Below are positions 1 to 64,000 of a stretch of DNA of 64,000 nt, in pieces; positions within the stretch are counted from its first letter, which is position 1; every line of letters starts with the position of its first letter. The DNA comes from Streptomyces sp. CBMA152 (GTDB taxonomy: Bacteria; Actinomycetota; Actinomycetes; Streptomycetales; Streptomycetaceae). The notes below the pieces were generated by a model. The model did not search any database and was not told the origin of the DNA. It worked only from the letters and a program-made list of their open reading frames with translations. The position numbers were made by a program, and so were the translations under genes. The stretch is from the NCBI RefSeq assembly GCF_014596475.1, contig NZ_MECJ01000002.1:310001-374000 (forward strand), read 5' to 3'.

Positions 1-271
1 GCGCGGTGAGTTCCGCGCGGGCCGCCGCGAGCCGGTCCCGTACGGCTTCGGCGTGCGGCACCAACACCCGCCCCGCCTCGGTGAGTTGGACGCCACGGGG
101 CAGCCGGTCGAACAGGACGCTCCCCAGCTCGGCCTCCAGCGTCTGCACCTGGCGGGAGACCGCGGACTGGGTGTAGCCGAGGGCCTGGGCGGCGGCGGTG
201 AACGACCCGTCGGCGGCGACGCGCAGGAAGACGTCGTAGAGGCTGGAGCCAGAGGCATGCGTGTCGGTCAT
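1..271 (-). CDS. LysR-family transcriptional regulator, N-terminal part (cut by window edge)
   Basis: The visible 90 residues form a LysR winged helix-turn-helix, with the family pattern FTAAAQALGYTQSAVSRQVQ followed by LEAELGSVLFDRLPRG and LTEAGRVLVPHAEAV. The effector-binding half lies beyond position 1. I chose ATG at 271; an in-frame ATG at 280 would add three residues, and neither has a clear ribosome binding site. It is divergent from the dehydrogenase gene starting at 330. That is the usual LysR arrangement, so it probably controls that neighbour through the shared 58-bp intergenic region. The effector is unknown. Confidence 0.85.
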   Translation of the reverse strand, partial: MTDTHASGSSLYDVFLRVAADGSFTAAAQALGYTQSAVSRQVQTLEAELGSVLFDRLPRGVQLTEAGRVLVPHAEAVRDRLAAARAELTA

Positions 272-329
272 GGCTGCCATGCTAGACATTCGCTTGTGGC
301 ATGAGTGAGGTGATCCGTACGGTCGTTCC

Positions 330-1139
330 ATGAACACGGACATGAAGACGAACACGCAGCGGGTCGCGTTTCTGGGACTGGGCAACATGGGCGCGCCGAT
401 GGCCCGTCGGCTGCTCGGCGCGGGGTATGAACTGACGGTCTGGAACCGTACGGCCGCCAAGGCCGAGGCGCTGGTGGCGGAGGGGGCCGTGGTCGCCGCG
501 AGCCCGGCCGAGGCCGTGGCCGACGCGGACGTCGTCATCACGATGCTCGCGGATCCGGCGGCGGCACTGGCCGTCGCGGACACGATGATTCCGGCGCTGC
601 GGGAGGGGGCGACGTGGATCGACACGTCGACCGTGGGCCCGGACACGGTCCGGGAGTTGGCCGCGCGCCTGCCGCAGGGCGTGACGCTGGTCGACGCGCC
701 GGTGATGGGCAGTGTGGACCGGGCGGCGACGGGTGAACTGCTGATCCTGGCGGGCGGTGACACCGGCGAGGTGGACGCCCTGCTCGCGGAGCTGGGGTCG
801 GTGACACCCTGCGGCGAGGTGGGCACCGGAGCGGCGCTCAAGCTCGTCCTGATCAGTACGGTCATCGGCGGAGTGGCCCTGGTGGCCGAGGGGTTGCGAC
901 TGGCCGAGGCACTCGGCCTGCCGGAAGAGCTGGCCCGCACGGCACTCGCGGCGAGCCCGGTCGCGGGGGTGGTGGCGCGGGCGTTCGCGACGGACGCCTA
1001 CTTCCCGGTGTCGCTCGCGGCCAAGGACGTGGCCCTGGCCACCGCGACGACCGACCTGCCGGTCCTGGAGGCGGTCCACACCGCACTGCGCTCCCGGCCG
1101 GAGCTGTCGAGCGCCGACCTGGCGTCGCTGCGTACCTGA
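330..1139 (+). CDS. NAD(P)-binding beta-hydroxyacid dehydrogenase family protein
   Basis: This is a 269-residue cytoplasmic oxidoreductase of the 3-hydroxyisobutyrate / 6-phosphogluconate dehydrogenase superfamily. The Rossmann nucleotide loop [13 protein letters not shown] is near residue 17. The substrate-loop equivalent DAPVMGS is near residue 128, and the catalytic-lysine region reads [10 protein letters not shown] instead of the common GNAMKL form. The family oxidises short beta-hydroxy acids or reduces semialdehydes and imines; the substrate cannot be told from sequence. ATG at 330 gives a start five residues before a second in-frame ATG at 342. It is divergent from a LysR gene, its likely regulator. 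Confidence 0.8.
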
Positions 1140-1175
1140 TCGTCGGCACTTCCTCGTACGAGATCTCTCCCGTCC

Positions 1176-1523
1176 TCACACGACGGCGAGGACGAGGGAG
1201 GCGACGGCGAGGGCGAAGTAGCCCCCGGGGAAGTGGATGTTGCCGTACACCCGGGCTCGGATGTGTGCCACGAGCGCGCCGAGGAAGAACAGCACCAGCC
1301 CGATGGCCGCGGCGACACCGATGACGTGAAAGCCGAGAAGCCCGAGCAGCAGTCCCACGGCTCCGGCGGCTTTCATCGTGGCCAGCATCGGCAGCCAGGT
1401 CCGGGGCAGATTCACTTCGGCCGAGTTGGCGAGGACGAACTGGGCCCGGGCGAAGTCGGCGACGGCCATCCCGGCGTTGGCCGCGATGGTGAGGGCGGTG
1501 ACGACTGCGTACGCGATGAACAT
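1176..1523 (-). CDS. DoxX-like small membrane protein
   Basis: A 115-residue integral membrane protein with about four hydrophobic segments, beginning MFIAYAVVTALTIAANAGM. It carries the MKAAGAVGLLLGLLG and HIRARVYGNIHFPGGYFALA stretches typical of DoxX-like proteins of actinobacteria. The reading frame extends upstream to 1658, but that extension is arginine-rich and lacks family similarity, so ATG at 1523 is preferred. It is divergent from the LysR gene at 1645, which may regulate it. Biochemical role is unknown. Confidence 0.7.
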   Translation of the reverse strand: MFIAYAVVTALTIAANAGMAVADFARAQFVLANSAEVNLPRTWLPMLATMKAAGAVGLLLGLLGFHVIGVAAAIGLVLFFLGALVAHIRARVYGNIHFPGGYFALAVASLVLAVV

Positions 1524-1644
1524 GGTGACTCGGTATCTCCCGGTCGGGGGTCGTGTGCGGCGGCGAGCTGTCGCCCACCCGCTGTGTCGACCCTCGCCGA
1601 GGCTGCCGAGGTGCGTCCAATACCTGCTTCTATAACCTGATGGC

Positions 1645-2784
1645 ATGGACGTCGACACCAGGCTGTTGCGTTACTTCGTCGCGGTCGCGCGGGAGGGCAG
1701 TGTCACGGGGGCCGCGGAGCGGTTGTTCGTGTCGCAACCGGCGCTGACCAAACAGATCAAGCAGCTGGAAACCCAGCTCGGGGTGCGGTTGTTCACGCGT
1801 TCCCGCGCCGGGATGGCCCTCACCGAACCGGGCCGGGCGCTTGCGGAGGGGGTGCCCGCGCTGCTGTCCGGCTGGGAGCGGGTGCTGCGCGAGACCAAGA
1901 GCGCGGACAGCCGGGCGGCCCGTGTGCTGCGTATCGGTTTCCTGGCCAGCGCCGCCAACGAGGCCACCCAGCACATCGTCGCGGCCTTCACCCGGCTGCG
2001 GCCGGGCTGGCGGGCCGAGATGCGGCAGGCCGCGTGGTCGGACCCGAGCGCAGGACTGGCCGACGGGGACGTCGACGCGGCCCTGCTCCGGCTGCCGTTC
2101 CCGGGCCAGGACAGGCTGCGAGTGGAAGTGCTGTTCACCGAACCCCGGTGGGTGGCACTACCCTCGTCACACCCACTGGCCGGGCGCGACCTGATCCCCT
2201 TCCGCGACCTGTGGGACGAGCCGTTCGTCGCGGCCCCGCCCGAATCCGGCGAGTGCCGGGACCACTGGCTGGCCACCGACGAACGCGAGGGCAACCCCGT
2301 GCGCGTCGGCGCCGTCACCGCCCAACCCGACGACTGGCTCAGCGCGATCGCCAACGGCTACGGCGTCGCGCTGGCCCCCGAGTCCGCGGTCCGCTTCTAC
2401 GCCCGTCCCGGCGTCATCTACCGCCCGGTGAGCGGTGTGAGCCCCAGTGCGGTCGGCGTCGCCTGGGCGCCCGCCGACGACGCCAACCCCGTGGTCCAGG
2501 ACTTCGTACGCTGCTGTCTGAGCAGCATGCCACCGGACGCAGCCACCGACTACCAGTCCCCGCCGCCGAAGTCACTTCCCGAATCAGAGCCGAAGCCACC
2601 GCCGCCGAAACTGCCCGAGAAGTCGGACGGGTTGAAGTCGGAACCCGTGAACTCACCGCCGCCCGGGGCGCTTTCGGCCCCCGCGAAGTCCGGGGCGGCG
2701 AACGCCGAGGGCGCGCTGAGCAGACTGCCGAGCGCCGTTCCCACCAGGAGGCCGCCGAGGATGCCACCGGCGCCGCCGAAGTAA
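1645..2784 (+). CDS. LysR-family regulator with an unusual C-terminal tail antisense to the next gene
   Basis: Residues 1-60 are a LysR helix-turn-helix (GAAERLFVSQPALTKQIKQL). The effector-binding fold ends near residue 292, the normal family length. The frame then runs on for about 87 proline/serine-rich residues before its first stop at 2784. That tail is read from the strand opposite the glycine-rich 3' end of the convergent gene (2550-3914), overlapping it by 235 bp. The core regulator is well supported; the tail is either a real read-through extension or the result of losing an earlier stop. It is divergent from the DoxX-like gene. Confidence 0.75.
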   Translation: MDVDTRLLRYFVAVAREGSVTGAAERLFVSQPALTKQIKQLETQLGVRLFTRSRAGMALTEPGRALAEGVPALLSGWERVLRETKSADSRAARVLRIGFLASAANEATQHIVAAFTRLRPGWRAEMRQAAWSDPSAGLADGDVDAALLRLPFPGQDRLRVEVLFTEPRWVALPSSHPLAGRDLIPFRDLWDEPFVAAPPESGECRDHWLATDEREGNPVRVGAVTAQPDDWLSAIANGYGVALAPESAVRFYARPGVIYRPVSGVSPSAVGVAWAPADDANPVVQDFVRCCLSSMPPDAATDYQSPPPKSLPESEPKPPPPKLPEKSDGLKSEPVNSPPPGALSAPAKSGAANAEGALSRLPSAVPTRRPPRMPPAPPK

Positions 2785-3914
2785 CCACCCGCCCAGGGCG
2801 CGTACGCGGGGCCCGCGTTCCAGTACGGCTGCGGCCCGTTGTCGGTGTGGACCATACGGGAGTCGGGCTCGTCACCGGCCTTCACGCGTACGGCGTCGGC
2901 GCCACACGCGGGCACCGGGCGCGGCGCCCCGCCCGCCGGCGCCCACTGCACGTCCTCCACCGAGGGCCCGTGGCGCGGGTCGAAGAAACAGGGCACACGC
3001 CGCTCGGGCAGCGGCGCGCCCGAGCGGCGGGCGGCGAGGGTGGCCAGCGCGAAGCGGCCCTCACCGAGGGTCTCGGTCACCGGTTGCACGTCCTGCGGCC
3101 CGGTGGCCGCGGCCATCTGCTCCTTGGCCTTGTCGTACGCGTCGAGAGCCCGCGCGTAGTCCTCGCGCATCGCGTCCGTCGCGCTGGGCTCGGACGGGGA
3201 GAAGACGAGCCGGTCCAACTCCTCGCCGAATGCGGTGATGTCCTCGTCGACCACGACGCGCAGAGCGTCCAGCTCGGCGCGTTCACGCTCCTCGCGCTTC
3301 TTCTTGGCGCGGCGGAACAAGGCGTACGCGCCTGCCCCGCCGGCCACGATCACACCGCCGCCGACGAGCAGCGCGGTGGCTCCGGAGCTGCCGTTGTCCT
3401 TGCCCGCCCAGGAGGCCGGAGCCTTGCCCTTGGCCTGCTCCAACGCCTGGTCGACAAAGCTGTTCAGCTCCGCCTGCGCGTTGCCGGGCGAGGAACGTTT
3501 GACGGCGCCCACCAGGTTGTCGACGGAGTTGCGGGACATCACCCGCCGGTCCGCACCGGCGTTGAAGCCGTCGCCGAGGCGGATCGCGTACACACCGCTG
3601 ATGCCGGTGAGGGAGCGTACGTCCTTGAGCACGGAGCTCTTGGGGTAGTCGGCGGTCGTGGGCAGGACGGCGACGAAGACCGGCTTGCCCGCGTCCTTGA
3701 TCTTCTTGGCCAGTGCTTCGGCCTCCGGCTTCGGCAGTTGGTCCGTGGCCCGTGGGTCCACGTACACGGGACCCTTCTTGAGCGCGTCGGCCACGTCACC
3801 GGTGCCGCCGCCCGCGGCGTGCGCGGGCAGCGGCAGGAGAGCGGCGGCGACCGCCAGCAGAAGTCCGGCCGACGCGGTGGCCGGACGGAGCCGTGAAGCA
3901 GCAATGGCGGGCAT
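2550..3914 (-). CDS. Exported membrane-anchored protein with glycine-rich tail, unknown function
   Basis: The 454-residue protein has a signal peptide (residues 1-33, ending LPAHA). An extracytoplasmic domain of about 140 residues follows, containing VYVDPRATDQLPKPEAEALA and VFVAVLPTTADYPKSS. A single membrane span (ALLVGGGVIVAGGAGAYAL) is followed by a charged stop-transfer sequence and a cytoplasmic region with a coiled-coil-like stretch. A second hydrophobic GG-rich patch precedes a Gly/Ser/Phe-rich tail ending FGGGDW. The overall plan resembles secreted TPM-like proteins of Streptomyces, but I cannot assign a function. Its 3' end overlaps the LysR gene antisense. Confidence 0.7.
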   Translation of the reverse strand: MPAIAASRLRPATASAGLLLAVAAALLPLPAHAAGGGTGDVADALKKGPVYVDPRATDQLPKPEAEALAKKIKDAGKPVFVAVLPTTADYPKSSVLKDVRSLTGISGVYAIRLGDGFNAGADRRVMSRNSVDNLVGAVKRSSPGNAQAELNSFVDQALEQAKGKAPASWAGKDNGSSGATALLVGGGVIVAGGAGAYALFRRAKKKREERERAELDALRVVVDEDITAFGEELDRLVFSPSEPSATDAMREDYARALDAYDKAKEQMAAATGPQDVQPVTETLGEGRFALATLAARRSGAPLPERRVPCFFDPRHGPSVEDVQWAPAGGAPRPVPACGADAVRVKAGDEPDSRMVHTDNGPQPYWNAGPAYAPWAGGYFGGAGGILGGLLVGTALGSLLSAPSAFAAPDFAGAESAPGGGEFTGSDFNPSDFSGSFGGGGFGSDSGSDFGGGDW

Positions 3915-4016
3915 GGGGGAGCCTCCGCAGGTGACTTGTCGGTGTGGCCGACGGTGTCGGCCGACTGAGAGGGCACCCTTGAGGGCAACGGGACGCCCGC
4001 GCGCCCCCTCATACTT

Positions 4017-4035
4017 CTATAGTTGCGCAATATAG
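4017..4035. promoter_or_regulatory. Inverted repeat CTATA-N9-TATAG upstream of the exported-protein gene
   Basis: Five-base arms CTATA and TATAG flank the perfectly palindromic core TTGCGCAA. The AT-rich site stands out in this GC-rich DNA and lies about 100 bp upstream of the start at 3914. It could be an operator or a -10-containing promoter region; the cognate regulator is not identified. Confidence 0.3.
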
Positions 4036-4091
4036 CAAGTAACCGAGGAGGGTGTGTCGGGCATGTCGGGTGTGTCGTCGCGCCGGTGGCG

Positions 4092-4634
4092 TCAGCCGAT
4101 CGGCAGACAGACCACCTGGGACTGGAAAGTCCGTGCCGCGGTCCCGGTGTTGTTCATCGTCACGATCCATGAGTCCGTGACCGTGTGGGACGCCACCGGG
4201 ATCAGACCGCTGGACTCACCGCCCCGGAACTGAAAGCCACCGCCGGTGACGCTCGTTCCGGCCGGGCACCTGGCGATGGCGCTCTCGGAAGCGCCGGGAG
4301 CGACGGTGGTCACCGCGCTGAGCACGGTACGGGGAGGCTTGGTGACCCCGGACGGACCGGTGGGGCCCTGATCGCCCTTGTCCCCCTTGTCTCCCTTATC
4401 GCCCTTGTGGCCCACTTCGCCGCCCTTGCCTGCGGGCCCTGCGGGGCCCGCAGGGCCCTGAGGTCCGACGGGTCCCTGTGGGCCATGGCAGACGAGGTAG
4501 TCGCCCATACGCTCGCACGGGTCGTCACCTCCGCCGGGAGGCGCCGCCGAGGCGGCCGGAACCGCCAGCGCGCCGACACTCATCACCGCGGCGGCGGCCA
4601 CGGCCATACGAGTTGCTGCCCTACGAGTGTTCAT
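4092..4634 (-). CDS. Secreted collagen-like protein
   Basis: The 180-residue protein has an N-terminal signal peptide (residues 1-30, cleavage after AASA). A Cys-containing linker precedes an uninterrupted run of 15 Gly-X-Y triplets from about residue 51 to 95, including four GPA/GPQ and three GDK repeats. The remaining 85 residues form a small beta-rich domain with two cysteines. The triplet array should form a short collagen-like triple helix outside the cell, with the C-terminal domain as a possible trimeriser or ligand-binding head. It lies just downstream of an L,D-transpeptidase on the same strand, so a cell-envelope role is plausible but unproven. Confidence 0.8.
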
Positions 4635-4668
4635 GGTGTTCCTCTCCTTCGACTTCTTCGACGTGGGA

Positions 4669-5403
4669 TCAGGTTCCGGGCTTGTGTCCCCAGACGTATA
4701 CGGCGTCGCCCTCGTGCAGGGTCGTCCAGAGGCGGCGTGCGTCGTCGTAGCGCAGGTTGACGCATCCGTGGGAGCCGGCGCCTTCGTAGATGTTTCCGTA
4801 GACGCCGTGGATCGCCTGGCCGCCGCTGAAGAACTGGCTGAACGGCATCGGCGAGTCGTACAGCGTGGAGACGTGGTCGCGGTTGCGCCAGTAGACCGTG
4901 AACCAGCCGGTGCGGGTGGGGGTCTCGGTCTGGCCGCTGCGGACGCCGACCGGCGCGAAGGTCACCTTCCCGGCCGTGGCGACCCACATGATCTGGTGGT
5001 CCAGGTCGACGCAGGCCACCCGGCCCTGGCGTGTGGGGCAGCCGTGCAGCTCGCCGGTGTGGTTGAGGGCCCAGTCCAGGTACAGGGCCGCGTACGTGAT
5101 CGGTCCGGCGGAGCCGTTGGCCGGGACGATGACCTGGCCCTCCTGGTACCGCTGGATCGCCTGGCAGTCGTCGGCCGACTGCTCGCCGTCCACCGTCAGT
5201 CCCAACAACCGCTCGACCTCGCGCTGATAGGGACCGTTCGACAGCACGCACTTCTCATGCGGGTCCACCACCGAGCTGGACCGGTGCGCCTCGGCCGGGT
5301 GAGTGGCGGCTCCGTGGGCCGGAGCGATGCCAACCGTGAGTACGAGGGGTGCCGCGACCGGGAGCAGGCCCCATCGGAGGCGACCGCCGGGAAACTTCCA
5401 CAT
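4669..5403 (-). CDS. L,D-transpeptidase (YkuD family), exported
   Basis: A peptidoglycan cross-linking enzyme forming 3-3 links. Counting from ATG at 5403 (244 residues), there is a signal peptide ending near PAHGA. A peptidoglycan-binding-like helical region spans about residues 52-110, and the YkuD catalytic domain has His199 in AIHGVYGN and the SHGCVNLR signature with nucleophile Cys214. An upstream ATG at 5466 would add 21 residues without signal character, so the later start is preferred; neither has a clear ribosome binding site. It lies 35 bp upstream of the collagen-like gene, so the two may be cotranscribed. Confidence 0.85.
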
Positions 5404-5518
5404 GTCGCATACATGTGCACCGTCTGGGCCGCCTCCTTCTCCCGTGGAACCGAAGTTCACTCTCATGCGTCGGGCAGATGGAGTGCGGGGAGACCGCGCG
5501 ACCCCGGCTGATACACCG

Positions 5519-6400
5519 TCAGGCGGGGCCGAACACTCCCGACGGCAGCCGTGCCACGGAGTCCACGAGCGCGTGCACCGCCGGTGACCAGGGACGTTCC
5601 TGTGGGCCGCACAGCACGAGGCTTCGGCTGTGGTGCGGGGTGACCGGTACCAGGACGAGGTCGTCCGGGATCAGTGGACGGGAGACCCGCGGCAGGATGG
5701 AGACACCGAGGCCCGCTTGGACCATGCTGATGAGGGTCGGCAGGTCCCGTACGCGGTGGGCCGGGGTGTACTCCTCGCCCGCCAACCGGTGGATGGTCCG
5801 GATGTGCCGCTCGCAGCCGTTCGGCGAGAGGACCAGCGGGTCGTCCGCCAGCTCGGTGACGTGTACGGACTTCTCGCCCGCCAGGGGATGATCCTGGGGG
5901 AGCAGGGCGAGGAAGGGGTCGGTCACCAACGGCGCGCCGGTGTCGTCCGGCGGGTCCACCACGACGGCCGCGTCCGCCGCCGCGCTCGCCAGCCACGCCT
6001 CGGTCTCCTCGCCACTGCCCTGGAAGACGCGTACACGGACGGCGGGCAGACGCTCCTCCCAGTGACGCAGCAGCGAGGGCAGCAGGCCCTGGCACACCGT
6101 CGGGGTGGCGGCGAGGCGTACAGTGCCGCTCGTCGTCGCGTCGTGCAGCGCCGCCGCCTCCCGGATCGCGTCCGACGCGGCCAGTGCGGAACGGGCGTGG
6201 GCCAGGATCGCATCGCCAAGTGTGGTGGTACGTACGGGAGTTGAGCGGACGATCAGTGGACCGGCGAGGGTGCGTTCCAGCGAGGCGACGGCATGCGAGA
6301 CGGCCGACTGGCTCAGGCCCAGGTCCACCGCCGCCGTACCGAAACCGCCCGCGTCGACGACCGCGACGAAGGCGCGCAACTGCGGCAGGTTGAGCGTCAT
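5519..6400 (-). CDS. LysR-family transcriptional regulator
   Basis: The 293-residue regulator begins MTLNLPQLRAFVAVVDAGGF, with the helix-turn-helix GTAAVDLGLSQSAVSHAVAS near residues 18-40. A full-length periplasmic-binding-type effector domain follows, including PLAGEKSVHVTELADDPLVL and GLGVSILPRV. The frame is open further upstream, but ATG at 6400 gives the canonical LysR N-terminus. It is divergent from the tautomerase gene at 6530 and probably controls it. The inducer is unknown. Confidence 0.88.
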   Translation of the reverse strand: MTLNLPQLRAFVAVVDAGGFGTAAVDLGLSQSAVSHAVASLERTLAGPLIVRSTPVRTTTLGDAILAHARSALAASDAIREAAALHDATTSGTVRLAATPTVCQGLLPSLLRHWEERLPAVRVRVFQGSGEETEAWLASAAADAAVVVDPPDDTGAPLVTDPFLALLPQDHPLAGEKSVHVTELADDPLVLSPNGCERHIRTIHRLAGEEYTPAHRVRDLPTLISMVQAGLGVSILPRVSRPLIPDDLVLVPVTPHHSRSLVLCGPQERPWSPAVHALVDSVARLPSGVFGPA

Positions 6401-6529
6401 GCCGTCCCCACCCCACCCCATGCCATGAGGCCCCCTCATGAGCCATCGAAGATCCGCGTTGGACTCATTTTCCCCGACCGGAAAAGGTCATGAGCAGTCA
6501 CCCCCGCTCCTCTTGGAAGGCGTCGTCCC

Positions 6530-6943
6530 ATGCCCTACATCCGTGTCACCGTCTCCGACCCCGACCTGGCGCCCGCCCGCCGCGACGCCCTCGCGCAGGG
6601 CCTGACCGACCTGGCCGTAGCGGCGCTCGGAAAGTCAGCCGCCCGCACCACCGTCCATCTGAACCTCGTCCCGGCCACCGACTATTTCGTCGCCGGACGC
6701 GCGGTACGGGAAGCCACCGGCGCCCATGTGGAGGTGAGCATCACCGCAGGCACGAACAACGCCGCCGAGAAGGCGCGATTCATCGCCGAGGCCCATGAGT
6801 TGCTGCGAACCACCTTGGGCGCGCTGCCGCCCATCGCCGGGGTCGCGCTCTATGAACTCGACCCGGAGGGCTACGGCTACAACGGGATCACGCAGTTGGA
6901 CCACTACGGGCGGGTGGCTCGGAGTGTCCCGGACGCGAGCTGA
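6530..6943 (+). CDS. Tautomerase-superfamily protein (4-oxalocrotonate tautomerase-like)
   Basis: The 137-residue protein starts Met-Pro, which leaves the N-terminal proline that acts as general base in this superfamily after methionine removal. The pattern PYIRVTVSDPDLAPARRDAL and the KSAARTTVHLNLVPATDYFV segment fit a fused or extended tautomerase subunit, since single subunits are about 62 residues. It would interconvert keto and enol forms of a small acid; the substrate is unknown. A LysR gene is divergent upstream and a hairpin terminator follows. Confidence 0.75.
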   Translation: MPYIRVTVSDPDLAPARRDALAQGLTDLAVAALGKSAARTTVHLNLVPATDYFVAGRAVREATGAHVEVSITAGTNNAAEKARFIAEAHELLRTTLGALPPIAGVALYELDPEGYGYNGITQLDHYGRVARSVPDAS

Positions 6944-6975
6944 GTCCCCTCCCGGGCGTACGCCTTTGAGGGGAC
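6944..6975 (+). terminator. Hairpin terminator after the tautomerase gene
   Basis: An 8-bp perfect stem, GTCCCCTC (6944-6951) paired with GAGGGGAC (6968-6975), begins right after the tautomerase stop codon. There is no U-run, as is common in Streptomyces. Confidence 0.5.
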
Positions 6976-7009
6976 GATCGGGCCTGGTCTCCGTGGCTAC
7001 CATCGCCGG

Positions 7010-8191
7010 ATGGATCACTCGTTGCCGCGCCCACCGTGGCTGAGGCGGTTGCCTGCGGCTGTGTGGACGGCCTCGGCGTGGTGTGCTGCCGGGCTGTTCG
7101 CGCTCGTTCTCTTCGCCACCACGACGTATCAGTTCCGCACGCAGTCGGGGTCGCCGGTCCTTGTCGGCCTCGGGCTGCGGGTGGGCCTGGCCGTGGTGTT
7201 GTCGCTGGTCGTCATCGGGGCCCGGCGTCGGCCGGTGACGGTGTTCGGGGTGCTCCTGGCTGAATCGACGGTGACACTCACCCTCGGCGAGAGTACGTGG
7301 CCGTTCTTCGTGGCGGCGGACGTTCTGCTCTGCCTCATCGCGACCACCCGCCGACGCCGAACCTCCTTTGTGGCGGCGACAGTTGAGCTGGCCGTGTGGC
7401 TCGGGCAGTGGGCGGCCACGGACCACGGCCAGGCGGAGTTCAGCGACTTCCTGAGCACCTTGCTGGCCGTCGTGGCGGGCATCGTCATACCCTTCGCGAT
7501 CGGCAACTCGATCCGGCAACAACGCGTGTACGGCGAAGCCCTGCGCACGCACGCCGCCGCGCGGGCGGTGACGGAGGAGCGGCTGCGTATCGCCCGCGAA
7601 CTGCACGACATGGTCGCCCACAGCATCGGCATCATCGCCATCCAGGCCGGTGCGGCGGGCCTGGTCATCGACACGCAGCCGGAAGGCGCCCGCAAGGCGT
7701 TGGGGATCATCGAGAGCACCAGCCGCGAGACGCTGGCGGGGCTGCGGCGCATGCTCGTATCGCTCCGCCGTGCCGAAGCCGACGCCGAGTCCGATCAGGC
7801 AGTTGCCGTTTCGACGACGGGTCTTGAGGGCGTCGAGCGGCTGGCCGCGACCGCGTCGGCCGCCGGGGTGCGGGTCGACGTCGACTGGCTGGGGGTACGG
7901 CGTCCGGTGCCGCCCGAGATCGATCTGGCCGCCTTCCGGATCATCCAGGAGTCGGTCACCAACGCGGCACGGCACTCCGGCGGTCGGCACTGCCGGGTGT
8001 GCGTCGAGTACCGCGACGAGGAGCTGGCGATCGAGGTCGTCGACGACGGGCACGGTCCCGCACGCGCCGCTGCCGGGACCGGCCTCGGGATATCCGGCAT
8101 GCGCGAACGCGTCGCCCTGCTGGGCGGCCGGTTCAGCGCCGGGGCCGGGCCCGAGGGCGGCTTCCAGGTGGCGGCTAGGCTCCCGGTATGA
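7010..8191 (+). CDS. Sensor histidine kinase, NarL-partner type
   Basis: The 393-residue membrane sensor kinase has about five hydrophobic segments in residues 15-165. A dimerisation and phosphoacceptor region follows (ERLRIARELHDMVAHSIG, phosphorylated His199), and a C-terminal HATPase_c domain carries the N-box region SVTNAARHSGG and the G-boxes VDDGHGP and GTGLGISGMRERV. This is the HisKA_3 class typical of actinobacterial NarL/DesR-type systems. It overlaps the response regulator by 4 bp (ATGA), so the two are translationally coupled. The lack of a large extracytoplasmic domain suggests it senses a membrane or intramembrane signal. Confidence 0.92.
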   Translation: MDHSLPRPPWLRRLPAAVWTASAWCAAGLFALVLFATTTYQFRTQSGSPVLVGLGLRVGLAVVLSLVVIGARRRPVTVFGVLLAESTVTLTLGESTWPFFVAADVLLCLIATTRRRRTSFVAATVELAVWLGQWAATDHGQAEFSDFLSTLLAVVAGIVIPFAIGNSIRQQRVYGEALRTHAAARAVTEERLRIARELHDMVAHSIGIIAIQAGAAGLVIDTQPEGARKALGIIESTSRETLAGLRRMLVSLRRAEADAESDQAVAVSTTGLEGVERLAATASAAGVRVDVDWLGVRRPVPPEIDLAAFRIIQESVTNAARHSGGRHCRVCVEYRDEELAIEVVDDGHGPARAAAGTGLGISGMRERVALLGGRFSAGAGPEGGFQVAARLPV

Positions 8192-8850
8192 CGATCCGTG
8201 TCCTGCTCGCCGACGACCAGGAGCTGGTGCGCGCCGGTCTCCGTATGGTCATCACCGATCTGCCCGACCTCGACATCGTCGGGGAGGCCGGAACGGGTGC
8301 CGAGGCGGTGCGGCTCGCCGGTGAACTGCGGCCCGACGTCGTGGTGATGGACATCCGTATGCCCGGCATGGACGGCATCCAGGCGACCCGGGTGATCTCT
8401 GAGACAGCGACGGCACCTCCACGCGTGCTCATGCTCACCACCTTCGACGACGACGAGAACGTCTACGCCTCGCTGCGCGCCGGAGCGAGCGGGTTCCTGG
8501 TCAAGGACATGGCGCTGGTGGACATCATCGCGGCGATCCGGGTGGTCGCGGCGGGCGACGCCCTGATCGCGCCGAGCGTCACCCGCCGTCTCATCCAGGA
8601 GTTCGCCGAACGGCCGCCGTCCGCCGCGCCCGGGCGGCGGATCGACGGCGTCACCGAGCGGGAACGCGAAGTGCTGACCCTGGTCGGGCGGGGCCTGTCC
8701 AACGGCGAGATCGCCGCTCACCTCTTCATCGGCCCCGCCACGGCCAAGACCCATGTGGCCCGCCTGCTCACCAAACTCGGCGCCCGCGACCGCGTGCAGC
8801 TCGTCATAGCCGCGTACGAAGCGGGCCTGGTCTCACCGGGGTCGTCCTGA
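8188..8850 (+). CDS. NarL/FixJ-family response regulator
   Basis: The 220-residue cytoplasmic regulator has an N-terminal receiver domain with the acidic pair at residues 9-10, phosphoacceptor Asp55 (VVVMDIRMPGMDG) and the conserved lysine in GFLVKDM. A C-terminal LuxR-type helix-turn-helix follows (TEREREVLTLVGRGLSNGEI and TAKTHVARLLTKL). It is coupled to the upstream kinase by an ATGA overlap and forms a complete two-component pair. The target genes are unknown; the adjacent hydrolase gene (8875-10047) is convergent with it. Confidence 0.93.
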   Translation: MTIRVLLADDQELVRAGLRMVITDLPDLDIVGEAGTGAEAVRLAGELRPDVVVMDIRMPGMDGIQATRVISETATAPPRVLMLTTFDDDENVYASLRAGASGFLVKDMALVDIIAAIRVVAAGDALIAPSVTRRLIQEFAERPPSAAPGRRIDGVTEREREVLTLVGRGLSNGEIAAHLFIGPATAKTHVARLLTKLGARDRVQLVIAAYEAGLVSPGSS

Positions 8851-8874
8851 TCCCGCCCCGAACCGGCAGCAGTA

Positions 8875-10047
8875 TCAGGGGTGTTGGAAGGTGACCTCGG
8901 GGTTCGCCGCTGACGGTCCGTCAAGCAGCGGTTGCGCGATGCCCTTCAATTGCAGATCGAAGAAGGCCGAGACGTAACCCCGTGTGATCTCCTCCGAGCG
9001 TTGCGCGGAGAGCACGCCCGGGTGCGGTCTACCCGCCGCCTCGCTCAGGACCGGCATGTCGGTGAAGCTGCCGTGGTCGGCACTGGCGACGGTCAGCCAG
9101 CGCTTCCAGCCGTTCAGGGCGGTCCAGCCGGCGTCCCAGGTCTCGTCCCGGCCCGGCGCCATGTAGTCCGCGCCGAGCATCAGGAAGGGGCGGCCGCCCA
9201 GACCGGCGGCGGGTATCCGCTCGAAGAACGTGCCGTCCAGGTTCACTCCGGCCCGCACCCGTCCGTCCTCGGCCATGGTCGCGGCGGCCGCGTCACCGCC
9301 GATGGAGTGGCCCGCCATACCGATCCGCTTCGGGTCGATCATGTGGGCCGCGCGCCAGGCCGGGTGGTGTCCGGTCAGCTGGTCGAGCACGAAGGAGCTG
9401 TCCTTCGCCCGGCTGCGTGCGACGGCCGGGGTGCCGCCCGGCGGAGGTACGTCGCAGATGACGCAGGTGGCGGTGTGCCCGTCGGGGAAGGTGATGCCGG
9501 GTGCCTCGTAGGTGTGGTCGACGAGCGCCACCACGTATCCGCGGCTCGCCAGCTCCTCCGAGAGACCGGTGAGCGTTGCCCGCGGGAATCCGAGGCCGGG
9601 CGAGAGCAGCACCAGCGGGAACCTGCCGGGCGCCGGGCGGGCGTCGGTGTGCGCCCAGGTGCGGGTCGCGGTCAGGACCTCGGGCGGGTAGCCGGAGCCC
9701 GGAGCCTTCTCGTCCAGGAACAGCTTGGCCTCCTCGGTGGTCATGTACGCGGCGGGTCCGCCCGATCCGGGGCGGGCGGGGTAGTACATCGACACCATCA
9801 ACTGCCGTGCGCCCGCCGCCGGGACCCAGGGGTCGGTGCGATGGGTGTCGACGAGGTGGAGCGTGCTGCGCCCGACCGCGTGCGGGCCCGTCGGACGGGG
9901 CAGCCGGGGCACGGCGAGCGTGCTGTGGGTGCCGGCGGAAGGTGCGGCGGCGAAGGTGGCCGGGGTCGCGGAGGCCACCCCGGCGACGGGCAGCGGCAGG
10001 ACGAGCGCGAGCGCGGCGGCCGCGGCGGTACGACGGATTCTGTTCAT
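8875..10047 (-). CDS. Exported alpha/beta hydrolase (PAF-acetylhydrolase / lipase-like)
   Basis: The 390-residue secreted enzyme has a signal peptide (AAAAALALVLPLPVAGVASA). The alpha/beta hydrolase fold has an oxyanion strand PLVLLSPGLG, nucleophile Ser248 in GMAGHSIGGDAAA, a DGTFF segment and a catalytic His candidate in SADHGSFTD. The pattern resembles the platelet-activating-factor acetylhydrolase group of Streptomyces lipases. ATG at 10047 starts the signal peptide; the open frame upstream to 10116 lacks one. An 18-bp perfect palindrome lies 36 bp upstream and may control it. Confidence 0.8.
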   Translation of the reverse strand: MNRIRRTAAAAALALVLPLPVAGVASATPATFAAAPSAGTHSTLAVPRLPRPTGPHAVGRSTLHLVDTHRTDPWVPAAGARQLMVSMYYPARPGSGGPAAYMTTEEAKLFLDEKAPGSGYPPEVLTATRTWAHTDARPAPGRFPLVLLSPGLGFPRATLTGLSEELASRGYVVALVDHTYEAPGITFPDGHTATCVICDVPPPGGTPAVARSRAKDSSFVLDQLTGHHPAWRAAHMIDPKRIGMAGHSIGGDAAAATMAEDGRVRAGVNLDGTFFERIPAAGLGGRPFLMLGADYMAPGRDETWDAGWTALNGWKRWLTVASADHGSFTDMPVLSEAAGRPHPGVLSAQRSEEITRGYVSAFFDLQLKGIAQPLLDGPSAANPEVTFQHP

Positions 10048-10451
10048 GCCCAGGACGCTAGGTTCCGAGCACATCTCCTGGCGTCCGCTCCGGAGCGGAC
10101 CATCGCGTCCCCTCACAGGTTTACGGAGTGTCCCCCTCTGGGTGGACGGCCGGGTGGATGGCAGGTGAACCTTCGGAAGTTCTCCCTATACGCAATTCCA
10201 CATACATATCGAAGGGCATTGTTTTAAGCCACCATCGGTCCCGAAGGGCACACTCGATTTGGAGCTGTGTCAACTGTGTTCCATGATGTGGACGAGCGTC
10301 GGTGGGGGATCGGCGCTGCCCGGGTGCGTGAAGTGCACGTATCCCGAGGAAAGTTGAACGGTGAAGCAGGCGGGTCTGGGGGCGACCCGGTCTGTTGGCT
10401 CGCCCATGCCCCGGCCTCTCTTTTCTTCACCTCTCTTTAGGAAAACGCCGC
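10048..10451. other. Divergent promoter region between hydrolase and the acyl-reductase operon
   Basis: A 404-bp stretch without a convincing gene. It holds the 18-bp palindrome on the hydrolase side, then an AT-richer island at about 10180-10235, then two direct copies of CGAAGGGCA (10210-10218 and 10242-10250) spaced 32 bp apart, about three helical turns. The right end provides the AGGAAA-like ribosome binding site for the ATG at 10452. This is the likely promoter of the five-gene plus-strand operon. Confidence 0.4.
10083..10100. promoter_or_regulatory. Perfect 18-bp palindrome upstream of the hydrolase gene
   Basis: GTCCGCTCCGGAGCGGAC is perfectly self-complementary and sits 36-53 bp upstream of the hydrolase start, where an operator for a dimeric regulator (for example TetR-type) would be. 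No regulator gene is adjacent, so the partner is unknown. Confidence 0.4.
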
Positions 10452-11723
10452 ATGCCCGTCCATCAGGTTTCGGACCTCATACGTTTCGCCCGTGACCACT
10501 CTCCTTTCTACGCGGATCTCTACGCGGACCTGCCGCCCGAGGTCGACCGCATCAGCGACCTTCCGGTGGTGGACCAGAGCGCTTTCTGGGCCGCCAACAC
10601 CCTGCACGACAACAGTGTTCTGACCGCTCCCCTCGGGGAAGCCGTCGTGTTCAAGACCGGTGGCACCACGGGTGCGCCGAAGTTCTCCTGCTACACCCGG
10701 GAGGAGTGGCAGGAGTTCGTGACCGCGTTCGGTGCCGGGCTCGTCGACGCGGGTCTGCGCCCCGGACACCGGGTGGCCGATCTCTTCTACGCCGGTGAGC
10801 TCTACGCCAGCTTCCTGTTCATCCTGGACTCGCTCGCGCACGCCCCCGTCGCCAACGTACGGCTGCCCATCGGCGGCGGTGCTCCGCTGGAGTCGACGGT
10901 CCCCACCCTTGAGGACTTCGCCGCACAGGTCGTGGCCGGTACCCCGACCACCCTGTGCCGCCTCGCCGAGCACCTGATCTCGCTCGACCGTCAACTGCCC
11001 GCCGTAGAGCTGCTGTTCTTCGGCGGTGAAGCACTCTTCGACGACCAGCGCCGTCTGCTCGCGGCCGCCTTCCCCAACGCCGAACCCCGCTCGCTCGGCT
11101 ACGCCAGCGTCGACGGCGGCCTCCTCGGCCGACCGGTTCCCGGCCCGGACCCGCGCACCCACCGCGCGTTCACCCCGCACACCGTCGTCGAGATCCTCGA
11201 CGACGAGACCGGCGAGCCGATCCGCGAGACCGGCCGGGCCGGACGCGTAGTCGTCACCCAGCTCTTCCGCCGCCTCATGCCCGTCATCCGCTACCCCGCA
11301 GGCGACCGCGCGGAGTGGACCGACGTCGAAGGCGGTGTCTTCCGCATCCTCGGCCGCGCCGAGGAAGGCGTGCGCGTGGGCCCCGTGTCGCTGTACGCGC
11401 AGGACGCCCAGGCCGCCGTCGCCGAGGCCGACACCGAGGGCCGCGTGATGGGCATGCAGCTCGTCGTACGCCGTTGGGAGGGCCGCGACGGACTCGTGCT
11501 GCGCCTGGCCACCGCCCCCGGCGACGACGACCCGGCCGACCTGGAGGTCCTTGCCAAGGCGGTCGTCACCGAGCTGAACGACGCCCGCCCGTTCTACCCC
11601 GACTGCGTCGCCGCCGGATTCGTCCACCCGCTCCACGTCGAATGGGCGCGCCACCGCGACCTCGTGGTCAACCCCCGCTCGGGCAAGCTCGTCCGCGTGA
11701 TCGACGAGAGGCCGACCGCATGA
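10452..11723 (+). CDS. PaaK-type adenylate-forming enzyme (phenylacetate-CoA ligase family)
   Basis: A 423-residue ANL-superfamily enzyme that should activate a carboxylic acid as an acyl-adenylate. The nucleotide loop is VVFKTGGTTGAPKFS (about residues 66-79). The family order RHSPFY-like start, LFYAGELYASF, ELLFFGGEALF and RYPAGDRAEW is clear and similar to PaaK and to EhpF of griseoluteic acid biosynthesis. The translation start is ATG 10452, preceded by an AGGAAA-like site. It is homologous to the C-terminal domain of the fusion protein encoded at 15305-17824, so the operon carries two PaaK-type domains. It overlaps the next gene by 4 bp. Its substrate is unknown. Confidence 0.82.
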   Translation: MPVHQVSDLIRFARDHSPFYADLYADLPPEVDRISDLPVVDQSAFWAANTLHDNSVLTAPLGEAVVFKTGGTTGAPKFSCYTREEWQEFVTAFGAGLVDAGLRPGHRVADLFYAGELYASFLFILDSLAHAPVANVRLPIGGGAPLESTVPTLEDFAAQVVAGTPTTLCRLAEHLISLDRQLPAVELLFFGGEALFDDQRRLLAAAFPNAEPRSLGYASVDGGLLGRPVPGPDPRTHRAFTPHTVVEILDDETGEPIRETGRAGRVVVTQLFRRLMPVIRYPAGDRAEWTDVEGGVFRILGRAEEGVRVGPVSLYAQDAQAAVAEADTEGRVMGMQLVVRRWEGRDGLVLRLATAPGDDDPADLEVLAKAVVTELNDARPFYPDCVAAGFVHPLHVEWARHRDLVVNPRSGKLVRVIDERPTA

Positions 11724-13021
11724 CCACCCCGACGACCCCCGACCGCCGCCTCCCGCTCGTCCTGCGCAACCGCGCCTTCGGAACGGTATGGCTGGGCCAG
11801 GTGTTCACCCAGGCCGCGGTGCGTATGTTCCAGGTGGGTATCTCCTGGTGGCTCATCGCGTACGCCGCGTCCGGCTCGGGCGGACTCGCGTCCGGGCTGT
11901 TCATGGCGGTCAGCACGGTGCCCGCCGTGGCGCTCGCGCCGCTGGTCGCCCGCACCATCGCCCGTTACGCCCACCGCTCGCTGCTGCGCGCCGCCGCAGG
12001 TGGTGCGGGAGCGATCGCGACTGTTCTGGCCGTCTGGGCCTGCGCGAGCGATCTGCCCATCGTGGCGGCGTACGCGGCGACCCTCGCCCTCGCCACCTGC
12101 CAGGCGTTCTTCGACCCCTGTCTGACCACGTCCGTGCCCGAGCTCGTGGACGACGAGGACATCGAGGCCGCGACCGGCTTCGAACTGTCCACCCAGTCCC
12201 TGGCGAGCCTCGGCGGTGCCCTGCTCGGCGCCCTCATCGTGGACAAGGCCGGTGTGGCCGGACTCGCCGTCGGCTGCGCCGCCGCGTACGCGACCGCCGC
12301 ACTGCTCATCGCGACCGTACGGTTCCGTACGGCCGATGACACCGCCGACGCCGGAGCGGACGCGACCGGGGGAGAGGCGCCGCAGCGGACGCTGCGTCAG
12401 ATCCTGGGCTCGCTGCCCTACGTACGCGCGATCCTGCTCTGCTTCGCCGCCGCCAACCTCTTCACCACCGCGGTCTTCGTCGTGATGCCGCTGTACACCG
12501 CCTCGGTGCTGCACGGCGACGGCAGCACGGTGGCGCTCCTGGAGGCGTCGCTCGGCGCGGGCACGCTCATCGGCTCGTTCACCGGCGCGCGGATACCCGG
12601 GCGGCCCACCGTGGTCGGCTCGATCTGCCTCGCCACGATGGCCGTCGTGCTCGCCGTGCCCGGCCTGGTCGCCGCGCGGCCCGTCATCGCCGGTTCCCTG
12701 CTGGTGACCGGTTGGTGTGTCGGTGTGATCGGCGTCCGCTTCGTGGCGCTGTTCCAGCGGCTCGTCCCGGCCGCCGACAAGCCCGCGTTCTTCGCCGTCA
12801 TGCAGGCCGTCCTCGGCGCCACCTTCCCGGTCGCCTCGCTGCTCTTCGGCCTCCTCGGCGACCATCTGTCCGCCCAGACGCTGTGCCTGATCCAGGCGGC
12901 GGGGCTGGTGCCCGCGGCCGCGTTCCTGGGTCTGCTGGGCGACAACCCGAAGGCGACGGACATGTCTGACGATTCGTCAACTGCTGCCCCGGAGCCGGTC
13001 ACCGTCGGAGGCGCCCGATGA
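11720..13021 (+). CDS. MFS transporter
   Basis: The 433-residue integral membrane protein has about 12 hydrophobic helices and the MFS-type N-terminus LVLRNRAFGTVWLGQVFTQA. A short charged C-terminus ends in the cytoplasm. It is probably a proton-driven exporter, by analogy with drug-efflux members of the family, for the product of this operon. The start ATG overlaps the upstream stop (ATGA), and the 3' end overlaps the GNAT gene the same way, so expression is tightly coupled. The substrate cannot be predicted. Confidence 0.85.
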   Translation: MTTPTTPDRRLPLVLRNRAFGTVWLGQVFTQAAVRMFQVGISWWLIAYAASGSGGLASGLFMAVSTVPAVALAPLVARTIARYAHRSLLRAAAGGAGAIATVLAVWACASDLPIVAAYAATLALATCQAFFDPCLTTSVPELVDDEDIEAATGFELSTQSLASLGGALLGALIVDKAGVAGLAVGCAAAYATAALLIATVRFRTADDTADAGADATGGEAPQRTLRQILGSLPYVRAILLCFAAANLFTTAVFVVMPLYTASVLHGDGSTVALLEASLGAGTLIGSFTGARIPGRPTVVGSICLATMAVVLAVPGLVAARPVIAGSLLVTGWCVGVIGVRFVALFQRLVPAADKPAFFAVMQAVLGATFPVASLLFGLLGDHLSAQTLCLIQAAGLVPAAAFLGLLGDNPKATDMSDDSSTAAPEPVTVGGAR

Positions 13022-14154
13022 CCGCCACCATCGAGCAGGCCACCCCCGCCGACATCGCCGACCTGCGCCAGCTCTACTACGCGGTGTACGGCCCGCACTA
13101 CCCCACCGCGCTGGGCACCGACCCCGCCGAGATGTCCCGGCTCATCCAGGACCCGCACACCCTCTGGCTCGTCGCCCGCTGCGCCCGCACCGGCGCGCTC
13201 GCCGGGTCGGCCGCGGTCCACGGCGAGCCCGGCAGCCGCATCGGCCGGCTCGAAGGGCTCGCCGTCCACCCCGACCAGCGCGGCTCGGGGCTCGCCGGAC
13301 AGCTCACCGAGGCCCTGTGCGCCCGTACCCTCGGGGCCGGGACGCTCGACTCGGTGTACGCCACGGTCCGCACGGTCAGCGCCGGACCCCAGCGTGTGGT
13401 GGCCCGCAACGGCTTCCGCCCGATGGGCATCCTGCCCAACGCCGTGGATCTCAGTAGCCGCGAAAGCCTCGCGCTCTACGCGCGTCACTCGCCCGGTGTC
13501 CTCGACCGGCGCGTCCCCGTCGCCGAGGTGCCCGCGTCGCTCGCGCCCCTGCTGCGTACGGTCGAGGGGAGCCTCGGCATCAGCTACGCGGACACCCGGC
13601 CCACCGCGCCGCAGCCCGTACCCGCCGGGTCCGCGCCGGCTCCGCTGGAGATCGTCGAGGCACCGGCGTTCGTGCGCCGCCACTTCCATGAGCGCTTCCC
13701 CGAACCCGGCCGCTGGTTCTACCCGTTGCACACCCCGAACATCCTGCTCACCCCGGACGACGGCGGCTTCGAGGTGTACGCGTACCTCAACCGCGTCGGC
13801 GGGTACTGCGCGTTGGTCACCGCCCACCCCGACCCGGCGTTCGCCGCGGGCTGGCTGGAGTCGGTCACCCGCACCCTCACCCGGGCCGGCGCCGGATACG
13901 TCGAGGCGCTGGTGCCGCTGGAACACCACGCCGCGCTGTCGGCGTTCGGTGCCCAGGGCTTCATCGCCGGGGCGCTGTATCCCGCGATGCGCCGGGACGG
14001 CGACGGCTTCCACGACTACGTGGTGATGTCCCGTACCACCGAGCACATCGACTTCCGCGGTGTGGTCGTCGACACACCGCTCCAACCCTTCCTCGATTCC
14101 TATGTGTCGGCCTGGGCGTCGACCTATCTGCCCTCCCGTGAGGTTGCCTCATGA
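13018..14154 (+). CDS. GNAT-family acyltransferase with a second GNAT-like half
   Basis: The 378-residue cytoplasmic protein has a clear N-terminal GNAT domain. The acyl-CoA pyrophosphate-binding segment reads LAVHPDQRGSGLAGQLTEAL (about residues 81-100) and is followed by the RNGFRPMG motif. Residues from about 210 onward form a second domain with weaker GNAT character (VEALVPLEHHAALSAFGAQG), so this may be a tandem-GNAT protein. It could acylate an amine or acyl carrier intermediate made by the neighbouring acid-activation enzymes. It overlaps both neighbours by ATGA. Substrate and acyl donor are unknown. Confidence 0.75.
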   Translation: MTATIEQATPADIADLRQLYYAVYGPHYPTALGTDPAEMSRLIQDPHTLWLVARCARTGALAGSAAVHGEPGSRIGRLEGLAVHPDQRGSGLAGQLTEALCARTLGAGTLDSVYATVRTVSAGPQRVVARNGFRPMGILPNAVDLSSRESLALYARHSPGVLDRRVPVAEVPASLAPLLRTVEGSLGISYADTRPTAPQPVPAGSAPAPLEIVEAPAFVRRHFHERFPEPGRWFYPLHTPNILLTPDDGGFEVYAYLNRVGGYCALVTAHPDPAFAAGWLESVTRTLTRAGAGYVEALVPLEHHAALSAFGAQGFIAGALYPAMRRDGDGFHDYVVMSRTTEHIDFRGVVVDTPLQPFLDSYVSAWASTYLPSREVAS

Positions 14155-15308
14155 CCCCCTCGAACCCCCATCTCGCGCCCGTGGACGTCCCGGACGCCGC
14201 GGCCCTGGCCCGGGTGCAGCAGCTCTGCGACCTGACCGAGCCGTACGCCTGCGGACCCGCCGAGGACGAGCTGTTCGCCGCCGCCATGGCGGAGTCCAAC
14301 GCCTGGCACCGCGAGCGGTCGCCGTTCTTCCGGAGCCTGTACGACGGCGAGCGCCAGGACACGCCGTACGACGCGCCCCTGGTGCACGCGAACTTCTTCA
14401 AGCGCCACGAAGTCCTGTCCATCCTCGAGGACGACGTCCATCTGCATCTGACCTCCTCCGGCACCACCGGGCAGAAGTCGCAGATGTTCTTCGACGAGTG
14501 GACCATCCGCTCCGCCCAGCGCATGGTCGCCCGTATCTTCGAGCGCAACGGCTGGATCACCCCGGACCAGCAGGTCAACTACCTGCTCTACAGCTACGAG
14601 CCCGCCCGCGACCTCAAACTGGGCACCGCGTTCACCGACAACTACCTGTGCGACTTCGCACCGGCCCGCGAGGTCGAGTACGCCCTGCGCGCCACCGGCA
14701 ACGGGCACGAGTTCGACCCCTTCGGCTGTGTCGCCGCGCTGCGCCGCTTCGCCGAGGACGACGCGCCCGTACGCATCCTCGGTTTCCCCGCCTTCCTCTG
14801 GTTCACCCTGGAGCGGATGCGCGCGATGGGTCTGCCGCCGCTCCAACTGCCCGAGGACTCCCTGATCATCCTCGGCGGCGGCTGGAAGGGCCACACCGAC
14901 CAGCAGATCGGCAAGCACGAGCTGTACGCCCGGGTCACCGAGCAACTGGGCATCCCCTCCGAGCGGATCCGCGACACCTTCGGCTCCGTCGAGCACTGCA
15001 TCCCGTACATCGAGTGCTCGCACCACAACCTCCACGCGCCCGTGTGGTCGCGGGTGTTCATCCGTTCCACGCGCACCCTCGAATCCCTCGGGTACGGCGA
15101 GCGCGGCTATCTGCACCTCGTGTCCCCGTACATCACCTCGGTACCGGCGCAGAGCGTCGTCATGGGTGACCTCGCCTCGCTCCACCCGGGTGAGGAGTGC
15201 GGCTGCGAACTGGACACCGACTGGTTCACCATCCACGGCCGCGCCGGGGTGAGCCGCAACAAGAGCTGTGCCGTGGCCGCCGCCGAACTGATGAAGGGAA
15301 TGTCATGA
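14151..15308 (+). CDS. LuxE-type acyl-protein synthetase
   Basis: The 385-residue enzyme belongs to the LuxE group. In bioluminescent bacteria LuxE adenylates a fatty acid, takes it onto a cysteine near its own C-terminus and hands it to the LuxC reductase. Visible features are the adenylation loop HLTSSGTTGQKSQMF (residues 99-113), the LuxE-typical LGFPAFLWFTLERM stretch, and several C-terminal cysteines including Cys373 in NKSCAVAAAEL, a candidate acyl-carrying residue. It sits immediately upstream of, and overlaps, the LuxC-type fusion gene, so the pair should form an acid-reducing unit. No luciferase (LuxAB) or LuxD thioesterase is nearby, so this is not a light-producing system. Confidence 0.85.
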   Translation: MTPSNPHLAPVDVPDAAALARVQQLCDLTEPYACGPAEDELFAAAMAESNAWHRERSPFFRSLYDGERQDTPYDAPLVHANFFKRHEVLSILEDDVHLHLTSSGTTGQKSQMFFDEWTIRSAQRMVARIFERNGWITPDQQVNYLLYSYEPARDLKLGTAFTDNYLCDFAPAREVEYALRATGNGHEFDPFGCVAALRRFAEDDAPVRILGFPAFLWFTLERMRAMGLPPLQLPEDSLIILGGGWKGHTDQQIGKHELYARVTEQLGIPSERIRDTFGSVEHCIPYIECSHHNLHAPVWSRVFIRSTRTLESLGYGERGYLHLVSPYITSVPAQSVVMGDLASLHPGEECGCELDTDWFTIHGRAGVSRNKSCAVAAAELMKGMS

Positions 15309-17824
15309 CCGAGGCAGAGACCGTGATCAACCACCATTACTGGCAGGGCACCTTCATCGGCGACGACGAGGCCGCCCGGCGCCTGGCCACGCTGCCCGCC
15401 ACCGTCGAGGCCGCGCTCGCCACCCCGCTGGACACCGAGACCGTCCTGGCCGCCTGCGACGCGCTCGCGGGCGCCCTGCGCGACCCCGGCCACCCCGTAC
15501 GGGAGCGGCTGGCCCCGCACCTGCCCGGCGGCGACGCGGAGGACACCGAGGAACTGCTCGCCGAACTCGCCGCGTTCCTCGGCCGCGACGCGCTCACCCG
15601 CAAGCTCCGCCGCGAGCTCGGCGGCACCGCCCCGCAGCGCCTCAGCCGCCCGGACGCCAAGGAGACGGTGTACGAGGCGTGGGCCCCGGTCGGTCTGGTC
15701 GCCCACATCGCCCCCGGCAACGCCGCCACCGTCGCGCCGCTCAGCCTGATCGAGGGACTGCTCGCGGGCAACGTCAACATCCTCAAGACCAGCAGCGCCG
15801 ACACCCTGCTCGCGCAGCATCTGCTCGCCGAACTCGCCGCGTTCGATACGAGCGGCGCCCTCGCCGAGCGGGTCATCGTGCTGCGGTTCTCCTCGTCGCG
15901 CGCGGAGTGGCTGCGCCTGATGTGCGCACCCGCCGACGCCGTCGCGGTGTGGGGCGGCGAGGCCGCCGTGGAGGGTGTGGCCGCGCACGTTCCGGCGGGC
16001 TGCCGTCTGGTGGAGTGGGGTCACAAGATCTCCTTCGCGTATCTGACGCGGGACGCATGGGCGGACGAGGCGACGCTGACCGCGCTGGCCCAGGACATCT
16101 GCGTCTTCGAGCAGCAGGCGTGCTCCAGCCCGCAGGTCGTCTACCTCGACACCGAGGACACGGGCGAGCTGCACGCCTTCGCCGACCGCCTCGCCGCCGC
16201 GCTGGCCGTCCAGCCCGCGCCCGTCGAGGACGAGCTCGACCCGGCCGAGTACGCCGAGCTCACCACCACCGAGCACCTCGCCCGCCTGGAGGAACACCTC
16301 GGCCTGACTCGCGTCCTGGCCGCCCCCGACGGCACCTGGCGCGTCATGGCCGACACGCGCTCGGCGCTCACCGCGTCCCCGCTGCACCGCAGCGTCTGGG
16401 TCAAGCCGCTGCCCCGCAAGAACGTCATCGCCACGCTGCGGCCCATGCGCCGCTATCTGCAGACCGCGGGCATCGCGGGCAGCCGCACCGACATCGCCGA
16501 GCTCTCCGCGGCGGTCCTGGCCGCCGGTGCCACCCGGGTCACCCCGGTGGGCGCCATGACCGCCGGCTATGTGGGCGAGCCGCACGACGGTGTGTACGCG
16601 TTGCAGCGTTACAGCCGCCGCGTCGCCGTCCAGGCCGACGCCCGCTTCGCCACCACCGCCTGCCTAGACGACCTCGCCCACCGGCCCGCGTTCCCGGCGC
16701 CCACCGGACCGCTGCTCGACAAGGCCGCCGTCCAGGAGCTCAACCGGGACGTCGAACGACGCGACGCCGAGCTGTACTTCCGCAGCGGCGGCAGCACCGG
16801 CACCCCCGCCCTGTCGCTCTTCAGCTACGACGACTACGACGCGCAGATGCATGCGGCCGCACGTGGTCTGCTCGCTGCGGGCTACGACCCGGCGAGCGAC
16901 CGCACCGCCAACCTCTTCTACTGCGGCGGTATGTACGGCGGTTTCATCAGCTTCTTCTCCATCCTCGAACGCCTCGGCGGCGTGCAGATGCCGATGGCCG
17001 CCGGATCCGACCACCGCGCCACCGCCGAGATGATCGTCGCGTACGAGGTCGACACCCTCTTCGGCATGCCCTCCTACCTGTGGCAGCTCCTGCACGAGGA
17101 AGCGGACCTGCTGCGCTCCTACGGCGGCATCCGCAAGATCTTCTACGGGGGTGAGCACTTCACCGAGGAACAGCGCCGCACCCTCACCGAGACGTTCGGC
17201 ATCGAGGTCGTCCGCTCCATCACATATGGCAGCACCGACCTCGGCCCGCTCGGCTACCAGTGCGTCGAGAGCGGCGGCAGCGTCCACCACCTGCACGCCG
17301 ATCTGCACACCCTGGAGATCGTCGCCGTCGACGCCGACCGTCCGGTGGCGCCGGGGGAGACCGGCAGGCTCGTCTTCACCACCCGGGCCCGCCGGGGCCA
17401 GCACCTCGACCGCTACGTCATCGGCGACCTCGGCCGCTTCCTGCCCGGCGACTGCCCCTGCGGCAACCGCGCCCCGCGCTTCGAACTCCTCGGCCGTCTC
17501 GGCGAAGTGATGCGCGTGGCAACGTATTTCCTCAACTACCGCCGGTTCGTGGCCATCGCCGAGGAACACCTGCGCTACAGCGGCGAGCTCCAGGCGGTCC
17601 TGACCAGCGGTCCCGCCCGGGAATGCCTCACCCTGCGGATGGAGAGCTCCAAGGCCCCGGACGCGGACGTGGCGCGCGACGCGTTTCTCGCCGCATACCC
17701 GGAGGCGCGCTCGGCCGTGGACGAGCGGCTGCTGGACTTCGCGGTCGAGATACTGGACGGAGCCGATCTGGACCGTACGGCGACGAGCGGGAAGCTGCGG
17801 GCGGTGGTGGACCGGAGGCGTTAG
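15305..17824 (+). CDS. LuxC-type acyl reductase fused to a PaaK-type adenylation domain
   Basis: The 839-residue two-domain protein is unusual. Residues 1 to about 445 are a LuxC-type NAD(P)H-dependent acyl-CoA/acyl-thioester reductase: PVGLVAHIAPGNAATVAP, the nucleotide-binding region VNILKTSSAD, and catalytic Cys273 in FEQQACSSPQ. Residues from about 455 to 839 are a PaaK/EhpF-like adenylate-forming domain with loop YFRSGGSTGTPALS, IFYGGEHFTEEQRR and YVIGDLGRF. One chain could thus activate an acid and reduce it to an aldehyde. Separate homologues of both activities (EhpF and EhpG) are known in griseoluteic acid biosynthesis. It ends directly against the stop codon of the convergent DAHP synthase gene. 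Confidence 0.82.
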   Translation: MTEAETVINHHYWQGTFIGDDEAARRLATLPATVEAALATPLDTETVLAACDALAGALRDPGHPVRERLAPHLPGGDAEDTEELLAELAAFLGRDALTRKLRRELGGTAPQRLSRPDAKETVYEAWAPVGLVAHIAPGNAATVAPLSLIEGLLAGNVNILKTSSADTLLAQHLLAELAAFDTSGALAERVIVLRFSSSRAEWLRLMCAPADAVAVWGGEAAVEGVAAHVPAGCRLVEWGHKISFAYLTRDAWADEATLTALAQDICVFEQQACSSPQVVYLDTEDTGELHAFADRLAAALAVQPAPVEDELDPAEYAELTTTEHLARLEEHLGLTRVLAAPDGTWRVMADTRSALTASPLHRSVWVKPLPRKNVIATLRPMRRYLQTAGIAGSRTDIAELSAAVLAAGATRVTPVGAMTAGYVGEPHDGVYALQRYSRRVAVQADARFATTACLDDLAHRPAFPAPTGPLLDKAAVQELNRDVERRDAELYFRSGGSTGTPALSLFSYDDYDAQMHAAARGLLAAGYDPASDRTANLFYCGGMYGGFISFFSILERLGGVQMPMAAGSDHRATAEMIVAYEVDTLFGMPSYLWQLLHEEADLLRSYGGIRKIFYGGEHFTEEQRRTLTETFGIEVVRSITYGSTDLGPLGYQCVESGGSVHHLHADLHTLEIVAVDADRPVAPGETGRLVFTTRARRGQHLDRYVIGDLGRFLPGDCPCGNRAPRFELLGRLGEVMRVATYFLNYRRFVAIAEEHLRYSGELQAVLTSGPARECLTLRMESSKAPDADVARDAFLAAYPEARSAVDERLLDFAVEILDGADLDRTATSGKLRAVVDRRR

Positions 17825-19357
<1,533 letters not shown>

Positions 19358-20173
19358 GTGAGTGGACTGATGCGGGGCAAGGTTGTTCTGGTGACCGGCG
19401 CGGCCCGTGGGCAGGGGCGCGCGCATGTGGTGCGGATGGCGGCGGAAGGCGCCGACGTGATCGCCGTCGACGTGTGCGCGACGCTGCCGGGCGTGGCCTA
19501 TACGTCGTCGGTGCCCACCGACCTCGCGGAGACCGTCGCCCTGGCGGAGAAGTCCGGGCAGCAGGTCATTCCCCTGGTGGCCGATGTCCGGGACCTCGCC
19601 GGATTACGGGAATCGGTCGACGGGGCCGTGGAAGCCCTCGGGCGCCTCGACACCGTGGTGGCCAACGCGGGTATCTGTATCCCGTGCGCCTGGGACGAGG
19701 TCACCGAGGAGATCTTCCAGGACACCATGGACGTCAACGTACGAGGCACCTGGAACACGGTGATGGCGACCGCTCCCCATCTGGTGGCGGCGGGCGGTGG
19801 CTCCATCGTGCTGATGAGTTCGTCGGCGGGCCTGAAGGTGCAGCCGTTCATGATTCCGTACACCACCAGCAAGTTCGCGGTGCGTGGGATGGCGAAGGCG
19901 TTCGCCGCCGAGCTCGCGCGGTTCGGCATCCGGGTCAACAGTGTGCACCCGACCGGCGTCGACACCGCGATGGGCAGCCGCGCCATGCTCACCCAGGTCG
20001 CCAAGGCGAGCATGGCCGATCCACGGCTGCGGGGCATGCTGGTCAACATGCAGCCGGTCGACGGTATTTCGGTCGAGGACGTGGCCGACGCCGTACTGTT
20101 CCTGGCGTCCGACTCCTCCCGTCATGTCACCGCGCACGCGATGGCCGTCGACGCCGGGGTCAGCGAGTTCTGA
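19358..20173 (+). CDS. Short-chain dehydrogenase of the mycofactocin-coupled type
   Basis: The 271-residue NAD(P)-dependent SDR has nucleotide motif VTGAARGQGRAH (characteristic of the mycofactocin-coupled SDR group), VVANAGI, catalytic SSS and Tyr-x-x-x-Lys in MIPYTTSKFAV, and the C-terminus VTAHAMAVDAGVSEF. GTG 19358 is chosen because GGGAGAGG lies 9 bp upstream. In hygromycin A biosynthesis an SDR in this position of the cluster (recalled as Hyg26) oxidises C-5'' of the dihydro compound in the last step; that role is inferred here. Codon 83 is a TTA leucine (19604-19606), implying bldA dependence. Its 3' end overlaps the convergent HAD gene by 14 bp. Confidence 0.82.
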   Translation: MSGLMRGKVVLVTGAARGQGRAHVVRMAAEGADVIAVDVCATLPGVAYTSSVPTDLAETVALAEKSGQQVIPLVADVRDLAGLRESVDGAVEALGRLDTVVANAGICIPCAWDEVTEEIFQDTMDVNVRGTWNTVMATAPHLVAAGGGSIVLMSSSAGLKVQPFMIPYTTSKFAVRGMAKAFAAELARFGIRVNSVHPTGVDTAMGSRAMLTQVAKASMADPRLRGMLVNMQPVDGISVEDVADAVLFLASDSSRHVTAHAMAVDAGVSEF

Positions 20174-20813
20174 TCCGGGGTGTGGCGCCGACCAGGTTCT
20201 CGACGGTCGTCCGCAGACGCTCGCGCAGCACCGCCGGGCTGCTGATGTGCAGGGTGTGCATGCCCAGTTCACGCGCGGCCGTGATGACCGCGATCCGGTC
20301 GTCGACCATCAGCGCCTCGCGCGGATCGATACCGCACCGGTCCAGTGTCTCGGCGAAGTACTCGGCCGAGGGCTTCACCTGGCCGACCCGCCACGATGAA
20401 CAGAGATGGTCGAACAGCCGGTAGTGGTGGTGCCGTTGGTTCTTGAGTTCGTCCCAGTGCGCGGCCTCGTTGTTGGCGAGGACCAGGGTGACCTCCGGAT
20501 GCTCGCCGGCCACCTCGGCCAGCTCCATGACGTTGGCGCTGTGGCAGCGGACGTTGTCGGTATACCGCCGGTCCACCCACTCCGCGTCGTACGCGCCCAC
20601 CAGCGGGCTGCCCGCCTCGTCGAGCAGCCCGCGCAGGACATCGTGCACATGGCACACGCCGCTCTCGTAGAGATGCGCCGACGACTGGACGGCCCACAGC
20701 AGCCGGTCCGCGTCGACGCGATGGCGGCGCGCGATCTCCGGTACGAACGCGGTCTCCTCCGTGATGTTGTTGAACAGGACGCCACCGGCGTCGACCAGTA
20801 ATGCCTGAAGCAT
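20160..20813 (-). CDS. HAD-superfamily hydrolase (probable phosphatase)
   Basis: The 217-residue protein has HAD motif I reading LLVDAGGVLFNN instead of the common DxDGT, motif II in VTLVLANNE, motif III lysine in GQVKPSAEYF, and motif IV in EALMVDDRIAVI. The first Asp is present but the second Asp of motif I is replaced by Gly, so phosphatase activity is not certain. By cluster position it would correspond to the phosphatase proposed for the inositol branch of hygromycin A (recalled as Hyg25). The fifth codon is TTA (20799-20801), marking bldA control. ATG 20813 has an AAAGGGA site upstream. It is convergent with the SDR gene and divergent from the MaoC gene. Confidence 0.75.
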   Translation of the reverse strand: MLQALLVDAGGVLFNNITEETAFVPEIARRHRVDADRLLWAVQSSAHLYESGVCHVHDVLRGLLDEAGSPLVGAYDAEWVDRRYTDNVRCHSANVMELAEVAGEHPEVTLVLANNEAAHWDELKNQRHHHYRLFDHLCSSWRVGQVKPSAEYFAETLDRCGIDPREALMVDDRIAVITAARELGMHTLHISSPAVLRERLRTTVENLVGATPRIRTR

Positions 20814-20863
20814 TGCTCAATTCCCTTTCAGTCGTCGGGCGTATGTGGGAAAGGTGTTCTCTT

Positions 20864-21721
20864 ATGTCGCTCTACCGCGATCTCGTCGGGCGGACCTGGG
20901 ATTCCGGGACCCGGCAGTGGGCCTTTGCCGACACCGCCCTCTATGCGCTCGGGGTCGGCGCGGGCGCCGAGGATCCCACCAGCGAGTTGGAGTTCACCAC
21001 GGAGAATTCCGGAAGAGTCGCGCCCGCAGTGCTGCCGACGTTCGCCACCACCCTCGTCTCCCGCGAGGCCCAGCCCGCGCTCGGCGACTTCGATGTGTCG
21101 CAGCTGCTGCACACCGAACAGTCACTGACCCTGCACGGCCCGCTCCCCGTCGAGGGCACGGCGTCCACGACCTCCCGGCTGACCGCGCTCAGGGACCGGG
21201 GCCGCAGCGCGCTCGCGGTGATCGAGTCCTCGTGCGTGCACCCGCACACCGGCCAGCCGCTCGCCGACCTCCGCACCGGACTGACCATCCGACACGAAGG
21301 CGGCTTCGGCGGTGACCCGGGCGAGGAGGAGCCGTGGGAACGGCCGACGGGAGAGCCCGGCCACGAGGTCACCTATCGCACCGCACCCAACCAGGCCCTG
21401 CTCTACCGCCTCAGCGGCGACCGCAACCCGCTGCACTGCGACCCCGTGATCGCCGGACGCCTCGGCTTCCGGCGGCCCCTGCTGCACGGCCTGTGCACCT
21501 TCGGGTTCGCCGGCCGGGCGCTGCTGCACACGCTCTGCGGCGGCGACACGGGCCGGTTCGGGACGATGTCCGGCCGGTTCACCTCGCCCGTGCTGCCGGG
21601 CCAGGACCTGACCGTACGGATCTGGGAGCAGGAAGCATCCGCGCTGTTCGAGGTCCGGTCCGGGCAACGGGTCGTCCTCGATCGCGGCAGGTTCATCCGG
21701 CGTGTCCCTGGCGGGAGTTGA
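20864..21721 (+). CDS. MaoC-like (R)-hydratase / dehydratase, double hot-dog
   Basis: The 285-residue protein has a degenerate N-terminal hot-dog half and a catalytic C-terminal half. The latter carries the hydratase-2 motif YRLSGDRNPLHCDPVIAG (catalytic Asp and His), followed by LLHGLCTFGFAGRA. It should dehydrate a beta-hydroxyacyl thioester. In this cluster the natural job is forming the double bond of the alpha-methylcinnamoyl unit after ketoreduction. The start at ATG 20864 is preceded by GGGAAAGG; the open frame upstream overlaps the divergent HAD gene and is not used. Confidence 0.82.
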   Translation: MSLYRDLVGRTWDSGTRQWAFADTALYALGVGAGAEDPTSELEFTTENSGRVAPAVLPTFATTLVSREAQPALGDFDVSQLLHTEQSLTLHGPLPVEGTASTTSRLTALRDRGRSALAVIESSCVHPHTGQPLADLRTGLTIRHEGGFGGDPGEEEPWERPTGEPGHEVTYRTAPNQALLYRLSGDRNPLHCDPVIAGRLGFRRPLLHGLCTFGFAGRALLHTLCGGDTGRFGTMSGRFTSPVLPGQDLTVRIWEQEASALFEVRSGQRVVLDRGRFIRRVPGGS

Positions 21722-21729
21722 GTGCGGTC

Positions 21730-22713
21730 TCAGCCCGCATCCGCACGTCCGCACGGCTCGGCGAGCGTGTCGACGTACCAGCGAACCGTGCTCCGCACCC
21801 CTTCCGGCAGCCCGATGCCCGGCTCCCACCCGGTGGCGCGCAGCCGGGAGATGTCGAGCAGCTTGCGCGGGGTCCCGTCGGGTCTGGCGGTGTCCCAGGT
21901 GATCCGACCGGTGAAGCCGACCGCCTCGGCCACCAGCGCGGCCAGGTCCGCGATGCTCAGGTCCTCGCCGACGCCGATGTTGACCGGCGACGGATCGTCG
22001 TAGTGGTCCAGCAGATGCAGGCACGCCGCTGCCAGGTCGTCGACGTGGATGAACTCCCGGCGCGGTGTGCCGCTGCCCCAGACCACGACCTCCTCGGCGC
22101 CGGAGCGGACCGCCTCGTGAAAGCGCCGGATCAGCGCGGGCAGGACGTGCGAGCGGGTCGGATGGAAGGTGTCGCCGGGGCCGTACACGTTGGTCGGCAT
22201 CGCGGAGATCCAGCGGCGGCCGTACTGCCTGCGATACGACCGCACCGCCAGCACTCCCGCGATCTTGGCGATGGCGTACGCGTCGTTGGTCTCCTCCAAC
22301 GGGCCGGTGAGCAGGGCGGATTCGGGGATCGGCTGGGGGCTGTGCTTCGGGTAGATGCACGAGGAACCCAGGAACAGGAGTCGGTCCACGTCGGCCGCGT
22401 GCGCCGCCGTGAACAGGTTCGTCTGGATTCTGAGGTTGTCGTTGAGGAACTCCACCGGCTCCGCGTCGTTGGCGGCGATGCCCCCGACCCGGGCGGCCGC
22501 GTCGATGACGACGGCGGGCCGGATCGAGGTGATCCGGTCGAGCGTGGCTTGGGCGTCGGTGAGATCCACGTCCTTGGAGTGGATCCCGACGACCGAGGTG
22601 AACCCCTCGGCTTCGAGGCGGCGGAGCACGGCCGAGCCGACGAGTCCGGACGAGCCCGCGACCAGCACGGTCGCCGAGCGGTCGAGGGCAGGCTGAGGTG
22701 TGGGCATGGTCAT
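21730..22713 (-). CDS. fcl: GDP-L-fucose synthase (epimerase/reductase)
   Basis: A 327-residue NAD(P)-dependent extended SDR that converts GDP-4-keto-6-deoxymannose to GDP-L-fucose by 3,5-epimerisation and reduction. Visible features are the Rossmann loop VAGSSGLVGSAV, AARVGGI, FLGSSCIYPKHSPQPIPE, the Tyr-x-x-x-Lys pair in NDAYAIAKIAG, and NVYGPGDTFHP. It partners with the GDP-mannose 4,6-dehydratase encoded at 39184-40233, 17 kb away in the same cluster; together they supply the fucosyl unit of a hygromycin A-type product. ATG 22713 overlaps the stop of the upstream acyltransferase gene by 4 bp. Confidence 0.9.
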   Translation of the reverse strand: MTMPTPQPALDRSATVLVAGSSGLVGSAVLRRLEAEGFTSVVGIHSKDVDLTDAQATLDRITSIRPAVVIDAAARVGGIAANDAEPVEFLNDNLRIQTNLFTAAHAADVDRLLFLGSSCIYPKHSPQPIPESALLTGPLEETNDAYAIAKIAGVLAVRSYRRQYGRRWISAMPTNVYGPGDTFHPTRSHVLPALIRRFHEAVRSGAEEVVVWGSGTPRREFIHVDDLAAACLHLLDHYDDPSPVNIGVGEDLSIADLAALVAEAVGFTGRITWDTARPDGTPRKLLDISRLRATGWEPGIGLPEGVRSTVRWYVDTLAEPCGRADAG

Positions 22714-24038
22714 CCTCGTTCGGCGGGCTTGTGCTGAGCAGGCGGTTGTACGGGGCGGACGTCGAGCGGGATCGGCAGCTCAAGCCCCCGGCAGTGCAGC
22801 GCTCCGAGCAGGCGCAACAGCGACACCGGCTCCGGCGTCTCCCGCTGGCCGGACGCGATCACCAGCGGATCCTCGATCCCCTCGGCCCGCAGCGTCTGCC
22901 GGATCGGCGGGATCAGCACCGGGTGCGGGCCGATCTCCACATATGCCCGGATGCCCCGGCGGGCCAGCACGGAGACCGCCTGGGTGAAGCGGACGGGCCG
23001 GCGCAGATTGCGCGCCCAGTAGTCGGCGGTGGCGAGCCCGGCCGGGTCCGGTTCGCCGTCGACGGTCGAGATCCAGGGGACGCGTGGCGCGGCCGGGACG
23101 AGATCGGCCAGCGCGTCCCGCATCTCGGGCAGCACGCCGTCCACGAACGGGCTGTGCGAGGCCGCGTTGATCCGGATCGTCCGACACCGCACGCCCTCGG
23201 CCTCCAACTCGGCCACCAGCGCCCGGGTCGCCTCGGCCTCCCCGGTGACCACCGTCTCGCTCGGCGCGGAGTGGGCGGCGACGACCACCGTCCCCGGTAT
23301 CTCCGCGCAGCGGCGCTCGACGGTGTGCCGGTCGAGGCCGACCGTCGCCATCGCACCGCCGCCTCCCGCCCTGGTCAGCAGGCTGGAGCGCACGGTGACG
23401 ACCCGCGCCGCCTCGGCGAGGGTCAGCGCACCCGCGACATGGGCGGCGGCGACCTCGCCGAGGCTGTGCCCCACGACCGCCGCCGGCCGCAGTCCCAGTG
23501 AGCGCAGCCAGTGGGCGGTCGCGACCTGCACGGCGAAGATGAGCGGCTGGGTCGTGTCCGGGCTGCCGGTCTCCCCGTCCGCTGAGCTCATCAGCGGCTC
23601 GACGACGCCGAAGGGCAGCAGTGCGTCGAGTTCCGTGAGTACTTTCGCGGCCGCCGGCGACCAGTTGAGCAGGGCGCGTCCCATGCCCGGCCACTGGCTG
23701 CCGTGGCCGCCGAAGCACCAGGCGACCCGCGAGGCGGCGCCGTCGGCCCGGCCCGACACCCAGCGCGGACTCGGCAGGCCGTCGGCGAAGAACGACAGCC
23801 CCTCGACCAGACCCGCCCGATCCGCGGCCGCGACCGCGAGGCGTTCCTCACCGGGCCGGGACGCGCGGCGCGTGGGCACCAACGACTCGGGCCGGGCGCC
23901 ATCGGTCAACGACTGCGCCGCCGCTCTCGCCGCATCCGTCAACTCGCCCCGGCCGTCGGCGGAGAACACCAGCAACCACGGCGGGGGAGCCGGTACCGAG
24001 CCGTCGGTCGAAACCGCTGCCTCACTGTCGGATGACAT
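22710..24038 (-). CDS. Discrete polyketide acyltransferase, methylmalonyl-type
   Basis: The 442-residue stand-alone AT matches the acyltransferase domain of modular polyketide synthases. It has the oxyanion region CFGGHGSQWPGMG, the conserved QP in TTQPLIFAV, nucleophile Ser192 in VVGHSLGEVAA, and catalytic His295 in the specificity motif AASH. That motif is nearer the YASH form of methylmalonyl-specific ATs than the HAFH of malonyl-specific ones, fitting the alpha-methyl group of the hygromycin A cinnamoyl unit. It would load an extender onto one of the two cluster ACPs in trans. ATG 24038 is preceded by a GGGAG site; the upstream open frame is repeat DNA. Confidence 0.85.
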   Translation of the reverse strand: MSSDSEAAVSTDGSVPAPPPWLLVFSADGRGELTDAARAAAQSLTDGARPESLVPTRRASRPGEERLAVAAADRAGLVEGLSFFADGLPSPRWVSGRADGAASRVAWCFGGHGSQWPGMGRALLNWSPAAAKVLTELDALLPFGVVEPLMSSADGETGSPDTTQPLIFAVQVATAHWLRSLGLRPAAVVGHSLGEVAAAHVAGALTLAEAARVVTVRSSLLTRAGGGGAMATVGLDRHTVERRCAEIPGTVVVAAHSAPSETVVTGEAEATRALVAELEAEGVRCRTIRINAASHSPFVDGVLPEMRDALADLVPAAPRVPWISTVDGEPDPAGLATADYWARNLRRPVRFTQAVSVLARRGIRAYVEIGPHPVLIPPIRQTLRAEGIEDPLVIASGQRETPEPVSLLRLLGALHCRGLELPIPLDVRPVQPPAQHKPAERG

Positions 24039-24140
24039 AAGCACTCCCAATTTCCGTAAGCCTGACCGGTTTTCATAAAGGATCGACACGTCGTCAGGAC
24101 TTGCTACCATCGCTTGCGCTGGAAATATCGGACAGTTGCC

Positions 24141-24200
24141 CGATAACGCCATGCGCGATAACGCCATGCGCGATAACGCGATGCTCGACAACGCGATAAA
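24141..24200. repeat. Four tandem 15-bp repeats between divergent genes
   Basis: Units CGATAACGCCATGCG (24141-24155 and an identical copy at 24156-24170), then two degenerate copies at 24171-24185 and 24186-24200. The array lies in the 176-bp divergent promoter region between the acyltransferase and the resistance-type kinase, ending 14 bp before the kinase start. It is not part of a called gene. It may be a multi-site operator or a slippage-prone minisatellite. Confidence 0.8.
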
Positions 24201-24214
24201 GGAGTAGAGGAAGC

Positions 24215-24766
24215 ATGCCGGAAACCTCCTTCCAGGGCCAGATCGTCGACACCGAACCCGCCTCCGACGTATTTCTCGTCATCGGCATTCCGGGATCCGG
24301 GAAGAGTTCGGTGTCGGACAGCCTGGCCCGTCGGTTCCCGCTCGGTGCGCACATCGAGGGCGACCACCTCCAGGACCTGATCGTGTCGGGGGGACATCTG
24401 CCGTCGCCGGAGGAGGACTTGGAGGCAGATCGCCAGCTGCTGCTGCGGGCCCGTAACGCGTCGGTCCTTGCACGCAGTTTCCACGCCGGCGGTGTCGTCC
24501 CGGTCATCGACGATGTGGTGGTCCGGCGTGCGCACCTGGAGTTCTATCTGGAGCAGTTGAAGGATCTGCCGCTGCGGTTGATCGTGCTCGCGCCGTCGGC
24601 GGACGTGGTGGCCCGGCGGGTCGCCGAGCGGGACAAGGTGCTCGCGGACGACTGGTCGTTCCTGGACGACGCGATGCGTAAGGAACTCGCCGGTCAGGGA
24701 ACGTGGTTCGACAGCTCCGAGCTGACCCTGAAGGAGACGGTCGACGCCATTCTCGCCTCGGGTTGA
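24215..24766 (+). CDS. Small P-loop kinase, probable antibiotic O-phosphotransferase (self-resistance)
   Basis: The 183-residue AAA/zeta-toxin/chloramphenicol-phosphotransferase-like kinase has a Walker A loop FLVIGIPGSGKSSVSD (residues 20-35), HIEGDHLQDL as the substrate/Mg segment, and VARRVAERDKVLADD as the lid arginine region. In the hygromycin A producer a phosphotransferase (recalled as Hyg21) inactivates the antibiotic by O-phosphorylation. This gene has the right size, family and position for the same role. It is read alone on the plus strand, behind a four-copy 15-bp repeat, and ends in a strong bidirectional terminator. Confidence 0.75.
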   Translation: MPETSFQGQIVDTEPASDVFLVIGIPGSGKSSVSDSLARRFPLGAHIEGDHLQDLIVSGGHLPSPEEDLEADRQLLLRARNASVLARSFHAGGVVPVIDDVVVRRAHLEFYLEQLKDLPLRLIVLAPSADVVARRVAERDKVLADDWSFLDDAMRKELAGQGTWFDSSELTLKETVDAILASG

Positions 24767-24780
24767 TGCGCTGAGCACAG

Positions 24781-24820
24781 GTGCGGCGCGGGGAGTCCGG
24801 GCGGATTCCCCGCGCCGCAC
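24781..24820. terminator. Bidirectional hairpin terminator
   Basis: A perfect 14-bp stem, GTGCGGCGCGGGGA (24781-24794) with TCCCCGCGCCGCAC (24807-24820) and a 12-nt loop, lies between two convergent gene ends (24766 and 24832). It should stop transcription from both sides, including the long minus-strand operon. Confidence 0.85.
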
Positions 24821-24831
24821 GCGTGTGTTCC

Positions 24832-25950
24832 TCAGCTGCCGTCGACACGGCGGACGGCCGTCAGCCAGGTACGCATGAGGTGGGCGCTGCGGTGCAGGAA
24901 CGCCCGTGCCTCGGGCGACCAGGCCCGGCCCCGGGCCTGCTCGGCGAAGTCCTGCAAGCCGTGGCTGAGGGATTCGTACGCCTCGCGGTAGTCGCTGCCC
25001 TGCAGCGGGAACACCCGTAGCCACTCCAGGAGTTCGTCCATGAACCGGATCGCGGGCAGCTCGATGGTGAGGTCGTTGAGCAGGTCGTGTTCATTGCGCT
25101 CATGGTTGACCAGCGGACCGCCGAACCGCACCGAGTGGCCCAGATGTTTGGCGCACGCGGCGACGAAGTACCCGCTGAAGATGTCACCGAAGCGCTCCAC
25201 CGCCGCGCCGCCGATGGGCTGACCCATGCGCAGGAAGTAGTACGCGGGCAGGGCGTCGTGGTGCACGGCGGTGTTCTGGGAGTTGACGGGGCACCAGGTG
25301 TTCTTGGCCAGTACGGCGGGTTTGCCGTTGTACGCGGTCACCCTCGGCCGGACCGCGAGCCGGGTCACCGCGTCCACATCGGGATCGTCCAGCCACAGCC
25401 CGGCGTTGACACGCACATCCGCCACCTCTTCGGTGGTGGTGACCTCGGTCGCGCTCTCCCGGGGCCCGTAGGGGAAACCCCGGGGGAAGACCCGGCAGGG
25501 GTCCACGGTGAGCAGATCGCACGCGTTGAACCAACCGTCGGCCGCCGACACCACGGGGTGGCGCACCGGACCCTGGAGGACGATGCGGTGCTCGTCGAGG
25601 AACGGGCGGTCGATCGGCAGGTTGTCGTCGTCCATCGAGACGGCCAGGGCACTGCCGTTCGCGTACGACAGCAGATAGCCGATGTTGCGGCGGTTGTCGG
25701 AGTCGTACGGGATCAGCTCGGGCACACCGAGCTTCGCCAGCAGCCGGTCCTGCTCCTCGATATCGGGGGAGACGACCGTGGCGCCCCGGGCGCGGGCCTT
25801 GTCACAGGCTTCGTAGAACGACTTGGGCGTCTTGCGGTCGGGTATGACGACGAGTCGGGCACCGCTCTCGGCGAGGGTGTCGGCGTAGTGCTCCAGGAAC
25901 GATCCGGAGCCGATGGTGGTGATGACGATGTCGATCGCTTCGGTGGACAT
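24832..25950 (-). CDS. GDP-pyranose mutase-like protein (reversibly glycosylated polypeptide / GT75 type)
   Basis: The 372-residue protein starts with the RGP-family pattern IDIVITTIGSGSFLEHYAD and carries the metal/nucleotide-sugar motif ALAVSMDDDNLPID (Asp triad 107-109). It also has RVNAGLWLDDPDVDAVTRL, and WCPVNSQNTAV as in plant UDP-arabinopyranose mutases. A bacterial relative from the A201A pathway (MtdL) is a GDP-pyranose mutase; from memory, the hygromycin A homologue is Hyg20. The expected reaction is ring contraction of GDP-L-fucopyranose to GDP-L-fucofuranose. It is the last gene of the large minus-strand operon before the terminator, 6 bp after the MFS gene. Confidence 0.75.
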   Translation of the reverse strand: MSTEAIDIVITTIGSGSFLEHYADTLAESGARLVVIPDRKTPKSFYEACDKARARGATVVSPDIEEQDRLLAKLGVPELIPYDSDNRRNIGYLLSYANGSALAVSMDDDNLPIDRPFLDEHRIVLQGPVRHPVVSAADGWFNACDLLTVDPCRVFPRGFPYGPRESATEVTTTEEVADVRVNAGLWLDDPDVDAVTRLAVRPRVTAYNGKPAVLAKNTWCPVNSQNTAVHHDALPAYYFLRMGQPIGGAAVERFGDIFSGYFVAACAKHLGHSVRFGGPLVNHERNEHDLLNDLTIELPAIRFMDELLEWLRVFPLQGSDYREAYESLSHGLQDFAEQARGRAWSPEARAFLHRSAHLMRTWLTAVRRVDGS

Positions 25951-25956
25951 GTGTGG

Positions 25957-27201
25957 TCACTCCAAAGTGGGGATGTCCCGCCAGTTCCGCAGGCGGGAGG
26001 AGGCGGTGATGAGCGGGGCGCTGAGCCAGAGGAACATCACGACGGTCAAACCGAGCCGTGGGCCGAACAGGCTCCCGAGGCCGCCGCCGACGAGGCCGCC
26101 GAAGAAGAGCATGCCGCGGCTGATGAACCGGACGCAGGCGACGGTCCGTTGCAGCAGATCGGGCGGTGTGAGGAGTTGTACGAGCGTTGCCTGGCCGACC
26201 GTGAACACGGAGAAACCGGCGTGGAACAGCAGCGCACCGCACAGGAACAGCAGCAACCCCGAGCCGGGCCGGGTCAGGGGCAGCAGCAACCCCGCCGGGG
26301 CGAGGACGGCGGCCGGGACCCAGACGGCGCGTGCGGTGCCCAGGCGGCGGCTGACGCGGCCCGCGCTGAACGCCCCGATCAGCCCGCCGATGCCCACCGA
26401 CCCGAGCAGCATGCCCAGGGTGCCCGGGGCGATCCCGACGTCGTCGGCCAGGAAGATGACGACCAGCGCCTCGTACGCGGCGAAGCAGCAATTGCCGACG
26501 GCCGAGCCGGCGATGGAGGCCAGCAGCACCCGCCGCCGCTTGATGAACCGTACGGCCTCGGCAAGTTCGGCCCACAGACCCTCCCCGCACGTCGCGTTGG
26601 TGGTGGCCTCGACGTGGGAGCGCATCATCAGGTTGCAGGACGCGGACGCGACGAAGCCCGCCGAGTTGAGCAGCGGAGCGTGCTCGGCTCCGAGCAGCTG
26701 CACGGTGAAACCCGCCACCGTCGGCCCGAACGCGAGCGACACCGCGCGGGCGACCTGCAGCCGTATGTTGCCGTAGACGAGTTTGTCCTTCGGTAACATC
26801 CGTGGCGGCATGGACAGATACACGATCTCGTAGAACACCGTCGCACAGCTGACCAGGACGTTGGACAGATAGAGGTGCCACAGGGCGAGATGGCCGGTCG
26901 CCGACAGGATCGGCACCATGGTCACGATCGCCGCCCGGCCGAGGTCGGCCAGGAGCAGCATCGTCCTCGGCGGCAGCCGCGCGCTGTACACGCCGGCCGG
27001 CAGGGTCAGGATCAGCCAAGGCAGATACCCGGCGGCGGTGATGAGCCCGACCTGGCCGACGCTCGCCCCGAGGGTCTGGGCGGCGAGCAGCGGGAAGGCG
27101 ACCACCGTCGCCATCCCGCACAGCTGGCTGATCCCGCTGCCGATCCACAGCAGGCGGAAGTCCCGCTCGCGGTCGGACTCGGTCGCGAGGGTCACGGTCA
27201 T
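25957..27201 (-). CDS. MFS efflux transporter
   Basis: The 414-residue protein has about 10-12 membrane helices and the N-terminal pattern DFRLLWIGSGISQLCGMATV of the MFS_3-like drug exporters. It is the probable proton-dependent exporter of the cluster product; hygromycin A production is reported to be linked to a proton-gradient efflux protein (recalled as Hyg19). Codon 136 is TTA (26794-26796), implying bldA control. ATG 27201 overlaps the stop of the upstream oxidoreductase gene (ATGA). Confidence 0.82.
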   Translation of the reverse strand: MTVTLATESDRERDFRLLWIGSGISQLCGMATVVAFPLLAAQTLGASVGQVGLITAAGYLPWLILTLPAGVYSARLPPRTMLLLADLGRAAIVTMVPILSATGHLALWHLYLSNVLVSCATVFYEIVYLSMPPRMLPKDKLVYGNIRLQVARAVSLAFGPTVAGFTVQLLGAEHAPLLNSAGFVASASCNLMMRSHVEATTNATCGEGLWAELAEAVRFIKRRRVLLASIAGSAVGNCCFAAYEALVVIFLADDVGIAPGTLGMLLGSVGIGGLIGAFSAGRVSRRLGTARAVWVPAAVLAPAGLLLPLTRPGSGLLLFLCGALLFHAGFSVFTVGQATLVQLLTPPDLLQRTVACVRFISRGMLFFGGLVGGGLGSLFGPRLGLTVVMFLWLSAPLITASSRLRNWRDIPTLE

Positions 27202-28193
27202 GGCGCCACCGGGACCGATCCCGATCTGGCCGATCGCTCGGCGGCCAGCGCGCAGCGCAGCGCGTCGTGGGAGTCGCGCCAGCCGCCCGCGGCCGGGTCG
27301 TTCGGCCCGCCTGCCGCCATGGCCAGGAACGCGCGGGCTTGTTCGCGGTAGGCGGTGGCGAAGCGGTCCCAATACCCGTTGAATTGCGCGGTGTTGATGC
27401 TTCCCACCCCGACGGGTGCCTCCGCGTGGGTCAGTCCGGCCGCCATGTTGCCCCGTTCGCCCAGCACTTCGGCGCGGACGTCATAGCCCACGGGCTGCCA
27501 GCGTCCTGCGGAGAGTGCGGCCAGGGTGCCGTCGTCGAGCCGGACCATCGCCGTGACCGTGTCGAAGTCACCGATGTCCGCCAGCTCGGGCCCGGACAGC
27601 GCGGAGCCGTCGGCGACGACCTGGACGATCCTGCGGCCGGTGAGCCACCGCACCATGTCGAAGTCGTGCAGCATCAGGTCGGTGAAGATCGAACCGCTCT
27701 CGCGCAGCCGGGCGATGGGCGGCAGCGACACATCGTGCGAGACCAGTCGGAGCAGCTGCACACGGCCGAGCTCTCCTGCGACCGTACGCGCCCGCAGATC
27801 GGCGAAGCCGGGGTCGAAGTGCCGCTGGAACCCCACCCACAGAGGCACTCCGCGTTCTTCGGCCGTTCTGCCGAGTTTTTCGGTCCGCGCGAGGTCGATG
27901 GCCAGCGGTTTCTCGCAGAGTGTCGGCACCCCGGCCTCGATCAGCGCGCCGACGAGTTCGGGGTGGCTGGTGGTGGCCGCCGTCACCAGCGCGGCGTCGC
28001 AGCCGAGGGCCAGCAGCTCGCCGACCGATCCCGCGACGCTCCCAAAAGTCACCGAGCGCGCCACCTTCTCCGCGCGGTCGCGGTCCGCGTCCACGCAGAT
28101 CAGGCGGTGCGAGCCGAGCGCGTCGAGGTGTTCGGCGTACATCGCGCCGATCTGACCGCAGCCCACGATGCCGACGACCAATCCCGTACTCAT
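27198..28193 (-). CDS. Gfo/Idh/MocA-family dehydrogenase (myo-inositol dehydrogenase-like)
   Basis: The 331-residue NAD-dependent oxidoreductase has Rossmann loop VGIVGCGQIGAMYAEHL, ATTSHPEL, the catalytic EKP motif in PTLCEKPLAIDLA, and the active-site helix IFTDLMLHDFDMVRWLTG (Asp/His pair). The family oxidises polyols such as myo-inositol at one hydroxyl. In hygromycin A biosynthesis the equivalent enzyme (recalled as Hyg17) makes the keto-inositol that the class III aminotransferase then aminates. Gene coupling by ATGA on both sides supports membership of the operon. Confidence 0.82.
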   Translation of the reverse strand: MSTGLVVGIVGCGQIGAMYAEHLDALGSHRLICVDADRDRAEKVARSVTFGSVAGSVGELLALGCDAALVTAATTSHPELVGALIEAGVPTLCEKPLAIDLARTEKLGRTAEERGVPLWVGFQRHFDPGFADLRARTVAGELGRVQLLRLVSHDVSLPPIARLRESGSIFTDLMLHDFDMVRWLTGRRIVQVVADGSALSGPELADIGDFDTVTAMVRLDDGTLAALSAGRWQPVGYDVRAEVLGERGNMAAGLTHAEAPVGVGSINTAQFNGYWDRFATAYREQARAFLAMAAGGPNDPAAGGWRDSHDALRCALAAERSARSGSVPVAP

Positions 28194-29485
28194 CGGCGCA
28201 CCTCCACGGTCCGGGCGACAGCGGAATGGGCGAGGGCGGCCAGGTCGGTCGTCTCACGGCACGCGCGCAGCCGGGCACCCCAGTACGTCGCCCGCTCGGT
28301 GAACCCGGCATCGTCCAGGACCTCGGCGATGCCGCGCCGGACATCCTCGACGCGTACGCAGGGTTGGTCGGACGGGCCGGAGTACCGGTCGCGGAAGGTG
28401 AGGCGGCCGTGCGGGGTGGTCTCGCTGGTCCGCAGCAGGACACCCGCTCCCGTTGCCTCGACCAACTGCCGTCCGTTCATCTCCTGTTCGGACATGAACG
28501 GCATCACGACCGAGGGTTTGCCGTGCAGCAGGGTGGCGAGGACCGTGGCCGAACCTCCGTGGTTGACCACCACGTCGGCCCAGTCCAGCGGGGTGTCCAG
28601 ACCGGTGAAGCCCGCCACCGTGACGTTGTCCGGTATCTCCAGGTCACCCTCGAACGCGAAGCCGCTGGAGACGTAGACGCTCCATGGTTGGTCCGCGCAC
28701 GCGTCCAGTACGTTCTGCAGCGCCTGTCGGCCCACCGTCCCGCCGCTGCCGATGGTGACGTACACCTTGGGTCGGTCCGTACGCGGGGGAGCGGGGCCGT
28801 CGGTGGCGGCCACCGGATTCCAGTACATCGGTCCGACGTAATGCAGCTCGCCCCGTTGCGGCGGGCCGTCGAGCGGTTCCAGGTCGGACAGGCTGGACAC
28901 CAGGGTGACCTCGCCCCACAGCAGGTGCTCCGCCCGCTCCACCGGACCGAGGCTCAGCTCCCGCGACACCTCGTCCCACACCGGCAGGCTCGACGGATGC
29001 GGCAACAGGTCGCGCGGCGCGACCGTCGACCAGGGCATCCACCCGTTGGCCTGGGGAGTGATGAAGTCCGCGTCCGCCAGCGAGACCACGGGGATACCTG
29101 CGGCCCGTGCGGCGAGAGCGGCGGTCGGGCACATGTCGATGACGACGAGCGTCGGACGGTATTTCTCGATGAGTTCGGCGTCCGCCGCGATCCGGCTCCG
29201 CACCCGCTCGATCCGGTGATACGTCGCCGCGACCGCGAACACCCGCTCCACATCGGCGAACGGCAGATACGGCGGCATGGGGTGCCGGTCGGGCGGTCGG
29301 GGGGCCTCGGGCTCGGAGTCGAGGACCGGGAAGCCCGCCTCGCGCACCATGGCGTTGATGCCGCAGTCCGCGAACGCCACCTCATCAGCCGCCTCGGCAA
29401 GCGCCGAGGCCAGCGCGAGGCACCGGCCCGTGTAGGCCGCGCCGCCTCCCCAGCCCCAGGGGAAGAACAACACTCGCTCGCTCAC
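28190..29485 (-). CDS. GT-B glycosyltransferase (family 1 / MGT-like)
   Basis: The 431-residue cytoplasmic transferase has an N-terminal acceptor domain (VLFFPWGWGGGAAYTGRCLA). The C-terminal nucleotide-sugar domain contains VYVTIGSGGT and the family signature VVNHGGSATVLATLLHGKP followed by EQEMNGRQLVEA. It should attach the deoxyhexose made by gmd/fcl and the mutase, most likely the fucofuranosyl group, to the phenolic oxygen of the 4-hydroxybenzoate-derived unit. The acceptor and timing are inferred. It overlaps the dehydrogenase gene by 4 bp. Confidence 0.83.
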   Translation of the reverse strand: MSERVLFFPWGWGGGAAYTGRCLALASALAEAADEVAFADCGINAMVREAGFPVLDSEPEAPRPPDRHPMPPYLPFADVERVFAVAATYHRIERVRSRIAADAELIEKYRPTLVVIDMCPTAALAARAAGIPVVSLADADFITPQANGWMPWSTVAPRDLLPHPSSLPVWDEVSRELSLGPVERAEHLLWGEVTLVSSLSDLEPLDGPPQRGELHYVGPMYWNPVAATDGPAPPRTDRPKVYVTIGSGGTVGRQALQNVLDACADQPWSVYVSSGFAFEGDLEIPDNVTVAGFTGLDTPLDWADVVVNHGGSATVLATLLHGKPSVVMPFMSEQEMNGRQLVEATGAGVLLRTSETTPHGRLTFRDRYSGPSDQPCVRVEDVRRGIAEVLDDAGFTERATYWGARLRACRETTDLAALAHSAVARTVEVRR

Positions 29486-29510
29486 ACGTCCTCCTGCTCG
29501 TCGTTCGTCC

Positions 29511-30251
29511 TCATGTCGTCATCCCGCCGTCCACCGCGATGACCTGCCCGGTGACGTACGACGCCGCCTCGGAGCACAGGAAAGCCACCACCGAGGCGAT
29601 CTCCTCGACCCGGCCCGCCCGGCCCAGCGGCGTCCGGCCCACCACACCGTCCCGCGCCGCCACTGGCATACCGTCGTACGCGGGGGTGTCGGCGATCAGT
29701 CCGGGGGCCACGCAGTTGCAGGTGATCCCGAACCGTCCGTACTCCCTGGCGGTCGTCCAAGTCAGGCCGTGCAGACCGGACTTGCTTGCCGCGTACGCCG
29801 CCTGGCCCGGCTGGCCGCGCAGCCCCGCCACCGACGAGACGAGGACGATCCGCCCGCCCGTGTGCCGGGTCATGGCTTTCACCCCGGCCCGCAGACAGCG
29901 GAACGCCCCGCTCAGGTTGACCGCGAGCTGCTCGTCCCACTCCTCCTCCGATGTGTTGAGGAGCAGCCGGTCGTGGTGGACCCCGGCGTTGACCACGAGC
30001 GCGTCGAGCCGCCCGAACTCCTCGACGACCCGCCCGACGACCTGCTCGCCGCTACCCGGGCGCGACAGGTCGCCCGACACCGCGACCGCCTCCGCGCCCG
30101 TTGCCCGCACCTCGCCGACCAGGGCTTTCGCCGCCTGCTCATTGCGGTGTGCGTGCACCCCCACCGCGTAACCCGACAGGGCCAGGGCGTGCGCGATCGC
30201 TCCGCCGAGGGGGCCGGAACCCCCGGTCACCAAGGCCACCCGCTTGCTCAC
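29511..30251 (-). CDS. 3-oxoacyl-ACP reductase (FabG-type ketoreductase)
   Basis: The 246-residue SDR is typical of type II polyketide and fatty-acid ketoreductases. It has VALVTGGSGPLGGAIAHAL, VNAGVHHDRLL, NLSGAFRC, catalytic Ser plus Tyr-x-x-x-Lys in SSVAGLRGQPGQAAYAASK, and the C-terminal GQVIAVDGGM. It should reduce the beta-keto group of the aroyl-methylmalonyl condensation product on ACP before MaoC dehydration. ATG 30251 overlaps the stop of the acyltransferase-like gene upstream. Confidence 0.88.
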   Translation of the reverse strand: MSKRVALVTGGSGPLGGAIAHALALSGYAVGVHAHRNEQAAKALVGEVRATGAEAVAVSGDLSRPGSGEQVVGRVVEEFGRLDALVVNAGVHHDRLLLNTSEEEWDEQLAVNLSGAFRCLRAGVKAMTRHTGGRIVLVSSVAGLRGQPGQAAYAASKSGLHGLTWTTAREYGRFGITCNCVAPGLIADTPAYDGMPVAARDGVVGRTPLGRAGRVEEIASVVAFLCSEAASYVTGQVIAVDGGMTT

Positions 30252-31291
30252 GCCCGCGCGTCCTCGCGTACGGGGAAGCAGGTGCTCTCGATGTGCGCGA
30301 ACCGCGCCCGCATCCGGGCCGACGCCCCAGGGTCGGCCGGTCCCTCCCGGCCCCCTGCGGCGACCAGGGCCTCCCGCAGCCGGTCGAGGGCGGCCCGCAG
30401 CGGACGGCCCAGCTCCAGGACGCGGGGGTAGACCGCGAGCGGATCCGGCTTCTCGTGCGCCGCGATCAACGCGATACCGAGTCGCATGGCATGAACTCGG
30501 GCTTCCAGTGCGGCAGTTCGCACCGCCGCGACCTCCGGGGGCAGGGCCAGGGACTCGCCCGGGGCAGGGGCCACGGCGAGCGCGTTGGCGTAGATGAAGA
30601 GCTGGGGCTGGATGTCGCCGAGCACCAGCACATGCAGGGCCCGTGCCGTCACCGGCCCGAGTCCCGTCTCGGTGAGCTCGTCGATGAGCCCGCCGAGGGC
30701 GTCCACGCCCACCGAAAGGAGCGCGGTGTCGCGGTCCAGGCGTTCGGCGAAGTACTGCGCCGGGTCGGTGTGGTCCGGTGCGTCGGTGACCGTGACCGTG
30801 CCCACCCAGGTGAACAGCGACCGCAGCGCGGGCGTCAGCGTCCAGTACCGCCGAAAGCCCCCGTCCGGGGCGGCATCGGTGTCCAGGACCGTCATGACGC
30901 TGTCGTGCGGTGACCAGTCCACCGCCAGCACCGCGTGGTCGTGGAAGTGGAAACGGCCCTCGTACACATCGCCGGGCAGGTGGTACCGGTCCGGCAGCAC
31001 CATCACCGGCTCGCCCGCAGCGAGACTGTCGAGGACGAACGGCACGTTACGGGTGCCGTCGTCGAACTCGGTGCGGTAGTCCACCCGGCAGCCGTCGAAG
31101 TCCTTCGCCAGATCCCGGCCCACCGGGTCCAGCGGGCCGTTCAGAGCGCGGGCGACCGCCAGCGGGTCGAGCCCCCGGGACTGCAGGACGGACTCGACGC
31201 AGCGCAGCACGCAGTTCAGCCCGTCCAGCGCGCGGTCCTGCCATCCCAGCGCCCCCAACTGGTCGAACCGGGGAGCCGTCGTGCCGGTCAT
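30248..31291 (-). CDS. BtrH-like cysteine-dependent acyltransferase candidate
   Basis: The 347-residue protein has no close common family but shows a papain/C39-like pattern. Cysteines occur at 27 and 31 in LNCVLRCVESVLQSRG, histidines at 115-119 in RFHFHDHAVLAVDWSP, and an acid in VLDTDA. The same arrangement is seen in BtrH, which transfers an acyl chain from ACP to an aminoglycoside amine in butirosin biosynthesis. Lying between a ketoreductase gene and an ACP gene, it is a good candidate for forming the amide between the cinnamoyl-ACP and the aminocyclitol. The assignment is by motif only. It overlaps the ACP and ketoreductase genes by 4 bp. Confidence 0.55.
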   Translation of the reverse strand: MTGTTAPRFDQLGALGWQDRALDGLNCVLRCVESVLQSRGLDPLAVARALNGPLDPVGRDLAKDFDGCRVDYRTEFDDGTRNVPFVLDSLAAGEPVMVLPDRYHLPGDVYEGRFHFHDHAVLAVDWSPHDSVMTVLDTDAAPDGGFRRYWTLTPALRSLFTWVGTVTVTDAPDHTDPAQYFAERLDRDTALLSVGVDALGGLIDELTETGLGPVTARALHVLVLGDIQPQLFIYANALAVAPAPGESLALPPEVAAVRTAALEARVHAMRLGIALIAAHEKPDPLAVYPRVLELGRPLRAALDRLREALVAAGGREGPADPGASARMRARFAHIESTCFPVREDARA

Positions 31292-31584
31292 CGTGCTTCT
31301 CGGGCGGCGGTACGGGCCCGGGCGACCAGGGTATCGGCCAGGTGCCCGAGGTTGTCGAAGGCCGTCCAGTCGGTCTCGTCGCCGCTGTAGGGCACACCCC
31401 ACTTCTCCTCGAAGCGGGAGAGCACCACGATCAGGTCCAGCGAGTCGATGCCGATCTCGTCGAGCCGGGTGGTCTCGCTGAGCTGGTCCGGCACATGGGG
31501 ACGCTCCGCGAGCACGGTGGTGATGAGCTCCATGACGTGCTGCCGGTCGGCGGGCACGGGCTGTGCGTCGGCGCTGTTGGTCAT
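31288..31584 (-). CDS. Acyl carrier protein
   Basis: The 98-residue carrier protein has the phosphopantetheine attachment motif LDEIGIDSLDLIVVLSRFEE, with the modified serine in GIDSLDL. ATG 31584 is used because a GGAG site precedes it; the open frame further upstream reads into the ligase gap. It is one of two discrete ACPs in the operon and lies between the AMP ligase and the candidate acyltransferase. It may therefore carry the starter acid or the finished acyl chain. Confidence 0.9.
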   Translation of the reverse strand: MTNSADAQPVPADRQHVMELITTVLAERPHVPDQLSETTRLDEIGIDSLDLIVVLSRFEEKWGVPYSGDETDWTAFDNLGHLADTLVARARTAAREAR

Positions 31585-31621
31585 GTGGTTCTCCTTCTCC
31601 TTGTCGGGTGTGCCGGGGGCG

Positions 31622-32980
31622 TCAGTTGCCGTCTTCCAGCAGCGCACCCCGGCGGATCTTGCCGCTGCCCGTGCGGGGCAGTTGGTCGACCCGGCGGATC
31701 ACCGCCGGCACCTTCACCGTCATCAGCTGTTCCCCGGCCCGGCGGCGCAGGGACGCGGCGTCGAACTCGTCGGCGGCGGCCTCGACGAAGGCCCACACCT
31801 GGTTCTCGCCCGAGGGCCCCGGCCGCCCCACCACGGCGCAGTCGTGCACCCCGGGCATCCCGCGCAGGACGGTCTCCACCTCGACCGGCGAGACCTTGTT
31901 CCCGCCGATGTTGATGAGCAGGTCGCTGCGGCCGGTGAGCCGGAGTCCGTTGTCGTCGAGCACCCCGAGGTCGCCGGTGGTGACCCAGCCCTCGTCGTCG
32001 GCGAGCGGTATCGCGTGCCCTTCCTCCATTCGTACGGGGAAGAGGCCCGGGAAGCGCGCCGCCACCGGTCCCGGCTCGCCGCTGCCCGCCTTCAACTCGA
32101 CGCCGGGCAGCGGATATCCGACGCCGGGGGTGCCGCCGACCGGGTTGAGGGTGAGCTGGCCGAGCTCGGAGTTGCCGTAGTGGTCGTACACGGCGACGCC
32201 CGCTTCCTGCCAGGGTGCGGCGGCCCGCGCCGGGAGGGCTTCGCCCGCGCTGACACACCGCTTCCAGGAGCCCGCGTGAGGCACCCCGCCTCGGCCCCAC
32301 CAGTCCAGGATCAGCGGAACGCTCTGCAGGACGGTGGGTCGGTGGCGCTCCACGAGAGCCACCGCTCGCGCGGGTGTCAGCGGTCCTGACGGCACCACCT
32401 GACACGCTCCGGCGGACAGTACGGCCAGGGTGCCCGCCTCGATCGCGTAACTGTGGCCGAGCGGGCTGGTGGTGAGCACCACGTCATCGGCGTCGAAACC
32501 GAACCCCTGGGCGAAGGCAGCCGAGTTGCGCAGGGTTCCCGACCACTCGCGGGAGATCACCTTCGGCCGCCCACTGGTTCCCGAGCTCGTCACCGCGAAC
32601 GCCGGGTCGCCCCCGCCGGGCCCGGTCGACCTCAACCGGGTCATCAGACCGGCCGCGAGGCCGATCTCGGCACCGAAGTCGGCGAGCGCGGCCGAACGTT
32701 CGGCGTCGGCGGCGTGCTCCTGGAGCACCAGCACGGCGGCATGCAGGGAGGTGGCCGCCGCGAAGTCCACGACCGAGTCGAGGAGGGAGGTGAGGACCAG
32801 GCCGACCCGGCTCCCCGGGCCGACACCCGATGACCGTAACTCCCGTACCCGCTCGGCTACTTCACGTTCCAGCTCGGCATACGTCACCGAGCGCCGCTGG
32901 TCCACCAGGGCGAGACGGTCGCCCCGCCCGGCGCGGCGGTGTCCGGCCAGGACCTCCGGCAGTGTGTCGTCCACGGTCAT
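31622..32980 (-). CDS. AMP-dependent acid ligase (probable 4-hydroxybenzoate-activating enzyme)
   Basis: The 452-residue ANL enzyme is slightly short for the family. Motifs are the P-loop VTSSGTSGRPKVIS (residues 130-143), YDHYGNSELGQ, the ATP-ribose Asp in WVTTGDLGVLDDNG, the hinge LTGRSDLLINIGGNKVSP, and the catalytic lysine in LPRTGSGKIRR. It probably activates 4-hydroxybenzoate from the cluster's chorismate lyase and loads it on CoA or ACP. Codon 48 is TTA (32837-32839). It overlaps the upstream ketosynthase-like gene by 4 bp. Confidence 0.85.
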   Translation of the reverse strand: MTVDDTLPEVLAGHRRAGRGDRLALVDQRRSVTYAELEREVAERVRELRSSGVGPGSRVGLVLTSLLDSVVDFAAATSLHAAVLVLQEHAADAERSAALADFGAEIGLAAGLMTRLRSTGPGGGDPAFAVTSSGTSGRPKVISREWSGTLRNSAAFAQGFGFDADDVVLTTSPLGHSYAIEAGTLAVLSAGACQVVPSGPLTPARAVALVERHRPTVLQSVPLILDWWGRGGVPHAGSWKRCVSAGEALPARAAAPWQEAGVAVYDHYGNSELGQLTLNPVGGTPGVGYPLPGVELKAGSGEPGPVAARFPGLFPVRMEEGHAIPLADDEGWVTTGDLGVLDDNGLRLTGRSDLLINIGGNKVSPVEVETVLRGMPGVHDCAVVGRPGPSGENQVWAFVEAAADEFDAASLRRRAGEQLMTVKVPAVIRRVDQLPRTGSGKIRRGALLEDGN

Positions 32981-33732
32981 CCTCCCTCCTTGTACGCGGT
33001 GCAGCGGTAGCCGTGCCGATGGTTCGACGCGGTCACTGTCGTGGTGGCAGGCCCGTCGGTGAGCGCCGCCGCCAGTTCGGCCAGCGGGGCGGTCGCGCGT
33101 ACGTCGGAAGTACGCGAGGTCGACGGCGGGCCTGTCTCGACGGGGCCGAGACGGGCGAGCACCTTGACGCCCCGTTCGTGCGCCCGCGCGGCCGTCTCCA
33201 GGACCAGGAACGCTGCCCGCCCGGTCACCGGCTCGCTCCCGCACGCCTTGGCTGCGGCGGGGCTGAGCAGCTCGTACGCGCCGCACAGCACCGGGCCGTC
33301 GTCCGCGAGGCGGAGTCGGCGCTGGCCGAGGGCGAGGGCCTGAAGGCCCGCGCCGGGTCCGAGCACCGTGGCGCAGTAGCCGCGCAGACGGTGGCGCAGA
33401 CAGATCAGGGACGTCACGCCGTGCGCGTTGAAGTACAGGAAGGACTCGGGCGCCAGCGACGAGCGCGCACCCGCGTCCAGCCGGGCGCGCATGGTCTCGG
33501 CCACCTGCCCCGAGCCATATACCGAACCGATGACGCAGGCGGTGTCGGACGGGTCCGGGGCGCCCGCGCCCGCGAGTGCCTGGCCCGCCAACTCGGCGAT
33601 GCGCTCGGGTAGTTCGCGGGTCCACTTGTTCACGTCCCGCCAGCCGTCGGGGCCCGCGCCGTGCGCCTGCCACAGCTCTGCGGTGTCGACCTCGCCCGAG
33701 GCCACGGCGGTGATCACGACCGAGTCGTCCAT
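32977..33732 (-). CDS. Truncated ketosynthase-like protein (chain-length-factor-like, no active-site Cys)
   Basis: The 251-residue protein resembles the short Ketoacyl-synt_2 group found as partners of FabF-like enzymes. FLYFNAHGVTSLICLRHRL, CATVLGPGAGLQALALGQ and PVLCGAYELLSP align with the N-terminal half of ketosynthases. At the nucleophile position the sequence is GPGAGLQA, so cysteine is absent; the C-terminal catalytic histidine region is mostly missing. It probably forms a heterodimer with the adjacent ketosynthase. It overlaps that gene (TGATG) and the ligase gene (ATGA). Confidence 0.75.
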   Translation of the reverse strand: MDDSVVITAVASGEVDTAELWQAHGAGPDGWRDVNKWTRELPERIAELAGQALAGAGAPDPSDTACVIGSVYGSGQVAETMRARLDAGARSSLAPESFLYFNAHGVTSLICLRHRLRGYCATVLGPGAGLQALALGQRRLRLADDGPVLCGAYELLSPAAAKACGSEPVTGRAAFLVLETAARAHERGVKVLARLGPVETGPPSTSRTSDVRATAPLAELAAALTDGPATTTVTASNHRHGYRCTAYKEGG

Positions 33733-34859
33733 CAGGGCCTCCGGAAGACGAGTGCGGTGTTCATACCGCCCAGACCACAGGACACGCTCAGCGCGGTCCG
33801 CAGTCCCGGCAGCGGCCGTGGGCCGTCGTCCAGGACCAGGTCGAGGTCGGCACAGATCGGGTCGACCGGCTCGGCGCCCCAGGTGGGGGTGACCGCGCCG
33901 TGCGTCAGCGACAGCACACACGCCATCGCCTCGATGGCGCCCGCGGCTCCTTGCAGATGCCAGAGCACGCCCTTCACGCTGTTGACCGGTATCGAGCCGA
34001 GCCGTGGCCCGAACACCGCGCGCAGCGCCTCGATCTCGGCGGTGTCGCCGCGTCGGGTGCCCGGGCCATGGGTGTTGACGAAGTCGATGTCCTCGGGTTC
34101 GAGGCCCGCGTCGGCCAGGGCGAGCCGTACGGCCAGCTCGATGCCGTCGGCGCCCGGGGCGGCGAGGTGACCGGTGGCGTTGGTCAGCCCGCAGCCCGCG
34201 AGCACGGCCAGGGGTTCGGCGCTGTCCGGCCCGATGTCGTCGAGGAGTTCGAGCCGCAGGACCGCCGCGCCCTCGGACACGCCGATGCCCCGCCGCTCGG
34301 TGCTGAACGGGCGGCAGCCCTCGGGGCCGAGCGTACGCAGTGAGTTGAGGCCCAGGAACGCCATGTCGGTCACGGCGTCGGCGCCGCCGACCACGGCAGT
34401 CGGTGCGTCGCCGAGCGCCACCAGGTCGCGGGCGACCGCAATGGCTGCGGCGCCGGAAGCTGAGGCGTTGGCGAGGGTGATGGCCTCGCCGCCGAGGCCC
34501 GTCCGGTCGGCGCAGGACGCGGCCAGATCACCGGTGAAGTGCCCCGGCCGGGGCGGGACCACACCGGGGTCGGTGGTGCCCAGGACCAGCGCGACGTGCT
34601 CGCGCTCGCCCACGCCGTCGAGGGCTTCCCGCACGGCGGTCTCGGCGAGGTCGAGCGCGCGCCAGACCCCGTCCCCGCCGGTGTGCCCCGGCACCTGACC
34701 GGCCGCGCCGAGGGTGGCGCCGGAGGCGTCGAAGGCGGTGATGGGTGGGTGGTTGGCCCGCCCGGTGGCCAGCGCCTCCCACAGCGCGGACACACCGACC
34801 CCGCCCGGGCCGCACACACCGAGCCCGGTGACGGCGACGGTCGGACCCGTGCCGCTCAT
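33732..34859 (-). CDS. FabF-like ketosynthase with active-site Cys replaced by Ser
   Basis: The 375-residue condensing-enzyme homologue keeps the thiolase fold landmarks VAVTGLGVCGPGGVGVS, the first His in VNTHGPGTRRGDTAE, and Lys plus second His in VNSVKGVLWHLQGAAG. The nucleophile elbow, however, reads TLANASASGAAA with Ser133 where cysteine is expected; the codon is TCA (complement of 34461-34463). A Ser enzyme may still be acylated, as in the KSIII-type DpsC, or decarboxylate, but normal Claisen condensation would be unusual. It should pair with the short homologue next door for the single extension of a 4-hydroxybenzoyl starter. Overlaps its neighbours on both sides. Confidence 0.85.
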   Translation of the reverse strand: MSGTGPTVAVTGLGVCGPGGVGVSALWEALATGRANHPPITAFDASGATLGAAGQVPGHTGGDGVWRALDLAETAVREALDGVGEREHVALVLGTTDPGVVPPRPGHFTGDLAASCADRTGLGGEAITLANASASGAAAIAVARDLVALGDAPTAVVGGADAVTDMAFLGLNSLRTLGPEGCRPFSTERRGIGVSEGAAVLRLELLDDIGPDSAEPLAVLAGCGLTNATGHLAAPGADGIELAVRLALADAGLEPEDIDFVNTHGPGTRRGDTAEIEALRAVFGPRLGSIPVNSVKGVLWHLQGAAGAIEAMACVLSLTHGAVTPTWGAEPVDPICADLDLVLDDGPRPLPGLRTALSVSCGLGGMNTALVFRRP

Positions 34860-35116
34860 CGCCGCTCCCCCCGGCTCAGGGCCGTGGCCAGCGAGCTGAT
34901 GCTCGCGGACTGGAGTACGGCGTCGTCCGGCAGGGCCACGCCCAGCTCCTGCTCCAGCTCCCCGACCACCGAGATGAGCTGGACCGAGTCGACTCCGGCG
35001 GGCGCCAGCGGCTCGGTGTCGCTCAGCCACGGCAGGCTCGGGTCCTCCTGCAACTGGTGGGCGAGCTTGGCCCGTACGCGGGCCAGCATCGCCTGATGGG
35101 TGTGGGTGTCCACCAT
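34856..35116 (-). CDS. Acyl carrier protein
   Basis: The 86-residue carrier protein has attachment serine in PAGVDSVQLISVVGELEQ. ATG 35116 shares its A with the stop of the aminotransferase gene (TGATG), and a GTG at 35119 is an alternative start. It lies immediately upstream of the ketosynthase, so it is the likelier carrier for condensation, while the second ACP (31288-31584) sits with the ligase. Confidence 0.88.
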   Translation of the reverse strand: MVDTHTHQAMLARVRAKLAHQLQEDPSLPWLSDTEPLAPAGVDSVQLISVVGELEQELGVALPDDAVLQSASISSLATALSRGERR

Positions 35117-36360
35117 CACGCCACCTTCGCCGCGGCCCGGAACGCCTCGTCGCAGGCCGCCAGGGTGTGGTCGAGGTCGGCGTCGGTGGTGGCGGCGCAG
35201 ATGAACCAGTGGTGGGTCGGGTGCAGCAGTACGCCTCGGCGGGTGGTGTTGGTGAAGAAGGTGTCCTGCATCAGTCGGGCGCGGGCCGGGTCCGGGTGGG
35301 AGAAGGTGAGGAACGGCATCTGCGGCACACCGCGCACCTCGGCCGGTACACCGTGCCGTTGTATGAGCTCGCTCAGTCCGCTCTGCAGCCGGACACCGAG
35401 GCGGCGCACCTTCTCCAGTGCCACGCCGTCGGCGAGTTGGTCCATCGTCGCCACCGCCGCGGCCATCGCCACGGTGTTGGAGTAGAACGTGGAGGAGATA
35501 TGCGTCCGGCCGACCATGGCCATCACATCGGCCCGGCCGGTCAGCGCCGAGACCGCCCAGCCGTTCGCCATCGCCTTGCTGAACGTGGCGAGGTCGGCCC
35601 GTACACCGAACAGCTCCTGCGCCCCGCCCAGCGCGACTCGGAAACCGGAGCGCATCTCGTCGAAGACCACCAACGCACCGTGGTCATGGGCGAGTTCGAC
35701 GGCGCCCTGGAGGAAGCCGGGTTCGGGGCTGTCGAGTTCGAACGGCATCAGGAGCAGACAGGCGATCTGCCCCGGATACCGGAGGAAGACCTCCCGCAGG
35801 CTGTCGAGGTCGTTGTACCGGAAGGTGTCGACCTGGGTCCGTACCGTGTCGGGGATTCCGCCCGGACGCTGGGCGGCCCAGTCGTGCCAGCCGTTGTAGC
35901 CCCAGCGCACCACCCTGTCCCGACCGGTGTACGCGCGGGCGAGGCGGACGGCGGCGCTGGTGGCGTCCGAGCCGGTCTTGAGCAGGAACACCCGCTCCGC
36001 GCCGGGGATGATCTGCACCAGGCGCTCGGCGAGTTCGATCTGCGTCCGCTTGCGCAGCGTGATCGAGAATCCCTCCTCGATCTCCCGCAGCGCGGCCTCC
36101 GTCACCACCGGGTCGGCGTGGCCGAGGATGATCGTGCCGTACGCCAGGATGTAGTCGAGGTATTCGTTCCCGTCGGCGTCCCAGATCCGGGCGCCCCTGG
36201 CCCGCTCGCCGTAGACGGGGTAGGCGCCGTCCACCAGCCGGTCCCGCTCGATGACGTAGTCCTTCTCGGACAGCGTCGCGTCGACGAGGCGGCCGCGCGC
36301 GAGCAACTTCATCGAGTTGTCGAGCCGGAGCTCTCCGGTCACATCGGTCACTTCGGTCAC
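35116..36360 (-). CDS. Class III PLP-dependent aminotransferase (glutamate-1-semialdehyde aminomutase-like)
   Basis: The 414-residue PLP enzyme has YLDYILAYGTIILGHADP, the phosphate-binding KTGSDATSAAVRLAR, the PLP-ring aspartate in VVFDEMRSGFR, and Schiff-base lysine in ATFSKAMANGWAVSAL. It should aminate the keto-inositol produced by the Gfo/Idh dehydrogenase to give the aminocyclitol; the equivalent gene in the hygromycin A cluster is recalled as hyg8. GTG 36360 is chosen because GAGGGG lies about 9 bp upstream; the open frame continues upstream without family similarity. Confidence 0.87.
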   Translation of the reverse strand: MTEVTDVTGELRLDNSMKLLARGRLVDATLSEKDYVIERDRLVDGAYPVYGERARGARIWDADGNEYLDYILAYGTIILGHADPVVTEAALREIEEGFSITLRKRTQIELAERLVQIIPGAERVFLLKTGSDATSAAVRLARAYTGRDRVVRWGYNGWHDWAAQRPGGIPDTVRTQVDTFRYNDLDSLREVFLRYPGQIACLLLMPFELDSPEPGFLQGAVELAHDHGALVVFDEMRSGFRVALGGAQELFGVRADLATFSKAMANGWAVSALTGRADVMAMVGRTHISSTFYSNTVAMAAAVATMDQLADGVALEKVRRLGVRLQSGLSELIQRHGVPAEVRGVPQMPFLTFSHPDPARARLMQDTFFTNTTRRGVLLHPTHHWFICAATTDADLDHTLAACDEAFRAAAKVA

Positions 36361-36421
36361 GGCGTGGTCCCCTCGGTAGCTTGACGTCCTCTGTTCGCCC
36401 GTACGGGACGGGAGTTGGCGC

Positions 36422-38153
<1,732 letters not shown>

Positions 38154-38161
<8 letters not shown>

Positions 38162-39095
38162 GGTGATCCGGCCTCCTCGTGTCGGATGCGTGCCACTGGC
38201 CCACCGGCGCGAAGAGCAGGTTCTGGTACGCGTAGTGGGTCTGCGGCCGATGGGGTACGGGGACGCCGCCGCGCAGCTCCCACGGCTCGTAGCCGGTGGC
38301 CATCAGCGTGTCGACCAGCTCCCGGCTGGTCGGTGCGCCGGGCACGTCGAGGTCGCCCACCTCCAGGGAGACGACGGGCCGTTGGTCGCTCAGCAGCTCG
38401 CGCATACCGCTCAGGACGTGTGCCTCCGCGCTCTCGGTGTCGATCTTCACGAAGTCGACGGTCATCCCCTCGGCGCGTACGTAGTCGTCCAGGCAGATCG
38501 CCTCCACGGTGAACGCCTTGGACGGGATCCGTGCCCGGACGGCGTCGGGCAGCCGGGCCTGGAACGCGGAGTTGTAGGCGCTGTAGCCGAGTCCGTGGTC
38601 GTGGAAGACGAGCTCTTCCCGCTTGGACCAGACCGCCGCGGGCACCACCGAGGCGTTGGGCAGCCGGTCGGCGTTGCGCCACAGCACCGACAGGGTCGAG
38701 GGCGTCGGCTCGAAGGCCACCACCTTCCCGGCGCCGCCGACCAGGGCGCTCGCCCACATCGTGTAGTAGCCGATGTGGGCGCCGACGTCGAGGACCGTCG
38801 CGCCGGGGCGCAGATGGGAGAGGAGGAACGCGGTGAGGTCGTAGTCGACGAACCCGTAGCGGTGAATGGAGATGGACACTTCCTCGGGGAGCGCGATCGA
38901 CATCTCGTGACCCCAGAAGGTCCTCGCGGTCGAGGGGTGGCCCTCGCCGCGGTGTCGACGCGCCCGCAGTGCGCGGGTGCTCGGGTACGAGGTCCTGACC
39001 GGGTGGCGCAGACGCTGGGCGAACCCGCGGATCCCGGCGGTGTGCGAGCGCCGGTCGAGCGCGGTTCGCCATGCGGTTCGGTCGGTTGTGATCAC
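38154..39095 (-). CDS. FkbM-family SAM-dependent methyltransferase
   Basis: The 313-residue protein has a Rossmann methyltransferase core: the SAM motif ATVLDVGAHIGYYTMWAS, the acidic loop VVAFEPTPSTL, and the FkbM hallmark VDFVKIDTESAEAHVLSGM. The first 60 residues are basic and may be partly non-native; ATG 38905, beginning MSIALPEEVS, is an alternative start. It should O-methylate a sugar or cyclitol hydroxyl. With the overlapping amidohydrolase gene it probably makes the methylene bridge (recalled as Hyg6 in the hygromycin A system). Confidence 0.85.
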
Positions 39096-39183
39096 AGACT
39101 GCTCCGGATGCGGGGGACGGGGGTGCGGTGCGGTGGGTGCGGGGTGGGACCTGTGCGGACGCGCATGTGGTGTGCGCGCGGGG

Positions 39184-40233
39184 TCACACCCCTCTGACGC
39201 GCTCGTGGTGTGCCCGGGAGTCCGCGAAGGGGATCGCGCTCAGGGGCTCGCGGGTGCTCGCGCCGATCCGGGCGAGTTCGGCGTCGACCATGATCTGGGC
39301 CAGCCGGTCCACCGAGGTCTGCGCGGTCCAACCCAGCGCCGTACGTGCCTTGGTGGCGTCGCCGACCAGGGCGTCCACCTCCGTCGGGCGCACGTACGCC
39401 TCGTCGTAGCGGACATGGCTGCGCCAGTCGAGGCCGACGTGGGAGAAGCAGTGCTCGGCGAACTCCCGCACGGTGGAGCCGACTCCGGTGGCCAGCACAT
39501 AGTCGTCCGGCTCATCGCGCTGGAGCATGCGCCACATGCCCTCGACGTACTCCGGGGCGTAACCCCAGTCGCGGACGGCGTCGATGTTGCCGAGGTAGAG
39601 GTGTTTGTCGAGGCCGCTCTTGATGCGCGCCGCCGCCCGGGCGATCTTCCGGGTCACGAACGTCTCGCCGCGCCGGGGCGACTCGTGGTTGAAGAGGATG
39701 CCGTTGACCGCGAACAGCCCGTACGCCTCACGGTAGTTGCGGGTCATCCAGTAGCTGTAGACCTTCGCCGCGCCGTAGGGGCTGCGCGGGTGGAAGGCAG
39801 TCTGTTCGTGCTGGGGCGGCGGTGTGGCGCCGAACATCTCCGACGAGGAGGCCTGGTAATAGCGGATGTCCTGCGCGGACATGAGAATGGCTTCGAGTAA
39901 TCGAGTGGTGCCGATACCGGTGATGTTGCCGGTGTTCTCCGGCTCGTCGAAACTCACCCGTACATGCGATTGCGCGGCCAGATGGTAGACCTCGTCCGGT
40001 CGGATGCGGGCGAGCAGGGTCACCAGCCGGCTTGCGTCGCTGACGTCGCCGTAGTGCAGGATCAACCGCCGCCCGGCCTCGTGCGGATCGCGGTAGATGT
40101 GGTCGAGGCGTCGGGTGTTGAAGGTGGAGCTGCGGCGGACTATCCCATGGACTTCATAACCCTTGTCCAGCAGCAAGTCGGCGAGATACGAACCGTCCTG
40201 ACCTGTGATGCCGGTAATCAGCGCCCGCTTCAC
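39184..40233 (-). CDS. gmd: GDP-mannose 4,6-dehydratase
   Basis: The 349-residue extended SDR forms GDP-4-keto-6-deoxymannose. Diagnostic features are [63 protein letters not shown], the Tyr-x-x-x-Lys of [12 protein letters not shown], and [16 protein letters not shown]. It feeds the GDP-L-fucose synthase encoded at 21730-22713. Codon 112 is TTA (39898-39900). It starts 6 bp after the chorismate lyase stop, so the two are cotranscribed at the head of the main operon. Confidence 0.96.
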
Positions 40234-40239
40234 ACCAAT

Positions 40240-40755
40240 TCACCCGTCCTTTTCCAGAGGTACATACCTGGGATTGAACTTCTCGTGTATGTACACCCGT
40301 CCCGCGTCGCCGCAGTCGATGATGTATTCCTTGCTGGCGCATTCGGGCGAGGCGTCGCCGCTGAGCGGCCAGGTGTCGAGTGCCGCGGCGATCGCCTCCC
40401 GCTTCATCGCAAGTCCCGACTTCTTCAGGTAGGGGCCGAGGAGTTCATCTGGCGGCGGTATCAGCCGGTCGCTGTGCGGTCCGGCGATGACGACCCGGTT
40501 CACGCTGATGACGTCGCTGTCCGGGGTGAGGATGCGGGACTGGCGGTCGACCACCAGGGCGTTCGGTGCGGCGCCCAGGATGTGGCAGCCGATGCGCTGG
40601 ACCTGCGCGGCGGGAATCTGCCGCTGATGGTCGACCCGTACGCTCAGCCCCTCGCCGACAAGGGCGTTGAGGAGCAGGGTGGTCGACCCGTCCGTACAGA
40701 CGAGCATTCTCGTGTGTGGGGGAGCGGAGGAGAATGGGGTGAGCCGTTGTGTCAT
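40240..40755 (-). CDS. Chorismate lyase-like protein (4-hydroxybenzoate synthase)
   Basis: The 171-residue protein resembles actinobacterial chorismate pyruvate-lyases of the Rv2949c/UbiC-like group in size and pattern. It has MLVCTDGSTTLLLNALVGE, a basic strand VRVDHQRQIPA, a mid segment VISVNRVVIAGPHSD, and the C-terminal IPPPDELLGPYLKKSGLAMK containing a conserved Gly-Pro-Tyr-Leu-like region. It would cleave chorismate to 4-hydroxybenzoate and pyruvate, the starter acid for the ligase. It is the first gene of the long minus-strand operon, with a StrR-like operator 168 bp upstream. The start is ATG 40755. Confidence 0.75.
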   Translation of the reverse strand: MTQRLTPFSSAPPHTRMLVCTDGSTTLLLNALVGEGLSVRVDHQRQIPAAQVQRIGCHILGAAPNALVVDRQSRILTPDSDVISVNRVVIAGPHSDRLIPPPDELLGPYLKKSGLAMKREAIAAALDTWPLSGDASPECASKEYIIDCGDAGRVYIHEKFNPRYVPLEKDG

Positions 40756-40922
40756 GTCACGACCGTTCCGCGCTGCAAAGCGACCAGTGCAATGGGGGCT
40801 CCTGGCGATTCCGTTCACTCGGGATTGATCATGTGCCGAGAAGGCTAGGAGTTTCCGAAGTGACCGGTCAAGCAGTGTTCGACGGAAGGCGACAGAAGGT
40901 CACGGAAGGTGTTCGGCGGGCG

Positions 40923-40956
40923 GTGTTCGACTGCACAACATTGTGCAACCGAACAC
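40923..40956. promoter_or_regulatory. StrR-type operator (34-bp inverted repeat)
   Basis: The left arm GTGTTCGACTGCACAAC (40923-40939) matches the reverse complement of the right arm, GTGTTCGGTTGCACAAT, at 14 of 17 positions. The core GTTCGACTG-N12-CAACCGAAC is close to the known StrR site GTTCGActG-N11-CagTcGAAC, with one extra spacer base. Two further half-sites GTGTTCG lie at 40875-40881 and 40909-40915. The site is 168 bp upstream of the chorismate lyase start and next to the StrR-like gene, so it probably drives the main operon. Confidence 0.8.
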
Positions 40957-40987
40957 CACGCGGAAAGGTGTGGCCGAATATCGTTCC

Positions 40988-41003
40988 AACCGGTGCACCG
41001 GTT
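40988..41003. promoter_or_regulatory. Perfect 16-bp palindrome AACCGGTGCACCGGTT
   Basis: The site is fully self-complementary and lies between the end of the StrR-like gene and the StrR-type operator, about 235 bp upstream of the chorismate lyase start. It may be a second operator. It lacks a loop, so a terminator role is less likely. Confidence 0.4.
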
Positions 41004-41024
41004 TTCCCGATTGCCGCGCCGGAG

Positions 41025-41993
41025 TTACCGCTGCTCCAGCCTTCGGGCGAATTCCTCCAGGTTGGCCACGCACACGCGCATGGCCCGTGCCGCGATCCCG
41101 GTGCAGTGCTCGGGGACGCTGTTCACAATGGTCTTGTGGTTCTTGCTGATCGCCGCTGTGAGGCGCAGCCACTGCACCAGCATGCGGCCGGCGTCGGTGT
41201 GCCGTACGGACGGGTCGCGGGCCAGGAGCTCCAGATGGCGCAGGTGCTCGGAGCCGGCGGGGTGGGCGTCCGTGCGGTGGAGGGGGGTGGGTGGGGGCGG
41301 TGGCAGTTCGGGTGAGCCGTGCTGCTCGGTGGCGCGCCGCCGTACGTCCTGGGCGGTCGACGGGGAGATGTTGGCCGCTCTCGCGATCTCCCGCAGGGAG
41401 GCGTGGGGGTTGTCGTGGAGATACTGTTCGGCGATCCTTCGGTTCTCCTTGGGGTTCACGGGCCGGGCGCGTCCGTCCACCCCGATCCTCGGTTGCCCGG
41501 CCCCGCCCGTCGGCAGCTGCTGCCGGATCTTGGCGACGGTCTGCTGGGCCAGGCCGGTGAACTTCGACAGGGCGCGGTCCGACATCGTCGGGAAGCTCTC
41601 GATGATTCTCATCGCCGCGGCTCTGCGGTCCGCGCGGGAGAGCGGCAGCCCGTGCCTCGTGTTCGACTGGACGGCGAACAGGAAGGCCTCGCTGGCGCTT
41701 CCCGAGAAGTAGCGGGCCCGAATGGTGGTGTCACCGCGCTCGGCGCCCGCCCGCAGGCGGTGCATACCGTCGATCACCCGCATGGATTCCTTGTGCACGA
41801 CGATGGGTTGCAGCTCGTCGTCCAGCTCGGCCATCAGCCGTACGTGCTCCATGTCCTCGCCCTGGAGGCGCGGGGAGTCCGCGGGGAGCAGCGACCCGAT
41901 GGGGACGGAGACGCAGTACTCGCTGAGGTATCGCTGGAGCGGAAGGAAGTGATCGGCGCGGTCCTCATGTGATAAGTCGGGAACTGTCGACAT
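41025..41993 (-). CDS. StrR-like pathway-specific transcriptional activator (ParB-like fold)
   Basis: The 322-residue regulator is of the StrR family, known from streptomycin and other glycoside antibiotic clusters. The ParB/sulfiredoxin-like N-domain has VPIGSLLPADSPRLQGEDMEH, VIDGMHRLRAG, SNTRHGLPLS and RADRRAAAMRI; a helix-turn-helix follows (SDRALSKFTGLAQQTVAKIR), with a second predicted one at LREIARAANISPSTAQDV. Codon 7 is TTA (41973-41975), so translation should need the bldA leucyl-tRNA and rise late in growth. It is upstream of the main operon and its operator, and divergent from pobA. This is the obvious activator of the cluster. Confidence 0.9.
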   Translation of the reverse strand: MSTVPDLSHEDRADHFLPLQRYLSEYCVSVPIGSLLPADSPRLQGEDMEHVRLMAELDDELQPIVVHKESMRVIDGMHRLRAGAERGDTTIRARYFSGSASEAFLFAVQSNTRHGLPLSRADRRAAAMRIIESFPTMSDRALSKFTGLAQQTVAKIRQQLPTGGAGQPRIGVDGRARPVNPKENRRIAEQYLHDNPHASLREIARAANISPSTAQDVRRRATEQHGSPELPPPPPTPLHRTDAHPAGSEHLRHLELLARDPSVRHTDAGRMLVQWLRLTAAISKNHKTIVNSVPEHCTGIAARAMRVCVANLEEFARRLEQR

Positions 41994-42360
41994 GATCCCC
42001 CAAGCCCTGGTGGTGTCATCTCCCGCTCACTCGATGTGGACGTCGTGGCGGGAGTCCGTACTCCGGTTCCCTCGCGCCTGCCTGCCCGGGCGACCCTCGG
42101 GGTGGGTGGAGGCCACTGAACTCCCCTTTCGGTCTGCGAGGTACTGCTTTCAACCTTCGCCAGCCGCAGGAGGAGGTGCAAGTTCCGTTTCGGACAGTCC
42201 TGATCATCGTCGACGGTGCTGAGCAGGCCCGTACGGTCGCACAGCGGCGGCGGACAACAGTCCTGCTCTACGCTCCAGTTGAGGGAGGCGGACGGGCATG
42301 TCGTCCTCTTCGCCGACTTCGCCGAGTTTGCCGACCGATCCGATCTGAAAGGGACGAGCC
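41994..42360. other. Divergent region between the StrR-like gene and pobA
   Basis: A 367-bp stretch without a gene I can support. It contains a strong GGAGGAGG motif at about 42168 followed by a GTG-initiated frame that runs into pobA without similarity to anything. A short frame at about 42285-42345 reads READGHVVLFADFAEFADRS, which faintly resembles the tail of small DUF397-type proteins, but it has no intact gene context. No StrR-type inverted repeat was seen here. Confidence 0.35.
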
Positions 42361-43551
42361 ATGGCTCCCGCCCACACCCGGACCACCGTCGGCATAGTCG
42401 GCGCGGGCCCGGCCGGTCTGATGCTGTCGCACCTGCTGGCCCGCGCGGGCATCGACTCGGTGGTGGTCGACCACCGCACCCGGCCCGCGATCGAGGCCAC
42501 CAGCCGCGCGGGCATCCTGGAGGCCGGCAACGTCCGGCTGCTCACCGAGAGCGGGGTGTCCGACCGGGTGCACCGCGAGGGCCGCCCGCACGCGGGCATC
42601 GAGCTGCGCTTCGGCGGCGAGAGCCACCGCGTCGACTTCGAGGCGCTGGTCGGCAGCAACGTATGGCTCTACCCGCAGACGGATGTGTTCACCGACCTCG
42701 CCGACGCCCGCGAGCGCGGCGGCTCGGACGTCCGCTTCGGCGTCACCGGGACACGCGTGGTCGATCTGACCGGCGACCGCCCGGGAATCCTGTTCACCGA
42801 CGCCGACGGTGTGACCCAGGAAGTGCGCTGCGACATACTGGTCGGCGCCGACGGGTCGCGTGGAGTGTGCCGGGCCGCGGTGCCCGAGGCGGCGCGTACG
42901 CACTTCTTCCGCGAGTACCCCTTCGCCTGGTTCGGCGTCCTCGTCGAGGCCCCGCCCAGCGCCGCCGAACTCGTCTACACCCACTCCGAGCACGGTTTCG
43001 CGCTCATCAGCCAGCGCACCGAGTCCGTCCAGCGCATGTACTTCCAGTGCGACCCCGACGAGGACCCGGCCGCCTGGTCCGAGGACCGGATCTGGGCGGA
43101 ACTCCAGCAACGGGTGTACGGCGCCGACGGGTTCTCCCTCAAAGAGGGCCCGGTGACCGACCGCTCGGTCCTGCGCTTCCGCAGCTTCGTGTGCGAGCCG
43201 ATGAGATACGGCAACATGCTGCTGGCCGGGGACGCCGCACACACCGTCCCGCCCACCGGGGCCAAGGGGCTCAACCTGGCGCTGGCCGATGTACGGGTGC
43301 TCGCCGAGGTGCTGGAGAGAGCCCTCGCCAAGCGCGACCACGGTGTCCTCGACGAGTACGGCCCGCGTGCGCTGCGCCGCGTGTGGCGGGCCCAGCACTT
43401 CTCGTACTGGATGACGACCATGCTGCACCGCGTGCCCGGCTCCACCGACTTCGACGTACGCCGCCAACTCGGCGAGCTGGCCGGGGTGGTGGACTCCACC
43501 GCCGGGTCGACGTATCTCGCCGAGGCGTACACCGGATGGAGCGCCGGATAG
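42361..43551 (+). CDS. pobA: 4-hydroxybenzoate 3-monooxygenase
   Basis: The 396-residue FAD-dependent aromatic hydroxylase converts 4-hydroxybenzoate to 3,4-dihydroxybenzoate using NAD(P)H and oxygen. It shows the FAD dinucleotide loop VGIVGAGPAGLMLSHLLARA, ATSRAGILEAGNV, the PobA-type WLYPQTDVFTDL, the second FAD motif LVGADGSRG, and LLAGDAAHTVPPTGAKGLNLAL. The start ATG follows AAAGGGA. Divergent from the StrR-like gene beside a 4-hydroxybenzoate-making operon, it may supply the catechol oxygen of the hygromycin A aromatic ring, though it could also be a catabolic gene; no pca genes are nearby. Confidence 0.92.
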   Translation: MAPAHTRTTVGIVGAGPAGLMLSHLLARAGIDSVVVDHRTRPAIEATSRAGILEAGNVRLLTESGVSDRVHREGRPHAGIELRFGGESHRVDFEALVGSNVWLYPQTDVFTDLADARERGGSDVRFGVTGTRVVDLTGDRPGILFTDADGVTQEVRCDILVGADGSRGVCRAAVPEAARTHFFREYPFAWFGVLVEAPPSAAELVYTHSEHGFALISQRTESVQRMYFQCDPDEDPAAWSEDRIWAELQQRVYGADGFSLKEGPVTDRSVLRFRSFVCEPMRYGNMLLAGDAAHTVPPTGAKGLNLALADVRVLAEVLERALAKRDHGVLDEYGPRALRRVWRAQHFSYWMTTMLHRVPGSTDFDVRRQLGELAGVVDSTAGSTYLAEAYTGWSAG

Positions 43552-43662
43552 CGCGCCGGGGGGAGCCGTGGGCGACGTGTTCGCGACCTCCGGGGCGCGC
43601 GGCCACGCCCTCCCGGGCTGCTTCGCGCCGGTTCCAGTGGCCGGGCGACGAGGAACGTTAAG

Positions 43663-46320
43663 TCAGTCCAGTTCGGCGAGGGCCGCCTCGGCCGCCGTCG
43701 CGCCTTCCTCGAATCCGTGGGTCTTCGCCTCGTGCAATGCCTCGGTGAGCTGGCGGCGGGCCTCTTCGGCGCGGCCGAGACCGGCCAGTGCCTCGCCGTA
43801 GGCCGTACGCAGCAGGACGCGGCGGGGGGCCGCGTCCAGCGAGGGGCCGAGTTCGAGGCCGAGCGAGGCGTGCTCCAACGCCTGCTGCGGGGCGCCGGTG
43901 CGCAGGAAGTGGCGGGCGAGGTGCTGGTGGGCGAGCATCTCGGTGGAGCGGTCGCGACCTCGCCGGGCCAGGTCGAGGGCGTGCGTGACCAGCTCCAGGG
44001 CCTGCTCGTGTTCGTCGTACGCGGCGAGGGCTAGGGCGAGGTTGATACGGGCGATGGCCTCGCTGGTCAAGTCCCCTGCCCGGTGCGCGAGTTCGGGCGC
44101 CGCACGCAGATGCTCCAGCGCCTCCTCGTAGCGCTCCTCCTCGTGCAGCACCCACCCGAGCAGGGCGCGCGTGCGGGACTGCGCGTCCAGATCGTGGTCC
44201 AACTCCGCTGATTCCAGGGCCTGTTCGAGCAGCGGGACCCATCCGTCGCGCACCCGCCACACGATCAGCGGCCACTGGAGCAGGACCAGGCGCCAGACCC
44301 GGTCGTGCAACTGGGCCGCCGCGGCGGCGGTGGCCGCGCCGAGCAGGGTCGCCCGCTCGGCCTCGAACCAGGACAGCGCGTCCTGCCGGTTCTCGAACTC
44401 CCTCACTGCGGGCGGGCGCCGATAGGTGGCGGGCAGGGTGAAACAGGGCTGACTGGAGGGTTCGGCGGTGGCGGTGGCGATCAGACCGGTGTGCAGATAG
44501 TGGTCGAGCAGCCGGGTCAGGGCGCCGGGGTCGGCCTGCGGGGCGAGGGTGCGGGCGTACAGACGTACCAGATCGTGCAGGGTGTACGCGTCGGACGGGA
44601 GCCCGGAGTCGACGATGAGGTGGGCGTCGGCGAGCCGGTCGAGCGCGGACCAGGCGTGGTCGGGGGTGCAGTCGGCGAGCGCGGCGGCGGCGTAGCGGTC
44701 CAGGCGGGGGCCGGTGTGCAGGCCCAGGGAGTGGAACATGCGCCGGGCGTGCTCGGGGAGCTGGTGGACGGTGAGGCCGAGGGCGGCGGCCACCCCCGTG
44801 TCCTCGATGTTCATCAGGCCCAACCGCCGCTGCTCGTCGGCGAGTTCGGTGGCGAGCGCGGCCAGCGTCGCCCGCGGCCGGGTGGTGAGGCGGGCGGCCG
44901 TGATCCGCAGGGCCAGCGGCAGGCCGTCGCAGAGCGCGGCAAGGCGCCTCGCCGCGTCCGGTTCGGCAACGACGCGGTCCTCGCCGAGCACCGCGCCCAG
45001 CAGCGCGGCGCAGTCGTCGGCGGGCAGCTCGCCGAGCCGCACCGGCCGGGCCGCGTCGCTGGCGATCAGACCGCCGAGCCGGTCACGGCTGGTGACCAGG
45101 GTGGCGCTGTCGTCGCCGCCGGGCAGCAGCGGGCGGATCTGATCCGAGTTACGGGCGTTGTCCAGGACGACGAGGATGCGGCGCCCCGCCGTGAGGGACC
45201 GGTACAGCGACCCCATCCCGGCCTCGGTGTCGGGAATCCGGCGCACCGGAACACCGAGCGCGAGCAGGAACTCGTGCAGGACGACCGTGGTCTGCGGAGT
45301 CGGGGTGTCGCTGTAGCCGCACAGATCGGCGAAGAGCCTGCCGTCGGGAAACGCCGCCGCGTGCTCGTACGCCCAGTGCACGGCGAGCGCGGTCTTGCCG
45401 ACGCCCGCACCGCCGGTCACCAGGGCGATCGGGCTGTGCGGACCGGTGGCCACCCGGGTCAGCGCGGTCAGTTCGGCCAGCCGGCCCGCGAAACCACGAG
45501 GCCTGCGCGGCAGCATGTCGGGCACGGCCGCGACCGGCTCGGGCTCGGGCACAGCGGGAGACTCGACGGCGTCGGGCGCGCCGATGTCGAGGACGGTGGT
45601 GTAGGCGTCGGTGAGCTGGGGGCCGGGGTCGACGCCCAGTTCGTCGGCGAGCAGGCGCCGGGTGCGCTGGAACCAGTCGAGCGCGTCGGAGCGCTGACCG
45701 GAGCGGGCGAGGGCCAGCATGAGCGCGGCCGACAGCGGTTCGCGCAGCGGATGCGCGACGGCCTCGGTACGCAGCACGGCGGCGGCCTTGCCGTGCTCGC
45801 CGAGTTCCCCGTACGCGGCGGCCAGCGCCTCCACCGCCGAGAGCCGCAGCTCTTCGAGGGCGTGCGCGGGGGCTTCGAGGGGAGGGCTCGCCACGGTGTC
45901 GGTGAGTGCGGGACCCTGCCACAGGGCCAGCGCCTCACGCAGCAGAAGCACCGCGTCACCGGGACTGCGCCGCCCCCGGGCGAGCTGGACCAGCTCCTCG
46001 AAGCGGTGCGCGTCCACCAGCGTCTCGGGCAGCCGCAGTACGTAGGCCGACTCCAGGGTCGCGAGCTCGATCCCGTACGTCCGGGCGCCGCGCGCGGCCA
46101 GCAGCGCGCGCAGCTGCGAGACATGACCTTGCAGGACGGTACGGGAGTGGGTGGGTGGCTCGGTGTCCCACAGCGCCTCGGTGAGCCGGTCCAGGGTGAC
46201 GGGCTGGTTGGGGTGGAGCAGCAGCATCGCGAGGAGGCTGCGGCGTTTGACCGGGCCGAGCGGAAGGAGCTCGCCGTCCTCGGTCGCCACCGCCACGCTT
46301 CCGAGCACGCGGAAGTCCAA
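43663..46320 (-). CDS. SARP-family regulator with NB-ARC and TPR domains (AfsR-like)
   Basis: The 885-residue regulator has an OmpR-type winged helix (residues 1 to about 98; FRVLGSVAVATEDGELLPLG, KRRSLLAMLLLHPNQPV), a bacterial transcriptional activation domain to about residue 246, and an NB-ARC ATPase with P-loop VTGGAGVGKTALA (about 301-313). VVLDNARNSDQIRPLLPGG and DGLPLALRITAARL follow, and a TPR-rich C-terminus fills residues from about 640. It lies between pobA and the injection-system genes, on the same strand as the latter; its target could be either. A terminator separates it from the injection operon. Confidence 0.9.
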   Translation of the reverse strand: MDFRVLGSVAVATEDGELLPLGPVKRRSLLAMLLLHPNQPVTLDRLTEALWDTEPPTHSRTVLQGHVSQLRALLAARGARTYGIELATLESAYVLRLPETLVDAHRFEELVQLARGRRSPGDAVLLLREALALWQGPALTDTVASPPLEAPAHALEELRLSAVEALAAAYGELGEHGKAAAVLRTEAVAHPLREPLSAALMLALARSGQRSDALDWFQRTRRLLADELGVDPGPQLTDAYTTVLDIGAPDAVESPAVPEPEPVAAVPDMLPRRPRGFAGRLAELTALTRVATGPHSPIALVTGGAGVGKTALAVHWAYEHAAAFPDGRLFADLCGYSDTPTPQTTVVLHEFLLALGVPVRRIPDTEAGMGSLYRSLTAGRRILVVLDNARNSDQIRPLLPGGDDSATLVTSRDRLGGLIASDAARPVRLGELPADDCAALLGAVLGEDRVVAEPDAARRLAALCDGLPLALRITAARLTTRPRATLAALATELADEQRRLGLMNIEDTGVAAALGLTVHQLPEHARRMFHSLGLHTGPRLDRYAAAALADCTPDHAWSALDRLADAHLIVDSGLPSDAYTLHDLVRLYARTLAPQADPGALTRLLDHYLHTGLIATATAEPSSQPCFTLPATYRRPPAVREFENRQDALSWFEAERATLLGAATAAAAAQLHDRVWRLVLLQWPLIVWRVRDGWVPLLEQALESAELDHDLDAQSRTRALLGWVLHEEERYEEALEHLRAAPELAHRAGDLTSEAIARINLALALAAYDEHEQALELVTHALDLARRGRDRSTEMLAHQHLARHFLRTGAPQQALEHASLGLELGPSLDAAPRRVLLRTAYGEALAGLGRAEEARRQLTEALHEAKTHGFEEGATAAEAALAELD

Positions 46321-46434
46321 TGCGCCCCACCCCTCCGGACCACTGCGGCCCGTTCGTACCGGTATTCGAGGATACGTGGGGTGGCCGGGCGGGGTGACGG
46401 GAGGGTGCGGTATGTCCGTAAGCAGACGCTGATG

Positions 46435-46460
46435 GGGTCGGGGCCGTGTGGCCCCGACCC
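46435..46460 (-). terminator. Hairpin terminator at the end of the injection-system operon
   Basis: A perfect 11-bp stem GGGTCGGGGCC (46435-46445) with GGCCCCGACCC (46450-46460) and loop GTGT starts 7 bp past the stop codon at 46468. It ends the minus-strand transcription unit that begins with the sheath gene. Confidence 0.88.
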
Positions 46461-46467
46461 GCCGTCG

Positions 46468-47757
46468 TCACTTGGCGCGGCTGAAGAACTCCAGCTCCGC
46501 GATGGCCACTTGCTTGTCCTTCGTGGCGCCGTACGCCGAGCGCAGCACCAGCCGCGCGGTCACCGCGTCCCGTACGCGCACGTCGACGCGCTGGACGCCG
46601 CCGTCGTCGATGACGTGGTGCGAGGTGTGGGTCTTGCCGCCGGAGTCGGTGACCAGCAGGTCGAACTCCTGCGGGCGGGCCTGTTCGGCCTGCTGGCCCG
46701 AGCGCTTGGAGGTGCCCGGGGTGACGATCAGCGCCAGTAGGTCGGTGGGCTGGCCGAAGGTGGCCTCCAGGTACTGGCCCGCAGAGTCGCCGCCGTAACC
46801 ACTGCCCCACCAGGTGTTGGAATAGCTGTCGAAGGCGAGCTCCGGGCCGTGCCCGGCGGCCGAGTGGGACGCCTGCCAGGCGGTGGGGTGGACCGCGACG
46901 CGCTTGGAGAAGTGGTCCTGCACGGCCCGGGCGGCCGGGGGACCGCCGAGCACACCGCCGACGACCAGCGTGACGGCACCGGCGATGAGCAGGGCCCGCG
47001 CCACCCAGCGGGTGCGGTCGCGGTGGAGTGCCGGACGCTGACCCGCGTACGGGCCCGACGCGGTGTCGGCCGGGCGGGGGTCGAGCGGGTTGGCGCAGCT
47101 GCGGCAGAAGTGGCGGTGCGGCCTGTTGGGCGCGCCGCATCCGCGACACGGGGTGCCGTCCTCCGGCTCGGGCGCGGGCTGTGCGGCGCGCACACGGGGA
47201 CGCGCCGCTTCCGGGCGGGCGGGCAGCACCGTGCCGGGCTCCTGCGGCGGCGTCGGGGCGGTCGGCTCGGGGACGGGGACGAGCAGGGCCCGGGCGGCCT
47301 CGGACTCCCGCGTCCGTGTGGCGGCGGCTTCGGAGTCCCGCTCCCGTGCGGCGGCCGTTTCGGATTCCCGTTCCCGTACGGCGGGCAGCGGTGCGGTCGT
47401 CTCCTCGCGGGCGGGCCGGTCGGGTTGGGCGGCCACCGCCGGGAGTGGGGCGGTTTCCGGCTCGGCGTTCTGCGGCGGCGCCGTCTTGTCGTGAGCGGTG
47501 GCGGGTGCAGATGCGGCGGTAGATGTGGATGCGGGCGCGGGCCTTCGCGCGGGCGCGGGCGTGGCGGGCGGCTCGGCAGCGGACGCCGGTGCGGGGGTTT
47601 CCGCCGCCGGGGACGTGTCCGGCGTGGCCGAACCGGCGGGAGCCGGCGGCGTCGCACTGGTCTCCCATTTCAGGAACGCCCCGCAGGTGTCGCAGAATGA
47701 CTGGCCCATCGGGCGGGCCGGGGTTCCGCAGTCGGGGCACGAAAGGGTGGCGGACAT
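46468..47757 (-). CDS. Membrane protein with two zinc ribbons and a discoidin-like C-terminal domain (CIS-associated)
   Basis: The 429-residue protein starts with a zinc ribbon (Cys7, 10, 22, 25). A long Pro/Ala/Glu linker follows, then a second zinc ribbon (CRGCG at 204 and CRSC at 218-221) and one transmembrane helix (about 251-272). The C-terminal extracytoplasmic domain resembles the discoidin/F5-8C carbohydrate-binding fold (AFDSYSNTWWGSGYGG, YLEATFGQPTDLLALIVTPG). It starts 3 bp after the last baseplate gene, so it belongs to the injection operon. A membrane protein termed CisA is reported to link Streptomyces CIS particles to the membrane; this gene may be its homologue. Confidence 0.75.
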   Translation of the reverse strand: MSATLSCPDCGTPARPMGQSFCDTCGAFLKWETSATPPAPAGSATPDTSPAAETPAPASAAEPPATPAPARRPAPASTSTAASAPATAHDKTAPPQNAEPETAPLPAVAAQPDRPAREETTAPLPAVRERESETAAARERDSEAAATRTRESEAARALLVPVPEPTAPTPPQEPGTVLPARPEAARPRVRAAQPAPEPEDGTPCRGCGAPNRPHRHFCRSCANPLDPRPADTASGPYAGQRPALHRDRTRWVARALLIAGAVTLVVGGVLGGPPAARAVQDHFSKRVAVHPTAWQASHSAAGHGPELAFDSYSNTWWGSGYGGDSAGQYLEATFGQPTDLLALIVTPGTSKRSGQQAEQARPQEFDLLVTDSGGKTHTSHHVIDDGGVQRVDVRVRDAVTARLVLRSAYGATKDKQVAIAELEFFSRAK

Positions 47758-47760
47758 GTC

Positions 47761-48330
47761 TCAACGGCCTTCCGGAAGCGATGACGTCGAGGAGGTCACC
47801 TCGACGGTGAAGGGGAGGTGGGCCGGCCGCGACGCGGCGACCACGGCATGCAGGCGGTACGGGTCGACCTCGGCGGGCTCCGCGACCCGCAGGGTCACAT
47901 GGAGCGCGGCGCGCGGCTTGCCGGGAAACGGCCCGAGCGGCCGCGCGGACCAGGCCGCGCCGCCGCTCTCGGTGAGCTCGGGACGTACGCCGAAAGCCAG
48001 TTCCACGGCCTCGGACAGACCCCGGGCGGTGCCGCGCACCCGGTGCAGCGAGACCGCCGTGGCGACGGCGTGGCGGCGCACCGCCAACGGCTCGGTGCCG
48101 TCGAGCTCGGTGCCGACCCAGCCGGTCAGCCAGTCCACGAAGTCCTCGGGGGCCAGCGCGGGCGTGAAGTACGCCTCCAGGCAGTCGAGCACGGTGAACA
48201 GCGGGGCCAGGATCGTGTCCAGACCCGTCACGAAGCGCTGCGCGAAGTCGTCGTCGGCGTAGACGGCGGGGAGCTGGGCGCCCAGCGGCAGGGCGGAGCC
48301 GAGTCCCTCGACGGTGCCCCGGGAGCTCAT
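47761..48330 (-). CDS. eCIS tail/baseplate protein (phage tail protein I-like)
   Basis: The 189-residue cytoplasmic structural protein has pattern LPAVYADDDFAQRFVTGLDTI and FVDWLTGWVGTELDGTEPLA, followed by HRVRGTARGLSEAVELAFG, which fits the phage tail protein I / Cis12-like group that attaches at the baseplate. It is the last structural gene before the membrane protein and overlaps the baseplate J gene by 4 bp. It is a structural rather than enzymatic component. Confidence 0.78.
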   Translation of the reverse strand: MSSRGTVEGLGSALPLGAQLPAVYADDDFAQRFVTGLDTILAPLFTVLDCLEAYFTPALAPEDFVDWLTGWVGTELDGTEPLAVRRHAVATAVSLHRVRGTARGLSEAVELAFGVRPELTESGGAAWSARPLGPFPGKPRAALHVTLRVAEPAEVDPYRLHAVVAASRPAHLPFTVEVTSSTSSLPEGR

Positions 48331-50273
48331 CGGGCCTCGATCACGCGGACGCGGTGGTCGAAGGGGAACAGCAGGGCGGACGGGGCGAGTTCGATGCGGT
48401 CGGTGGCATCTCCCCGGCGGCCGGTGAGCGGGTCGGCCGAGTGCAGCAGCACCTCGTCGACCAGCTCCACGCCCGGAACGCGTTGCAGCGCGGCGAAGAT
48501 CTCGCCCGCCCGCAGCGGCCGCCCGAAGGGCCAGCCGGTGCCGTGGGCGCCGCCGGTCAACGGGTCCAGATACGAGTAGAGGACGTTGAGCGCGTCGTCG
48601 CGCACATGGTCGGCCTTGGCGGCGCGGAACGCGTGCAGCGTCGCGACGACGGTGACGCCCTGGTAGAACGGTGGGCCGACGGCGAGCCGGGTGCCCAGTG
48701 GGCGCCGCTCGTCCAGGAACGAGGTCACCCGCCCCAACAGCTCGTCGCCCGGGACCAGTTGCTCGAACCGCAGCCGCCCGCCACGGTCGGGCACCGCCTG
48801 CGGGACCACGAGCACCCGCACCGCGTTCTCGCCCGCGTCGGCCGCGTCCGCCGCCAGACAGGCGATCCGGGCGGTCTCCGGGGCCGCCCGCCGCGCCAGC
48901 TCCTCGTAGTCGCGGGCGGTCACCGCCCGCTCCTGGGCGCGCAGCGCGATCGGCGCGCGGGTCTTGGCCTCCTCGACCGTCTCGCCGTCGACACCGCCGC
49001 GCGCCGCCTCCCGGTTCTCGACCCGGGCGATGTACGGGATGGAGCTGCGCAGCACCTGGATCGTGCCCCGCGCCACATTGCCCGCCCGGCCGCCACCGGT
49101 GCCGTACCGGGCCGCCCTGATGGTGGCGCCCTTGGCCGGCACCGCCCCGAACTGCCGCAGCAGGCCGTCGGGTTCGCGCACGGCGGGTCCGAACGCGAGC
49201 TCGCCGGTCGCCGCGTCCAGGGTGAAGTGCCGGTCGAAGGGGCCGGACGCGGCGAAGTCCCCGACGTGCTCCCACTCCTCCCAGCCGTCGCCCGCCGAGA
49301 TCTCAAGACGCACCCCGCCGACGACCGGGGCGTGTGCCAGGCGCAGCCGCTGACCGGGCACACCCTCGGACTCGCCCAGGGACTCGTCGCGCACCGACTC
49401 CGCGTGCGAGACCGGGGTCGTACCGCCGATGGTGAAGGCGGACGCGCCGCGCACGGTCGGCGAGACACTGTAGAACGGCTGGCCCGCCGCTGCCGACACG
49501 ACCCGGCAGCGCAGCCAGCCCGCCTCCAGGCGGCCCATCCGGTTCAGGGTGTGGCCGCCCGGCAGGTGCAGCACCACCTCGCCGGGGCGGTTGAGGCCGC
49601 CGGTGGAGTCCTCGGCGACCTCGCACTCGGCCCAGCCGTCCGCCGTCCACGCCTCCCACACCAGCGGCGGCTGACGGGGGTCGACACCGACACCGTCGAC
49701 ACGGCTCTCCAGGCGCAGCGCGACCGTGCAGTCGGGCACGGCGGCGGACAGGCCGAAGAGCAGCACGTCGCCGGGGAGCGGGGCCGGGGTGAACACCGAC
49801 ACGTCGGTGCCGCCGAGCATGTCCTGCGAGCAGTCCTCGGGAGCCGCACCGGCAGGCTGGCGCAGTACGTGGGAGAGCTCGCAGGGAATGATCGTCAGGT
49901 CCTGCTCGGTGGCGAAGACGACCGCCTCCTCCGTCTCGGTGCGGCCGGTCGCCACCTCCGTACCCCTGGGCAGCACCACGGACTCCGGCTGCGGCGCGGA
50001 GAGCCAGAACGTGACCGAGGCGCGCGCGGCGGACGGCGGGAAGAGGGTGACGCCGAGCAGATCGAGGAACGCCAGCTGGTTCTTCTCCGGGACCCGGTTG
50101 AGGCGGTACACCAACTGGTCGGCCATGTGCGCGACCGCCTCGATGAGCGTGACACCGGGGTCGGAGACGTTGTGGTCGCTCCACTCGGGGCAGCGCTGCT
50201 GGATGTAGCGCTTGGCGTCGTCGACGAACTGCTGGAAGCGGCGGTCGTCCAGGTGGGGTGCGGGCAGGGCCAT
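48327..50273 (-). CDS. eCIS baseplate J-like protein
   Basis: The 648-residue baseplate component (T4 gp6 / P2 gpJ fold) contains LDDRRFQQFVDDAKRYIQQR, HNVSDPGVTLIEAVAHMADQLVYRLN, GAVPAKGATIRAARYGTGGGRAGNV and ERAVTARDYEELARRAAPE, which mark the wedge protein of contractile tails. It forms the ring that couples sheath contraction to the spike. It overlaps the gp25 gene by one base and the tail gene by 4 bp. Confidence 0.9.
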   Translation of the reverse strand: MALPAPHLDDRRFQQFVDDAKRYIQQRCPEWSDHNVSDPGVTLIEAVAHMADQLVYRLNRVPEKNQLAFLDLLGVTLFPPSAARASVTFWLSAPQPESVVLPRGTEVATGRTETEEAVVFATEQDLTIIPCELSHVLRQPAGAAPEDCSQDMLGGTDVSVFTPAPLPGDVLLFGLSAAVPDCTVALRLESRVDGVGVDPRQPPLVWEAWTADGWAECEVAEDSTGGLNRPGEVVLHLPGGHTLNRMGRLEAGWLRCRVVSAAAGQPFYSVSPTVRGASAFTIGGTTPVSHAESVRDESLGESEGVPGQRLRLAHAPVVGGVRLEISAGDGWEEWEHVGDFAASGPFDRHFTLDAATGELAFGPAVREPDGLLRQFGAVPAKGATIRAARYGTGGGRAGNVARGTIQVLRSSIPYIARVENREAARGGVDGETVEEAKTRAPIALRAQERAVTARDYEELARRAAPETARIACLAADAADAGENAVRVLVVPQAVPDRGGRLRFEQLVPGDELLGRVTSFLDERRPLGTRLAVGPPFYQGVTVVATLHAFRAAKADHVRDDALNVLYSYLDPLTGGAHGTGWPFGRPLRAGEIFAALQRVPGVELVDEVLLHSADPLTGRRGDATDRIELAPSALLFPFDHRVRVIEAR

Positions 50274-50713
50274 CAGTGTCGTTCGCTTTCGCCGGCTGCC
50301 GAGTCCCCCGGGGCGGGGGCTTCGTCGGGGATCACATAGAAGGGGAAGACGAGGCTGCGCGGGTTGTTGGTGCCGCGCACCGAGTACCGCACGTCGATGT
50401 GGAGCACGGTCGGCTCGTCCGGCGCCGGGGTGACCGTGACCTCCTGGACCTCGATCCTGGGCTCCCAGCGGTCGAGCGAGGCGCGCACCTCGTACCGGAT
50501 GCGCCCGGCGGTCGCGTCGTTGGCCGGCGCGAACACCAGGTCGTGCACGGCGCAGCCGAACTCGGGACGCATCGGCCGCTCACCCGGCGCGGTCGCCAGC
50601 ACCAGGCGCATGGACTCCTCGATCTCGCGGTCCCGGCGGGCCAGGGCGATACCACCGCCCGGGTCGGTGCGCAGCGGGAAGGCCCAGCCCGCGCCGACGA
50701 AGTGTTCGCTCAT
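50273..50713 (-). CDS. eCIS baseplate wedge protein, gp25-like
   Basis: The 146-residue protein shows the GPW/gp25 pattern: HFVGAGWAFPLRTDPGGGIAL, EIEESMRLVLATAPGERPMRPEFGC, and DRWEPRIEVQEVTV. It nucleates sheath assembly on the baseplate in contractile systems. It lies between the spike and baseplate J genes in the order shared with Afp/PVC loci. Confidence 0.9.
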   Translation of the reverse strand: MSEHFVGAGWAFPLRTDPGGGIALARRDREIEESMRLVLATAPGERPMRPEFGCAVHDLVFAPANDATAGRIRYEVRASLDRWEPRIEVQEVTVTPAPDEPTVLHIDVRYSVRGTNNPRSLVFPFYVIPDEAPAPGDSAAGESERH

Positions 50714-50729
50714 TGCTCGCCCAACTCCT

Positions 50730-52628
50730 TTAGAACGGGAGGCCGTTGCGGAGGGTGATACCGGTCAGCTCCACCGTCATGGCGGTGATGTTGGCGTTGC
50801 CGACGGCCTTGATCGACGCCGTGCCGAGCGCGTTGACCTCGACGGCGCCACCGGCGTTGATGGCCGCCTCGCCGCCCGCCTGGACGCCGAACTTCATCCC
50901 GGCCTTGACGTCCACGCCCATGCCCGCCTTGATGTCGACGCTGGTGCCCGCCGTCAGCTTCAGCGCGCCCGCCGCCTTCAGCGACAGATCGCCGCCCGAG
51001 CTGATGTCGACCCCGCGCGCACCGCTGATGGTGACCGTGCCGTCGCTGTCGATGGTGAGGGTGGTACGGGCCTCGTTGAGCTGGACGCTCAGCTTGCCGC
51101 CGCCGGTGCGCAGCCGGATGCCGCTGGACGCCCGCGCGGCGCCGCCGGATTCCAGCAGCTCCACGGTGTGGCCGCTGCGGGCGGTCAGCGCACGCCAGTT
51201 GATCTGCCCGCTGGTCGGGTCGACGGCCGGGATGTTGTCCGGCTCGCGGGTGGGCTTGTCGATGCCGTTGTAGAGCCCGGCGAGGACGTACGGGTGCTCG
51301 AGCGAGCCCCGGTCGAAGGCGCACAGCACCTCGTCGTTGACCTCCGGAAGCAGCAGCCCGCCGCCGCGCACCCCGCCGAACTGGGCGATACGGCACCAGT
51401 CGCTCTCGTACGTCTCGGACAGCCACGGGAAACGCAGCCGGACCCGGCCGAGGTTCATCGGGTCCTTGGTGTTGGTGACCAGCGCGACGGCCACACCCGG
51501 CATGGGCGGCGCCTGGTCGGTGCCGCCCGAGGCGAGCCCGTACAGCGAACGGAACTGGCGCCCCGAAACCGTCAGCCAGGTGGTGAACTGCTCGCCGGAG
51601 GCGAAGACATGACGGACCCCGGTCGCCGTGTACTTGCCCTCGAAGGGGAATCCGGCGCCCCTGACCGCGATCGGCACACCGGGCTTGAGCTCCGGGTTCC
51701 CGGTCACCGCGACCTCCACCTCCGCGAAGGCACCGGTGACGTCGTCGGCGAGCGCCTGGGCCGCGTGGGTGACCTCGGACTGGGTGGTGTACGGGATCGA
51801 CGTGGCGGTGATTTCCGCCGCCCCGAACGGCGTGGAGATCACGCCCGGGGTGATGTCGGCGGCGATGTCGGGGCTGGTGATCGCCGGTGCGGGGGCCGCG
51901 AGTTGCTGCTTGGTGCGCATGTCCCAGCCGCGCACATTGACCTGCTTGACCTGCCCGGCCGCGGTCATCGCGATCCGGCTGTGCAGGGTGTTGGCCCCGA
52001 AGTCCAGAACGTACGGGCTCTGGGCGGCCGGGGTGGTGTCGGCGGGGGCGCCGGAGGCCGGGTCGAGCGCGGCGAAATTGAGCTTGCCCTCGTTGTCGCA
52101 GGCCAGCCGCACATCGTTCTCGGCGGCGAGCCGCGACAGGAAGTCCCAGTCGGTGGTGTTGGGCTGCGTCGCCAGCTCGTACACCGTCGGCGTCGAGTCG
52201 ACCTTGCCGAGCGCGATCCCGTTGAGACCGGCGACGCGGCGCACGATGTCGGACGCCGTCATGTTCGGATAGCCCACCACCCGCCGGTTGCGCAGCAGCC
52301 GGTGACCCGGGTCGTAACCACGTACGACCAGATGGCGGCCGGTGCCCGGCTCGGCGTCGACCTCCAGGGCGGTCACCTCGCCGGTGAGCATCGGGTCGCC
52401 GCGCCGCCCGTCCGTGAACGGGCTCAGCACCACCTTCGCCCCGATCTTCAGCTGCGGGAACTTGGTGGTGACCATCCCGTCCTTGTCGCTGAAGGTGAGC
52501 TGGAAGGCGGACGGGACGTTGACGCTGGCGTCCACCCAGCCCTCGATGAGCCGCACGGCCAGCGGATCGGGCAGCACGGCGCCCTCGATCTGGACGTGCA
52601 GGACGGTGGTGAAGGTCTTCTCACTCAT
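50730..52628 (-). CDS. eCIS VgrG-like spike protein
   Basis: The 632-residue protein has a gp27-like N-terminal hub (VQIEGAVLPDPLAVRLIEGWVD to about residue 350) and an OB-fold region (PGVAVALVTNTKDPMNLGRVRLRFPWLS). The C-terminal beta-helix needle has repetitive Gly/Ala/Asp turns (VDIKAGMGVDVKAGMKFGVQ, AAINAGGAVEVNALG). It forms the central spike that punctures the target membrane. No enzymatic extension is visible. A separate PAAR tip gene was not found in the window. Confidence 0.9.
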   Translation of the reverse strand: MSEKTFTTVLHVQIEGAVLPDPLAVRLIEGWVDASVNVPSAFQLTFSDKDGMVTTKFPQLKIGAKVVLSPFTDGRRGDPMLTGEVTALEVDAEPGTGRHLVVRGYDPGHRLLRNRRVVGYPNMTASDIVRRVAGLNGIALGKVDSTPTVYELATQPNTTDWDFLSRLAAENDVRLACDNEGKLNFAALDPASGAPADTTPAAQSPYVLDFGANTLHSRIAMTAAGQVKQVNVRGWDMRTKQQLAAPAPAITSPDIAADITPGVISTPFGAAEITATSIPYTTQSEVTHAAQALADDVTGAFAEVEVAVTGNPELKPGVPIAVRGAGFPFEGKYTATGVRHVFASGEQFTTWLTVSGRQFRSLYGLASGGTDQAPPMPGVAVALVTNTKDPMNLGRVRLRFPWLSETYESDWCRIAQFGGVRGGGLLLPEVNDEVLCAFDRGSLEHPYVLAGLYNGIDKPTREPDNIPAVDPTSGQINWRALTARSGHTVELLESGGAARASSGIRLRTGGGKLSVQLNEARTTLTIDSDGTVTISGARGVDISSGGDLSLKAAGALKLTAGTSVDIKAGMGVDVKAGMKFGVQAGGEAAINAGGAVEVNALGTASIKAVGNANITAMTVELTGITLRNGLPF

Positions 52629-53347
52629 ACGACGCCCTCCGAGGCGGCGGGAAGAAGCAGCTCGGTGCCGGGGCGCAGCCGCATCGGGTCGTCGATCGCG
52701 TTGGCCTCGGCGATGGTGCGCCACCGGGTGGCGTCGCCGTACTCGCGCCAGGCCAGCGAGGCAAGGGTGTCCCCGGCGACCGTGCGGTGCACCCGGCGGG
52801 CCGACAGGGCGCCGGAGGTGGGGTTCTGGCGCTTGGTCTCGCTGGAGACCTCGACCAGCGCCAGCGTGCAAGTGGCGCGCAGCGGAACGCCGTTGGGGCT
52901 GAACAGGGTGTAGTTGGCGTTGACGCTGGTGACGTACGCGACGAACTGCACCGTCGAGAACGAACCCCAGCTGAACTCCACCCACGGAGGCGAGGGCGCC
53001 TTCGCGGCGACGCTCTGCGGGGTGACCTCACAGCACGAGAGCAGCAGCTCCACCTGCGTCTGCACAGTGGTGGAACTGGGCGTGCCGGACGCGTCGAGGA
53101 ACACCTGCAACTGCAGGGACGCGGGCTGCGCCCCGGTGAACTTGGGCGGCGCGCCCCGCGTGTACGCGATGGCCGGCATCACGGTCCAGCTCGCGGACCG
53201 GCCCAGCTGCACCTGCGACGGGTTGAACTGGAACTTCACCTCACCCATGAGCCCGCCCATCGAGCCGCCCAGGTCGGTGGGCGGCTGGTGGATGGCAAGG
53301 GTGGCCCGGGACAGCCCCGCGGCCTTGCCCCCGGTGGGAGCGGCCAT
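52625..53347 (-). CDS. eCIS LysM-containing hub protein
   Basis: The 240-residue protein is composed of an N-terminal tail-hub region (MGEVKFQFNPSQVQLGRSASW) and a C-terminal LysM motif of about 50 residues (VHRTVAGDTLASLAWREYGD, ANAIDDPMRLRPGTELLLP). It corresponds to Afp7/Cis7, which joins tube and spike; the LysM may bind peptidoglycan or another hub subunit. ATG 53347 lies 3 bp after the tube-like gene stop. Confidence 0.88.
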   Translation of the reverse strand: MAAPTGGKAAGLSRATLAIHQPPTDLGGSMGGLMGEVKFQFNPSQVQLGRSASWTVMPAIAYTRGAPPKFTGAQPASLQLQVFLDASGTPSSTTVQTQVELLLSCCEVTPQSVAAKAPSPPWVEFSWGSFSTVQFVAYVTSVNANYTLFSPNGVPLRATCTLALVEVSSETKRQNPTSGALSARRVHRTVAGDTLASLAWREYGDATRWRTIAEANAIDDPMRLRPGTELLLPAASEGVV

Positions 53348-53349
53348 GC

Positions 53350-53787
53350 TCAGGCACCCCCGGCGTCGGTGAAGCCGTGGTGCGCGATCTCCAGCGTCTC
53401 GGTCGCCACACCCGGGCTCGCCGGGTCGAGGGTGGGCCCCGTCCAGCGCACCGGCAGCACCTCCACGAGCCCCCACTGCGCCACGATCGAACCGTCCGCG
53501 CGCAGCGCGGCGATCTGCGCGGTGGGACGGGTGATCCCGGTCGCGAGCGACGAGATCCACGACGCGACCTTGGCGGTGTCGGCGGTCAGCGGCCGGGTGA
53601 GCCGGATGGTCGAGAACGTGACGCGGGTGGGCAGCTGCCACACAAACCCGTTGTTCCCGCCCTCCTGGTGCTGCTCCACCTCGACCTGGGACGCGAGACC
53701 GTCGCAGCCGTTGAACAGGCCGAGGTTCTGGCCGTCGATGGTCAGCGTGAAGAAGACGGTGGAACCGGGGTCAAGGGTGGTGGGCAC
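53350..53787 (-). CDS. eCIS second tube protein (T4 gp19-like)
   Basis: The 145-residue protein has the gp19/Hcp-like tail-tube pattern: STVFFTLTIDGQNLGLFNGC, QVEVEQHQEGGNNGFVWQLP and TRVTFSTIRLTRPLTAD. Together with the tube gene at 57602-58045 it gives the paired tube subunits seen in eCIS loci: a main tube and a baseplate-proximal tube initiator (Afp5/Cis5-like). It precedes the LysM hub gene. Confidence 0.85.
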   Translation of the reverse strand: MPTTLDPGSTVFFTLTIDGQNLGLFNGCDGLASQVEVEQHQEGGNNGFVWQLPTRVTFSTIRLTRPLTADTAKVASWISSLATGITRPTAQIAALRADGSIVAQWGLVEVLPVRWTGPTLDPASPGVATETLEIAHHGFTDAGGA

Positions 53788-53829
53788 AGGGTTTCTTTCG
53801 GTGTCGGGAGGGGGTTTGCGTGGCTGCGG

Positions 53830-56800
53830 TCAGCGGTCGCGGAGGCGGCCGATGCGCTCGCGGTCCCCGCGGAGCTCGGCGCGCAGCAGCCGCGACAGCG
53901 GCGCGACGAGCCGTCGGGCCAGCGCGTCCAGATCGGCGGGCTCGTCCGGGGGTTCGGGGCTGGGCGCGGCCGCCGGTTGGGGAGTTGGTGCGGATGCGGT
54001 GGGCCGGGGGGCGGGGGCGGTGCTTTGGGAGCGCTGGATGGTGGGGGTGGGTGGAGGCTGGTTGCGGAGGGTCGGCTGGATTACGGGTGTGGGTGCGGGG
54101 GGTGTCGGCTGGGGGGCGGCGGGGCGGCGCTGGACGACGGGTTGGGGGGTGGGGCGGGCGGTGACGGGGGTGGTGGCGGCGCGCTGTGGGGTGACCACGG
54201 TCGGGGGGCGTTCGGTGGCTGTGGCGGGCGTCGCCTGCCGCAGGGGTATGGGGGCGGGCGCGCCGACCGGTGCCGGGCGGTGTTGTTCGCTCGGGGTGAT
54301 CGGGCGGGACGAGGCCAACGGGCTGGATGCTGGGGCGCGTTGGATGGCGGGGGAGGGGAGACGGACGGTTCGGAGCGGGGTGAGGGGTTCGGGGGCGGGG
54401 GTCGGCTCGGGTGCGGGTGCGGGTGCCGGAGCCGGTGCTTCGGGTGTGGGTGCCTGGTGGGGTGCGGCGGGGGTGCGTTGCACGGGCGGGGGTGTGGTGG
54501 CGGGCTGGGGAGTGAGGGGGGCGCCGATGAGGGGCCTGCGGCGGGCTGCCGTTTCGGGCGCGGGGGAGGGGCCCGTGGTCGGGCTGGTGGTCGCACTCTG
54601 GCTGCGGGTCACCCGGCGTACGAGTGGCTTGCGTTGTACGGGTGCGGGGGTCGCTTCCGGGGTTGGGGCGGCCGGTACGGGGTCTGGAGTCCTCGCACCG
54701 GCGGGGGGAGCCGGTGCGAGGACGTCTTGGGTCGGCGCGGGAGGCTGTACCGCGCCGACGGGGGCGATCCGCCGCGTCGGCCTTACGGGACGCGGGGCGG
54801 ATACGAGGGAAGGGCGTATGGGTGGGGAGAGCGGCATCGTGGCGCGCTGGATCGCCGGGGAGGCGGGAGTTGCCGTGCCAAGTCCCGAGGGCGCGGCCTC
54901 GGTCCGCTGGGCGGGGTGGGTCGGCCCGGTGGGCTGGAGGGGCGCGGGGGCCGGTGCCGGGAGGCGTGCTGCCTTGCGCTGAACCGGGTCGGGGGGCGCC
55001 GGTCGGGCGACGCTGGGGGCCTGAACGTGGCTGTGGGGTACGGGAGTTGAGCGCGGCATCTCGACTCGGTGCGCGGGGTGGTCCGAGGGTGGGGTGGCGG
55101 ACGTCGGGTTGTTGTTCGCCGTGATGGCTTGCTGGATCCCGGCGCGGCGAGGCGTGGGGGGGAGGTGGGTGGGTGCGGCGGCATGTTGAATTGGTGCCGG
55201 GGCAGGGGCTGTTGACCCGGTAGGACGAGGGTTGCCCGACGCGGGTGCGGCAGAGCGCGGGGCCTCCGGGGTTGTGGCTCGCTGCGGGGTGGGCGAGTCG
55301 GGTGTGGTGGTCCGCTGAACCGTGGACGGAGTCGCCGTCGGTCCGCTCTGCCCAGTCCCCGGGCGGGCAGGGGCCGTGGGCCGCTCGACCTGCGGCGCCA
55401 GAGGCATGGCAGCACGCCGGATCGAGGGCGAGCTCTCCTTCGGCGCCTGCGGCGTTGCGGCTCGTTGGACGGCGGGTGAGGTGGTGCTGTGCGCCGTCTG
55501 GTCAATGCCCGGGCGGGCGTGCTCGGCCTGGGCGGCTGTACGTGCGGCTGCTCGCTGGACGGCAGGTGCAGGGTTGCTGTGAGCGGTCTGCTGAACGCCC
55601 GGGCGGGCAGGCCGGGTGGGTCGCTCGCTCTGCGGGGTCGTGGGTATGGCGGCCCGCTGGACTGCGGGTGACGTGGTGCTGGGTGCGGTCTGCCGAGCCT
55701 CCGGGCGGGCAGGCTCGGAGGAACGCTCGGCCGGCGACGTTGTGGCCCGCTGGATTGCGGGCGAGGCGTCGTCGGGCGCAGTCCGCCGAATCTCCGGGCG
55801 GTCGGGCGGGGTGGGGTGCCCGGTCTGAGGGGTCGTGGGTGCGGCGGTCCGCTGGACTGCGGGTGACGTGCTGTTGCGCGCTGTCTGCTGAGTACCCGAG
55901 TGGGCAGGCTCGGAGGGTCGCTCGCTCTGCGGGGTCGTCGGCGTGGCCGCGCGCTGGATGGCGGGTGGGGTGTTGATGGGTGCGGTCCGCCGAGTCGTCG
56001 GGCGGACGGGTTCGGCGGTCTTCGGCGCCGCAGGGGCGACGGCCCGCTGGGGGGTGTCGTCGGCCGCTGTCTGCTGAATCTCTCGGTGGGCAGGGCTGAT
56101 GGTCCGTGCCGAGGGCGTCGTGGTGGGCGCACCAGGTACGGCGGTGGCTCGCTGCACGCCGGGGCCATCGACCTTGGCAGCCCGTTGGATCGCAGGCCCG
56201 TCCGGCGACACCGCACGCGGTGCCTCGATGCTTGGCCGGGCCGCGGACTGCCCGGCCGACGAGGTCGGCGGAGCAGGGTGCCCCGGCACGGATTCGATCG
56301 GCCGGCGGATGGCCGGACTCGGCGCCGGGACGGCGTTCCGGGCCGGGGTCCGCTCAGCGGACGTCGAGGCCGTCCGCTCCGAGCGGCCCGGCGCGGCGGT
56401 CCGCTGGATGGCGGCCGGGTTCATGGCCGGTCCGGCCTCCGAAGCCGAGGTCGGCTCGGGGGGTGTCGGTGCCGTCCGCGCCGGGTGTCCCGGGGCGACA
56501 GCCCGCTGGACGGCGGCCGGTTCGGCCCCCGCCCCGCTGTCCGTACGGCCCGCCCTGTTGCCCGTACGGACACTCGGGCTTGAGGCCCCAGTACGGGAAG
56601 CGTCTCCGGAACGTACAGCGGCCCCAGACCTCATGACCTCGGCCGGTCCAGCCGCCTCAGCGGACTCCGCCGTCTCACGAACGGCCCCCGCCACCGGCAA
56701 CCGAAGCGCCGGCAACGGCAGCCCGGTCGGGCGGCCGGTGACCGGGGTCAGGGCGTCGCGGAGTACGCCATGCGGGGCCGAGTCGCTCACCGAGTGGCCC

Positions 56801-57006
56801 AACTCCCGTACGAATGAAAGGGGTTGGTGCGCGGCCAGAGTGGAGCCGAAGCCCGGCTCGGCGGTCAGGCGCGGGGTCGGGAGGATCCGCTGGACCGGCG
56901 GTGCGGCCGACCAGCCCGGGTCATGGCTGACCGGGGACGGCGTCTCGGCGGGGTGCGTCGCGGCCGACTGCTCCGTACGTGCCCGTCGGCGTCTGAACAA
57001 CCCCAT
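53830..57006 (-). CDS. Giant Pro/Thr/Ala-rich xQR-repeat protein of the eCIS operon
   Basis: The 1058-residue protein has almost no predicted folded part. It starts MGLFRRRRARTEQSAATHPA, then carries at least 20 IQR/VQR/PQR motifs, usually as PAVQRAA or PAIQRAT, and ends in a charged helix (DLDALARRLVAPLSRLLRAE). Residues about 310-570 form tandem units of about 34 residues. Similar xQR motifs occur in eCIS core proteins with DUF4157 domains, but no DUF4157 HExxH is seen. Its position between the tube-side and hub genes makes it a candidate tape measure, cargo scaffold or disordered loading factor. No function is established. GC and codon use are as in its neighbours. Confidence 0.75.
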   Translation of the reverse strand: MGLFRRRRARTEQSAATHPAETPSPVSHDPGWSAAPPVQRILPTPRLTAEPGFGSTLAAHQPLSFVRELGHSVSDSAPHGVLRDALTPVTGRPTGLPLPALRLPVAGAVRETAESAEAAGPAEVMRSGAAVRSGDASRTGASSPSVRTGNRAGRTDSGAGAEPAAVQRAVAPGHPARTAPTPPEPTSASEAGPAMNPAAIQRTAAPGRSERTASTSAERTPARNAVPAPSPAIRRPIESVPGHPAPPTSSAGQSAARPSIEAPRAVSPDGPAIQRAAKVDGPGVQRATAVPGAPTTTPSARTISPAHREIQQTAADDTPQRAVAPAAPKTAEPVRPTTRRTAPINTPPAIQRAATPTTPQSERPSEPAHSGTQQTARNSTSPAVQRTAAPTTPQTGHPTPPDRPEIRRTAPDDASPAIQRATTSPAERSSEPARPEARQTAPSTTSPAVQRAAIPTTPQSERPTRPARPGVQQTAHSNPAPAVQRAAARTAAQAEHARPGIDQTAHSTTSPAVQRAATPQAPKESSPSIRRAAMPLAPQVERPTAPARPGTGQSGPTATPSTVQRTTTPDSPTPQRATTPEAPRSAAPASGNPRPTGSTAPAPAPIQHAAAPTHLPPTPRRAGIQQAITANNNPTSATPPSDHPAHRVEMPRSTPVPHSHVQAPSVARPAPPDPVQRKAARLPAPAPAPLQPTGPTHPAQRTEAAPSGLGTATPASPAIQRATMPLSPPIRPSLVSAPRPVRPTRRIAPVGAVQPPAPTQDVLAPAPPAGARTPDPVPAAPTPEATPAPVQRKPLVRRVTRSQSATTSPTTGPSPAPETAARRRPLIGAPLTPQPATTPPPVQRTPAAPHQAPTPEAPAPAPAPAPEPTPAPEPLTPLRTVRLPSPAIQRAPASSPLASSRPITPSEQHRPAPVGAPAPIPLRQATPATATERPPTVVTPQRAATTPVTARPTPQPVVQRRPAAPQPTPPAPTPVIQPTLRNQPPPTPTIQRSQSTAPAPRPTASAPTPQPAAAPSPEPPDEPADLDALARRLVAPLSRLLRAELRGDRERIGRLRDR
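55296..56076 (-). repeat. Tandem repeats of about 102 bp inside the xQR protein
   Basis: The segment encodes about seven degenerate copies of a roughly 34-residue unit with core SPAVQRAA followed by TPxxPQSERP and ARPGxQQTA. Unit boundaries drift and copies differ, so this is an old, diverging array. Coordinates are approximate. Confidence 0.7.
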
Positions 57007-57012
57007 CCCCTG

Positions 57013-57171
57013 TCACCGTTCCCCTTCGCCCTGTTCCACCAATGCCGCCACCCGCCGTACGTACGCCCTCCGGTCCGCGTGTTCCAGGTCGAGGATGGCG
57101 TCCATGCCCCAGTGGAAGTGGTAGGCGAGGTACGCGGTCTCCTCCTCGATCCGGTCGGCCGCGTACGTCAC
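57013..57171 (-). CDS. Small eCIS-associated protein (52 residues)
   Basis: A 52-residue protein starting at GTG 57171 and reading VTYAADRIEEETAYLAYHFH, then WGMDAILDLEHADRRAYVRR, ending EQGEGER. The acidic/basic helical pattern and the WGMD/LEHADRR core are like the short proteins that lie between tube and large gene in Streptomyces injection loci (DUF6760-like, from memory). The GTG overlaps the stop of the preceding gene (GTGA), and the stop lies 7 bp before the xQR-protein start. It may be a tail-assembly chaperone. Confidence 0.7.
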   Translation of the reverse strand: MTYAADRIEEETAYLAYHFHWGMDAILDLEHADRRAYVRRVAALVEQGEGER

Positions 57172-57602
57172 GATTCCCCCAGGCGGCTCCCGGCCAGCTC
57201 GACTTCGAAGGACTCCTCGCAGTGCGGGCAGGCGACGGCCGCACGGGTGTGGCCCTCGGCGTTGATCTGCCGGTAGAAGTCCTGGAGGAAGGCCAGGTCG
57301 GAGGCGAACATGTTCTCCACCGTGCCGTCGTGCACATTGGCGAGCGTGCCGAGCCGGGTGATGACCCGGCCGAGCAGCACCACCGACAGATACGCGGGGT
57401 TCTCGCGCACCCGTACGTCCCGCAGCGGGACGAGTTCGTCGCGGGCCGTCGCCAGCCGCATCGCACCATTGCGGTGCACCGTGCCGGACTCGTCCACATA
57501 CCCGCGCGGCAGCTCGAACTCGAACTCCGTGCGCAGCGGTTCCACTGAGAGTGAGGGGGAGGGAGTGGGGGCCGAAGCGGCCCCCGGACCTTCGCGGCGC
57601 AT
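57168..57602 (-). CDS. eCIS tail-assembly protein with CxxC motif
   Basis: The 144-residue protein has TEFEFELPRGYVDESGTVHR, RDELVPLRDVRVRENPAYLS and LLGRVITRLG, and near its end a CPHC pair in AVACPHCEESFEVE that may bind zinc with other residues. Its place after the tube gene matches the phage T4-like tail assembly chaperone slot in Streptomyces injection loci. ATG 57602 shares bases with the tube gene stop (TAATG), so translation is coupled. Confidence 0.72.
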   Translation of the reverse strand: MRREGPGAASAPTPSPSLSVEPLRTEFEFELPRGYVDESGTVHRNGAMRLATARDELVPLRDVRVRENPAYLSVVLLGRVITRLGTLANVHDGTVENMFASDLAFLQDFYRQINAEGHTRAAVACPHCEESFEVELAGSRLGES

Positions 57603-58045
57603 TACTCGATGACCAGCTCTTCGAAGGTGATGTTGACCTGCTCGGTCATCGCGGAGGCGTCGCCCGCCTTCACGGCGCTGATCTCGACCTTCGTGCACCA
57701 GGCGTTGCGCATGTGGTAGCGCTTCACCGGGTTGTTCATGTAGTCCATCATGATGATGGTGGCGTTCTTGCGGGCCGAGCCCATGTTCCCGTCGATGGAC
57801 GTCTTGATCCACTCGGAGAACGCGGAGGAGTGGGTGGCGCCACGGGTCACCGTGCACTCACCGGCCTTCTTCACACCGGGCAGCTTCTTGATGACGGGGC
57901 GGCCGTCGGCGGACACCTGCTGGTACTCGATGACGTCCTGCTCCATCGAGAGGCTGCTGACCTCCTGGAGGAACTCGACCATGACACCGTCGATCTGCAG
58001 GCCGAAATTATGGGTGGTGAGGGCGTCACCGGGCTGAAGCGACAT
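57602..58045 (-). CDS. eCIS inner tube protein (gp19-like)
   Basis: The 147-residue tube subunit has DALTTHNFGLQIDGVMVEFL, SSLSMEQDVIEYQQVSADGR, KLPGVKKAGECTVTRGA and the C-terminal VNITFEELVIE, the standard T4 gp19-like fold of contractile tails. It should polymerise into the inner tube surrounded by the sheath encoded just upstream. Spacing to the sheath gene is 61 bp. Confidence 0.92.
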   Translation of the reverse strand: MSLQPGDALTTHNFGLQIDGVMVEFLQEVSSLSMEQDVIEYQQVSADGRPVIKKLPGVKKAGECTVTRGATHSSAFSEWIKTSIDGNMGSARKNATIIMMDYMNNPVKRYHMRNAWCTKVEISAVKAGDASAMTEQVNITFEELVIE

Positions 58046-58106
58046 GCTGGGTTACTTCTCCTGATCGTGCGAAGTTGGCTGTGCGGTAGGTGAGTTGGAA
58101 CGGCTG

Positions 58107-59681
58107 CTACTCCTCCAGCTCGCCGCCGCCACCCGAGAACTGCGCCAGGCGGAACACCACGAACTCGGCGGGCTTGACCGGTGCGATGCCGATCTCGCAG
58201 ACCACGCGGCCGAGGTCCACGGACTCCGGCGGGTTGGTCTCCTCGTCGCACTTCACATAGAAGGCGTCCTCGGGGCGCTGCCCGAAGAGCGCGCCGTTGC
58301 GCCACTCGTTGACCAGGAAGGCGGAGATGTTGCGGCGGATACGGGCCCACAGCGCCTGGTCGTTCGGCTCGAACACCACCCACTGGGTGCCGATCAGGAT
58401 CGACTCCTCCAGGTAGTTGAAGTACCGGCGTACGTTCAGGTAGCGCCAGGCCGGGTCGGAGGCGAGGGTGCGGGCGCCCCAGACGCGGATGCCACGGCCC
58501 GGGAAGGCCCGGATGCAGTTGACGCCGACCGGGTTGAGCAGGTCCTGCTCACCACGGGTGATCTGGAGCTCCAGATCGACGGCGCCGCGCACGATCTCGT
58601 TGGCCGGCGCCTTGTGCACACCGCGCTCGGAGTCGTTGCGGGCCCAGATGCCGGCCATGTGGCCGGACGGCGGGACGGTCTTGGTCTGGCCGCTGGCCGG
58701 GTCGAAGACCTTGACCCAGGGGTAGTAGAGCGCCGCGTACCGCGAGTCGTAACCGGCCACGTCCATGCGCCACTTGCGGATGTCACGGGCGTTGAGCCCG
58801 GGCGGCGGGTCGAGGACGGCCATCCGGTCGCCCATCAGCTCGCAGTGCGCGACCAGACCGAGCTGGACCGCCTTGACCTGCTCCAGGTCGATCAGGCCCT
58901 GCTGGTACGCGGCCATCAGGTCCGGCACCGCGACCGTGTTGATCTCGTCCAGGGACTCCAGGCCGCCGAAGCCGGTGCGGTCGGCGGAGTCGCCGATGAA
59001 CCGGGCGGTGTCCAGACCGGCGGCGCTCGCGGCGCCGCCCTGGACGGCCACGGGGGCGGCGACGGGCGGCGCGAGGGTCACGGCCTGCGCGTCCGGCTTC
59101 GTCAACTGGCCACCGGCGGCGGCCTCTTCGAGCACGATGGTCTTCGAGCGCTGCTTGACCTGGGTGACGACGAAGTTGCGGGCCGACTTCTTCGCGCTGA
59201 CGTCGAAGCTCTCGACGACGGTGTCGCCGTCCTTGACCACCAGCTTGAATCGGTCGTTGCCCGACTCGCCCTCGACGTCCTGCACCTCGACGGTCAGCGA
59301 GCCGTTCGCGCCCGGGGCGATGGCCGCCACCTTGAACGCGCCGAGCGTCACGGACGCGCCGGGGGTGAGCGCCTGCGGCGTCGCGGCCTGCGGGGCCGCG
59401 TTGGCCGTCCCGCCGTCGGTGCCGCCGACCCGGACGACGTACGCCGCCGTACCGCCGTTGTTGAAGAACCCGTACACCGAGTGCGCCAGGTAGTACCCGT
59501 CGGTGAACTCACCGAACTCGGCCACGTACTGTGACCAGTTGGTCACCAGGGTCGGCTCGTTGAGCGGCCCGGTGGGCGCGAGCCCGACGAATCCGGCGAC
59601 AGAGGTGCCCACTCCCTCGATGGGGCGGGAGCCACTGGCGACTTCTTCGACGTAGACGCCGGGGGACAGGTAGTTGGGCAT
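58107..59681 (-). CDS. eCIS contractile sheath protein
   Basis: The 524-residue sheath subunit begins MPNYLSPGVYVEEVASGSRP, the hallmark N-terminus of phage and CIS sheaths. Its C-terminus carries GIRVWGARTLASDPAWRYLN, YFNYLEESILIGTQWVVFEP and RNISAFLVNEW. It is the first gene of the long minus-strand operon and is divergent from a large SARP gene across a 286-bp region that should hold the operon promoter. A single sheath gene is seen, unlike the three of Afp. Confidence 0.95.
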   Translation of the reverse strand: MPNYLSPGVYVEEVASGSRPIEGVGTSVAGFVGLAPTGPLNEPTLVTNWSQYVAEFGEFTDGYYLAHSVYGFFNNGGTAAYVVRVGGTDGGTANAAPQAATPQALTPGASVTLGAFKVAAIAPGANGSLTVEVQDVEGESGNDRFKLVVKDGDTVVESFDVSAKKSARNFVVTQVKQRSKTIVLEEAAAGGQLTKPDAQAVTLAPPVAAPVAVQGGAASAAGLDTARFIGDSADRTGFGGLESLDEINTVAVPDLMAAYQQGLIDLEQVKAVQLGLVAHCELMGDRMAVLDPPPGLNARDIRKWRMDVAGYDSRYAALYYPWVKVFDPASGQTKTVPPSGHMAGIWARNDSERGVHKAPANEIVRGAVDLELQITRGEQDLLNPVGVNCIRAFPGRGIRVWGARTLASDPAWRYLNVRRYFNYLEESILIGTQWVVFEPNDQALWARIRRNISAFLVNEWRNGALFGQRPEDAFYVKCDEETNPPESVDLGRVVCEIGIAPVKPAEFVVFRLAQFSGGGGELEE

Positions 59682-59967
59682 GCAGCGTTCTCCCACGAGG
59701 AGTGATGAGGGGGGCGCCCGGGCGCGGCCAGGTGTGGCTCGGCGCCGACGGAGCGGTCTGTCCATGATTTTTACGCACCCGCAGTGGCACCGACAGGGGC
59801 GTACGGACGTCTCAAGGGGCAGCGGCAGGTGTCCGAACGGACTCGGCCGAAGTGTCGGTCGGCCCGGCCATGGGCGTAGCGTTTGCCCTGGTCATCGGGG
59901 TGGTGGTCGGTGCTGGACACGACAGTACGGCCGATGGCCGCAGAACGACAGGGAAGGTGAGGCGTCA

Positions 59968-62900
59968 ATGCCGGGCACGGGCGAGGGCGGGCTGCGGTTC
60001 CGGCTCCTGGGGGCGTTCGAGGGGGAGCTCGGTGGGCAGCTGCTGCCGCTCGGGCCGCCGCAGCAGCGCGCCCTGCTCGCCGTACTGCTGCTGCGCGAGA
60101 GCCGGCCCGTCTCCATGCCCGAACTGCTCGACGCGATGTGGGGCGAGCGGCTGCCCCAGCGTGCGGTCGGCACGCTGCGTACGTATGTGTCACGGCTGCG
60201 GGCGCTGCTCGAACCGGGGCGCCCGGCCCGTTCCACCGCCACCGTCCTGATGTCCGCGTCCGACGGCTATGTGCTGAGGCTGCCGCAGGGCGCGTTGGAC
60301 ACGGCCGAGTTCGAGCGGCGTATCGCCGGGGCCGGGCGGCTGCGGACGGGCGGCGACGCGTTGGGCGCGCACCGCGAGTTGGAGGCGGCGCTCACCCTGT
60401 GGGCCGGCACCCCGCTCGCCGGGCTCCCCGGCCCGCACGCCGAGCGCCAGCGCGACCGGCTCACCGAACTGTGGCTCACCGCCCGCGAGGAGCACTTCCA
60501 CTGTGCCCTCGCCCTGGACCGGCACGCCGAGACGGTGGCACCGCTGCGCGCCTTCACGGCCGAACACCCGCTGCGCGAGCGCGCCCAGGCACTGCTGATG
60601 CTGGCCCTGCACCGGGAGGGCCGACAGGCCGAGGCCCTGGGGGTGTACGAGGCGACGCGCCGTACGCTCCAGCGTGAACTGGGGGCGAGCCCGGGCCCGG
60701 AGCTGTCCGCGCTGCACGCGCGTTTGCTCAACCCCGTCAAACGTTTGCCCGCCACCGTCACGCCGAAGCCGCCCGTTGCTGCCGCGACGGTATCCATACA
60801 TACGGGGTCGGCCATGCTCCGGCGTGTGGCTCAGCTTCCCTCTGATGTCACGGACTTCGTGGGCCGCGAGGAATCCGTCGCCACCCTCAGCGGACTGCTC
60901 AAGCGGGCCGCCGATGGACAGGGCGCGGGGGTCGGGGTGATCGGAGGAGTCGTCGGGGCCGGTAAGACGGCGCTCGCCGTGCGTGTGGGACATGCGGTGC
61001 GGGGTGTGTTCCCGGGCGGTCAACTCTTCCTCGACCTGCGCGGCAGTACGGATGAGCCGATCGGTGCCGTCGCCGCCCTGGGCCACGTGTTGCGCTCGCT
61101 GGGTATCACCGAGCAGGCCGTGCCCGAAGCGGTGGAGCAACGGGCCGCGCTGTACCGGTCGCTGCTCGCCGGACAGCGCGTCCTCGTCGTTCTGGACGAC
61201 GCCCGGGACATGGATCAGGTGGGCCCGCTGCTCACCGACAGCCCCGGCTGCGCGGTGCTGATCACCAGTCGCTCGCGCACGCTGTCCCCGCCGGGGGCAC
61301 AGCACGTAAACGTCGGACCGCTCGACGAGGAAGAGGCGTTGGCCCTGCTGGGGGCGGTCGTCGGGGTCGAGCGGGTCGGTCGGGAACCGGAGGCGGTTCG
61401 TGATCTGGTCGCGCTGTGCGACGGGCTGCCCCTGGCCGTACGCATCGGCGCCTCGCGGCTCGGGGCCCGCCCGCACCTGCCGCTTGCGGATCTGGCGCAA
61501 CAGCGGATGGACGGCACCGGCGTCGAGGCCGTGCTTCAGGGTTGTTACGAGGCCCTGGACCCGGTCGCGGCCCGCGCCTTCCGGCTGATGTCCGCTGTCG
61601 AGGTGCCCGACTTCGGGCCGGACACCGCGGCCGCGCTCCTCGCGGTACCCGAGCCCCAAGCCGCAGAGACTCTGCATACGCTGGCCGAGGCGGGCCTCCT
61701 GCAAACCCACCACCGCCCGCACGGCACGGACCGCTACACCTGCCCCCGCCCCTTCCGCGTCTTCGCCCGCCACCGCCTCGACGACTCCCCGGACGCCGCC
61801 GAGCGCCCCGCCGCCCTGCGCCGCCTCGTCGAGCAGACCCTCGCCGGAGTGCGCAACGCCATCGCCCGTACGAGACCGCTCAGCGTCGTGCCGGAACTCC
61901 TATACGTACCGGAGCAGCCGGGGCAGTGGCCCACCGACGCGGACGGAGCCATGGAGTGGTTGCGCGAGGCTCATCCGCTGATCAAGGCCGTCGTCGAACA
62001 GGCGGTGCGGGAGGAACAGGTGCCTCTCCGGCCCGTGGTCGACCTGCTGACCGGCTGGACGCAACTGGTCCTCGGCACCGCCCATTGCCGTGAGCCGGCC
62101 GACCCGGCACGGCTCACGCTCGCGGCCGCCCACCGCCGGGGCGATCAACTGGCGGCGGGGCGGGCGCTGCGCGTACTCGCCGCCGTGCCGCCGACCGGTG
62201 CGTACGGTTTCACGCGCACCGCACGCATGCTGCGTCAGGCGCTGCGGCACGCCGAAGCCTCGGGCGACCGGCTGAGCCAGGCCGCCGCGACCTTTGAACT
62301 CGGCCTGTCCGCAGGGGTGTTGGGCCGCCCGGACGAATCGCTGCCGTTGTTCGAGGAAGCCCGTGCGCGGTTCGCGGCGCTCGGTGCGCGCACCGAGGAG
62401 GCACGCGCCCTCGCCTCGATCGCCCGCGCCCGCATGGCGCTCGGCGAGACGGAAAGGGCCGAGGAGGCCATCGACGAAGCGCTGTGCCGGGCGCGTGAGC
62501 TGGCGGACCCGATCACCCTCGGACACGTCCTCTTCCACGTGGGATGTGCCCTGCTGTCCGCCGGACGGATCGCCCGCGCGGCCGCCCATCTGCGTGAGTC
62601 CCGTCAGCACCATCAGCGCACCGGCAGCCCGCGCTGGGAAGCGCTTGTCTGGGCGCGGCTCGCGTACTGCGCCCTGGCCGGGGACCGGCCCGGCGAGGCG
62701 GCGGCCTGCGCCACCCAGGCGCTGAGCCTGGAGGGCCCGGTGGGCGATCCGTACTGCCGGGGCCTGGCCCTCGCGGCCCGCAGCCGGGCGCTGCTCGCGC
62801 TCGGCGACGTCCCCGCCCTCGCCGCGCTGGACTCGCTGCGCACCGCGAACCGGATGCTGCGGGCGTGCGGCGCGGCCGAGGCGGACGACGTGGCCGGGCC

Positions 62901-63000
62901 GCCGATGGCCCGACCACCGCTGTCCCGGACGCCGGTCGGGACAGCCGCCCGCACAAACACTCAGTATGCGGGGGCAGTGAGCGCTGCCCCCGGACAGTGA
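59968..63000 (+). CDS. SARP-family regulator with NB-ARC and TPR domains, divergent from the eCIS operon
   Basis: The 1010-residue AfsR-like regulator has an N-terminal winged helix (residues about 8-104; FRLLGAFEGELGGQLLPLGP), a transcriptional activation domain to about 254, and an NB-ARC P-loop GVVGAGKTALA (about 327-337). LVVLDDARDMDQVGPLL and LCDGLPLAVRIGASRLG follow, with helical repeats from about residue 640. ATG 59968 follows GGGAAGG. Its divergent position makes it the likely regulator of the contractile injection operon. Confidence 0.9.
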   Translation: MPGTGEGGLRFRLLGAFEGELGGQLLPLGPPQQRALLAVLLLRESRPVSMPELLDAMWGERLPQRAVGTLRTYVSRLRALLEPGRPARSTATVLMSASDGYVLRLPQGALDTAEFERRIAGAGRLRTGGDALGAHRELEAALTLWAGTPLAGLPGPHAERQRDRLTELWLTAREEHFHCALALDRHAETVAPLRAFTAEHPLRERAQALLMLALHREGRQAEALGVYEATRRTLQRELGASPGPELSALHARLLNPVKRLPATVTPKPPVAAATVSIHTGSAMLRRVAQLPSDVTDFVGREESVATLSGLLKRAADGQGAGVGVIGGVVGAGKTALAVRVGHAVRGVFPGGQLFLDLRGSTDEPIGAVAALGHVLRSLGITEQAVPEAVEQRAALYRSLLAGQRVLVVLDDARDMDQVGPLLTDSPGCAVLITSRSRTLSPPGAQHVNVGPLDEEEALALLGAVVGVERVGREPEAVRDLVALCDGLPLAVRIGASRLGARPHLPLADLAQQRMDGTGVEAVLQGCYEALDPVAARAFRLMSAVEVPDFGPDTAAALLAVPEPQAAETLHTLAEAGLLQTHHRPHGTDRYTCPRPFRVFARHRLDDSPDAAERPAALRRLVEQTLAGVRNAIARTRPLSVVPELLYVPEQPGQWPTDADGAMEWLREAHPLIKAVVEQAVREEQVPLRPVVDLLTGWTQLVLGTAHCREPADPARLTLAAAHRRGDQLAAGRALRVLAAVPPTGAYGFTRTARMLRQALRHAEASGDRLSQAAATFELGLSAGVLGRPDESLPLFEEARARFAALGARTEEARALASIARARMALGETERAEEAIDEALCRARELADPITLGHVLFHVGCALLSAGRIARAAAHLRESRQHHQRTGSPRWEALVWARLAYCALAGDRPGEAAACATQALSLEGPVGDPYCRGLALAARSRALLALGDVPALAALDSLRTANRMLRACGAAEADDVAGPPMARPPLSRTPVGTAARTNTQYAGAVSAAPGQ

Positions 63001-63045
63001 CTTTCGGGCTAGGGAGAGTAGGGGTGCGCCTCCTAGCCTTCCCGC

Positions 63046-64000
63046 ATGAGCATGTGGACGTCCCTGGATCCCGCCGCCGTTGCCCTCGATCCGGGAGGGC
63101 GGGCCACCGCGCGGCTGCGGGTACGCAACACCGGAGACACAGTCGAGGAGTACCGCCTTTCGGTTGTCGGCACACCGGCCGGCTGGTCCCGTATCGAACC
63201 GGACACCCTGCGCCTGTACCCGGGCACCGAGGGCACCGCCGAGATCTCCTTCGCACCCCCGCGCTCGCCGGACGCACCGGCCGGCCCCACCCCGTACGGC
63301 ATCAGGGTCGAACCCCGTGACCACCCGGACCTGCGTGACGTCCTCGAAGGACAGGTCACCGTCGCGCCGTTCGTGGAGATACGTGCCGAACTGCTGCCGC
63401 CCAACCTGATCGGGCGCTTCCGGGGCCGGGCCAAGGTGGCCGTCGACAACCTCGGCAACGCGCCGCTGACCGCGTCTTTGACGGTCCGTGACGAGAGCAA
63501 CCGCCTCACCTTCGACATGGCGCCCAACGCGGTCCAGGTCGCCCCGGGCCGTGTCTCCTTCGCCGAGCTGACCGTACGGCCGCAGCAGGTGCGCTGGCGG
63601 GGTACGGCCGAGCAGCACAAGATGACCGTCTCGGTGCGCCGCTCCGGCGACGAGCGCGGCCACGACCTGTCCGGTGGCTTCGAGCAGCGGCCGGTGCTGC
63701 CGCGTTGGCTGCTGGCGACCGGCAGTCTGCTGGTCGCGGGGGCGGTCGCGTTCGCCGTGTTCTGGTTCGGGTTCGCGCCCAAGTTCGGCAGTTCCACCGG
63801 TGAGGCCCAGGCGGCCGGTGCCAGCCCGCAGCCGGTTCCGCAGGGCGCCGAGACCCCGCTGGGCCAGGCGCCGCCCACCTCGCCCCCGCCCGGCGGTGGG
63901 GCGGCCCAGCCGCCCCCGGCCTCGGACCCGGGCGGCGGGGGCGGCAGTGGTGATGGCGGAGGCGGCGGTGGTGGAGGCGGTGGCGGTGGTGGCGGTTCCA
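63046..64000 (+). CDS. Membrane protein with NEW3/CARDB-like repeats, cut by window edge
   Basis: The visible 318 residues start MSMWTSLDPAAVALDPGGRA. They hold two beta-sandwich repeats of the CARDB/NEW3 kind (ATARLRVRNTGDTVEEYRLS, RGRAKVAVDNLGNAPLTASL) up to about residue 200, one transmembrane helix (about 220-243), then a Pro/Gly/Ser-rich stretch ending in a long poly-glycine run at the edge. With the repeats N-terminal and no signal peptide, they probably face the cytoplasm. Similar genes sit beside the injection locus in Streptomyces genomes, from memory, so it may be part of that system. Confidence 0.65.
   Translation, partial: MSMWTSLDPAAVALDPGGRATARLRVRNTGDTVEEYRLSVVGTPAGWSRIEPDTLRLYPGTEGTAEISFAPPRSPDAPAGPTPYGIRVEPRDHPDLRDVLEGQVTVAPFVEIRAELLPPNLIGRFRGRAKVAVDNLGNAPLTASLTVRDESNRLTFDMAPNAVQVAPGRVSFAELTVRPQQVRWRGTAEQHKMTVSVRRSGDERGHDLSGGFEQRPVLPRWLLATGSLLVAGAVAFAVFWFGFAPKFGSSTGEAQAAGASPQPVPQGAETPLGQAPPTSPPPGGGAAQPPPASDPGGGGGSGDGGGGGGGGGGGGGGS

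Follow-up and report, generated by a model that had tools for sequence, protein, structure and literature searches.

Gene organization of the operon

The locus under study lies in 64,000 nucleotides of Streptomyces sp. CBMA152 DNA (the window) and consists of five genes, proposed earlier to encode an undescribed acid-to-aldehyde pathway:

10452-11723, + strand: PaaK1, a free-standing PaaK-type adenylate-forming ligase, 423 aa (Pfam AMP-binding, 9.5e-8)
11720-13021, + strand: putative MFS exporter, 433 aa (Pfam MFS_1, 4.3e-18)
13018-14154, + strand: tandem GNAT, 378 aa (Pfam Acetyltransf_1, 2e-8)
14151-15308, + strand: LuxE-type acyl-protein synthetase, 385 aa (Pfam LuxE, 1.3e-24)
15305-17824, + strand: LuxC fused to a PaaK-type ligase (PaaK2), 839 aa (Pfam LuxC, 1.9e-93; AMP-binding, 2e-9)

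The order is thus PaaK, MFS, GNAT, LuxE, LuxC-PaaK, and not LuxE first as in the title of the original prediction. Each of the four junctions within the block (10452-17824) is a 4-bp overlap. Across 53 loci, 186 of the 187 junctions between adjoining block genes end with ATGA or GTGA, with CTGA as the lone exception, so that the next gene can start on the overlap; this regularity shows that the overlaps are not due to chance. As predicted, Pfam recognized three adenylate-forming modules (AMP-binding twice, LuxE once) and no luciferase: neither LuxAB nor LuxD was found in the operon, and 30 other ORFs of the window submitted to Pfam match other families or none. The block had also been said to contain no peptide assembly genes. 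Indeed, no carrier-protein, condensation or thioester-reductase domain was matched by Pfam in the five proteins, but PaaK-type ligases could themselves form peptide bonds, and to that extent the statement does not hold.

PaaK1 matches the solved structures of PaaK (2y27), the PaaK-like ligase 6siw and AjiA1 (6wuq), and the PaaK part of the fusion matches 4r1l in a profile comparison (2.4e-29). The C-terminal Lys412 of PaaK1 (codon 11685-11687) is invariant in all 45 aligned sequences, and Lys830 of the fusion is kept in 48 of 49. Both proteins miss the PaaK equivalog TIGR02155 (46.9 bits for PaaK1 and 70.3 bits for the fusion; cut-off 646.3), and by these scores PaaK1 and PaaK2 are PaaK-like, not PaaK. 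The AlphaFold2 model of the GNAT (pLDDT 87.3, pTM 0.88) has two GNAT-like halves. The 50 Foldseek hits listed for it are mostly single-domain GNATs and include the tandem GNATs 9en3, 2wpw and 3tt2; the tandem hits superpose with an rmsd of 12-14 A, indicating that the halves are positioned differently, and the Z list spans mainly residues 1-267 and barely tests the second half. Within the acetyl-CoA loop, R88-x-x-G91-x-A93, G91 and A93 are invariant in all 48 sequences. For the MFS protein, export is the simplest putative role, and we accept this part of the original prediction.

Conservation of the block across genomes

A search for the same block in other genomes, as the original prediction had suggested, recovered all five genes in identical order in 44 of the 53 loci compared, with 28 unlike neighbourhoods. 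Together with the 4-bp overlaps, this bears out the view that the genes form one unit. The GNAT and the fused PaaK are present in each of the 48 fusion-bearing loci and the second PaaK in 44 of these; the fusion itself occurs in ~11% of the Streptomyces sampled (45/392). Its occurrence in so many neighbourhoods marks the block as autonomous, and it should therefore run on primary metabolites. In loci L072-L074, the block has no adjoining PaaK1, and the complete genome G247 carries the other four genes with no PaaK1 relative genome-wide at E <= 1e-40, from which it appears that PaaK1 is not always needed.

A sixth partner gene was not found, as no flanking family was common to more than 6 of the 44 five-gene loci; the broad families c5, c6 (response regulators) and c19, which occur in 12, 7 and 4 of the 53 loci, were taken as unspecific and excluded from this count. 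Among the other five-gene loci, the 400 bp upstream of the window PaaK gene have matches only in L048 (299 bp at 81%) and L055 (55 bp), and in a translated search L048 was the sole match. A conserved RiPP precursor peptide just upstream was therefore not supported. A phage origin was likewise rejected: P0005 matched 5 of 50,697 phage records, none covering more than 80% of the query.

The operon directly abuts a convergent class-II DAHP synthase gene (17825-19114), as might be expected if it were a tailoring part of the adjoining hygromycin A-like cluster. This is scarcely credible, because of ten hygromycin-side proteins searched in the 52 other loci, the acyltransferase alone recurred, in 6 loci at 40-42% identity (tblastn, 1e-20, 40% coverage, best non-overlapping hits, a setting under which second-MFS hits overlapping the block MFS would drop out). 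The other nine did not recur, and with the block found in 28 neighbourhoods, its proposed separation from hygromycin A stands. Hygromycin A is not known to need such an aldehyde.

The LuxE-LuxC pair and predicted aldehyde formation

The LuxE protein matches 7xc6_E of the solved LuxC-LuxE fatty acid reductase complex (PDB 7xc6) at 1.5e-29 in a profile comparison, with Cys373 (codon 15267-15269) aligned to its C-terminal cysteine (position 364 by our count) and invariant in all 51 aligned sequences. Similarly, the LuxC part of the fusion matches 7xc6_A at 2.8e-28. Its Cys273, named in the original prediction, is real (codon 16121-16123): it aligns with the cysteine of the QQAC motif of 7xc6_A (position 285 by our count) and is kept in all 49 fusions aligned, which include one from Salmonella. 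Both proteins pass the Pfam family test (LuxE, 87.2 bits, cut-off 24.9; LuxC, 314 bits, cut-off 21) and miss the narrower NCBIfam long-chain cut-offs (64.9 against 550 for LuxE, 83.5 against 750 for LuxC). Since the block is kept as a unit and its catalytic residues, including the LuxC and LuxE cysteines, are kept and aligned with the solved complex, the originally predicted role of LuxE and LuxC, in which they would convert an activated acid into an aldehyde, is well supported at the level of sequence. Furthermore, a sister LuxE-LuxC pair sits in a YcaO/MbnB-type RiPP-like locus, which by analogy suggests that such pairs can act on peptides.

The resemblance to 7xc6 would also suit a system that makes fatty aldehydes as LuxCDE does but lacks luciferase. 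We consider this very improbable: unlike in the fatty acid reductase complex, the LuxC of the block carries a fused PaaK ligase, LuxD and luciferase are missing, and the GNAT and fused PaaK accompany the fusion at every locus and a second PaaK at nearly all. The proposed substrate, a peptide, is a further difference from the complex. The original prediction had pointed, by likeness to EhpF and griseoluteic acid, to a small aldehyde obtained by activating and then reducing an aromatic or fatty acid. A comparable case is grixazone biosynthesis of Streptomyces, in which the AMP-binding GriC and GriD reduce 3-amino-4-hydroxybenzoate to its aldehyde (PMC10179220), again an ATP-dependent AMP-binding enzyme with a reductase, and the profile matches of the block include PaaK, the PaaK-like ligase 6siw and AjiA1. 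GriC-GriD, however, takes an aromatic acid, and the passages on it in PMC10179220 mention no LuxE or GNAT. An aromatic or fatty acid would leave three adenylating modules and a GNAT unexplained, with no acid-making gene conserved over the 28 neighbourhoods, whereas the composition of the block is the one to be expected for leupeptin, and a known leupeptin producer carries it. This earlier reading is thus doubtful, and we regard it as improbable. Grixazone-like relatives (L085-L087) were found through the PaaK half only and have no LuxC match; the L087 copy has KAS III, ATP-grasp and ADH instead (Pfam on part of its conserved genes).

A probable pathway to a leupeptin-type peptide aldehyde

We think it quite probable that the operon encodes a complete pathway of its own, independent of any NRPS, to an N-acetylated peptide aldehyde of the leupeptin type. 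The most likely product is leupeptin itself (acetyl-Leu-Leu-argininal) or a close analogue. Leupeptin is a standard component of protease-inhibitor mixes. The sequence itself shows which genes are present, that they are conserved as a unit, to which families they belong and that their catalytic residues are intact; we infer the substrates, the order of steps, the assignment of ligases to bonds and the product. The GNAT would act as a leucine acetyltransferase that provides the N-acetyl cap, and PaaK1 and PaaK2 would each use ATP to form one peptide bond: PaaK1 would probably add the second Leu, and PaaK2, fused to LuxC, would add Arg through the last peptide bond. LuxE would adenylate the C-terminal carboxylate of the peptide, load it on its own Cys373 and transfer it to Cys273 of LuxC, which would reduce the bound peptide to the aldehyde with NAD(P)H for export by the MFS protein. 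Such a parts list would fit leupeptin, with three adenylating modules for two peptide bonds and one ATP-driven reduction, plus one acetyltransferase, one reductase and one exporter. Leupeptin was discovered in actinomycetes as early as 1969 (cited in PMC10548850). According to PMC7714073, the peptide acid is made first and is then reduced by a 'leupeptin acid reductase' that uses ATP and NADH, a role that LuxE plus LuxC could fill.

The complete block is present in Streptomyces roseus ATCC 31245 (loci L036 and G071, which are one stretch of DNA), the leupeptin producer used in PMC10548850. Against this stands that the fusion occurs in ~11% of sampled Streptomyces, so that finding the block in this strain counts on its own for a factor of ~9. 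The draft genome of S. roseus (~160 contigs) has 18 condensation-domain matches on contigs C40, C78, C5 and C63 and 7 matches to PF07993, an unspecific family matched in 14/14 control genomes, on six contigs other than these. As the two kinds of match lie on separate contigs, no NRPS with a terminal reductase is seen in the draft. Several points count against the leupeptin assignment: S. roseus also encodes, as a possible other source, an A-PCP protein adjoining a protein of 1,643 aa in which a domain of the Epimerase/3Beta_HSD type is matched; PMC10548850 (2023) classes the leupeptin of Streptomyces as NRPS-made; G247 lacks a PaaK1 relative; and the GNAT match to Salmonella, given below, is weak.

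The product could instead be an N-acyl peptide aldehyde other than leupeptin, namely a dipeptide aldehyde, an aldehyde built from different residues, or a pyrazinone that arises after cleavage. We judge this unlikely, an estimate that overlaps with the close analogue admitted above, so that the two are not mutually exclusive. In its favor, the number of ligases varies, as in the PaaK1-less loci L072-L074 and in G247; PMC10548850 lists acetyl-Leu-argininal among natural products; and the leup operon of Klebsiella also yields a lysine analogue and pyrazinones (PMC11480411). Against it, the fusion of the producer S. roseus is 86% identical to that of the window, which makes leupeptin the simplest guess for the product. 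The NRPS-R peptide aldehydes flavopeptin and antipain, and likewise livipeptin, which also has an N-acyltransferase (PMC10548850), are made with a carrier protein and reductase domain (for background on reductase-domain NRPSs, see PMC7586950), in contrast to the block, which has no carrier-protein or thioester-reductase match.

Should the block prove to be the leupeptin operon of Streptomyces, 7.4 kb with five genes would suffice, and about 1 in 9 sampled Streptomyces species would carry them; such pathways would presumably lack the NRPS core genes sought by cluster-mining programs. A wider generalization is possible though rather tentative: free-standing PaaK ligases may add one peptide bond each, so that ligase number would set chain length and the four-gene variant would give acetyl-Leu-argininal; leupeptin and related protease inhibitors of Streptomyces may all be NRPS-free; and LuxE-LuxC may be a general peptide C-terminus reductase, also recruited to RiPP clusters for ribosomal peptide aldehydes. 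On the block variants, the proposed dependence of peptide length on the number of ligases could be tested directly.

Rearranged copies in Salmonella and the leup operon

A rearranged variant of the block is spread over three genera. On Salmonella plasmid CP054717, genes for LuxE, LuxC-PaaK, PaaK and GNAT occupy 5,759 bp and adjoin an MFS-like fragment. Beside 7 rearranged copies, no relative of the block MFS was detected at 1e-12 and 60% coverage. The GNAT of the block matches that of CP054717 weakly (26% over residues 7-195, E 1.3e-4) and had no match on Salmonella CP053580. No relative of the Salmonella fusion was found in viral contigs, and the Salmonella LuxE and fusion genes had no blastn match in 5,426 E. 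coli genomes.

Li et al. 2020 reportedly described the leup operon as discrete NRPS-free ligases and accessory enzymes for leupeptin. The block has the parts presumed for a leup-type operon: discrete ligases, an acetyltransferase, an ATP-dependent acid reductase and no NRPS. In Klebsiella CAV1374, leupABCD comprises four genes in 5,831 bp with an adjoining transporter, and the leupA-to-leupB PCR product is 1,235 bp (PMC8283571). The leup operon, known from Klebsiella, Photorhabdus and Xenorhabdus, thus resembles the 5,759-bp Salmonella copy, the match being by gene number, length and gene types as given there and not by alignment; compared with the Streptomyces block, the Salmonella relative differs in gene order and transporter. 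The description of the pathway as undescribed is consequently doubtful, as the block has probably already been characterized as the gammaproteobacterial leup operon. The literature searched, with most subscription journals outside its scope, contained no paper that we recognized as describing this five-gene set. As the 2023 paper still counts Streptomyces leupeptin as an NRPS product, the assignment for the Streptomyces block may be new, and the kind of pathway is already known. The leupABCD genes of CAV1374 are located at 315353-321183 of record CP011636.

The five genes form a conserved unit

The operon is real and intact, with a 4-bp overlap at every junction, and both its coordinates and Cys273 of the fusion are as given in the original prediction. 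Below, PaaK1 denotes the free-standing PaaK-type ligase and PaaK2 the PaaK-type part of the LuxC fusion.

Operon and downstream genes in the window
10452-17824, + strand: five-gene operon; PaaK-type ligase, MFS transporter, GNAT acetyltransferase, LuxE-type acyl-protein synthetase, LuxC reductase-PaaK fusion
17825-43551: genes downstream of the block; class-II DAHP synthase, SDR, HAD, MaoC, epimerase, acyltransferase, glycosyltransferase, FkbM methyltransferase, GDP-mannose dehydratase-like, class-III aminotransferase, ketosynthase

The fusion protein was matched at 1e-40 or better in 49/392 Streptomyces genomes; it was full-length in 45 (47 copies by row count), and the remaining 4 were matched via LuxC or PaaK alone. 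A phylum-wide sample gave matches in only 3/396 genomes, namely the window's own, a second Streptomyces genome and a relative matched in LuxC only. LuxE was present in 26/121 genomes of the family (6/17 genera) and PaaK1 in 27/147 genomes of the order.

Neighbourhoods were read at 53 loci, comprising the window, 18 named genome contigs (16 labelled Streptomyces) and 34 further stretches that contain 29 of the 47 fusion copies; the PaaK-only loci L049-L053 were left out. All five genes occurred in identical order and strand at 44 of the 53, two of which (L038 and L056, same LuxE) represent one strain. Three had MFS, GNAT, LuxE and the fusion without PaaK1, one ended at a contig end ahead of GNAT, two had LuxE with an unfused LuxC, and three had a PaaK relative alone; the fusion of L047 reaches its contig end. 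Across the 53 loci, 186/187 gene junctions ended in ATGA or GTGA. When loci with at least two common flanking gene families were joined (three broad families omitted), the 44 five-gene loci fell into 28 neighbourhood groups, so that the block is found in many contexts and indeed behaves as the single unit originally proposed. Pairwise distances among the five proteins correlated at 0.92 to 0.97, and 0/200 permutations reached the observed correlation in each of the ten protein pairs, which is consistent with joint inheritance and also reflects species relatedness. The unlike settings of the block also uphold its separation from hygromycin A, the pathway to which we presume that the cluster at 17825-43551 is related. 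Elsewhere in the window, the strands are strongly asymmetric in composition at 54001-56000, where GC skew (0.357) and AT skew (-0.387) take their most extreme values among the 32 steps listed.

Catalytic residues and the GNAT model

In luminous bacteria, cysteines of LuxE and LuxC carry the acyl group. The corresponding residues were conserved in all aligned sequences, LuxE Cys373 in 51/51 and LuxC Cys273 in 49/49, and in profile matches to the LuxC-LuxE complex 7xc6 (1.5e-29 for LuxE, 2.8e-28 for the LuxC part of the fusion) each aligned to a cysteine of the complex. Acid-to-aldehyde chemistry is therefore well supported. PaaK1 Lys412 (45/45), PaaK2 Lys830 (48/49) and GNAT G91 and A93 (48/48) were likewise conserved; every set except GNAT included one Salmonella sequence. 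The block proteins all scored below the NCBIfam equivalog cut-offs (PaaK, long-chain LuxE and long-chain LuxC), and their substrates therefore cannot be read from the family names.

The GNAT protein was modelled from an alignment of 31 sequences (pLDDT 87.3, pTM 0.88) as two GNAT-like halves, with the acetyl-CoA loop in the first. Among Foldseek's 50 listed matches were the tandem GNATs histidine acetyltransferase (9en3 and 9emp, ranks 3 and 4), the clavulanic acid protein 2wpw (rank 15) and bleomycin acetyltransferase 2zw4 (rank 32), although over both halves these superposed no better than an rmsd of 12-14 A. N-acetylation of an amino acid would fit as the activity of this protein.

A leupeptin-type pathway as the most likely function

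Because the block occurs in 28 neighbourhoods, its pathway would be expected to draw its precursors from primary metabolism. Two ligases, an acetyltransferase, an ATP-driven acid reductase and an exporter are the parts needed for leupeptin (acetyl-Leu-Leu-argininal), and the block is most likely a leupeptin-type operon in Streptomyces, a kind of pathway already known. The three adenylating modules would supply three activations, for two peptide bonds and one reduction. PaaK2, which was joined to the reductase in every block read, would make the last peptide bond, to Arg, and PaaK1, which can be missing, would add the additional Leu; acetyl-Leu-argininal would then be the product of the four-gene variant. 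That compound is a natural product listed in a section of PMC10548850, and a passage of PMC7714073 describes leupeptin as made via a peptide acid, which is reduced to the aldehyde by an enzyme that uses ATP and NADH. In the open literature we recognised no paper tying the Streptomyces block to leupeptin; Li et al. 2020 lies outside that search.

Counting against this reading, the same section of PMC10548850 places Streptomyces leupeptin among NRPS products. The leupeptin producer used there, S. roseus ATCC 31245, contains the block (L036, identical DNA to the G071 locus), which supports the leupeptin reading, although about 11% of sampled Streptomyces have the fusion and the match could arise by luck about one time in nine. 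The draft genome of S. roseus gave 18 condensation-domain matches on four contigs and 7 PF07993 matches on six, one being the block's own contig; no contig had both. The PF07993 match on contig C84 is a 1,643-aa protein with an Epimerase/3Beta_HSD-type domain, adjoining an A-PCP protein, and neither contains a condensation domain; that on C74 is of the sugar-nucleotide dehydratase type. An NRPS route to leupeptin in S. roseus appears less likely, and we put it no more firmly because PF07993 is unspecific (matches in 14/14 control genomes), the assembly comprises about 160 contigs, and C84 and C74 were the two of the 7 matches inspected individually.

Relatives on Salmonella plasmids

Relatives of the block on IncF Salmonella enterica plasmids
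L099, 8578-14740
L105, 8578-14741

On the Salmonella enterica plasmids CP053580 and CP054717, LuxE, a LuxC-PaaK fusion and PaaK are followed by GNAT. Identity to the window proteins was 55% for LuxE, 39% for the fusion and 41% for PaaK (CP053580). The GNAT gene is intact on CP054717 (294 aa), where the window GNAT gave a weak match (E 1.3e-4), and frameshift-split on CP053580, where it gave none. A 121-aa fragment precedes these genes; it has no Pfam match and appears to derive from an MFS protein, though one of a different subfamily. On CP053580, the relative of the block has a peptidase-domain ABC transporter and HlyD in its vicinity.

The study defining the gammaproteobacterial leup operon reportedly attributes leupeptins to discretely expressed ligases acting with accessory enzymes. 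The four Salmonella genes cover 5,759 bp; by published description, leupABCD in Klebsiella CAV1374 comprises four genes in 5,831 bp with a transporter adjacent (portions of PMC8283571). The 1,235-bp PCR product from leupA to leupB given there would be consistent with a first gene about 1.1 kb long. The link between the Salmonella genes and leupABCD is circumstantial.

Variants of the block and related loci

A second set of 22 loci comprised 14 of 29 LuxE places, 6 PaaK1 places (at most 54% identity) and two plasmid loci, L100 and L101, the latter with the same genes as L125, both being from one species. Nine had the five-gene block. In seven, from three genera, PaaK1 was placed at the opposite end of a set of GNAT, LuxE and fusion genes, either in the same direction as these or convergent with them, and the window's MFS had no relative alongside. 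In the other six (L112-L117), a PaaK1 relative (51-53% identical) lay in another cluster, possibly for an amide-forming pathway; L117, with a carrier protein, flavin amine oxidase, ATP-grasp ligase, other AMP ligases, MFS and SDR, would suit a role of this relative in amide-bond making. The single-contig genome G247, which has the four-gene variant, had no PaaK1 relative at 1e-40. Since the variants differ in PaaK1 and MFS, the steady core is GNAT, LuxE and LuxC-PaaK, with PaaK1 and the exporter usual and not universal.

Several loci held more distant arrangements. L085-L087 share a common cluster, which in L087 includes KAS III, ATP-grasp, a zinc-type ADH, MFS and an AMP-binding protein of 651 aa that is similar to PaaK2 in its C-terminal part. 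L075 and L076 have LuxE and an unfused LuxC, with the block's PaaK, GNAT and MFS not beside them; in L075 the pair adjoins DUF4291 and glyoxalase-like genes. In a cold-seep Chloroflexota plasmid (L103, 8809-11210), paired LuxE and LuxC genes adjoin a helicase gene, with a heliorhodopsin gene nearby. On a Streptomyces europaeiscabiei plasmid (L102, 3016-11474), LuxE (48-49% identical) and an unfused LuxC are preceded by an MbnB/TglH-type enzyme, a 51-aa ORF and an MBL protein, and the opposite strand encodes a YcaO-nitroreductase protein; this locus possibly makes a RiPP with a reduced C-terminus.
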